From Actinomycetota bacterium (lineage in GTDB: Bacteria > Actinomycetota > Thermoleophilia > Solirubrobacterales > Solirubrobacteraceae), in the NCBI GenBank assembly GCA_009699505.1, contig WLOB01000003.1, forward strand, positions 1-37,105: a stretch of DNA of 37,105 bases, read 5' to 3'. Shown piece by piece: positions 1 through 37,105 of the stretch. The translations under genes were made by a program, and so were the position numbers. Within the stretch, counting starts at the first letter, position 1, and each line of letters begins with the position of its first letter. The notes beneath the pieces were generated by a model. It was not told where the DNA came from and searched no databases. It saw only the letters and a program-made list of their open reading frames with translations.

Positions 1-369
1 ACGTGTGAGTTCGGGCTGCTGCGAACACTCGGCCCGGGCGCGGCCAGATCCGTTGGCCGCGGCCCTCGATGAGGTCGACCCGGATCGACAGCCACGTACG
101 CGCCATTCCGTGAGTCTCCCAGGGAGCCGCGTCGAGAAACGATCGTCTGTCGACGCGACGCCGCCGCCCGTTCAATCCAGCTTGATCGGCGTCGGCAACC
201 CGTGTCGAGAACCTACGACGAGAAACCCCGCCGTGTCAGCTTGTCGACGGCGCTCAGGTGGCCCTCGGTACGTCAGCCAGGGCCCGGTGGGGGCCCGCGC
301 CCCAAATGGCCACTGGTGACACGTTCGTTAGTACTGCCCCAAATAGCGGACATCGTCCACAAAATCGTA

Positions 370-397
370 GGGTGCCCCTCGCGATAGAGGGGCACCC
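370..397 (-). terminator. Rho-independent-like terminator for the 406-2190 gene
   Basis: Perfect 10-bp inverted repeat GGGTGCCCCT-CGCGATAG-AGGGGCACCC just past the stop codon; on the - strand followed by TACGATTTTG. Confidence 0.75.
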
Positions 398-405
398 CGG
401 GGGAG

Positions 406-2190
406 CTAGCGGGTGACGGTGACCCGGCGGGTGGTGCTGGTGCGCTTGCCGTACGGGTAGCTCGGCGAGGGCAGCACGACGGCACGGAACCGGTAGGTGC
501 CGCGCAGTGCCCGGGGGACGCGGTAGCGGAAGCTCCACCGCCCGGTGGCGGCGACGTTGGCGGTGCCGGCGGTGCGCCAGTTGTTGCCACGGTTGCTCGC
601 TTGGATCACGATGCTGCTCCCGGCCGACGACCCGGCGCGACCGGTGAGCTTGCCCGCGAACCGCACGGTCTTCCCGACGCGGATGCGCTTAGCGGTCGCG
701 CGGAACGACGTCTGCGCCGTCACGCGGATGCGGAGCGTCTGCACCCCGACGGGGTTGGTGTCGCGCGAACGCGCGAACCACGCCGCCGTGATCGTCTGAC
801 CGCCGTCGCGGCGGGGGACCCGGGCCTCGAACCTGCCGGCGTCGTTGGTCGTCACCGAGGCGAGCTCCCTGGGCTGCGCCCCGGCCGCCGCCGACGTCGC
901 CACAAGTCGTACCGTGGCCCCCCGCACGGGAGCACCCGTGGCGGTGACCAGCGAGCCCCGGATGATGCTGCTGCGGCTGCTCGAGAACCGCGTGCGGAGC
1001 GTCTGTCCGGGCGGACGGCCGTTGCAGGCCACCCGGTGCGTATTGCGGTACGCGGAGCGCTTGCACTTCTTGATGACGCTCTTCTTTTTCGAGGCGGCGC
1101 GGGCCGTTCCGGGCCACCACGCGCGGATGCGGTTGTCGTCGAGTGCCGGGGTGCCGTTGAGGTCGCCGCGGATTGCGGGGTCAGACCCGGGTCCGCGGGC
1201 GCCGCCGTTGTCGATCAAGACGGGGGCGTCCCAGAGAACGCCCTCGTTGCCGGCGGCGTCGACGCCGACGATCCGCATCTGGTGCATCCCGTCGGTCAGA
1301 CGTCGCGTGTCCACCGCGGCGCCGATCCCGGCATCGGTGGGGCAAGGGACGGCGCGGACGTACGGCTCGGAGCAACGGCCGCTGGCCTCGCTCACGTTGG
1401 TGCCATCGAAGTAGATCCGAACCGTGCGGACGCCAGAGCCCTTGTCGCGCAAGGTGGCCTGGACGGTGCGGGTGCCCGAGAGGGTGCCGCCGGCGACGAG
1501 GTCACCTTGTACGGGCAGTCCGGGCACCGGGGCGTCGAGGTCTCGGAACCGGACGATGTACCGCGTGTTGTTGATCGTGACGGGGCCCTCTTGGCACGTC
1601 TGGCCGCCGGGCGCAGCGCAGGTGATGCCGGTGCTGATCGAGGGCATCGGGCCGCTGAGCGGCTTGACCGGCTGCGACTCCGAGAACCCGTCGCTGTCGG
1701 GGCAGTTCAAGATGAACCCCTGGAACTGGTCGGTGCCGCGGGTCTCGGGCGGATAGACGTCGTAGTTCCAGCTGACGCAGGCCGAGATCCCGTCCGCTTG
1801 GGCCGCGGTGTGGGTCATGCGGCCCTGGACGTTGTAGTCGCCGCCGACGCCGACGATGCTCAATGCATCGGGGGCGGTGAGCTTCCATGCGGTCCGGTCG
1901 CCGTTGATGAACGTGGTCTGATTGGCGCGGGTGACAGAAAACGCGCCGCCCTGGGCACCGCAGGAGTTCGAGGGGTTCCCAACCAGGCCGCCCGCAGGCG
2001 CGACCCAATCGTTCAGGAGCAGCGGCTCGCCGTTGGGGCCGCTGCAGTAGTAGGCGTCGTAATCGGCGCCCTGGGCGGCCGCGGGAGCGAGAAGCAGCGC
2101 AGCTGCGAGGGCAAACCCGGGCAGCGCGAGCGTACGAAAGTATGGGGAGGAAAGCATCGGGTTCCTGGTGCGTGAGACGGGACGGGACAA
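406..2190 (-). CDS. Secreted/surface protein with signal peptide and Ig-like/carboxypeptidase-regulatory-like repeats in the C-terminal half
   Basis: 594-aa ORF; N-terminal hydrophobic segment LALPGFALAAALLLAPAAAQGA; beta-rich C-terminus (GSLVTATGAPVRGATVRLVATS..., KRIRVGKTVRFAGKLTGRAGSSAG...). Confidence 0.75.
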   Translation of the reverse strand: MSRPVSRTRNPMLSSPYFRTLALPGFALAAALLLAPAAAQGADYDAYYCSGPNGEPLLLNDWVAPAGGLVGNPSNSCGAQGGAFSVTRANQTTFINGDRTAWKLTAPDALSIVGVGGDYNVQGRMTHTAAQADGISACVSWNYDVYPPETRGTDQFQGFILNCPDSDGFSESQPVKPLSGPMPSISTGITCAAPGGQTCQEGPVTINNTRYIVRFRDLDAPVPGLPVQGDLVAGGTLSGTRTVQATLRDKGSGVRTVRIYFDGTNVSEASGRCSEPYVRAVPCPTDAGIGAAVDTRRLTDGMHQMRIVGVDAAGNEGVLWDAPVLIDNGGARGPGSDPAIRGDLNGTPALDDNRIRAWWPGTARAASKKKSVIKKCKRSAYRNTHRVACNGRPPGQTLRTRFSSSRSSIIRGSLVTATGAPVRGATVRLVATSAAAGAQPRELASVTTNDAGRFEARVPRRDGGQTITAAWFARSRDTNPVGVQTLRIRVTAQTSFRATAKRIRVGKTVRFAGKLTGRAGSSAGSSIVIQASNRGNNWRTAGTANVAATGRWSFRYRVPRALRGTYRFRAVVLPSPSYPYGKRTSTTRRVTVTR

Positions 2191-2199
2191 GGTCTTGGG

Positions 2200-3405
2200 C
2201 TAGTAGAGGCCGGGGTCGACGGCGCCGCCGGAGGAGGAGCCGCCTCCCTTAGAACCCCCGCCGGACGAGGATCCACCCCCCGAACCTCCACCGGACCCGC
2301 CGGTGGACGGGGCCGGAGACGGGCGGGGCGAGGGCGTGGGGCTCGACGGTGCGGGCGAAGAGGGGACGGGGGAGGCGCTGGAGCCGCTCGGCGCCGGGCT
2401 GCTCGGCGCCGGTGCGGCTCGTCGTGCCGCAGCGGCTGCCCGGGCGCGTGCGGCGGCGCGCTTCTTCGCGGCGCGCTTGCGCTCGGCGGCGCGCTTCTGG
2501 CGGGCGTCCTTGATCTGCTCGATGCGGCGTCGAACACCGTCGATCGCGGGCGAGTCGCCGTAGCGGTCCTCTGCCCGGTCTAGACGCGAGGCGGCCAGCG
2601 GAAGGTCGCCGCGGTCGGCGGCCTGGCGGGCGCGGCGTGCGAAGATGCCGCCGGCTGCAGTGCGAAGCTCGGCGACGGTCGCGGTGTCGTTGAGGCTCGT
2701 GGCAGCAGTGATGGCGGCGTCGTAGTCGCCCCGGCCCTTGGCCTCGACGAGCGTCGCCTGCTGCGCGGCACGCTGGCGCTCCGCAGCGGTCGGCCCGGCC
2801 TGAACGACGGGAGTTGCCTGACGGACGGGTGGCTCGTCCCCACTGGTGGTGGCGATCGCGGTGCCGGCAGCGACGGCGACAGCGATGCTGGCCGCGGCCG
2901 GGATCAGCACCCGACGACGACGTCCCGGACGACGAGAGCCGACCGCTTCGCGGTTGGTCGCTTCGATCTGCCGATGCAGGCCGTAAGACGACCGGCTGGT
3001 TTCACCGAAGGTGGGCGGAGGCGCGGACGCCTCCGGGGCCGCCCATGCCGCCTCGATCGGCTTGCTCAGGCGGGCGGCGGCGTCCTGGTGGCGCTTACCG
3101 TCCCGCGCTTTCGCGTCCTCGATGTCCTGCTGCAGGCGAACTGCGTCAAGGGCGGTAGCCACCGCCGGGTCCGATGCAGGGGGCCAGAGGACCTGGATCG
3201 GCGTGCGTGTCGCGGCAGCCAAGGCCTGGGCCATGCGGGGGTCTGCTGGCCGTCCGCCTCGGTCCCATTTCCGATACGTGGAGAGCGAGACGTTGACCAG
3301 TCCTGCGAGCTGTTCCTGCGTGTAGCCGCACCGGCGCCGCGCGGCGCGCAGGCCGGGCTCAAGCGGGCTGTCGGGAGACTCGGCGGTGTCGGGATCGAGG
3401 GGCAT
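2200..3405 (-). CDS. XRE-family HTH protein with one TM helix and a Pro/Ser/Gly-rich tail
   Basis: LRAARRRCGYTQEQLAGLVNVSLSTYRKWDRGGRPADPRMAQALA HTH; TM RRVLIPAAASIAVAVAAGTAIATT; tail SPAPSSPTPSPRPSPAPSTGGSGGG. ORF extends to 3450, but ATG at 3405 is preferred. Confidence 0.75.
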   Translation of the reverse strand: MPLDPDTAESPDSPLEPGLRAARRRCGYTQEQLAGLVNVSLSTYRKWDRGGRPADPRMAQALAAATRTPIQVLWPPASDPAVATALDAVRLQQDIEDAKARDGKRHQDAAARLSKPIEAAWAAPEASAPPPTFGETSRSSYGLHRQIEATNREAVGSRRPGRRRRVLIPAAASIAVAVAAGTAIATTSGDEPPVRQATPVVQAGPTAAERQRAAQQATLVEAKGRGDYDAAITAATSLNDTATVAELRTAAGGIFARRARQAADRGDLPLAASRLDRAEDRYGDSPAIDGVRRRIEQIKDARQKRAAERKRAAKKRAAARARAAAAARRAAPAPSSPAPSGSSASPVPSSPAPSSPTPSPRPSPAPSTGGSGGGSGGGSSSGGGSKGGGSSSGGAVDPGLY

Positions 3406-3580
3406 ATCTGGTGACGCGGGACGAGAAGGACTGCACGCAGTGTACGCCACGCGGCGGCACGAACGACGTGGTTCCCGACGGACCCGTCAGTCGTTGGGAA
3501 CTGCAAAGAGATGAGCAGTAACGGTCATCTGGTGACCATCGTTCGGCGGGAGGGGCGCGTGGGGTGCAAGAGTTCGGGGC

Positions 3581-3871
3581 GTGCGGCCAGCACCGTTGTC
3601 GGAGATGTTGAAAGAAGCGCGTCGAGCGGTCGGTTTGACGCAGCGTGAGGCGGCGGCCCGTATCGGTGTGTCGTTGGGGACGGTTTCGCGTTGGGAGCAG
3701 GGCCGGGTTACCCCGTCGGGTCGGTATCTCGACAAGGCGGCCGAGGTCTACGAAGCCGACTTCGGATTGACGGCCGATCCGGCATCGGTCCGGGCGCTCG
3801 AGGAGCGGATCCGCACCCTCGAGGACAAAGTCATCGCGCTTACGCGCGAGGTCCGACGCCGTCCACGCTGA
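3581..3871 (+). CDS. Small XRE-family HTH regulator with C-terminal coiled coil
   Basis: LKEARRAVGLTQREAAARIGVSLGTVSRWEQGRVTPSGRYLDKAAEVY, then VRALEERIRTLEDKVIALTREV. Confidence 0.8.
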   Translation: MRPAPLSEMLKEARRAVGLTQREAAARIGVSLGTVSRWEQGRVTPSGRYLDKAAEVYEADFGLTADPASVRALEERIRTLEDKVIALTREVRRRPR

Positions 3872-3888
3872 CGCCAGGCGTGACGCGG

Positions 3889-3906
3889 GTGACCAAACTT
3901 GGTCAC
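3889..3906. promoter_or_regulatory. Candidate operator O1, perfect palindrome GTGACCAA-AC-TTGGTCAC
   Basis: 8-bp arms with a 2-bp centre, 18 bp past the HTH gene stop and upstream of the transfer operon. Confidence 0.65.
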
Positions 3907-4002
3907 TCGCTAGTGGGAGACGTTGGATAGCGCGCGCTGCAAAGGTCTCGACGGCGCGCGTTGGCGGGTCGCTTTAGCGCCGCCAGATGTCGACGCGCGG
4001 CG

Positions 4003-4020
4003 GTGACCAATGTTGGTCAG
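4003..4020. promoter_or_regulatory. Candidate operator O2, GTGACCAA-TG-TTGGTCAG
   Basis: Same motif as O1 with one terminal mismatch. Confidence 0.65.
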
Positions 4021-4037
4021 TGACCTTCATTGGTCAC
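4020..4037. promoter_or_regulatory. Candidate operator O3, GTGACCTT-CA-TTGGTCAC
   Basis: Same motif, abutting O2 and sharing G4020; centres 17 bp apart; 33 bp before the ATG at 4071. Confidence 0.6.
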
Positions 4038-4070
4038 GACAAACGGGAAGGGCGACCCTAGAACCGGGGC

Positions 4071-4583
4071 ATGACTTCTCACCCCACCGCCGATCCGACC
4101 CGGTCGGCCACCCCGTCCTCCTCCACCCGCACCGGGCGCTCCCGAACCCGCCGTATCGCCGCCGCCTCCGCCGCGGCGGTCGTGCTCTCGATCGGCAGCG
4201 GCGCCGGCCCGCTTCTCGCCACCGCCTCCGCACAAAGCAGCGCGCTGGAGCAGTCCCTCGGGGGTGCGACCCCTTCGACGTCGACCGGCGGCGGGATTCA
4301 GAAGGTCCAGTCGACCCAGGGCAGGGGTGGCGGCAACCTCAACGCCTCGCCGGATTTCTCCGGCCCGGGGATCAGCAAGGGCGTGTCGTTGATCGGGTGG
4401 GCGAAGGCCGCGTGCCTGGTCATCGGGGTCCTGACCCTGACGATCGGCATCCCGGTCTCGAAGGCGCTCAAGGAGGCGGGCAACCATCACGCCTCCGGGA
4501 TCCGGTCCGGTGTGATGGGCGTCGGCGGGTCGGTGCTGCTCGCCGGTGTGGCCGGGACCCTCCTGCCCTGGCTGATGGCCTAG
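4071..4583 (+). CDS. Small two-TM membrane protein, VirB2/TrbC pilin-like, first gene of the transfer operon
   Basis: Signal/TM segment RRIAAASAAAVVLSIGSGAGPLLATASA, then hydrophobic ACLVIGVLTLTIGIPVSKAL and GVGGSVLLAGVAGTLLPWLM. Confidence 0.6.
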   Translation: MTSHPTADPTRSATPSSSTRTGRSRTRRIAAASAAAVVLSIGSGAGPLLATASAQSSALEQSLGGATPSTSTGGGIQKVQSTQGRGGGNLNASPDFSGPGISKGVSLIGWAKAACLVIGVLTLTIGIPVSKALKEAGNHHASGIRSGVMGVGGSVLLAGVAGTLLPWLMA

Positions 4584-4610
4584 CCCGCGGACCCGGACGG
4601 AGCTCGCCTC

Positions 4611-5897
4611 ATGTCGTCGTTCTCGGACGCCGTGCGCACCTGGCTGGGCGCGGTCCCGCGGCCGCTGCGCTTCGGCGCGGCCGCGGTCCTCGTCCTCGCG
4701 CTCCTCGTCGCCGCGGTCCGTGTGGCCACCGGCAACGGGGGCGACGACCCGGCGCCCCGTGCGGCGGCGCCGGCCGCGACGACGGCCGCGGGCGCAGCGA
4801 CATCGGGAGAGGGCGCGACCCTTCTCCGTCGCGACGGGTCCGCCGTGCTCGGCATCCAGCAGAGCACCGACGGTGCCGCCGCGGCGGCGATCAGCTATGT
4901 CCAGCAGCGCAACATCCTCCTGACCGGCGGCACCACCGCGCAGGAGTCGGCGGAGATCGGCTCCAAGATCGCCGTGGGGGGCCGCGATGTCGGCAAGAGC
5001 CCGGCGTCGATTCCCGACCGGGTCGCCGAGACGTCTGACCAGTCAGCCGAGGCGCTCCTGAAGACGAGGGCGGGCCAGATGTCGTGGTGGACCGTGCCGC
5101 TCGGCTACCGCGTCCGCTCGTACAAGGACGACCGCGCCACGGTGCGGGTGTTCGCATCGACGCTCTCGGCGCAGTCCGACGTCGCCGCGGGCCCGGGCAC
5201 GATCGGCTTCGCGCTGCAGGACGTGCAGCTGCGGTGGCAGAACGGTGTGTGGCGGATCTTCGACGTCGTCGACGCACCCGATCAGCCGACCCCGGTGGTC
5301 GCGCTGGTCGGTGACTCGCGGTCGGAGCTTGCCGGGCGTCCGGCGAAGGAGCGGCTGATGGCCCCGGTCGAGGACAGCTCCGCTCCGCTTCACCGGTGGC
5401 TGCGTGGTGCGACGCCGGCGCTCGGCGGCCCGCAGGGCATGGGCCCGGTGCAGGGCGGCCGGCGCCTTGACGACGACCAAGCGCTGGTCGCGCGGGACGC
5501 GTTGGAGGGCATGGAGAGCATCGCCCGCCGCTACGACACTGTGGAGGGCCGTGCAACGAACGGGTGGCGGGGCGCCGCACCGGTCGCGCTGCGGGAGGTC
5601 GGGTGCCCAGACGGCGCCGGCGACGCGCGGTGCTTCGCCGAGCTGCTGATCTCGACCGGCACAGAGAAGGACGAGATCGCGACGGTCGAGCTGACCGTCG
5701 CGGGCCTGATCGTCGGCGACGTCCGCGGCCAGCGCCGCGCCCTCAAGCTGGACCTCTCCCGTGAGCAGCAGCAGGAAGCGCTCGGCGGGTCGTTTCGGAT
5801 CGTCAAGACCGAGGACAACGCGGGGCGCACCGATCTGGCCGCGTGGAAGCGGTCGATCTATCCCCTGAAGCCCGCGCTGCCGGCGGTGCCGCGATGA
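4611..5897 (+). CDS. Single-pass conjugal transfer protein with VirB8/TcpC-like (NTF2-like) region
   Basis: N-terminal TM FGAAAVLVLALLVAAVRVATG; GYRVRSYKDDRATVRVFASTLSA...LQDVQLRWQNGVWRIFDV. Confidence 0.6.
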   Translation: MSSFSDAVRTWLGAVPRPLRFGAAAVLVLALLVAAVRVATGNGGDDPAPRAAAPAATTAAGAATSGEGATLLRRDGSAVLGIQQSTDGAAAAAISYVQQRNILLTGGTTAQESAEIGSKIAVGGRDVGKSPASIPDRVAETSDQSAEALLKTRAGQMSWWTVPLGYRVRSYKDDRATVRVFASTLSAQSDVAAGPGTIGFALQDVQLRWQNGVWRIFDVVDAPDQPTPVVALVGDSRSELAGRPAKERLMAPVEDSSAPLHRWLRGATPALGGPQGMGPVQGGRRLDDDQALVARDALEGMESIARRYDTVEGRATNGWRGAAPVALREVGCPDGAGDARCFAELLISTGTEKDEIATVELTVAGLIVGDVRGQRRALKLDLSREQQQEALGGSFRIVKTEDNAGRTDLAAWKRSIYPLKPALPAVPR

Positions 5898-8311
5898 CGA
5901 TGCTCACGGGCACCCGCCTGTGGCGGCCCTCCGCCGTCTCGCTCGTCCTCGTGCTGGTGGTCGCGATTCTCGCGCCGCTGGTCCTCGCGCCCGCCCCGGC
6001 GGAGGCGGACGTCTGCGACGTCCCCGGCATCAGCCAGGCATGCGACGTCGGCGGTGCGGCCGTCGGTGCCGCGGGCGATGCGGTCAACGGGGTCGTCGAC
6101 GCTGGCAAGGCCGTCGTGAAGGGCGTGAAGACCGCCACCACCTGGGTCGGCAACAACGCCGGCGCCGTCCTGAAGGCCGCCATCGCGATCGGTCTCCCAC
6201 TCGCCACCTGGGTGGCGTGCTCGAAGGTCGCGAAGGTCGTCGCGGCCGCTGGCGCCGGCGCGGCGGGCGGCGCGGGAACGGCGGGCGCCGGCGCCGCGCC
6301 CGCGGCGATCGCCGGCGCCGCCGGGGCGCAGGCCGTCTGCATGGTCCTCAAGAAGGGCGGGAAGGTCCTGCTCAAGGTCGGCAAGAAGGCCGCGAAGTCC
6401 GGCGGGAAACTGGCCAACATCGCCAAGCTCGCCGCCGGCGCCGTGGGCCTGGCCGCGATCGTCTACGGGGTCGATCACGCCGCCGCGTGGGTGCTGCAGA
6501 ACCTCCTGGACCTCGACGCCGCCTCGGCGCCGAGCCTGGGCGCCGGGTGGCTGACCCAGCTGCGCCAGGGCCTCAACGGCATGGCCGGGCTGCTCCTGCT
6601 GCTGGCAACGATCCTCGGGATGACGCTCGCGGGCGTCATGGGCCGCGCCTCCGACGTGGGTCGGATCTTCACGTCGATGGTCTCCGTCGCGCTCATCATC
6701 GGCGTCGTCGGCTCCCTCCTCCTCGCCGGCCTGCGCGTCTCCGACGAGATGACCTCCCGGACGCTGAACTCGACATGGGGCCAGCAAGCCCTGGGGAACT
6801 GGAAGGACCTCGGCGACAGCTACGCCGAGGCGACCCCGAAGAAGGACGACGAGGCGTCCACCGGCGTCGGGGATCCCGCGACGGCCGACGGCGACGCAGC
6901 CGCGGCGGCGCCGACGAGCGGGACGCCGCAGGACGACGAGAAGGGCCCATGGCCGATCCGACTGCTGATCGCGTTCTGCACCGCCCTCTTCGGCGCGCTG
7001 GTGAAGCTCGAAATGCTGATCCGCGACGGGCTGCTCTACCTCCTCCTCGCGTTCGGGGGGCTGCTCCTCGCGGGCTACCCGTTCGCGGCCACGCGCGGCA
7101 TCGCGCAGCGGTTCGGAATGACGCTCCTGGGGGTCGTGGTCGCCAAGCCGGTGATCGTGATCACGCTGCTGATCGGCGGCGCGATGATGCAGTCCGCCGC
7201 CGCCGGCACGGAGGACTCGACAGTGATCCCGATGCTGCAGGGCGCCGGGCTGATGGCCCTGGCCGCGCTGATGGGCTCCGCGGTCCTGGCGTGGTTCAGC
7301 CTCCACGGCGCCTCCGCAATGGCTGGCCTCGGCAACCGGATGGTCACCGGTGGCCGCGGGTTCGGCGGATCGAAGTCCGGGGGCAGTGCCGACGGGGACG
7401 GCCCGTCCGGTGGCGGCCCGGGCGGCGGGGGCGGCGCTGGTGGTCCAGACCGGCCCGATCCGACCCGGGACCTTGCGCGTGGCGTCGGCGACCGCGTGAA
7501 CGCCAGCGGCGCCGGCATGGCCGGCGCCGGCGCAGTGGGCGCGGCCGCCGGGTTCGCGGGTGGGGCGATGAGCTCGCGCCTGCAGGCCGCGCAGCGCCGC
7601 GAGCAGCAGACCGCGCAGGGCACGGCGGGCGGCGCACCGACCGGTGGCGCCGACGGACCGACGGGTTCCCCGGCCGGGCAGGACGCGCCGACACTGACGA
7701 TGCCCGCCGTGGGCGAGCAGCCCAACGGCGGGCACCCCGACGGCGCCGGAAGACCCGACCTCGACGCACGAACGGAGGACCAAGCGCAGTCGCAGGAGAA
7801 CGCGCATCGGCCGTCCACGGGTGGCGGAGCGGGGACGGCATCCGCTGCGGGCTTCGCCGCGACGGCCGCGGTGGGCGCCGCGGCCCGCTCGTCGGCGGGC
7901 GGCACGGGCGAACCGGAGGCCGGGGCGCTCACCGCGGCCCCGGCCGCCGCGGCCGCCGGAACGCCGCAGGGCGGCACGGCCAGCATCAAGGACGACGCCA
8001 CCGCGTCTCAGACGCCGAACGTCGCCGCGCCGGCTGCGCAGGCCGCCGGAGTGCCGGTGGTCGCCGCGCCCTCGGCGAGCGGCCCACGGGGCGCTCTGCC
8101 CGACGTCTCGGCCCAGCCGAGCGCCGCAACGACGGACCGCACGGTCGGCGCTGCGGCGCCGCTGTCCGACGATCCCACGGTCGCGGCGTCCAACGACGCG
8201 GCGTACGCCGCATTCGGCGCGCCGGCGCCGCAGGATGCGGCCGCCGCGTTCGGTGAGCATGGCGCCAGGATCCGCGCCGCGCTGAACGAGCGTCCGGAGG
8301 TGAAGGCATGA
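5894..8311 (+). CDS. VirB6/TrbL-like polytopic membrane protein with long Ala/Gly/Pro-rich tail
   Basis: ATG at 5894 overlaps the upstream stop (ATGA); several TM segments (GMAGLLLLLATILGMTLAGVM, VSVALIIGVVGSLLLAGL, LLYLLLAFGGLLLAGYPFAA). Confidence 0.75.
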   Translation: MTMLTGTRLWRPSAVSLVLVLVVAILAPLVLAPAPAEADVCDVPGISQACDVGGAAVGAAGDAVNGVVDAGKAVVKGVKTATTWVGNNAGAVLKAAIAIGLPLATWVACSKVAKVVAAAGAGAAGGAGTAGAGAAPAAIAGAAGAQAVCMVLKKGGKVLLKVGKKAAKSGGKLANIAKLAAGAVGLAAIVYGVDHAAAWVLQNLLDLDAASAPSLGAGWLTQLRQGLNGMAGLLLLLATILGMTLAGVMGRASDVGRIFTSMVSVALIIGVVGSLLLAGLRVSDEMTSRTLNSTWGQQALGNWKDLGDSYAEATPKKDDEASTGVGDPATADGDAAAAAPTSGTPQDDEKGPWPIRLLIAFCTALFGALVKLEMLIRDGLLYLLLAFGGLLLAGYPFAATRGIAQRFGMTLLGVVVAKPVIVITLLIGGAMMQSAAAGTEDSTVIPMLQGAGLMALAALMGSAVLAWFSLHGASAMAGLGNRMVTGGRGFGGSKSGGSADGDGPSGGGPGGGGGAGGPDRPDPTRDLARGVGDRVNASGAGMAGAGAVGAAAGFAGGAMSSRLQAAQRREQQTAQGTAGGAPTGGADGPTGSPAGQDAPTLTMPAVGEQPNGGHPDGAGRPDLDARTEDQAQSQENAHRPSTGGGAGTASAAGFAATAAVGAAARSSAGGTGEPEAGALTAAPAAAAAGTPQGGTASIKDDATASQTPNVAAPAAQAAGVPVVAAPSASGPRGALPDVSAQPSAATTDRTVGAAAPLSDDPTVAASNDAAYAAFGAPAPQDAAAAFGEHGARIRAALNERPEVKA

Positions 8312-8637
8312 GCCCGCAGACCCCGGAGCGCCAGGTCGCGCGGTACCGGTTCGATCCGCACACCGGCGGGATCGTCTTCGGCCTCGGACTCGTCCGCATG
8401 GCCGCCCTGCTCTGCGTCCTCGCCCTGGGTGTCGCGGCGCTCTACCGCGGCGCGCTCCTGGGCGCCCTGGTCTTCCTCGTCATGACGCCGCCGCTGGTCC
8501 TGTGGACCCGTGAGGGCATCCCGGCCGTCCTCTGGATTCCCCTCCGGATCGCCGACCGCTTCGGCGACCACGAGGACCGCGGCTGGTCGCAGGACCCCGA
8601 ACTAATCCCCCACCACGACTCGATCTCGGAGCACTAG
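8308..8637 (+). CDS. Small two-TM protein, PrgI-like / SCO6880 N-terminus-like
   Basis: ATGA overlap with upstream gene; RYRFDPHTGGIVFGLGLVRMAALLCVLALGVAALYRGALLGALVFLVMTPPLVLW. Confidence 0.6.
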   Translation: MSPQTPERQVARYRFDPHTGGIVFGLGLVRMAALLCVLALGVAALYRGALLGALVFLVMTPPLVLWTREGIPAVLWIPLRIADRFGDHEDRGWSQDPELIPHHDSISEH

Positions 8638-9855
8638 ATGCCGACCCTGACGAAGAACGATGCGGCGTCGACGGGCCGGTTCCCGTCGGCCGCGGCCGCC
8701 CGGGCACTCCCGCGCGACCTGCGCGGCATCCGCCTCCACGACGTCCCCGTCCCCGACATCGACGGCAGCACGGTCGGGGTCCTCGAGGACCCCCGCCGCG
8801 GCCACCTCGTTGCCTGCGTGCGCGTCGAGGGCGGCTCGTTCGCGATGGCCCCCGCGAGGGAGCAGGAGCAACGCCTCAACCGCTGGGGGTCGCTGGTGGC
8901 GCAGGTCGCGCAGTCCTCGTCGATCATCCGCCGCGTCGGGTTCGTCTCCCGCTCCATTCCGAGCGACTCGAACCGGCAGCTGGACTACTTCGAGAGCGCG
9001 GGGGACCTGGACGCCGGCGCCGACGTGCGCTCGTCCTACCTCGAGCTGCTGCAGCGGTACGAGCGAACCGCCGACCAGCGCGAGGTCCTCGTCTGGATCG
9101 CGTGCGACCGCCCGGGCGGCAAGGCGCTCGACGACCGTCTCGCGCAGCTCGCCGGGGAGGTCTCTCGGCTCTGCGGTCTCCTGGGGCGGGCGCGGATCCA
9201 CGTCACGCAGGTGCTGGACCGCATCGACCTCGCGCTCGCAATTCGAGCTGCGTACGACCCGTGGGGCCGCGCCGATCGCCTTGCGTACGCCCGCGGGATC
9301 CGGGAGGACGCCCCGGAGCGCATCGGGGACCTCCTCGAGATCGCGCCGGCCGACGTCGACCCGCGCTGGCACGAGCTGCGTGCCGACCGCGGCCTTCACC
9401 GCACCGCGTGGGTGAAGCAGTGGCCCCGCACGGAGGTCGGCGCCCTCTTCCTCATGCCCTTGGTGGTGAACCCCAACGTGGTGCGCACGGTGGCATGGGT
9501 CGCGCAGCTCGAAGACCCCTCCGCGTCCCTGAACGACATCAACGCCCAGGCGATCGACGCGCGGTCGGACCAGATGGCGCTGGGACGGATGCAGCAGCGC
9601 CCGACGATCACCCGGCAGCAGAAGTGGGCCGGCGTCTTCGCAAGGGAGCGCGAGCTCGGCGCTGGGCACGCCCGGATCCTGCACAACGCCTACGTCACCA
9701 CCTCGGTGTTCGGCGACGACGTCCGGGCGCTGGATCAGGCGTGGGAGCGCACCCGGCAGAACGCCGCGGCCTCACAGCTGCAGCTGCAGGTCCTCGCCCG
9801 CCGCCAAGCGCAGGCGATCACCCTGACGATGCCGCTCGGGCGGGGGATCCGATGA
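8638..9855 (+). CDS. SCO6880-like soluble domain (conjugal transfer)
   Basis: GVLEDPRRGHLVACVRVEGGSFAMAPAREQEQRLNRWGSLVAQ resembles the middle region of SCO6880-family proteins; ATG directly follows the upstream TAG. Confidence 0.55.
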   Translation: MPTLTKNDAASTGRFPSAAAARALPRDLRGIRLHDVPVPDIDGSTVGVLEDPRRGHLVACVRVEGGSFAMAPAREQEQRLNRWGSLVAQVAQSSSIIRRVGFVSRSIPSDSNRQLDYFESAGDLDAGADVRSSYLELLQRYERTADQREVLVWIACDRPGGKALDDRLAQLAGEVSRLCGLLGRARIHVTQVLDRIDLALAIRAAYDPWGRADRLAYARGIREDAPERIGDLLEIAPADVDPRWHELRADRGLHRTAWVKQWPRTEVGALFLMPLVVNPNVVRTVAWVAQLEDPSASLNDINAQAIDARSDQMALGRMQQRPTITRQQKWAGVFARERELGAGHARILHNAYVTTSVFGDDVRALDQAWERTRQNAAASQLQLQVLARRQAQAITLTMPLGRGIR

Positions 9856-11657
9856 GCACCCCGACCGACCAGCGGCCCGTCGACGTCGCCGAGGCGGCGC
9901 CGGTGGAGTGGTGGGAGCACGAGCACACCCCCGGCGTCGGCGGCCCCGCCGCCCGCGCCGCCGCGCAGAAGGCACGGCGCGCCCGCGAACAGGCCGCCAA
10001 GAAGGCCGACGCGGAGCGCCAGGAGCGGGAGCTCTCCGGACTGTCGCGCGCGGAGCGGCGGCAGCTGCGCCGCGACGTGAAGGCCTCGGAGCGGTTCTAT
10101 CGCGGCCGCATCCGCGCGTACCGACGCGACAGGGCCGCAGCGGCGGCCCGGGCGGAGGCCGCGCACGAATCGCGGCTGCTCGATCAGGTCGTCGACGCGC
10201 TCGGCGACTGGGTTCCGATGTGGGCCGAGCAGCCCCCGCACGAGGCGACCACGGCGAACACCGCGGCGATCTACCCGTTCTACAACGAGGAAGGGCTCGG
10301 GCATCGCGGACCGCTGATCGGCTTGAACGTCACCGGCGGCGGGTCGTTCTCGTTCGACCCCTGGAACCTCTACTCGCGGACGTCCTACACCGAGGAGGCC
10401 TCCGGCCGGCGGCTGATCACCAACGGGAACATGCTCGTGCTCGGCGCGCCGGGCAACGGCAAGTCGGCGCTGGTGAAGACGATGGCCTACCGCCAGGCCG
10501 CGTTCGGGCGGCGTTGCGAGTTCATCGATCCCAAGGGCGAGTACGGCGACGTCGTCCGCGCACTCGAGGGGGTCGTCCTCGCGCTCCGGCCCGGGGGCGA
10601 TCAGGCGCTCAACCCGCTGACCGACGTCGGGGATCCGAGGACCCGCCGCAACCTGTTGGGGTCGCTCACGCGGGCGTTGCTCGGCCGCGCGTTGACGCCG
10701 GTGGAGCAGGCCGGCCTCCTCGCGGCGCTCGCGCAGGCCGACTGGGACGTGCAGGACCGCGAGGTCTGTCTGCCCGACGTCGAGGACGCCCTCCGCGACC
10801 CCGACGAGACCATCGCCGCTGCGGTCAACGGGAGCGCGGAGTTCGCGAAGGAGGCGCTGCGGGACGTGATGCTGACCCTTGGCCTGCTGCGCACCGGCCC
10901 GTTGGCGGGCATGTTCGACCGCGCGACGACGATCCCGGAGGACACCTGGGACCGCAGAGCGATCGCCATCGACCTCTCCGCGGTCGCGCAACTGGCCGGC
11001 GCCGACGATGCCGGCCAGAACGTGCCCCTCGCCGTCACGATGATGTGCTGCTCCGCCTTCCTCACCGCGAAGGCCATCCAGCGCGCGTCGCGGGCTCAAG
11101 AGACGGGGGAGCGGGTCCCGAAGACGCTCCGGGTCAACGACGAGGGCTGGCGCGTCCTCGCGGTGCCGGGCCAGGCGGCGCAGTACCAGTCGGACTTCAA
11201 GCTGCAGCGTGCCTCCGGCGTGGTGAACGTCGTGGTGATGCACCGCTTCTCGGATCTCCGGGCGGCGGGCGACGAAGGGTCGCGGGCCACGAAGCTCGCC
11301 GAGGGGCTTCTCAGCGATGCGGACACGGTCGTGGTCTACAAGCAGGCGGGGGCCGAGATGGCCGACGTCGAGGAGAAGCTCCACCTCACCGAGAGCGAAA
11401 GCACGGTGATCGAGCACCTCGAGCCCGGTCAGGCCCTCTGGATCGTCGGGAAGTGGCGCGGCCTGATCCACCACCTGCGGTCGCAGACCGAGACCGCGCT
11501 GTCGGACACCGACGAGGCTATGAGCTCGGGCCTCCCCGGCGCCGGCGCCGCGACGGCGGGGCCGGCGATCGACGCGCTGGCCACCGCCGGCACCCCCGAC
11601 GTCGAGCGCCTGGTCGACGAGCTCGGCGACGTCGACGCGGCGGACGCGGCCGCGTGA
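9852..11657 (+). CDS. VirB4/TraC-like conjugation ATPase
   Basis: Walker A GAPGNGKSALVKT; FIDPKGEYGDVV; LRVNDEGWRVLAVPG; ATGA overlap with upstream gene. The 851-aa ORF track entry is this frame extended upstream. Confidence 0.85.
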   Translation: MSTPTDQRPVDVAEAAPVEWWEHEHTPGVGGPAARAAAQKARRAREQAAKKADAERQERELSGLSRAERRQLRRDVKASERFYRGRIRAYRRDRAAAAARAEAAHESRLLDQVVDALGDWVPMWAEQPPHEATTANTAAIYPFYNEEGLGHRGPLIGLNVTGGGSFSFDPWNLYSRTSYTEEASGRRLITNGNMLVLGAPGNGKSALVKTMAYRQAAFGRRCEFIDPKGEYGDVVRALEGVVLALRPGGDQALNPLTDVGDPRTRRNLLGSLTRALLGRALTPVEQAGLLAALAQADWDVQDREVCLPDVEDALRDPDETIAAAVNGSAEFAKEALRDVMLTLGLLRTGPLAGMFDRATTIPEDTWDRRAIAIDLSAVAQLAGADDAGQNVPLAVTMMCCSAFLTAKAIQRASRAQETGERVPKTLRVNDEGWRVLAVPGQAAQYQSDFKLQRASGVVNVVVMHRFSDLRAAGDEGSRATKLAEGLLSDADTVVVYKQAGAEMADVEEKLHLTESESTVIEHLEPGQALWIVGKWRGLIHHLRSQTETALSDTDEAMSSGLPGAGAATAGPAIDALATAGTPDVERLVDELGDVDAADAAA

Positions 11658-12904
11658 GCACCGCGGCGATCCCGCTCGGCGGCGGCCGCCGGCGCATGAT
11701 GCGTCGCGTCGGCTGGGGCCTCGGCGGCGCGCCGCTGCTCCTGCTGCTCCTGGTGGTCCTGCTGACCGCGACCACCACGAGCGTCTGCAATCCGTCGAGC
11801 TCGGCGGGCAGCTCGCCCGTCTCGGCGCCGTCGAAGGCGGCGCTGGCCGACATCCCCGGCAACTACCTGCGGCTCTACGTCGCGGCGGGCGAGAAGTACG
11901 GGATCGACTGGTCCGTGCTGGCCGGGATCGGGTGGAAGGAGACCGACCACGGCCGACTGGACGCCCCTGGCGTGACCTCGGGCGCCAACCGATTCGGGTG
12001 CTGCGGCGGCCCGATGCAGTTCTACTTCAAGCCCTACGGCGGCCGGCTGAGGGCCAACGAGAAGAACTCGTCGACCTGGGGCGCGATGTCCGTCGACGGG
12101 AACGGCGACGGGGTCAAGGACGTCTGGGACCCGCAGGACGCCATCCCGGCCGCCGCCCGGTACCTCAAGGCCTCCGGCGCACCCGCGGACTGGCAGCGGG
12201 CGATCTTCGCCTACAACCGCGCCCAGTGGTACGTCGACTCGGTCCTCGGCCGGGCGAGGGAGTACCGCTCCGCAGCGTCCGCCGCGGGCGGGATCACGTC
12301 GGTTCCGATCGCCGCCGACGCCACCACCGGCGCGACGTCGGCCGGGTTCGCGTGCCCGGCGTCCGCCTCGACCGGCGACGGGTCCGCCGGGGACGTCACC
12401 GCGGCGGTCGGGCCGTGGATGAACAAGACCTGGGGCGAGGCGATCGCCGCCGGGATGAAGCCCCTGGGGCACGCCGCCGGCACCCCGTGGTGCCAGATCT
12501 TCGTGCAGAACGTCCTCGAGCAGCTCGGGATCGACCGGCCGACCTCCAACAGCGCCCACTCCTCCGACCCCTACACCTGGGCGACGACGAAGGAGTGGGG
12601 GACCGTCCTGCACGGCCCCGGCAAGCCCGCCTCCGCCGCGCTGCAGCTGCAGCCGGGGGACATCGTCATGTACGGGTCGCCGGGTCTTGCGTCGGCGCAC
12701 ATGAACATGGTCGAGAAGGTCGACGCGCGCGGCGTCGTGGTGGTCGGCGGGAACCAAAGCTGCCCGGGCAAGGGCAACTGCGTCAGCCGCCGCGGCCCCG
12801 TCCGCCTGACCGGCACCGGCGGGCCGCTGCGGTGGAGCTCCGCCGACACCCGACCCATCTGGGCGATCGTCCGGCCGCCCGCCCCGAAGGGCGTGCGCGC
12901 ATGA
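11654..12904 (+). CDS. Membrane-anchored peptidoglycan hydrolase: SLT-like domain plus CHAP/NlpC-P60-like domain (VirB1 role)
   Basis: GTG start overlaps upstream TGA; WSVLAGIGWKETDHGRLDAPGVTSGANRFGCCGGPMQF; C-terminal GTPWCQIFVQNVLEQLGI...LQPGDIVMYGSPGLASAHMNMVEKV. Confidence 0.8.
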   Translation: MSTAAIPLGGGRRRMMRRVGWGLGGAPLLLLLLVVLLTATTTSVCNPSSSAGSSPVSAPSKAALADIPGNYLRLYVAAGEKYGIDWSVLAGIGWKETDHGRLDAPGVTSGANRFGCCGGPMQFYFKPYGGRLRANEKNSSTWGAMSVDGNGDGVKDVWDPQDAIPAAARYLKASGAPADWQRAIFAYNRAQWYVDSVLGRAREYRSAASAAGGITSVPIAADATTGATSAGFACPASASTGDGSAGDVTAAVGPWMNKTWGEAIAAGMKPLGHAAGTPWCQIFVQNVLEQLGIDRPTSNSAHSSDPYTWATTKEWGTVLHGPGKPASAALQLQPGDIVMYGSPGLASAHMNMVEKVDARGVVVVGGNQSCPGKGNCVSRRGPVRLTGTGGPLRWSSADTRPIWAIVRPPAPKGVRA

Positions 12905-13389
12905 AACGCACCCTCGCGATCGTCGCCGCCGTGGTGATCGCCGCGGCCCTGGCGATCGTCGCCACCCGCCCGGGCTCGCCGACGTCGACAAGCTCGGCGA
13001 CGACGACGGTGGCGACCGCCACGACCCCGGCGGGGGCGTCGGCGCCGCGGATCTCGCAGGCCGCGATCGACGCGCAACACGACGAAGTGACCGCGCCCGA
13101 GCGCGGCCGCATCGCTCGCACCCGGCTCCTCGACGCCACCCTCGTCACCGCTGCGCAGGCGCACGGCGTCTCGATCACCGCCGGCACGGCCCGCGCCAGC
13201 GACCGCGCCTGGCAGGACATGGTCATCACCGCGGCGCCGGATCTAACGGTCCGCGAGATCGCGTCGGCCGTCTCCCGCATCTGCAGCGCCCTGAACGACC
13301 CGTGCGAGCGCCGCGACTACCGCTTCCTGATCCAGACCCCGACCGGGCAGGCCGTCGTGCCCGCCCGGCTGATCCACCCAAAGGACTGA
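12901..13389 (+). CDS. Small secreted/lipoprotein-like conjugation accessory protein
   Basis: ATGA overlap; N-terminal hydrophobic MKRTLAIVAAVVIAAALAIVATRPGSPTS. Confidence 0.65.
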   Translation: MKRTLAIVAAVVIAAALAIVATRPGSPTSTSSATTTVATATTPAGASAPRISQAAIDAQHDEVTAPERGRIARTRLLDATLVTAAQAHGVSITAGTARASDRAWQDMVITAAPDLTVREIASAVSRICSALNDPCERRDYRFLIQTPTGQAVVPARLIHPKD

Positions 13390-13440
13390 ACCCCCAATGC
13401 CCGTCCCCGCTGTCCACATCCCGACGCGAAAGGGCCTCCG

Positions 13441-15528
13441 ATGAGCGTCCGCCCGTCCGACATCTCCCGCCCGCGCGACGACTCCGCGCTGGGCATCTTC
13501 CGCCGCGCGATTACCTGGACGGCGCTCATCGCGGCGATCGTCTTCGTGCTCCTGACCGGCGTGCAGCTGGCCTCCCTGATCGACGGTGCACCGCGCCCGG
13601 CGTTCACTATCCGTGGATCGCTCGGCGAGCTGGTCGACCTCGCCAACCCCGACCAACCCCTCTCGCGGAAGGTCGCTTTGGGCGGCGGTCTGCTCGTCAT
13701 GGGCCTCGCGATGGCCGCGCTCCTGACGTCGATCACCAGCCAGGTCCTCAAGACCTCCGGCCTCGCCGAGCAGGACCGCCGTATGAAGGCGCAGCTCGAC
13801 GGCGCACAGTGGGCCACGCACGAGGACCTCGCGCCGCTCCTCGTGCAGCCCGGGCAGCAGCACAACCGCGTGGTGCTCGGCTACCCGCGTGGCACGACGC
13901 GACGGCCGACGGGCGAGCTGGCGGCCGTCGAGGCGGGGCATTCCGCGCTCGTCGTCGCTCCGACCGGCCAGGGCAAGACGGAGTCGGTGATGGCCCCGGC
14001 GATCCTCGACTGGGACGGCCCCGTCGTCGCGATCAGCATCAAGCGGGACCTGTACGACCTGACCGCGGGGCACCGCGTCACGCAGGGCGAGGTGCGGGTT
14101 CTCGATCCCGCGGGGGTCACAAGCCCCACAGAGGTGCACCACGCGTTTTGGAATCCGCTTCCAGCGTCGCGCGAGTGGCGTGCAGCGCGGCTGCTAGCCG
14201 ATCAGATGGCCGGGGTCGGCCAGCGCGGGACGCAGCAGAGCGACGCCGGCCAGTACTTCGCCGAGGCCTCCGGGCAGCTGCTCGCCGGCCTGTTCTTCGC
14301 TGCTGCGCACTCCGACGAGCCGTCGATGCAGACGGTCTCCGGATGGCTTGAGGACCCCGCCAAGACGATCACGGATCTCGAGATCCTGCTCACGAAGGTG
14401 ATGGAGGACCCCGAGACCGATCCGGAGGTCCGCGACAACTGCGTCTACGCGATGACGATGGTCCGCGTCGGCCTCGGCGGCAACGACCCCAAGAGCATCG
14501 AGCAGATCCGCCGAAGCGCGCTGGGCGTGATCCGCGCATGGGCCGACCACAGGCTCGGCCGTGTCGAGACGGACGACCCCGGCGTCCTCGGCCCTGACTG
14601 GCTGTGGGCCACACCCGGCGACGGCGAGCACCGGGGCCAGAACCGCACCCTCTACATCATGGGTCCCGACGCCGAGCAAGGCACCTACGAGGCCATGTTC
14701 GTCGGCGCCGTCGCGTCGATCTACAACGCCTACGCCCGCGCCATGATGGCCGGCGGCAAGAACGCCCCGAAGAAGCGCCTGCTGCTCGTCCTCGACGAGG
14801 TCGACAAGACCGCCCCGATCCCGAAGCTCGACACCTGGGTCACCGCCGCCCGCGGCCTCGGGATCAACCTCGTCATCGCGTGCCAGAACCTCGCGCAGCT
14901 CGACACCGTGTGGGGCCGCGAGAAGGCCGAGACGATCGTCTCCGGCCCCCGTGTGCGCATGTTCGGCCCCGGGCTCGCCGACCCGCAGACGCTGCGCTAC
15001 GTCGAGCAGATCTCCGGTCAAACCGGCGTCGTGTCGGAGAACGAGTCGCGCAACCCGTTCCTGCTGCAGGTCGCGACGTCGAGGCAGACGAACACGACGT
15101 GGCGGCCGCTGATTCCGCAGAACGAGGCCGCCGGCCTCGACCCGTTCACCGCGCTGACGTTCTACGGGGCGCTGCCGCCGTTTCAGGTGACGTGGCGCTC
15201 CGGTCACAACGACCCGGAGTTGAAGGCGCAGCAGCAGCTCACGCCCCCCGCCCCGCAAGAACTCGGCGACGGGGTGGATCTTGACCGTGGCGACCTGGGC
15301 GACGATGCCGGCGGCTGGTCCCGCCCGGCTCCCCCGCCTGCTGGCGATCGGTTCCCGAACAACGTCCCGCCGGAGGCCTACGACGACAGCGACGACGACG
15401 CCATGCCCGCCGACTACGACGCCGGCCACGAGAGCGCCGACGCGATGCTCGACCACGACTCCGACGACACCTACGACGACGAGTCCGACAACGACGACGA
15501 CCTCGGCGTCGGCGCCCTCGCCGCCTGA
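13441..15528 (+). CDS. VirD4/TraG-type coupling protein with acidic Asp-rich C-terminal tail
   Basis: VVAPTGQGKTESVMAPAILDWDGPVVAISIKRDLYDLT; LLLVLDEVDKTAPIPKLDTWVTAARGLGINLVIACQNLAQL; tail DDSDDDAMPADYDAG...DSDDTYDDESDNDDD. Confidence 0.9.
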   Translation: MSVRPSDISRPRDDSALGIFRRAITWTALIAAIVFVLLTGVQLASLIDGAPRPAFTIRGSLGELVDLANPDQPLSRKVALGGGLLVMGLAMAALLTSITSQVLKTSGLAEQDRRMKAQLDGAQWATHEDLAPLLVQPGQQHNRVVLGYPRGTTRRPTGELAAVEAGHSALVVAPTGQGKTESVMAPAILDWDGPVVAISIKRDLYDLTAGHRVTQGEVRVLDPAGVTSPTEVHHAFWNPLPASREWRAARLLADQMAGVGQRGTQQSDAGQYFAEASGQLLAGLFFAAAHSDEPSMQTVSGWLEDPAKTITDLEILLTKVMEDPETDPEVRDNCVYAMTMVRVGLGGNDPKSIEQIRRSALGVIRAWADHRLGRVETDDPGVLGPDWLWATPGDGEHRGQNRTLYIMGPDAEQGTYEAMFVGAVASIYNAYARAMMAGGKNAPKKRLLLVLDEVDKTAPIPKLDTWVTAARGLGINLVIACQNLAQLDTVWGREKAETIVSGPRVRMFGPGLADPQTLRYVEQISGQTGVVSENESRNPFLLQVATSRQTNTTWRPLIPQNEAAGLDPFTALTFYGALPPFQVTWRSGHNDPELKAQQQLTPPAPQELGDGVDLDRGDLGDDAGGWSRPAPPPAGDRFPNNVPPEAYDDSDDDAMPADYDAGHESADAMLDHDSDDTYDDESDNDDDLGVGALAA

Positions 15529-15548
15529 GAACCAGAACGGGAGACCTC

Positions 15549-15947
15549 ATGCTGTCCACCACCACGATCGTCGGGCGCCTCGCGCAGGCCCCGACCATGC
15601 GGCAGACGCCCTCGGGCAAGGACGTCGCCACCCTGCGCGTCGCCGTCTCTGACCACCTCCTCGCCGACACCCGCTACGTCGATATCGACCAGTGGGACCA
15701 GGCCGCGCACCACGCCTGCGAGCACCTCACCATCGGCCAGGAAATCGCCGCCGAAGGCATCCTCGACGCCCACCCCTACACCACCAGCGACGGCGAGCTC
15801 CGCGTCGGCTGGAACCTCTTGAGGCCCCGCGTCGAATGGGGCCCCAAACCGCTGCGGGACGTCTCGACGGCACGGATGATGGACGAGGCACGCAGGCGCC
15901 GCGAAGCTCTGCAGAACGTCGGCGCGCTACCTGACGACGCCGCCTGA
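15549..15947 (+). CDS. ssb: Single-stranded DNA-binding protein
   Basis: TTTIVGRLAQAPTMRQTPSGKDVATLRVAVSDH...YVDIDQWDQAAHHACEHLTIGQEIAAEGIL, an SSB OB-fold pattern. Confidence 0.85.
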   Translation: MLSTTTIVGRLAQAPTMRQTPSGKDVATLRVAVSDHLLADTRYVDIDQWDQAAHHACEHLTIGQEIAAEGILDAHPYTTSDGELRVGWNLLRPRVEWGPKPLRDVSTARMMDEARRRREALQNVGALPDDAA

Positions 15948-15975
15948 CCGCGGACCGGCCGAGAATCGAACACTG

Positions 15976-16001
15976 TCGGGGGCCGCGCAAGCGGCCCCCG
16001 A
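15976..16001. terminator. Bidirectional terminator-like hairpin between ssb and the convergent relaxase gene
   Basis: Perfect 11-bp stem TCGGGGGCCGC-GCAA-GCGGCCCCCGA with a GNRA-type loop; lacks a strong T tract. Confidence 0.75.
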
Positions 16002-16062
16002 CTCGTTCTCCGCCAAGCGACACCAGCTCGGGCGGACCTTCCGTAAGGGACGGTCGCGACCG

Positions 16063-19000
16063 CTAGTAGCCGAGGCCGTGGCCAAGGTCGCGCGAGCGCT
16101 CGACCTGCCGCTCACGCTCGCGCACGATCTCTTGCTGCGGCCGGCTGAGCTCCATTCCACGATCCGCGCGCCAGAGCGCAAGATCGCGCTGCGGCGCGCC
16201 GGTGGTCTGCACCCACCGTCCCGGTGCCTCAGGCTGATTCCGGACGACGTCGGCGACCGCGATCCGGCCGGCGAGCTGGTCGTACTGCCGCCGCTCCTGG
16301 TCTGTCGCGAGATCGTCTCGACGCCCGAGAAGACGGGTCATCCGCGGCTGATCCAACGCCGCGGGTCCCGTCCTCACGACCTCCCGCTCGACCGCCACCG
16401 TGTTCTGCCTCGCCGCGACCGCATCGAGCCTGCGGCCGTCAAGCTCGTGCAGGACCTCGTCGACCGGACGGCCTCCGTGCTCCCGCTCGAACACCCCAAC
16501 ATTGTCCAGCGCGCGCTTCTGCTCGCGAGAGGCCTCGCCGATCTGCTCCGTCAGCTCCTCGCGACGGGTGCCCCACGCCTCGGCGGCGGCGAATCGCAGC
16601 CGCGACGGCTGCTTCGCCTCGTGAGCGACGAGCTCGGCCCGCAGGCGGTCGAGGCGCTGCCCGGTGTCGAAGGCGTCGGCCCGGACCGTCTTCGCGCGCT
16701 CGAGCGCCGGATCGCCACCCAGCTGCTTGTACGCCTCGCGCGCGCCGCGCAGATCCCGGATCGCCTGAGCAAGCTGCCGCTGGTGGACCGTCGGCGTGAT
16801 CCTCCGAGGCGCCGCGCGTTCCGGCGCCCGCTCGACCGCCGGCGCCTGCCGGTCAAGCCACCGCACCACCGCCGGATGCCCCGTCCCAAGCTGCTGCGCC
16901 GCGCTGAGCGCCAGGCCTCGCACGCGGTCCTCCCGCTCGTGGGCCTCGCGCTGCGCAAGGGCGGGCCGCTCGTGCTCCGGCACGCTGAGCGGGTCCATCC
17001 GACGGGTGGAGCGGTCGATCTGCATCCCGTGCACCCGATCGAGGACCTCGAGCAGCCCGTCGAGGTATCTCTCCACGGGCTCGCGGTCCCGACGGATCCG
17101 GGCCTGCGTCTCGTCCGCGTCGCCGACGTCGACGAGCTCGAGGCCGGCAAGCCGGTCGTCGAGGCGCTGCAGCTGCCGCTCGTCCCGCTCGACACCCTGC
17201 CGCACGGCGTCCTCCATCAGCCCACGGTCCGCGCGGGATCCGTCGGGGTCCTGCTCGGCGAGCAACCGCCTCGCGTCGTCGACCCGGGCCTGCAGCTGGT
17301 CGCGCTCGGCGAGCAGCTGCGCGTCACCACGGGCGTCGCGGGACCCGGCCCACGCGCCGCGGACCTCGCGGTCCAGACGGGTCAGGCGCGTCATCGCCTC
17401 CCGCGCCTCCGTGAGGAGGGCGTGGCGGTGCTCGTCGATCTCCGAATCCGACATCCGGTCCAGCCGCCCCGGATCCAGGGCGGCGCGGTTCTCGATCGCG
17501 ATCGCGGCCTCATGGTCCCGGCGCTCCGCCATCCCGCGCACCAGTCGCTCGAGGCCCTGCGGTCGGCTGTCGGCGACCGTGACGAGCTCCGCGCGGTCGC
17601 GGGTGCGGGTCAGGCCGACGTAGGCAAGATTCCGACCCAGTCGCGTCGGGTCCGGCGCGAAGAGGATCGACCGGTCCACCGTCATTCCCTGCGCCTTGTG
17701 CACCGTGCGCGCGTAGGCGTGCTCCACGGCGCGCCCGTCGGCGCCGGGCTCGAGCACGGCGCGCGGCAGCCGCACCTCCTGGCCGCGTCTGCTGCCGGCG
17801 ACCGCCCGGGCGGTGATCCCGTCGGCGCCGACATCGAGGACCTCGAACCGCTCGCCGTTCTCGATCGTCCGCCCCGCACTGCCCTCCTCGCGAACCGTCG
17901 CGGTGGCCACCAGGCGGTCGCCGGGCGCGGCGAGCATCCCGCCATACTCCCGCTCCCTGGACCGGTCGATCCCACCGCGGTCGACGACCACTCGGCGCAG
18001 CTGCTCGTTCAGCTCCCGCCGGTGCGTGTTCTCCGGCGCCATCACCACCAGCCGGTCAACGTCGCCGCCGACGGCCTCGAGCGCCCGCTCGTACCGGCCG
18101 ACGGCGGCGCTGTAGGCGTCCTCGACCGTCGGCTGGATCTCGATGCGGTCGTGCTGGTCCGCCCACCGCGTCCACCCCGACACGTCGCCGCGGTGCAGCT
18201 GATTCAGCCGGTCGCGCTCGACCTCGTCGCGCTGGCGATGCACCTCGGTCAACTGCAACACCGGGGCATTCTGGTGCTCGGCGAGATACCGAAACCAGCC
18301 GCCCGCGCCGACGGCCTGCAGCTGTACGTCGTCGCCGATCGCCACGACCTTCGCCCCCCGCTCCGCCGCCCGCGCCAGCAATGGCGCGATCTCCTTCGTC
18401 TGCGCCATCCCGGCCTCGTCGACGAGCACCACGGTCCGGTGATCCATCGTCCGCATCACCTTCGAGAACTCCCCATCCCCCAGCGCGGTCCGCGCAAGGG
18501 AGTCGCGCTGCTTCAGGCCGACGTCGTCGAGCTCGGCAAGCGCTTGCAGCGTCGGCGCGACACCCACGACCTTGAGGCCGTGCGCCTCGAACTCGCGCCG
18601 CACGAGCCCCGCAATTGTGGTCTTGCCCGCGCCGGCCCGGGCCCGGATGACCTCCACCCCGTGCCCGGAGGTGAGGACCTGGTCGAGCACGCGGCGCTGC
18701 TCGGTCGAGAGGGCGTGCCCGTCCGGGGTGACGGTGGGCGCCTCGTAGCCGTCCGTCTCGATCCGCGGAGCGGTCGTCTCGGCCATGCGGCCGATCGTGG
18801 CGTCGGCGACGCGCTGCTCGAGCTGCAGGTGCCGCTGCGTCGTCCACCGCGGCCGCTCACCGCCCGTGACCTGCGCCAGACGGGCGTCGTCGAACACCCG
18901 GCCGAGGGCCTGTCCGACCTCCTCGGCCGTGTAGCCCTCGGGCACCGACATCGCGGCCTGCCGGACGGCCCGGGCGTCCTCCGTCGACCGCTCCGCGGTC

Positions 19001-20043
19001 ACCGCGTGCAGCGGCGCGGCCTCCAACCGCTCCCCCAGCGTCCGCGGCCGCACCGCCACCTCGTCATCGCCAACGGCGCCAGCGAGCGCAAGCTCCCGCT
19101 CCGCCGGCGTCCGCACCAGCGCCTTCACCTGCTCGACCCCGAACCCATCGCGCTCGAGCGCGTCGCGGACCTCAACGCGCCAGAGACCATGGTCAAGGCC
19201 CATGTCCTTCGCGCGTCGCGACTCCAGCGCGACGCGCTCGGCCGCGGTCTTGGACCCTGCCGAGAGGCCGGCGTCGGCGAGGCCGCGCAGGATCTCCGCC
19301 CGCCGCGTGGAGTACCCCTCGATCAACCCGCGATCGAACCCCTTGATGTCCGCCAGACCGTTCACAGGCTGCTCGAACTCGAGCCCGAGCTCGCGACCGA
19401 GCTCGCCCCGCAGGACGGCCTGGTAGACGGTGCCGGCGGTCTTGGCCTGCTGGTAGAGCACCGGCGAGTTGATCGCCTGCGCGTCCCCCTTCTCGGGGCG
19501 CACGACGTTCGCCAGGACCGCGTGGGAGTGCAGCTGCGGGTCCGCGTTGCGGGTCGTCTCGTGCCGGTAGAGCACGCCGATGACCCCGGTCCCCTGGACC
19601 GTCACACGCTCCCGCGACCCGTCCTGGTGCCCGACCCGCGCCCTCCCCTTCCAGCCCTCCTGCTCGATGTAGGCCAGCGCCGCCATCACGGCGCGCTCGT
19701 GGGCCTGATCGACCGTCTTGGAGGTCTCCTCGTCGGCGGCCATCCGCAGCAGCGACACCGACTTCGGCGCCGAGAACGCGAGGTCAAACGCCACCGTCTT
19801 GCGGCGATCCATCCGGCCGCCGAGGTCCTCCCCGGTCGCCGGATTCGCTCCGTCGAGCATCAGCCGAAACGCTTCGACATCGACCTCCCCGGAGAGCCCC
19901 AGGGCCGCGGCTTGCGACCCGATCCAGGTCCCGGCCGGCCCTTCCGACTCGCGGTAGTAATCGTCGCGCGCCTGCACCAACTGGCGCTCGTGGTACTCCC
20001 GCTGCGCCGTATTCCCGGCGCTGACCGTCCCGATCGACAGCAT
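16063..20043 (-). CDS. MobF-family relaxase/helicase (TraA/TrwC-like)
   Basis: MLSIGTVSAGNTAQREYH; histidine motif HETTRNADPQLHSHAVLANVV; helicase Walker A RARAGAGKTTIAGL, VLVDEAGMAQT, AYARTVHKAQGMTVDRS. Upstream GTG at 20055 is possible. Confidence 0.92.
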   Translation of the reverse strand: MLSIGTVSAGNTAQREYHERQLVQARDDYYRESEGPAGTWIGSQAAALGLSGEVDVEAFRLMLDGANPATGEDLGGRMDRRKTVAFDLAFSAPKSVSLLRMAADEETSKTVDQAHERAVMAALAYIEQEGWKGRARVGHQDGSRERVTVQGTGVIGVLYRHETTRNADPQLHSHAVLANVVRPEKGDAQAINSPVLYQQAKTAGTVYQAVLRGELGRELGLEFEQPVNGLADIKGFDRGLIEGYSTRRAEILRGLADAGLSAGSKTAAERVALESRRAKDMGLDHGLWRVEVRDALERDGFGVEQVKALVRTPAERELALAGAVGDDEVAVRPRTLGERLEAAPLHAVTAERSTEDARAVRQAAMSVPEGYTAEEVGQALGRVFDDARLAQVTGGERPRWTTQRHLQLEQRVADATIGRMAETTAPRIETDGYEAPTVTPDGHALSTEQRRVLDQVLTSGHGVEVIRARAGAGKTTIAGLVRREFEAHGLKVVGVAPTLQALAELDDVGLKQRDSLARTALGDGEFSKVMRTMDHRTVVLVDEAGMAQTKEIAPLLARAAERGAKVVAIGDDVQLQAVGAGGWFRYLAEHQNAPVLQLTEVHRQRDEVERDRLNQLHRGDVSGWTRWADQHDRIEIQPTVEDAYSAAVGRYERALEAVGGDVDRLVVMAPENTHRRELNEQLRRVVVDRGGIDRSREREYGGMLAAPGDRLVATATVREEGSAGRTIENGERFEVLDVGADGITARAVAGSRRGQEVRLPRAVLEPGADGRAVEHAYARTVHKAQGMTVDRSILFAPDPTRLGRNLAYVGLTRTRDRAELVTVADSRPQGLERLVRGMAERRDHEAAIAIENRAALDPGRLDRMSDSEIDEHRHALLTEAREAMTRLTRLDREVRGAWAGSRDARGDAQLLAERDQLQARVDDARRLLAEQDPDGSRADRGLMEDAVRQGVERDERQLQRLDDRLAGLELVDVGDADETQARIRRDREPVERYLDGLLEVLDRVHGMQIDRSTRRMDPLSVPEHERPALAQREAHEREDRVRGLALSAAQQLGTGHPAVVRWLDRQAPAVERAPERAAPRRITPTVHQRQLAQAIRDLRGAREAYKQLGGDPALERAKTVRADAFDTGQRLDRLRAELVAHEAKQPSRLRFAAAEAWGTRREELTEQIGEASREQKRALDNVGVFEREHGGRPVDEVLHELDGRRLDAVAARQNTVAVEREVVRTGPAALDQPRMTRLLGRRDDLATDQERRQYDQLAGRIAVADVVRNQPEAPGRWVQTTGAPQRDLALWRADRGMELSRPQQEIVRERERQVERSRDLGHGLGY

Positions 20044-20237
20044 CAGCTCGCTCACGACTCTAGCACCCCTCCCAGGGCTGGGATACTGTGTGCGCACGAC
20101 GCCGAAGGCGGCGGGCGGGAGGCAGGCATGGTCGTGAGCGCTAGCGAACGGCCGGGCCGACGACCACGTTGGAACTCGGACAACGGGTCGCCAGCAGCAG
20201 CCTTCTGTGCTGGGTACATCAGGCGCCGCATGGCGCC

Positions 20238-20309
20238 GTCAGCGCCGACAGGCGCGTTCAGCGAGGAACGAGCGTCAGCGCCGACAGGCGCAGCGAGCGA
20301 GGCACGAGC
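20238..20309. repeat. Two tandem 36-bp units (18 bp GTCAGCGCCGACAGGCGC identical), upstream of the relaxase gene
   Basis: Units 20238-20273 and 20274-20309 match at about 31/36 positions. Confidence 0.8.
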
Positions 20310-20364
20310 GAACGCAGGAAACGTCGGCCGAGCGTGGCCGACCGACGACGGCCGGCGGGTCGGA

Positions 20365-20580
20365 TCAGTCGTCGGTGAGCGTCACGACGACGGCGCCGCC
20401 GGCCTTCGGGCAACGGTGCTCCCCGGGGCCCGGGGCCGGCCATGCCGGCGGAAGGCCGAGCACCACCGCGGCGAGCCCCCCGGCGACCTCGGGGGCGAGG
20501 CCTGCGACCTCGACGGTCCGGCTCGACGGCTCCTCCCCGCGGTCCATCGCCCCGCGGTGATCGACGATCCGCACCCGCAC
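20365..20580 (-). CDS. Small hypothetical protein
   Basis: 71-aa ORF (GTG) at the end of a tightly packed - strand operon. Confidence 0.45.
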   Translation of the reverse strand: MRVRIVDHRGAMDRGEEPSSRTVEVAGLAPEVAGGLAAVVLGLPPAWPAPGPGEHRCPKAGGAVVVTLTDD

Positions 20581-20590
20581 CCGATCGACC

Positions 20591-20722
20591 CTAACCCCGC
20601 CCGACCGGGCGGCGTGCCCGGGCTCGGGCGGCGCGCCCCCGCCGGGCGACGACCACCAGGCCCACGACGATCGCCACGTCGATCGCCGCCCACCCCGCAG
20701 CGATCATCAGGACGGCGCTCAC
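20591..20722 (-). CDS. 43-aa single-TM protein
   Basis: GTG overlaps upstream stop (GTGA); VSAVLMIAAGWAAIDVAIVVGLVVVARRGR. Confidence 0.5.
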   Translation of the reverse strand: MSAVLMIAAGWAAIDVAIVVGLVVVARRGRAARARARRPVGRG

Positions 20723-21393
20723 GCCGACTCGTCCCGTTCCGCGCGGACGGCGGCGTTGCGGACCCGCCGCAGCAGCCGGACGGTCTGCTCGTCGCGCCGC
20801 AGCGCCTCGAGCACCCACCTGGGCGCTCCCTCCCTGGCCGCCTCGCGCCGGCTGGACCGCAGCTGCCGCTCAACGGCGGCCACCGCCACCCGCAGGCTCC
20901 CCGCCGACCCGGCGTCCACGCCCGGCCCGTCGACGACCCGGCCCCCGTCGTCGAGGACGACCCCCGCCACGCAGACCGCCGCCGCGTCGATCGCGACCTG
21001 GTCGCCCGGCCGGATCCCGCGGCCGCGGACGGTCCGCAGCTGCGCGACCAGCCACGCGCGTTCGCGGAGCGTCAACGGGTGGCGTACGCTGCTCGTCCCC
21101 ATCGCCCCGGGGGCGGGGGGCGCTCCGGCGACCCCCGTCGCCGGGTCGCTGTAGCGGTGTCCGACGCTCCGGGCGTTCTCGGCCCATAGGATCCGGCCGA
21201 CGTCGGTCGGGTCGATCAGGTCAGCGTGCTGGAGGTCGTCGATCGGCGCGACCTTCCGCCACCGGCCCTGCTCGTCCTTGATCCGCGCCGGGAAGTCCAG
21301 ACGGCGGGCCGCCGGCTCCGCGTCCGCCGCACCCGAGATCGCCAGGCGCACGAGCACGTCGACGTGCTCCCGGGAGACGAGAAACGCGCTCAC
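20719..21393 (-). CDS. Hypothetical protein, 224 aa
   Basis: GTG at 21393 overlaps the stop at 21390; VSAFLVSREHVDVLVRLAISG...LQHADLIDPTDVGRILWAENARSVGHRYSD. Confidence 0.7.
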   Translation of the reverse strand: MSAFLVSREHVDVLVRLAISGAADAEPAARRLDFPARIKDEQGRWRKVAPIDDLQHADLIDPTDVGRILWAENARSVGHRYSDPATGVAGAPPAPGAMGTSSVRHPLTLRERAWLVAQLRTVRGRGIRPGDQVAIDAAAVCVAGVVLDDGGRVVDGPGVDAGSAGSLRVAVAAVERQLRSSRREAAREGAPRWVLEALRRDEQTVRLLRRVRNAAVRAERDESA

Positions 21394-21785
21394 GACCGCT
21401 CCCCCTCGATGCGATCGGCCAGGGCGTCGGCGTCGCGGGCGGGGATGTAGAAGACCATCCCCGTCGGGTGCGCGTTCGGGCGCGCCGACGCGGCCAGCAG
21501 CCGCAGCAGCCGCGCCAGGGCGCGGCAGTGATCGTCGGCCGGCGGGTCGACGATCACGCGGCCGTCGCCCTGAAAGCGCGGAGTCTGGAAGATCGGCGCG
21601 ACCCACGCGGCGTGCATCGCCAGCATCGACCGGCGCAGCTCGTCCGCGGCGTCCTCGGTCGCGCCGTGCGCGAGGTCGTGGCCGACGGAGAGGATCCACG
21701 CGAGCGTGTCGTGCTCGTCCTCGGTGATGACCAGCGGATCGCTGGTGGTGCCACGCACGGGCGCGGCGGTAGCCTGATTCGGCAT
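21390..21785 (-). CDS. Hypothetical protein, 131 aa; first gene downstream of leader RNA copy 1
   Basis: ATG with GAGG five nt upstream; ITEDEHDTLAWILSVGHDLAHGATEDAADELRRS. Confidence 0.7.
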   Translation of the reverse strand: MPNQATAAPVRGTTSDPLVITEDEHDTLAWILSVGHDLAHGATEDAADELRRSMLAMHAAWVAPIFQTPRFQGDGRVIVDPPADDHCRALARLLRLLAASARPNAHPTGMVFYIPARDADALADRIEGERS

Positions 21786-21843
21786 CGGAACCTCGATTTC
21801 CGGTGTGTCGCCCGCCGCCTGTTAGAGCAGTTCGGCGGGCCCG

Positions 21844-21876
21844 CCCCCCGGTGTCCGCGCCAACGGATCCGGGGGG
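21844..21876 (-). ncRNA. 5' leader hairpin, copy 1 (structured leader, unidentified)
   Basis: - strand CCCCCCGG-A-UCCG-UUGGCG-CGGA-CA-CCGGGGGG; 33 nt; same architecture and loop as 23620-23652. Confidence 0.7.
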
Positions 21877-21903
21877 TTCTTTGTTGGGGTTGCTGCTACG
21901 CAG

Positions 21904-21932
21904 ATCCTACCAAGCGAGTCCGGCAAATGCAA
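21904..21932 (-). promoter_or_regulatory. Sigma70-like promoter, - strand TTGCAT-17 bp-TAGGAT
   Basis: Near-optimal hexamers and spacer; sequence shared with 23673-23701. Confidence 0.75.
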
Positions 21933-21988
21933 GACTTTTTATGGTCGGATCCGTAGGTTTCTAGGGGTGATGTGCGGGGCGCGGGGGG

Positions 21989-22031
21989 CTGGGGGTGTCC
22001 CCCAGTGCTGACCGGCAGGACGCAGTCCTGC
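21989..22031. terminator. Two consecutive 7-3-7 stem-loops (terminator-like or structured intergenic)
   Basis: 21989-22005 CTGGGGG-TGT-CCCCCAG and 22015-22031 GCAGGAC-GCA-GTCCTGC, both perfect, 26 bp apart, downstream of the 22177-23595 operon. Confidence 0.55.
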
Positions 22032-22176
22032 GCGCCCTGGTCCTCTGCTCCTGGACGGTGGCTGAGGGGCTCCCGGAGGGACCGCGGGGCGCTCCTTTCC
22101 CTGCCGGGACGTTTCCCTCGATGCAGTCGGTGAACGGCGCGAGCTCGCGCCGCCGGTGGTCGGGGGCGCGGCGGGT

Positions 22177-22539
22177 CTACTTGCGGCGGCTGCCGGGCTT
22201 GGGGCCCCGCTTGCGTGGGGTCGCGCGCCAGAGGTCGATCGCGGCGGCGGTCCAGACTTCGCTGCGGCCGATCGTGCCGATCGGTTCGGGGAAGTCGTCG
22301 CGGCGCTTGCGGTGCGTGCGGACGGTTTCCGCGTCGACCCCCCATCGCTCGGCGATGTCCGCGATGCTGAGCAGGCCGCCGACGTCTTCGAGCGCCTGGT
22401 GTCGGCGCTCGGCGAGCTTCGCCCGGCGCGCCAGCTCCTCAAGGTCCGCCGGCTCCTGGTCGTCGCTCACGGGGTCGATCCTGCCGGACCGGCCCGACGA
22501 CACGCAGGGCGGTGCGGGTCGTCGGGCCTGGGCGCTCAC
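22177..22539 (-). CDS. HTH/excisionase-like small DNA-binding protein
   Basis: LLSIADIAERWGVDAETVRTHRKRRDDFPEPIGTIGRSEVWTAAAIDLWRA; GTG overlaps the upstream stop; alternative start at 22470. Confidence 0.75.
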   Translation of the reverse strand: MSAQARRPAPPCVSSGRSGRIDPVSDDQEPADLEELARRAKLAERRHQALEDVGGLLSIADIAERWGVDAETVRTHRKRRDDFPEPIGTIGRSEVWTAAAIDLWRATPRKRGPKPGSRRK

Positions 22540-22826
22540 CACTGAAACGTCGGGAGGCCGTCGATGGCGGCGCCGTCGGCGTCGAGGCGCAGGTAGTCGC
22601 AGCCCTGCGCCCGGGCGTAGTCGATCAGGTTCAGCAGACACGGCGCCTCAGCCCGCAGCTCCTCCCGCTCGTCGCCGTCGACCACGCGGGCGGGCGGCAC
22701 CCAGACCCACCACCCGTACTCGTACGCGTCGGCGACGATGTGTTCGATCGTCGACTCCCGCAGTGCGGTCGCTTCCCCCTCGGGGAGGTGCCCGGTCGTG
22801 GTGTCGAGGTAGCGGCAGACGGTCAA
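22536..22826 (-). CDS. DUF5983-like small protein
   Basis: TTG start overlapping the upstream TGA; pattern TGHLPEGEA...YGWWVWVPPARV...ARAQGCDYLRLDADGAAIDGLPTFQW. Family recalled from memory, not searched. Confidence 0.55.
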   Translation of the reverse strand: MTVCRYLDTTTGHLPEGEATALRESTIEHIVADAYEYGWWVWVPPARVVDGDEREELRAEAPCLLNLIDYARAQGCDYLRLDADGAAIDGLPTFQW

Positions 22827-23233
22827 AACGTGATCTCCGGCAGCGCGGCGGCGTCGGGGTTCCACGGCGGCTCGCCCGGGCCGAGGAACCACGGGTGCCA
22901 GCGGACCTGCCATCGGCCGCCGGTGTCGAGGTCGACGACCTCCGACGGCATCCACCCGTCGCGCATCGCGGGCGCAGCGTCGGCGAGCAGCACCGACGGC
23001 TCGTCGCCCAGCGCGATCGCCTCCCCCGCCCCGCGCCCCGCGTCGGCGTAGACCGACACCAGCAGGAACCGACCCGGGCGGGCCGGCACCCGGCGGGCCT
23101 CCTCCGACGTGTCGGCCAACTGCAGATCGTCGAGCAGCAGATGCATCCGCCGGATCCGGCCGCACGACCGCGGCAGTCCCGCGGCCTCCTCTCCGGCCCA
23201 GTCGGGGTTCACGAGGCAGCGCAAGCGCGGCAT
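22823..23233 (-). CDS. Hypothetical protein, 136 aa
   Basis: ATG overlaps the upstream TGA; MPRLRCLVNPDWAGEEAAGL...GWMPSEVVDLDTGGRWQVRWHPWF. Confidence 0.65.
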   Translation of the reverse strand: MPRLRCLVNPDWAGEEAAGLPRSCGRIRRMHLLLDDLQLADTSEEARRVPARPGRFLLVSVYADAGRGAGEAIALGDEPSVLLADAAPAMRDGWMPSEVVDLDTGGRWQVRWHPWFLGPGEPPWNPDAAALPEITF

Positions 23234-23595
23234 CAGGCCGCCACCGCCCCGAGGTCGGGGTGTACGGCGATGCCCTGATCCTCGGCCGCGGTCACCACGG
23301 GCGTGGTGACGTGCAGTTCGATCGGGTGGCCGGTGTCGAGGTCGTAGGCCGCGATCGGGCCCATCCCGGAGTCGAGGACCTCGCCGCCCGCGTGCTCGCA
23401 GAGGTCCTCGAACGTCGCGTGCGTCGAGGTGTGGTGCTCGCCGCGGTCGATCGCGACGTACAGCCACCGCTCGGCGGCCTGCTCCTCGACGTCGTAGCTG
23501 CCGATCGGGGCGTAGTGCTCCTCGATCACGCCGCGCCGGCTCTCGCGGAGCGCCTGGTCGTGCGCGGCCGGGGCCGCGCTAGCCTGGGGGTACAT
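23233..23595 (-). CDS. Hypothetical protein, first gene downstream of leader RNA copy 2
   Basis: MYPQASAAPAAHDQ...EEHYAPIGSYDVEEQAAERWLYVAIDRGEHHTSTHATFEDLCEHAGGEVLDSGMGPIAAYDLDTGHPIELHVTT; AGGAG 12 nt upstream of ATG. Confidence 0.65.
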   Translation of the reverse strand: MYPQASAAPAAHDQALRESRRGVIEEHYAPIGSYDVEEQAAERWLYVAIDRGEHHTSTHATFEDLCEHAGGEVLDSGMGPIAAYDLDTGHPIELHVTTPVVTAAEDQGIAVHPDLGAVAA

Positions 23596-23619
23596 GGGAG
23601 TGGGTAGCTCCTGTGTCAC

Positions 23620-23652
23620 GCCCCCGGAACCGCGCCAACGGTGGCCGGGGGC
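23620..23652 (-). ncRNA. 5' leader hairpin, copy 2
   Basis: - strand GCCCCCGG-CC-ACCG-UUGGCG-CGGU-U-CCGGGGGC; 33 nt; compensatory changes relative to copy 1. Confidence 0.7.
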
Positions 23653-23672
23653 TTCGTGGTTGGTGTGCCACC

Positions 23673-23701
23673 ATCCTACCGCGTGAGTACCGGGAAAGCA
23701 A
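23673..23701 (-). promoter_or_regulatory. Sigma70-like promoter, - strand TTGCTT-17 bp-TAGGAT
   Basis: Matches the promoter at 21904-21932 in hexamers, spacer length and much of the spacer sequence. Confidence 0.75.
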
Positions 23702-23718
23702 GACAAAAAGTTGTCTTG
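23699..23718. promoter_or_regulatory. Candidate operator CAAGACAA-AAAG-TTGTCTTG
   Basis: Perfect 8-bp arms; overlaps the -35 of the - strand promoter and lies upstream of hicA. Confidence 0.65.
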
Positions 23719-23758
23719 TTAGGCTCGGTTTTCCGGTCCTATCTGCTATGCTGTGTGC

Positions 23759-24010
23759 ATGGTCGATCCGCGGTTCCCCTCGATGAAGGCGAAGCAGCTT
23801 CGTCGGGTCATCGACCGCCTCGGCTACGTTCGGGCGCGGAAGGGTTCGGGGTCGCACCAGACGTTGAAGGCGCCGGGTCGTCCGACGATCGTGTGGGCGC
23901 ACCACGACGGTGCGACGCTCGCGCCGGGTCTGGTGCACGCGGTGCTGTGCAAGCAGATCGGGCTGGACGTTGAAGAGGCGTTGGCCCTACTCTCCAAGAA
24001 GGGACGATGA
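23759..24010 (+). CDS. hicA: HicA-family toxin
   Basis: MKAKQLRRVIDRLGYVRARKGSGSHQTLKAPGRPTIVWAHHDGATLAPGLVHAVLCKQIGL; GTG at 23753 is an alternative start. Confidence 0.8.
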   Translation: MVDPRFPSMKAKQLRRVIDRLGYVRARKGSGSHQTLKAPGRPTIVWAHHDGATLAPGLVHAVLCKQIGLDVEEALALLSKKGR

Positions 24011-24252
24011 ACGTGCGGATCCTCCATCACCACGAGCCGCCGTATGGCTGGTGGTTTGACTCCCCCGACGTGCCGGGCCTGTCCGGCAGCGCGGACACGC
24101 TCGCGGTCGCCCGGGGCGAGGCGGAGAGCGTCGTGCGCTGGCACCTGACGTGCGAGGCCGAGGAGGCGGGCCTGCCCGCGCCCGACATCGCCGCGGTCGA
24201 GTTCGAGCACTTCGTCAACGACCCCGCCGCCGCGGTCCCCGCCGCGGCCTGA
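24007..24252 (+). CDS. hicB: HicB-family antitoxin (partial HicB-like fold, no obvious DNA-binding tail)
   Basis: ATGA overlap with hicA; PYGWWFDSPDVPGLSGSADTLAVARGEAESVVRWHL. Confidence 0.75.
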   Translation: MNVRILHHHEPPYGWWFDSPDVPGLSGSADTLAVARGEAESVVRWHLTCEAEEAGLPAPDIAAVEFEHFVNDPAAAVPAAA

Positions 24253-24258
24253 GCCCCC

Positions 24259-24278
24259 GGGGCGCACCCTCGCGCCCC
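24259..24278 (+). terminator. Terminator-like hairpin after hicB
   Basis: GGGGCGC-ACCCTC-GCGCCCC seven nt past the stop, nested in AGCCCC...GGGGCT followed by TCCTTTC. Confidence 0.5.
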
Positions 24279-24453
24279 CACCCGCGCGGGGCTTCCTTTC
24301 GATGACGGACCCACGGCCGTGGTGTCGCGGGCCGTAGGAGGGCGAGCGCGCGGCTCGAGTTCGAGCGCACGGTGTCGTACGAGCTGCAAACGGCGACGGG
24401 TGGCCGTGCGAGGCCGCCCGGGAACCCCCGCCGGCTCCGCCCCGAGCGGCGGG

Positions 24454-24741
24454 TCAGTGTCTGCGTGTGGTTGGGAGGTACCAGCGGGCGCCGCGGCCGC
24501 CGTGTCCGATCGCGCCGGCTTCGCGGAGGTAGGCGCGGGCGGTTTCGGCGTCGAGGCCGTGCGGTCCTTGGATCTCCTGGCGGGCGACGCCGGCGGGGCG
24601 GCGCTCCTCGAGGAGCTGTCGGACGGCCGCGAGGATCTCGGGGTCGAGCGGTCGGTGACGGGACGGCACGAACAGACCGTAGACGGCGCTCCGCCCGGCG
24701 GGTGGGTCTGCGTGGTGTCGCGACCCGGCGGACGTTCTCAC
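24454..24741 (-). CDS. Small winged-helix-like hypothetical protein
   Basis: VPSRHRPLDPEILAAVRQLLEERRPAGVARQEIQGPHGLDAETARAYLREAGAIGHGGRGARWYLPTT. Confidence 0.5.
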   Translation of the reverse strand: MRTSAGSRHHADPPAGRSAVYGLFVPSRHRPLDPEILAAVRQLLEERRPAGVARQEIQGPHGLDAETARAYLREAGAIGHGGRGARWYLPTTRRH

Positions 24742-24835
24742 GGGGTACCCACGCCGGCTCGGTAGTGGGAGCCGTTCGGCACGCGACCGAAGGGAGCCCC
24801 CAGAGTAGGCGCCGTTTGATCGACCCCGGCGTGAT

Positions 24836-25129
24836 CTACCCGCGCCGGCGTCGTCGTTTCGGCCGCCGGAGGGGCGGTGCGGCCGGGAGCTCCTCGTCGA
24901 TGAGGATGCGGGCTGCGGCTTCGCATTCGTGGTCGTCGTACGGTCCGTCGACGTCGCCCAGGAGGTAGGAGCGTGCGACGAGGCACTTCGTTTCGACGAG
25001 GACGCGGTCGGGGTGCTGGACGGGGAGGTTCAGCAGCCAGGGTGCGGGTTCGATGCGGTCGATGGTGCAGATCGCGGCGACGTCGTCGACGTGCATCACG
25101 ACCGCGCAGGCGGGGGTCTCGGTGGTCAT
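24836..25129 (-). CDS. Hypothetical 97-aa protein downstream of the sigma factor gene
   Basis: MTTETPACAVVMHVDDVAAICTIDRIEPAPWLLNLPVQHPDRVLVETKCLVARSYLLGDVDGPYDDHECEAAARI. Confidence 0.6.
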   Translation of the reverse strand: MTTETPACAVVMHVDDVAAICTIDRIEPAPWLLNLPVQHPDRVLVETKCLVARSYLLGDVDGPYDDHECEAAARILIDEELPAAPPLRRPKRRRRRG

Positions 25130-25206
25130 GGTTGAAGGACCCGCCGGCCTCGGCGGTTTCACCCCCCGTGTGATCTGGGCGCCCAGCGGGGCGCCCGGGT
25201 GGGCCG

Positions 25207-25767
25207 TCAGGCCCGCCACTCGCGGAGCTCGTGCGCGAGGCGTCCGTCGGCGCGGAGGGTGCGGCGGGCGCGCTGGATGGCCTTGCTGACGGCCGTGTTG
25301 GACAGGCCGGTGCGCTCCTCGATCTCGCGGTAGGTGAGTCCGGCGGCGAGGGCCTCGAGGACCTCGCGCTGCAGGGCAGAGAGGCGCCCGAGCGCCTGGT
25401 CCAGCGCCCGCTGGACCCCCTCGTCCGCGACGCGACGGAGGAGGTCCTCCTCCGGCGACGGGCCGACGATCGGGACGGTGGCCTCGATGACCTCGTTGAT
25501 CGGGCGCGTCCGTCGGGCCTCGGGGGAGGTGAGGGGCCGCTGGTACTCGCGGCAGGCGGTGGTGATCAGCCAGCCGGCCTCGGCGTTCCGGTCGACGTGG
25601 CCGCCGCGGGCCAGGAACCCGGCGAGCCGCTCGATCGCGACCGCGACGGCGTCCTGGACGGCCGGGTCGGTGACACGGCGGTGGTTGCGGTAGGCAACGG
25701 CGCGGGCGGCCTTCTGGTGGTGGTCGCGGTAGACGCGCTGGAGGATCTCGTGGTGGTCGGGGTGCAT
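25207..25767 (-). CDS. Sigma-70-family (ECF-like) RNA polymerase sigma factor
   Basis: AVQDAVAVAIERLAGFLARGG region 2-like; LGRLSALQREVLEALAAGLTYREIEERTGLSNTAVSKAIQRARRTLRA region 4 HTH. Confidence 0.85.
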   Translation of the reverse strand: MHPDHHEILQRVYRDHHQKAARAVAYRNHRRVTDPAVQDAVAVAIERLAGFLARGGHVDRNAEAGWLITTACREYQRPLTSPEARRTRPINEVIEATVPIVGPSPEEDLLRRVADEGVQRALDQALGRLSALQREVLEALAAGLTYREIEERTGLSNTAVSKAIQRARRTLRADGRLAHELREWRA

Positions 25768-26568
25768 CGCTGGTTCCTTCGTGCTGGTGGGCTGCTTGAC
25801 GCAGCACGAGGCAGCCGGACGACGAGGTCGGCGGAGGGCGAGCGCAGCGAGCGGACCCCGAAGCGCACTGATCTACGACCCCAGCCCCCAGCGGGGGCGC
25901 GAAGCGACGCCGCAGGCGGCGCGGTCTCGAGGTCGGCGAGGAACGAGCCGGCCGTCCCCGCCCATCGGGCGGGGCCTAACCGGAGGAGAACCGTGCGCGC
26001 AGGGGCCGCAGCCGGCCGAGCGGCCGGCCACGCTGTGCCAGGCAATCAGTCCGCCAGCACCCCAGGAGCCCCGCACCCCAACCCGCCACCGGCCGACCGC
26101 CCTTCCGCCGGCACCCGGTCATCACGACGTGACGAACCACCGCGGCGCTGCAGCGCGTCGACCCCGCCGCGGCCGCGGCCCCCGTTCATCACGTTGTGCG
26201 CAAGACCCGCGCATCGTCACGCTGCGAGCACCCGGGCCGGCTACCGGTCACCGTCGCCGGTCGGGGGCAGATGCTTGTCGAGCGCGTCGAGCGTCTTCTG
26301 GAGCGCTCGGTGCAGGCGCTCGAGCGCCTCGGCGATGGCGCGGGTGTTGTCGTCGGGGGTATGAGGGTCGGGACGCTCGGGGTCGATGGTGTCCCATCGG
26401 TGCCCCGGACCCGGGGGACCAGACACGCGCCGCCCGCTGGCCGGATGGCCGTTGCGCGATCGTTGCCGCCGCGACCTCCAGGACGGGCGGCGCCGCCTCC
26501 GACGCAGCGGCCGTGGGTGAGCGCCTGATGACCGCGCGGCGTCGGCGTCGTGTGAGACGATCGGCAAG

Positions 26569-26613
26569 ATGTTTGCCACGCTCGCAACCGCCCGTCGGCG
26601 CGCTGCGGCGTGA
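26569..26613 (+). CDS. Putative 14-aa leader ORF MFATLATARRRAAA overlapping the methylase start
   Basis: ATG at 26569, in-frame TGA at 26611-26613 overlapping the GTG at 26610 (GTGA). Confidence 0.35.
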   Translation: MFATLATARRRAAA

Positions 26614-28364
26614 GCACCCAGGCGAACCTCTTTCCGGCCGCTCTGGCCGCTCGAGATCTCGGAGCACGAGGGTCGCGCGCACCAGTAGGAAATGCCGACC
26701 CTGCGGCCGCTCTGGGCCCGACATCCTTGGCGGTACTGGCAGCGATCCCGGCGTGGTGGGAGGCCCGAGCGCGGACGGCAGGCTTGACGGGTTCGTGGCT
26801 GGACATCGAGCATGCCCTCCAGGTGCAGCTGCCCGACGACGTCCGGGCGACGCGGCCTGACCGGGCGATCACGACCGACGCGCTTCCCGACGAGATCGGG
26901 GCGGCGTATGCCGCGTCGTTGGACCCGGCGACACGTGCCCGGCACGGCCGCCACTACACCCCGCGGCACCTCGCCGAGCATCTGTGGTCGATGACCCGGA
27001 CCGCGCTTGGGCACCGAGCCCCCGCCAGATCGCTGCGCGGCCTGGTACGCGACCCCGCTTGCGGCGCCGGCGTGCTGCTCCTTCCAGCGCTCCGCGAGCA
27101 CCTCGGCGCGATTGTGCGCGCGGACGCCCGCGTCGCGTTGGCCGGTCTTCCGAACGTCATCGAGGGCATTGATGCGGACCCCGCCGCGGTATGGGTCGCC
27201 AACGCGGTACTCGCGGCCGAAGCACTTCCGCTCCTGGCCGCGGTGCCCGCGCGCCGCCGGCGACCGTTGCCCGCGCTTGCGCACGTCGGCGACGGGCTTG
27301 CTGCCGGCAGGCAACAAGCCCGCGCCGTGATCATGAACCCGCCCTACGGCCGGGTGAAGCTGTCGCCGAACGAACGGGAGCGGTTCGCCAACGTCCTCTA
27401 CGGCCACGCGAACCTTTACACGCTGTTCATGGCGGCCGGGATCGACGATCTCGACCAGCACGGCGTGCTATCCGCGCTGGTCCCGACGTCGTTTACGGCG
27501 GGGCGCTACTTCGCAACCCTCCGCCACGAGCTCAGCCAGACCGCCCCGCTGCGCGACGTCGCGTTCGTCGCTCAACGCGACGGCGTCTTCGCCGGCGTGT
27601 TGCAAGAGACGTGCTTGGCGGTCTTCACGAAGAAGAAGCCCCGCAAGACCGCGATCGCGGAGATCAACGGCCGCGTCTCGACGGTCGCTCGCGTGCGCTC
27701 TCCGCGAGGGCCGCTGCCGTGGCTTCTCCCTCGCCGTTCTGACGACGCCCACATCGCCGCGGCCGCGGCCGCGATGCCGATGACGCTGCTGGCGGCCGGC
27801 TGGCGGGCGTCGACCGGGCCGCTGGTCTGGAACCGGCGGCGCGCGGACCTCTCCGCCACCCGCCGGAAAGGGTCCGTGCCGATCGTCTGGGCGGCAGATC
27901 TCGACGGCGGAACGCTGCACCGCGATCCCTCTCGCGACGCGACGCGCTTCATGACCTTTCGGGACCCCGCTGACCGAGGCACGTTCGTTCTCGAGGAGCC
28001 CGCGATCCTGGTCCAGCGAACGACCGCGCCTGAGCAGTCGCGCAGGATCGTCAGCGCGAAGCTCTCCGCGGAGGATCTGGAGCGCTGGGGCGGCGCGGTC
28101 GTGATCGAGAACCACGTCAACGTCCTACGCCCGGTCGCCGACGCCGAGCAGCTCCTGTCGTTCGATGCGCTCGCGACGCTTCTCTCAACGCAGACCGTCG
28201 ACCAGGTCATGCGGTGTCTGGCGGGATCGGTCGCGCTGAGCGCCTACGAGCTTGGGGCCCTGCCACTGCCCTCCCCGGCCACGATCACCGCCTGGTCCAC
28301 CCTGAACGGCGACGACCTGCGGGCCGCGGTCCTCGATGCCTACCGGCCGGAGACGACACCATGA
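26610..28364 (+). CDS. N6-adenine DNA methyltransferase of a BsuBI/PstI-like type II R-M system
   Basis: DPACGAGVLLLPAL (SAM motif), VIMNPPYGRVKL (NPPY), LSALVPTSFTAGRYFATLR; adjacent endonuclease. Confidence 0.88.
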   Translation: MSTQANLFPAALAARDLGARGSRAPVGNADPAAALGPTSLAVLAAIPAWWEARARTAGLTGSWLDIEHALQVQLPDDVRATRPDRAITTDALPDEIGAAYAASLDPATRARHGRHYTPRHLAEHLWSMTRTALGHRAPARSLRGLVRDPACGAGVLLLPALREHLGAIVRADARVALAGLPNVIEGIDADPAAVWVANAVLAAEALPLLAAVPARRRRPLPALAHVGDGLAAGRQQARAVIMNPPYGRVKLSPNERERFANVLYGHANLYTLFMAAGIDDLDQHGVLSALVPTSFTAGRYFATLRHELSQTAPLRDVAFVAQRDGVFAGVLQETCLAVFTKKKPRKTAIAEINGRVSTVARVRSPRGPLPWLLPRRSDDAHIAAAAAAMPMTLLAAGWRASTGPLVWNRRRADLSATRRKGSVPIVWAADLDGGTLHRDPSRDATRFMTFRDPADRGTFVLEEPAILVQRTTAPEQSRRIVSAKLSAEDLERWGGAVVIENHVNVLRPVADAEQLLSFDALATLLSTQTVDQVMRCLAGSVALSAYELGALPLPSPATITAWSTLNGDDLRAAVLDAYRPETTP

Positions 28365-29467
28365 CTTTCCGGGAGCTCCCCACCCTCGAACAGTGCGCGG
28401 CCCGCCTCGAGGCGGTGTTCCCCCGCGCAGCGTTCGACAGCACGTGCTCGAACCCGTTGGCCGCCGCTGCGGCCGCAGCGATGATCTACGTGGACGCAGT
28501 CGTCGACGACGACACGCCGTCCCCAGACGACGTGTGGGTGAGGCCCACGACCTGCCTCTGGCTCTCTGACGACGTGTACGTCCGCGCGGACCACGATTCA
28601 CGGACGGCATGGCGGACCGCTGCGCTGGGCTCCAACGCCAAACGCAAGGTCGTCGAGCTGCAGAAGAGCTGGGGCCTGGACTTCAACCAGCGCTACGGCG
28701 ACAACACAAGGGAGACGCTCCGCGACGAAACGTTCCCGCTGTGGCTGGAGCTGGGCGCGGCGCGCACCCGCCCCGGGGTCACGACCACGAGCCCCCTCCC
28801 CAGGTGGGCGCTCGCGCGAACCTTCGCCGACCTCCTGAACCCCCAGCTGACGGGGGACGCGCTCGACGTTGCGATCAACGCCTGGCGGGACGCCCGAATG
28901 ACGCCCGGCGCCCGGATGAAGGCGCACGTGGCGCAGGAGCGCCGCGCGCAGACGCATGCGGTCGAGGTCACGCTCCCAAACGGCGTGCGCCGCTCGCTCG
29001 AGCCCGGCGCCGCGTCGCTGATCCTCAAGGGCGTGATCGAGGACTGGGCACCGCGCCGCCTTGTCGATCCCGCCGTCCTCACGGTCTCGGAGCCGGGCGC
29101 GAAAATCTACGTCGCCGACGCCCCGCTGCTGCAGCGCCTCGGAATGAAGATCGACGTCAGCACGCTCCTTCCCGACGCGCTCTTGATCGACGTCGGAACC
29201 GACCCGGCCGAGGTCTGGATGATCGAGGCGGTCGCCTCCGACGGACCGATTGATGAGCCTCGCAGACGCGAACTCATCGACTGGGCCGCCACACAACGCA
29301 TACCCCCCGCGGACTGCCGCTTCCTCACCGCCTTCGTCTCCCGCAACGACGGACCCGCCAAGCGCCGCCTGAAAGACCTCGCCGAAGGCACCTACGCGTG
29401 GTACCTCGACGAGCCCCAAAGCGAACTACTCTGGACCAAGATCGCCGATCAAAGCGACCCGTTGTAA
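28361..29467 (+). CDS. BsuBI/PstI-family type II restriction endonuclease
   Basis: ATGA overlap with the methylase; KIYVADAPLLQRLGMKIDVSTLLPDALLIDVGTDPAEVWMIEAVASDGPIDEPRRRELIDWA matches the family C-terminal catalytic pattern. Confidence 0.8.
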   Translation: MTFRELPTLEQCAARLEAVFPRAAFDSTCSNPLAAAAAAAMIYVDAVVDDDTPSPDDVWVRPTTCLWLSDDVYVRADHDSRTAWRTAALGSNAKRKVVELQKSWGLDFNQRYGDNTRETLRDETFPLWLELGAARTRPGVTTTSPLPRWALARTFADLLNPQLTGDALDVAINAWRDARMTPGARMKAHVAQERRAQTHAVEVTLPNGVRRSLEPGAASLILKGVIEDWAPRRLVDPAVLTVSEPGAKIYVADAPLLQRLGMKIDVSTLLPDALLIDVGTDPAEVWMIEAVASDGPIDEPRRRELIDWAATQRIPPADCRFLTAFVSRNDGPAKRRLKDLAEGTYAWYLDEPQSELLWTKIADQSDPL

Positions 29468-29527
29468 AGAGAGAACACCTCGGTGGTCAGCGATCGAGCT
29501 TCAACAAGCGGCGCCGAGGTCGCCTCG

Positions 29528-30046
29528 TTAGGACTTGCCGAAGAGGCTGCCGAGCGATGGCTTCTGGCCCGTCCAGGCAGCGGCGGCTACGACCCCGACG
29601 ACGGTGAGCACACCCATACCGATGGTGGCCAGCGTCTGACCATGCATGTGCGCGATGAAGTGTTTGTTCTCCGTCTCCTTCTCGAAGACGGCGTCGATCG
29701 CCTCCGAGATCTGAGCGAGAACCCGCATTCGGTCCTCCGGCGTCAGATTGTCCCGAGCGAGCTCCTCGCGAAGAATCGCTAGACCCTCCCGAGCGAACTG
29801 CTGCGCTGCCGCGTAGCTGTGCTCGTTCGACACGAGGGCGCCGTCGTAGGCCTTGGCCGCGTCGTCGATAGCACCCCGGGCAAGCGACGTGATCTCGGGG
29901 ATCTGAGCGACGACCTTCAGCGCGACCGCCGGGTCCATCTGCGGCATCGTCTGCAGGAACTGAAGAACCTTGTCCTTCGACAGGTTCCTCCAGGTGTTGA
30001 TATTCAGGGCGTGCTTCGCGTCGACCTCGGTGACGTACGCAGACAT
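29528..30046 (-). CDS. Conserved hypothetical protein with C-terminal TM, convergent with the R-M pair
   Basis: NINTWRNLSKDKVLQFLQTMPQMDPAVALKVVAQIPEITSLA...GQTLATIGMGVLTVVGVVAAAAWTG. Confidence 0.75.
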   Translation of the reverse strand: MSAYVTEVDAKHALNINTWRNLSKDKVLQFLQTMPQMDPAVALKVVAQIPEITSLARGAIDDAAKAYDGALVSNEHSYAAAQQFAREGLAILREELARDNLTPEDRMRVLAQISEAIDAVFEKETENKHFIAHMHGQTLATIGMGVLTVVGVVAAAAWTGQKPSLGSLFGKS

Positions 30047-30138
30047 GCGTTCGCCATCGACAGGCGGGTGGCACCCCTTGAGCGTCTTCCCGGAAACCGG
30101 ACCATTGCGACACAGGCGCCGGCCTGCGCCGACGGTGG

Positions 30139-30191
30139 CCCCTGAGATCCTGGAGGCTCGAAGCTCGTTCTCAGGGGTCAGACGCCTGAGA
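30139..30191. repeat. Three-arm inverted/direct repeat (CCCCTGAGA / TCTCAGGGG / CCTGAGA) adjacent to the integrase gene; candidate attP or terminator
   Basis: Arms at 30139-30147, 30169-30177 and 30185-30191; ends 19 bp from the integrase stop. Confidence 0.6.
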
Positions 30192-30209
30192 GACGGACCG
30201 GCGTTGGCG

Positions 30210-31253
30210 TCAAAGCATCGCGAGGTCGGGGTCTTCGGCGGCGAGGAGGTAGCGGGCGGTGGTTGCGGAGCTCCGGTGGCCGAGTCGGCGTTGCAGCGTG
30301 CCGAGCGTGAGCGGCTTGCCGTCGGGGCGTTGGGTGGGGTCCAGCTGGCCGAGGGCGTAGGCGTGTCTGAGCGCGTGGGGGTAGATCGTGCCGGGCGGGA
30401 GCGCGATCGCGTCGCCGAGGGCCTGCAGGATCCGCCCGACGGTCCGGGTGCTCATCGGCGCGTCGGGGGAGGCGACGCGGCCGCGGCGGCCGCCGGCGGC
30501 GAGGGCGGGGATCGCGGGATCGCCGGCGCGGTCCGGGAGGTCGGCGATCTTGTCGAGGTGCTCGAGGGCGCGGAGAACATCGGCGCCGACGGGAACGGTG
30601 CGGGCCACGCCACCTTTTCCCTCGAGGACGTCAATCGACGCGGCGCGCGCGACGGTGGCGCGGCCGTGCGCGGCGGCGAGCAGCTGCGCGCGGGGTCGGG
30701 CGGGCCGGATCTGGGCGCGCTTGAGCGCGACGGCTTCGGAGACGCGCAGGCCGGTGTCGGCGAGCAGCGCGACGATCGCGGCGCCGTGCGCCTGGCGGAG
30801 CGGGTCGCCCGGGAACGCGGTCGCGGGGGCGATCTGGCGCAGCGCGAGGACCTGTGCCGGGGTCGGGGCCTTCGGGGGCCGGTCGTCGCGGGAGCGCGGG
30901 CGGTCGACGCGCTCGAGCGCGCGGAGGACGTCGCCGGGAACGAATCCGGCGTCGACGAGCCACCGGGTGCAGGAGACGACGCCGGTCATCGCCTGGCGGA
31001 CGGTGCCGGCGCGGGCGCCTTCGTCGGCGAGGTCGTCGCGAAACTCGGCGAGCGAGACCGCGGAGACCTCGCCGTAGCGGTCGATCAGCCGCTCGATCGC
31101 CCGGCGGTACGCGCGGCGGGTGTGCGGCGAGGCCAGCGACATGGCCCACGCGTCGATCGCGGCCACGAGCGCCTGGTGCTCCCCCTCCCCCGGGTGCAGC
31201 TGCAGCTGCACCCCATCGTCGACATCGGCGGCGTCGACCTCGGTTGCACTCAT
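30210..31253 (-). CDS. Tyrosine recombinase/integrase (XerC/D-like)
   Basis: ALLADTGLRVSEAVALKRAQI (Arg I), YPHALRHAYALGQLDP (HxLRH), LGTLQRRLGHRSSATTARYLLA (LGH...Tyr). Confidence 0.92.
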   Translation of the reverse strand: MSATEVDAADVDDGVQLQLHPGEGEHQALVAAIDAWAMSLASPHTRRAYRRAIERLIDRYGEVSAVSLAEFRDDLADEGARAGTVRQAMTGVVSCTRWLVDAGFVPGDVLRALERVDRPRSRDDRPPKAPTPAQVLALRQIAPATAFPGDPLRQAHGAAIVALLADTGLRVSEAVALKRAQIRPARPRAQLLAAAHGRATVARAASIDVLEGKGGVARTVPVGADVLRALEHLDKIADLPDRAGDPAIPALAAGGRRGRVASPDAPMSTRTVGRILQALGDAIALPPGTIYPHALRHAYALGQLDPTQRPDGKPLTLGTLQRRLGHRSSATTARYLLAAEDPDLAML

Positions 31254-31902
31254 CCGCCGAGCGCGCGGTCGGCGACGAGCGTCATCGCTTCGGCCAGCCG
31301 GGCGGCGTGGTGCCCGGACAGGCCGGCGGTGCGGCGCAGGTCGACGGGCTCGCCGTCCAGCAGTGACCGGGCGACCTTCGCCAGCACGATCGCGTCGGTG
31401 GACCGCCGCTCCGGGTCGAGGACCCGGGGCAGTCGACGACGAGCTCGTCGACCCAAATCGAGGTGCGGGGGTCGGGGCTGCGGCGCTCCTCGACCTCGCG
31501 GATCTCGACCGCTCCGCGCAGGTCGGGCTCGTTGAGGTCGGCCTGCAGCAGGATCCGGGCGGCGGGTACGGTCCGGCGGCCGCGGTAGACGCCGGGCCCG
31601 ACCGTGGCCGGCGTCGACGCCGACGTGCCGGCGGGCAGGACGTCGATCGGTGCGCGCGAGCGGCGGCCGGCGGCGGCGCGCAGGTCGTGGCTGTTGGTCG
31701 CCTCGACCCACCCCTCCCCGCTGCCGTCCTCCTGCGGATCCTCCGCACCGGCGTGGACCTGCAGGCGGACGGTCGCGCTGACGACATCGCCGGCGCCGGT
31801 GCGCGTCACCCACGGCACCACGCGGTGCGGCAGCCCCAGCTCGTCGGCGATCTCGAGCAGGAACGGCAGCCGCTCCGCGATCGGCCCACGGTCGATACTC
31901 AC
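31250..31902 (-). pseudogene. Gene split by a frame change near 31426-31429 (frameshift, sequencing error, or -1 frameshifting)
   Basis: N-terminal frame starts GTG 31902 overlapping the stop of 31899-32111; C-terminal frame ends TGA overlapping the integrase ATG; the frames join as ...VDELVVDCP/RVLDPERRSTDAIVLAKVARSLL... Confidence 0.7.
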
Positions 31903-32111
31903 GAGCGCCCCTTCCGCTTCAAGCGGGCGCCGCCATCGCGGTAGCCGACGAGATACGCGTCGCCGAGAATCGTCGTCAGGGTCGCTTGGAACGCGTCGGC
32001 GCCGGGCGCGTCCATCATCAGGTTCGCCAACTCCTTTCTGGCCGCGTCGCGCTGCGCCTGGTCTTCCGGGTTCAGGGCGTCGGCGACGAGCGGCGCGATC
32101 TCTTTGCTCAT
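31899..32111 (-). CDS. Small hypothetical protein, integrase operon
   Basis: MSKEIAPLVADALNPEDQAQRDAARKELANLMMDAPGADAFQATLTTILGDAYLVGYRDG; overlapping start/stop on both sides. Confidence 0.65.
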   Translation of the reverse strand: MSKEIAPLVADALNPEDQAQRDAARKELANLMMDAPGADAFQATLTTILGDAYLVGYRDGGARLKRKGRS

Positions 32112-32554
32112 GCCGTCGGCCAGTCGGGGTCGATCGCGAGGGGATCGCCGTAGGCGCGCGGCAGGCGCCGGCGGACGGCGGCGGCCGCGTCATGCAGCTG
32201 GACGCCGTCGACGTGGACGACTTCGAGCGGGCCGCGGGCCTCCACGAGCGCGTCGCGGTCCCCGCTCTCGGCGGCCGCGGCCGCGGCGCGCTCGGCCTCG
32301 ATGTAGCGGCTGTGCAGACGGACCGCGTCGCCGCTGAGGCGTTCGCTCTCTATGGCGAGCTCGCGGAGGAGGGAGCGGAGGTCCGGGTCCGCGGCGGCGC
32401 CCTGGGCGATCGCGTAGACGATCTGCCGGGCCGTGTGGCCGGTGCCGTGCTCGGCGACGTCGACGCCGGCTCGCGCAGCGCCGGTCGCGCCGGCGACCTC
32501 CCGGCGAAGCTCGTCGAGCATCGTGGGGTCCGCGGCGGGCTTGGTGTCAGTCAT
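32108..32554 (-). CDS. Hypothetical alpha-helical protein, integrase operon
   Basis: MTDTKPAADPTMLDELRREVAGATGAARAGVDVAEHGTGHTARQIVYAIAQGAAADPDLRSLLRELAIESERL. Confidence 0.65.
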   Translation of the reverse strand: MTDTKPAADPTMLDELRREVAGATGAARAGVDVAEHGTGHTARQIVYAIAQGAAADPDLRSLLRELAIESERLSGDAVRLHSRYIEAERAAAAAAESGDRDALVEARGPLEVVHVDGVQLHDAAAAVRRRLPRAYGDPLAIDPDWPTA

Positions 32555-32613
32555 GGGGGTCCTCGGAGGTCGAAAGCGGGCGCGGAGATCTGACGGTTAC
32601 GAGACGAGGGCGC

Positions 32614-32904
32614 TCATCGCGGCGCCTCTCCCGGGACGTGCTCAAGCTGCTCCCGAAGCGCGGCGACCTCGGTGGCGGTCGGGGTGTCGGTTCGGCGCCG
32701 ACGCCACGCAGCGAAGCGGGTCTGGCCGGCGGTCAGATAGAGCGAGCGGTCGCGGAGGTCACGGACCAGCAGCCAGCCGCGCCTGCGGCCGACGATCGCC
32801 ATCTGGTCGATCGGCAGCGCGCCGATCCGGCCATCGCTCTCGTCGTCGGTCGGGATGACGATCGGGACGAGCTCGACCTCGGCCTCTGGCGCGCGCTGGG
32901 ACAT
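32614..32904 (-). CDS. Hypothetical 96-aa protein, first gene of the integrase operon
   Basis: MSQRAPEAEVELVPIVIPTDDESDGRIGALPIDQMAIVGRRRGWLLVRDLRDRSLYLTAGQ. Confidence 0.6.
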   Translation of the reverse strand: MSQRAPEAEVELVPIVIPTDDESDGRIGALPIDQMAIVGRRRGWLLVRDLRDRSLYLTAGQTRFAAWRRRRTDTPTATEVAALREQLEHVPGEAPR

Positions 32905-32931
32905 GCCTGCACCGTACCCCGTGCCCCGGAC

Positions 32932-32955
32932 GTCTGATAACTGCTGGTATCGGAC
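32932..32955. promoter_or_regulatory. Imperfect 24-bp palindrome GTCTGATAAC-TGCT-GGTATCGGAC; candidate res subsite or operator
   Basis: 8 of 10 arm positions pair; between the resolvase 3' end and the integrase operon start. Confidence 0.4.
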
Positions 32956-33040
32956 AGTGAAGCGCCGTCCCCCGGCCCGAGAATCGACGAGGCGACAGCA
33001 CCGCCGAAGGCCCCGCCGATCAACTGCCCGACGTCCACCG

Positions 33041-33667
33041 TCAGTCCCTGATTTCGCGAACGGCGGGCGCCGTCTGCGACGCCGTAGGTACCTGTGCAGG
33101 GCGGGGTGGGAGGTGGCGGTAGAGGCTCGTACGAGGGATGCCGGTCTTCTCGACGATCTCCGCGATCGTGCTCCCCGTATCTCGGAGGTGCTGGGCCCAC
33201 GCGAGCTTCGACGGGTCGACGACGACGGGCCGGCCGATTCGCCGGCCCTTCGCGGTCGCGACTGCGCGGGCGTGCGCGGCGCGCTCCATCGTGTAGGTGC
33301 GCTCCATCTGTCCGAAGAGCGCCAGGAGAACCACGGCGAGCTGCGCCATCGGGTCGTCCGGGTTGCTCGAGTCGACCTTGATCGGGTCGGCGAGGTTGCG
33401 GACCCCGATCTCCCGCTCGGCGAGCTCGTGGATCAGGTTCAGCGTGTCGCGAACGGTGCGGCCCAGGCGGTCCAGAGTGTGGACCACGATGACGTCGCCC
33501 TCGCGCGCGTAGGCGATGACGTCGCGCAGCCCGGGACGGTCGGTGGTGACTCCGGACTTCTTGTCGACGTAGATCCGGTCGCGCGGGATCCCGACCTGCT
33601 CGAGCGCATCGATCTGTCGATCGAGGTCCTGCTTCACCGTCGAAACGCGCGCGTAGCCGAGATCCAC
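33041..33667 (-). CDS. Serine recombinase/resolvase (Pin/TnpR-like)
   Basis: MDLGYARVSTVKQDLDRQIDALEQVGI; DVIVVHTLDRLGRTVRDTLNLI; C-terminal HTH GSTIAEIVEKTGIPRTSLYRHL. Confidence 0.93.
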   Translation of the reverse strand: MDLGYARVSTVKQDLDRQIDALEQVGIPRDRIYVDKKSGVTTDRPGLRDVIAYAREGDVIVVHTLDRLGRTVRDTLNLIHELAEREIGVRNLADPIKVDSSNPDDPMAQLAVVLLALFGQMERTYTMERAAHARAVATAKGRRIGRPVVVDPSKLAWAQHLRDTGSTIAEIVEKTGIPRTSLYRHLPPRPAQVPTASQTAPAVREIRD

Positions 33668-33702
33668 ACCGCGACCGTACCGGAGGTCCTGGTCGTACGA
33701 GG

Positions 33703-33720
33703 GAAACGGGACCCTGTTTC
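33703..33720. promoter_or_regulatory. Near-perfect palindrome GAAACGGGACCCTGTTTC upstream of the resolvase; candidate res/operator site
   Basis: 7 of 9 pairs match, 36 bp upstream of the resolvase start. Confidence 0.4.
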
Positions 33721-33958
33721 GGTACTGACCTTTGGGACGGTTGGCGCCCAGCTTCTATCGGCGGCGCCGTTTCGGGCCGGCGGGCGTTCCACTTCCAAGG
33801 AACCGGGACGATGGTCGCCGGGGGGCGACGTGCCCAGCAGACACCCCTTCTGGGGAATCAATTCGGACGGGTTTACCGGACGGCGAGCGTGTTTTCGGAC
33901 CGACGGCACGCGTTGAGGATGGTCCGTTCCGACCGGCGTTCGGCCGCTTCCGGGCCGG

Positions 33959-34543
33959 TCAGGCCGCTCCGTCCTGCTCGTCTTCGGGGGTCCGGGGCAC
34001 CCACGCTCTCACGTGCACGCCACCATGACCGACGGACGCGGTCCCGCCACGGCCAAGGGCTTCGTGCGGGACGTCGCGGCCGGAGATGACCAGGACAGTT
34101 CGCCCGGTGTGCTCGAGCACACCGCGGACGGTCTCGCCGAGCTCGTTGTAGCGCTGACCGCTGCGTCCGTGGCGACCCATCACGATGAGGTCGGCGTCCA
34201 TCTCGTCGGCGACTGCGACGATCGACCGTGCCACACCCGAATCAGCGGCCTGACAACGCGGACGCGCCAGCAGCCCGGCGTCGGCGGCGTGGTGCACCCC
34301 CACCGTCGCACGGGTCAGCGCCGCGTCCTGACCGGTCACGTCGAGCCTGCCCGTCCCCTCGGCGGGGGCTGTACGGCCCGACGTATCGGTCTCGCGGCGC
34401 TCCGGGGCGGGCTGCCAGACCGTCAGGACGGTCACCTCGGCGTCGGGCAGCAGCTGGGCGACGCGGTCGATTGCCGCCTCGGAGTCCCCGGACCGGTCGA
34501 ACGGGAGCAGGACAACAGGGCGCCGAGAGGACGAGGACGTCAC
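33959..34543 (-). CDS. Universal stress protein (UspA-like)
   Basis: VVLLPFDRSGDSEAAIDRVAQLLPDAEVTVLTVW...DADLIVMGRHGRSGQRYNELGETVRGVLEHTGRTVLVI. Confidence 0.85.
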   Translation of the reverse strand: MTSSSSRRPVVLLPFDRSGDSEAAIDRVAQLLPDAEVTVLTVWQPAPERRETDTSGRTAPAEGTGRLDVTGQDAALTRATVGVHHAADAGLLARPRCQAADSGVARSIVAVADEMDADLIVMGRHGRSGQRYNELGETVRGVLEHTGRTVLVISGRDVPHEALGRGGTASVGHGGVHVRAWVPRTPEDEQDGAA

Positions 34544-34953
34544 GGCTGCTTCGGCGCGGCGGCGTCGCGTGCAAGCGCGGCGGCGTGGTCCGCGGCGTGC
34601 TGCTGTGCGTGGGCCTTTTCGTCAAGCGTCATCGTGCCCGGGTGGCCCTTCCCGGGCCACGGCGCCAGCAGGAGCAACAGGCGCGCCTCGCTGGCGGCCA
34701 ACACGGAGTGTCGTTCGTGCGGCTCGAGCTCGAACACCGCGCCGGGCCCGGCCATGACGGTCTCTCCCGTTGTGTCGGAGAACTTCACGTCACCGGTGAT
34801 CACGACGATCCACGCCCGTTCGTGCACCTCGTGCTCTGCGAGCGCTTGACCAGCGGCGAGACCGAGCACGATCGCCCTGGTCTCGTCGGTCGTCGACAAG
34901 ATCTGTGGCGGACCGGGCAACCCATTGAGCGCTGTGACATCCCAAGACCGCAT
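34540..34953 (-). CDS. Cupin-domain protein
   Basis: EHEVHERAWIVVITGDVKFSDTTGETVMAGPGAVFELEPHERHSVLAASEARLLLLLAP; stop overlaps the USP start. Confidence 0.8.
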   Translation of the reverse strand: MRSWDVTALNGLPGPPQILSTTDETRAIVLGLAAGQALAEHEVHERAWIVVITGDVKFSDTTGETVMAGPGAVFELEPHERHSVLAASEARLLLLLAPWPGKGHPGTMTLDEKAHAQQHAADHAAALARDAAAPKQP

Positions 34954-35078
34954 AGAAGCACCCTAACTTGAGATCTCGGCCCGAGACACGCTCCTTCGAC
35001 GTCCTGGAGCGCTCGGCGACGCACCCGGCATGGTCACCGGCCACGAGCTCCGTGACGAGAAGGACACCATTCCGGGGG

Positions 35079-35516
35079 CTATGGGGCTGGCGGAGCGGCG
35101 AGTTCCGCGGCCAGGCGCCCCAGCCGGTCGGCGGGCAGCGTCGCCTCGATCAGGGGGAAGAGCTCGCGCTCTTCGAGGCGGACGTGCTCCGCGAGCCGTT
35201 TCCCGAGCACGCGCAGTGCTTCGGCGTCGGCGACCTCGGTCGCGAGCACCGACCGGGCACGTCGCCGCAGCTCGACGTGGTCGCCCAGGATCTGGAGCAC
35301 GAGCGGCCCATGGGGATCGCCGTACTCCGCGAAGGCCGGAAGGAGCACCCGTTCCTCCGTCTCGAAGTGCCGCTCGGCGGCGCCGTTCCAGAAGGCCCGG
35401 AACGCCCCGCGGCACTCCTCCGCGTCGCTGGCGTCCACCCGCCGCATACCCTGGGCGACGAAGAGCGCCTGATGGTGGTCGTGGGAGAGCGTGACGAGCG
35501 CCGGATTGCGCTTCAT
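35079..35516 (-). CDS. Hemerythrin HHE-domain protein
   Basis: LSHDHHQALFVAQ...AERHFETEERVLLPAF...DHVELRRRA...LAEHVRLEERELFPLIE. Confidence 0.87.
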   Translation of the reverse strand: MKRNPALVTLSHDHHQALFVAQGMRRVDASDAEECRGAFRAFWNGAAERHFETEERVLLPAFAEYGDPHGPLVLQILGDHVELRRRARSVLATEVADAEALRVLGKRLAEHVRLEERELFPLIEATLPADRLGRLAAELAAPPAP

Positions 35517-36544
35517 GCCGTGCCGCCCTCGGGGGCGTCGGCGTAGACGGGCCGCCGAGGCGTGCGGGCGCGGGCACCGGCCTCAGCCCGCTCGACGGCG
35601 CGGCGGGACGGCCAAGCCAGGCTGAGCAGCCGCCGCGTGCGGTCCGAACAGCCAAGAATCAAGATCACGACCATCGTCCCGTAGATCGGGAGGTGCCCGA
35701 GCAGCTCGACGTCGCCGAAGAAGAACAGCGTGAGGTTGAACGGGATGCCGATTGCGACGACGCCGACCTGCGGCATGGCGCCGGAGATCAACATGAGCCC
35801 GAAGAACACCTCGGTGGCCCCGGCGATCCGGATGAACTGCAGGTCCGACACGCCGAGACCGAGCTCCCGGAAGACGTTGAAGTGCGAGTACTCCGCGAGG
35901 AACTTCAGCGCCAGGTCGGGCTGGGCGAGCTTCTCGTTGAACGCGACGACGATGAGGCAGACACCGACGGCGACGCGTAGGACCCAAGCGGCCTGGGCAA
36001 TCGTCAGCGGCTCCAGCACCCGGGCGTCCCCGCGCTCGTGGTCGACGGACCAGCGGCCCGCGCCGGTGCACACCAGAAACGCTGCGCAGCCGAGCAGGTC
36101 GATGCGCTGGACGATCTCTAGCAACCCGAACTGCAGCACGGCAACGGGGCCGAGGAGGATCAGCACCCAGGCGACCGTGCGAGTGCGCCATCCGGCGAAG
36201 AGGAGGATCGCGATGAAGAGCACGGCCGCGCCGAGCAGCAGGCTCGGGACGTCCCAGTGCAGCTCCATCGGGGGTGCCAGGAACGCCCCGAGGGAGAGCA
36301 TTCCGACGAGCGAGACGCCGAGGTGCATCCGCAGGATGAACGGGGTCCACTCGGCGAGCTGCGCGACGGCAGGCACGTCGACGCCCGACCACCAGCGCGC
36401 GGCGACGACGCGCACGGCGAGGGTGACGAGGAGGGCGGCCAGGAGCAGGCCGATCGTCGCCGTCTGGAACACGAAGCCCCAGTCCGCCCCCACGTCGTCG
36501 AAAACGAACCACGTCTCGTGCGCGAGGGGCATCCGGGGGACCAT
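35513..36544 (-). CDS. DoxX-like polytopic membrane protein
   Basis: Multiple TM segments; LRVAVGVCLIVVAFNEKLAQPDLALKFL...GATEVFFGLMLISGAMPQ; overlaps the HHE gene start. Confidence 0.7.
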   Translation of the reverse strand: MVPRMPLAHETWFVFDDVGADWGFVFQTATIGLLLAALLVTLAVRVVAARWWSGVDVPAVAQLAEWTPFILRMHLGVSLVGMLSLGAFLAPPMELHWDVPSLLLGAAVLFIAILLFAGWRTRTVAWVLILLGPVAVLQFGLLEIVQRIDLLGCAAFLVCTGAGRWSVDHERGDARVLEPLTIAQAAWVLRVAVGVCLIVVAFNEKLAQPDLALKFLAEYSHFNVFRELGLGVSDLQFIRIAGATEVFFGLMLISGAMPQVGVVAIGIPFNLTLFFFGDVELLGHLPIYGTMVVILILGCSDRTRRLLSLAWPSRRAVERAEAGARARTPRRPVYADAPEGGTA

Positions 36545-36667
36545 GTGCCGATCCTACGGACGGTCGGCGGATCGATGCCTCCACCGTTGCCTCCACCGCG
36601 CGCTTCCGGGTTCCGTGGCCCGGTCGTGGCCCGATGGGAGACCGGTGGCCCCTTGCGCGCAGGGACC

Positions 36668-36980
36668 GTGGCCGCGTCGCTCGTCCTGTTCAAGCGCCGG
36701 GCCGTGGCGCCAGTACTGTCCCCGGCGCTGTTCGCGGACCGGCGGACCGGGCCCTGCGCTCTCCGGCGTGCAGATCGTCCTCCAACAAGCGCTGCCCCCG
36801 GCGCGGGGCGGCAGGGCGGTCAGCGCCCTCCTGCTCCTCCGACAGCTCGGCGGCTCACTCGCCCTCGTGGCCGCGAACTCGATCTGCGCTTGGCGCGCGC
36901 CGGACTCCGGGGGCGCGGCTGCGACCGGCACGAGCACCCTCGTCGTCGCCGGCATCGGAGCGATCCTCACGTCGCGGAGC
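36668..36980 (+). pseudogene. Decayed DHA2/EmrB-QacA-like MFS transporter fragments
   Basis: LVLFKRRAVAPVLSPALFADRR in one frame and VQIVLQQALPPARGGRAVSALLLLRQLGGSLALVAANSI in another, with the intervening region missing. Confidence 0.6.
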
Positions 36981-37105
36981 TCGTCACCCTCCGCGGCGAC
37001 GCGGGACGTATCGCCAGGGGCCCGTCGCACGTTTGGGGAGCGTCAGGCCAGGCTGTCGGGACCAGCACCGAAGCGACCAGGTCTCGCTCGTCCCGGAAGA
37101 CCATC

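What the first reader, a model, noticed from the sequence alone, without database searches (positions are those of the whole stretch)
21844..23652. Paired leader-RNA hairpins with identical UUGGCG loop and compensatory changes
Two - strand leaders, 21844-21876 and 23620-23652, each form a 33-nt hairpin. Copy 1: CCCCCCGG-A-UCCG-UUGGCG-CGGA-CA-CCGGGGGG. Copy 2: GCCCCCGG-CC-ACCG-UUGGCG-CGGU-U-CCGGGGGC. The loop is identical. The outermost pair changes C-G to G-C and the first inner-stem pair changes U-A to A-U, so pairing is kept while sequence changes. Each lies 14-20 nt into a predicted transcript and 24 or 58 nt upstream of the first ATG of a different operon. I do not recognise it as a named RNA motif. 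It could be a cis-regulatory element or protein-binding site co-ordinating two accessory operons, possibly acting on translation in copy 2, where it sits just before AGGAG.
Basis: partly seen in the sequence, partly recalled or inferred. Interest (0 to 1): 0.85.

Follow-up and report, generated by a model that had tools for sequence, protein, structure and literature searches.

The report
Antisense-RNA leader module in mobile elements
The two matching RNA hairpins are real and belong to a widespread, apparently undescribed leader module that sits in front of phage homing-endonuclease, recombinase and mobile-element genes and carries a built-in promoter for a short opposing RNA, so it probably acts as an antisense-RNA brake on selfish DNA genes.

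Summary
In detail: hairpins at 21844-21876 and 23620-23652 (-), same loop, compensated stems, no Rfam match. They are not private to this element. Scans of viral contigs found well over 100 relatives of the hairpin (HP1) in phages; a covariance model built only from phage copies ranks the two window sites first and second in the whole window (E 0.001, 0.0075). In the phage leaders the inner stem covaries strongly, but the loop is variable (mostly C-NNN-AA; UUGGCG is one version and can be inverted).

The leaders share more than HP1: a sense -10 12-20 nt before it, a second hairpin holding the Shine-Dalgarno (HP2), and an antisense -10 (TANNNT) at codons 3-5, exactly at CDS offset 7 in 56 of 66, with an antisense U-rich tract after HP1. 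Both window genes carry antisense TAGCCT at CDS offset 10, its only two such occurrences in the window.

Best reading: a convergent sense/antisense promoter pair makes a ~70-105 nt antisense RNA covering SD and HP1, working like CopA, Inc RNA or FinP (UUGGCG is the ColIb-P9 kissing-loop motif). Downstream genes are mostly homing endonucleases. Expression is unproven.

The parts
21927..21932 (-). copy 1 sense -35 (TTGCAT)
   Evidence: read; 17-nt spacer to -10; same layout in copy 2
21904..21909 (-). copy 1 sense -10 (TAGGAT)
   Evidence: one of only 18 TANNNT on the - strand of the window
21844..21876 (-). copy 1 HP1 hairpin, loop UUGGCG; on the + strand a terminator-like hairpin followed by TTCTTTGTTG
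   Evidence: phage-only covariance model E = 0.001 on the + strand; T-rich tail
21810..21840 (-). copy 1 extra GC hairpin between HP1 and HP2, absent from most relatives
   Evidence: fold
21786..21802 (-). copy 1 HP2: CGGAA-AUCGAGG-UUCCG, SD in a 7-nt loop directly before AUG
   Evidence: same geometry as phage HP2
21390..21785 (-). first gene behind leader 1 (131 aa, no family match); the relaxase gene lies further downstream on the same strand
21770..21775 (+). copy 1 antisense -10 TAGCCT at CDS offset 10
21782..21886 (+). copy 1 predicted antisense RNA (about 105 nt), inferred
   Evidence: inferred from antisense -10 and the T-rich end of HP1'; fold
23696..23701 (-). copy 2 sense -35 (TTGCTT)
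23673..23678 (-). copy 2 sense -10 (TAGGAT)
23620..23652 (-). copy 2 HP1 hairpin, loop UUGGCG
   Evidence: phage-only covariance model E = 0.0075
23597..23611 (-). copy 2 HP2: SD GGAG paired with CUCC just before AUG, 7-nt loop
   Evidence: same form in L553 of the same bacterial family and in L382, L338
23233..23595 (-). first gene behind leader 2 (120 aa, no family match); operon continues with a DUF5983 protein and an excisionase-like HTH protein
23580..23585 (+). copy 2 antisense -10 TAGCCT at CDS offset 10
23592..23662 (+). copy 2 predicted antisense RNA (about 70 nt), inferred
   Evidence: inferred from antisense -10 and T-rich end (TTCGTGGTTG)

Best explanation
Each leader is a countertranscript module. 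A sense promoter starts the operon mRNA just 5' of HP1; a second promoter inside the first codons points back and makes a short antisense RNA that begins near the start codon, copies the SD hairpin HP2, and ends at HP1, which on that strand is a terminator. Sense HP1 (loop UUGGCG) and antisense HP1' (loop CGCCAA) meet by loop-loop kissing, then pair further, hiding the SD or exposing the duplex to cleavage, so translation of the operon is held down in proportion to element dosage. Shown here: the hairpins, HP2, covariation, conserved antisense -10 position, antisense U-rich tract, wide spread. Inferred: that the antisense RNA is made, that it represses, and the kissing step. In the window both leaders carry the same loop, so their antisense RNAs could also touch each other's targets and tie the two operons together.
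For: IMG/VR scan for the hairpin with this loop gave 108 stretches against 13 for the reversed-loop control, nearly all stable hairpins with matched stems. Covariation in 39 phage HP1: 99.3% of cells paired, 56 double changes against 15 in shuffles, 0/500. Phage-only model finds the two window sites as the two best places in 37 kb, E 0.001 and 0.0075, next place 0.44. ANNNTA (antisense TANNNT) at CDS offset 7 in 56 of 66 leaders, 0.11 per position elsewhere, whatever protein is encoded; unrelated HNH_3 leaders have it at offset 12-14. In the window AGGCTA occurs on the - strand only twice, both at CDS offset 10 of these two genes. Sense TANNNT 4-26 nt before HP1 in 43 of 66 against 2.5% background; antisense side of HP1 has 4.6 T per 10 nt, sense side 1.4. 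HP2 stems 4.73 bp against 3.07 +/- 0.14 when arms are permuted. The UUGGCG loop is the target-loop motif of the ColIb-P9 antisense Inc RNA (title of Asano et al. 1998, cited in PMC10724649 and PMC3753616).
Against: No RNA data: neither transcript is shown. No -35 element is clear at the antisense promoter, so it rests on the -10 alone. Promoter scans with a strict consensus find nothing in the window. The antisense U tracts in the window are interrupted. The copy 1 hairpin scores better on the + strand and its leader has an extra hairpin, so its fit is looser. Window genes behind the leaders have no known function.
Confidence: 0.7

Rival explanations
1. HP1 is only an intrinsic terminator that stops antisense or read-through transcription from entering the promoter region; it insulates the mobile gene and no regulatory antisense RNA acts on the leader.
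For: The U-rich side is mostly the antisense strand; insulating terminators are known in mobile elements (abstract of PMC11658703 on Tn916).
Against: It does not explain the antisense -10 fixed 31-36 nt from HP1, the SD hairpin HP2, or a loop pattern C-NNN-AA.
Confidence: 0.15
2. The hairpins are a protein-binding or ligand-sensing cis element, controlling translation of both operons.
For: Leader position, SD hairpin next door, conserved outer stem with a single bulged C in phage copies.
Against: Loop varies and can be inverted; no partner gene travels with the element; the antisense -10 is unexplained.
Confidence: 0.1
3. A plain 5' stabilising or translation-enhancing hairpin pair without regulation in trans.
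For: Strong hairpin near the 5' end, SD presented in a 7-nt loop.
Against: Does not explain antisense -10, antisense T tract or loop diversity.
Confidence: 0.05

Closest known systems
ColIb-P9 (IncI) Inc RNA / repZ leader, and the related IncB and IncL/M systems
   Same: Leader stem-loop with a 5'-UUGGCG-3' target loop, short cis-antisense RNA, control of translation (titles in the reference lists of PMC10724649 and PMC3753616; details from general knowledge).
   Different: Those control a replication gene and use a pseudoknot with a downstream CGCCAA; no such sequence follows HP1 here, and the targets here are homing endonucleases, recombinases and ICE operons.
FinP / traJ of F plasmids
   Same: A cis-antisense RNA pairs with the RBS region of an mRNA and holds back conjugation (PMC9977716); the window element is conjugative and leader 1 lies upstream, same strand, of the relaxase gene.
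   Different: No FinO-like protein was sought or found; sequence and target gene are unrelated.
T4-type RBS-sequestering hairpins of homing endonucleases (I-TevI, mobE, segB; seg43 of phage 25)
   Same: Leader hairpins restrain translation of phage homing endonucleases (PMC2988022).
   Different: There the switch is promoter choice; no antisense promoter is described in the passages read.
CfrI antisense RNA of cyanophage S-PM2
   Same: Antisense RNA beside a phage homing endonuclease gene (PMC12197685).
   Different: It links psbA with F-ChpI and is not a leader countertranscript of the endonuclease.
Start-associated sequences (SAS/ESAS) of cluster K mycobacteriophages
   Same: Repeated elements at phage gene starts, some with inverted repeats (PMC3203893).
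   Different: 17-bp imperfect repeats and a GGGATAGGAGCCC box in many copies per genome; here one hairpin per locus with a covarying stem.

Membership tests
HP1-HP2 leader family of phage homing-endonuclease genes (defined here) | HP1 structure and sequence profile built without window sequences | tested here: met
   E 0.001 and 0.0075, top two places in the window; the best strand differs between the copies
HP1-HP2 leader family of phage homing-endonuclease genes (defined here) | SD-bearing hairpin HP2 just before the start codon | tested here: met
   copy 2 has the form with SD in the 5' arm, shared with L553, L382, L338
HP1-HP2 leader family of phage homing-endonuclease genes (defined here) | antisense TANNNT in the first codons at fixed distance from HP1 | tested here: met
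   TAGCCT at offset 10 in both; 34 nt from HP1 in copy 2, but 68 nt in copy 1 because of an extra hairpin
HP1-HP2 leader family of phage homing-endonuclease genes (defined here) | downstream gene is a homing endonuclease or recombinase | tested here: not met
   window genes have no family match; this is a majority trait, not universal
plasmid countertranscript (antisense RNA) control | short RNA transcribed opposite the leader | not testable with these tools
   only the promoter element and terminator are seen
plasmid countertranscript (antisense RNA) control | complementary stem-loops in leader and antisense with a kissing-type loop | tested here: met
   UUGGCG / CGCCAA loops; both strands fold to matching hairpins
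plasmid countertranscript (antisense RNA) control | repression in trans by the antisense RNA | not testable with these tools
   needs a reporter experiment
IncI/IncB-type pseudoknot control | downstream CGCCAA able to pair with the UUGGCG loop | tested here: not met
   not present between HP1 and the start codons
any Rfam 15 family | score at or above gathering cut-off | tested here: not met
   for the window; for 13 relatives (only tRNAs found)

The most novel reading that the evidence does not exclude
A portable antisense-RNA module is a general brake on selfish nuclease and recombinase genes of phages and integrative elements: the frame (promoter, bulged GC hairpin, SD hairpin, antisense promoter inside the CDS) is conserved while the kissing loop diversifies, so that loops define mutually blind 'incompatibility' groups, and elements such as this one share a loop to couple operons.
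Probability: 0.45. Interest if true: 0.85.

Novelty: new variant of a known kind. Interest (0 to 1): 0.72.

Why it matters
How free-standing homing endonucleases and recombinases in phages are kept in check is known mainly from T4-type RBS hairpins. A compact, widespread leader with a built-in antisense promoter would be a common regulatory solution, testable in laboratory mycobacteriophages, and it would put dozens of unnamed hairpins before HNH genes under one mechanism. The covariance model and the antisense -10 rule give a direct way to find them, and loop diversity offers a natural set of orthogonal RNA regulators.

Tried and rejected
Chromosomal origin: pattern CCGG..CCGTTGGCGCGG in 399 class genomes gave scattered hits in 54 genomes, with a reversed-pattern control of similar order; only one of the loci taken shows even a partial hairpin. 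Plasmid records hold no relative of the region or of the two first proteins. General background of TTGGCG loops in phage hairpins rejected: none among 81 other perfect 6-loop hairpins in the same loci. An invariant loop as the family's hallmark rejected. A pseudoknot of the IncI type rejected for lack of a downstream CGCCAA. Anticodon-arm mimicry was considered for 7-nt loops such as CUUGUAA and dropped: many loops have six bases and no anticodon shape. A third leader before the relaxase gene (ANNNTA at offset 8 of 20097) was checked; no HP1 there. First promoter scans missed the antisense -10 because they demanded a stronger consensus. Relaxase relatives in viral contigs: none. Literature searches for an antisense RNA on phage HNH genes found only the CfrI case.

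Full report
WHAT IS THERE. The window is one contig of an incomplete actinobacterial assembly (G000, 4.37 Mb). It carries a conjugative, integrated element: TraG/VirD4 coupling protein (13441-15528 +), TrwC relaxase (16063-20097 -), integrase (30210-31787 -), a BsuBI/PstI-type restriction system (methylase 26610-28364, endonuclease to 29467, both +) and a HicA toxin (23753-24010 +). Relatives of the leader occur in named members of the Solirubrobacterales (Patulibacter L389, Solirubrobacter L382). The two hairpins are exactly as reported and fold as stated. Each lies behind a 17-nt-spaced TTG.../TAGGAT promoter.

RELATIVES. A scan of viral contigs for the hairpin with this loop gave 108 stretches; with the loop reversed, 13. 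Nearly all 108 are stable hairpins with matched stems. A genome scan stopped at 118 stretches in many phyla, chiefly Streptomyces, Micromonospora and other actinobacteria. Many hits have the loop as CGCCAA in the mRNA sense, many as UUGGCG. Sense is fixed by the downstream gene, by a bulged C on the 5' side in phage copies and, in one subfamily, by the spacer TGGCCGAC. In one near-identical pair the stem is the same and the loop octamer is inverted (L355 against L124 and L399).

THE LOOP IS VARIABLE. Homologues of an endonuclease VII-type HNH protein, collected without regard to the hairpin, carry the same frame with loops CUGGAA, CGGGAA, CGUCAA, CUACCAA, CUGGUAA and CGCCAA. In 39 phage HP1 sequences 99.3% of pair cells are paired, with 56 double changes against 15 expected by shuffling; the variation lies in three inner pairs. 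The outer six pairs do not vary in this set, in part because that set was chosen for them, so they say nothing.

MEMBERSHIP OF THE WINDOW COPIES. A covariance model of those 39 phage sequences, with no window sequence in it, finds the two window hairpins as the two best places of the 37 kb: E 0.001 (copy 1, + strand) and 0.0075 (copy 2, - strand); the next place is at 0.44. Among 199 genomes of the class it found two strong matches, of which L553 (same family) has a leader almost the same as copy 2 (spacer cgTGGCACAGGAG-N7-CTCCCATG) but with another loop, and an integrase-like gene nearby.

THE LEADER IS LARGER THAN THE HAIRPIN. Between HP1 and the start codon lies a second hairpin that holds the Shine-Dalgarno in or beside a loop of mostly seven bases. 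In 66 leaders its stem averages 4.73 pairs against 3.07 +/- 0.14 when 3' arms are dealt among leaders; CGACU/AGUCG, CGAUCU/AGAUCG, CGAACU/AGUUCG and CGACAC/GUGUCG occur. Copy 1 has CGGAA-AUCGAGG-UUCCG-AUG; copy 2 has GGAG...CUCC before AUG, as in L553, L382 and L338.

ANTISENSE PROMOTER. In 56 of 66 leaders the sequence ANNNTA, which is TANNNT on the other strand, starts at base offset 7 of the coding sequence, whatever the protein; elsewhere it averages 0.11 leaders per position. HNH_3 leaders of other phages, with different stems and loops, have it at offset 12-14. The antisense side of HP1 carries 4.6 T in 10 bases against 1.4 on the sense side, and 43 of 66 leaders have a sense TANNNT 4-26 nt before HP1 against 2.5% by chance. 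In the window, TANNNT is rare (20 on +, 18 on -); antisense TAGCCT occurs at offset 10 of both genes, and these are its only two + strand occurrences. No -35 is evident at the antisense promoter.

GENES SERVED. Of 66 proteins behind the spacer-defined leaders, 13 match HNH_3, 10 endonuclease VII, 8 HNH, 8 HNH_5 and 7 a GIY-YIG-related domain (memberships overlap); among 62 other proteins of the same contigs one matches HNH_3. Leaders found by the loop pattern also serve tyrosine integrases, serine recombinases and a Mu B-like ATPase. In phage Ramsey the hairpin lies at the start of an annotated HNH gene beside lysin A, and in a Paracoccus phage it lies just upstream of an HNH gene inserted against the direction of the late operon.

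MECHANISM. The parts form a convergent promoter pair around two hairpins. Steps shown by sequence: sense -10, HP1, HP2, antisense -10, antisense U-rich end. Steps inferred: an antisense RNA of about 70 nt (copy 2) or 105 nt (copy 1) is made; it meets the leader by loop-loop contact; pairing hides the SD or marks the duplex for cleavage. UUGGCG in a leader loop is the motif bound by the ColIb-P9 antisense Inc RNA (Asano et al. 1998 title, cited in PMC10724649 and PMC3753616), and FinP acts on the traJ ribosome-binding site of conjugative plasmids in this manner (PMC9977716). T4 homing endonucleases are known to be restrained by leader hairpins (PMC2988022). I found no paper that describes an antisense leader of this kind, within an open-access library only.

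VERDICT. Real, widespread, covarying, absent from Rfam at the thresholds used. Working mode most likely antisense-RNA control; the family is a new variant of a known kind. The shared UUGGCG loop of the two window copies is best read as shared kissing specificity or recent common origin, not as an invariant protein site.

Noticed in passing
L355 against L124, L399, L370, L346: Near-identical recombinase leaders in which only the loop octamer is inverted (GTTGGCGC or GCGCCAAC) while the stem is kept; suggests in-place inversion of hairpin loops.
   Followed up: partly
L269, L270, L283, L287, L295, L299, L311: HNH_3 genes in other phages have the same two-hairpin leader with quite different stems and loops, sense -10 just before HP1 and antisense -10 at CDS offset 12-14.
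   Followed up: partly
window 22491-22528: 16-bp inverted repeat (94%) just after the DUF5983 gene of operon 2; candidate terminator or regulatory hairpin within the operon.
   Followed up: no
window 20084-20097: Relaxase start region has an antisense TACTGT at CDS offset 8 (GTG start), though no HP1-like hairpin lies upstream.
   Followed up: partly
window 23753-24252 (+): HicA toxin gene followed by a small overlapping gene, transcribed away from leader 2; a probable toxin-antitoxin pair next to the regulated operon.
   Followed up: no
L325, L335, L349, L364, L400, L432 and others: Streptomyces genomes share a leader of this family before a gene encoding MAK(T/S)GYGKR-type proteins; a conserved Streptomyces mobile-element gene perhaps.
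   Followed up: no
L331, L356, L363, L374, L387, L419: Hymenobacter genomes carry short hairpins with GTTGGCGC flanked by A and T runs, which look like ordinary bidirectional terminators; the loop may also be a common stable terminator loop.
   Followed up: no
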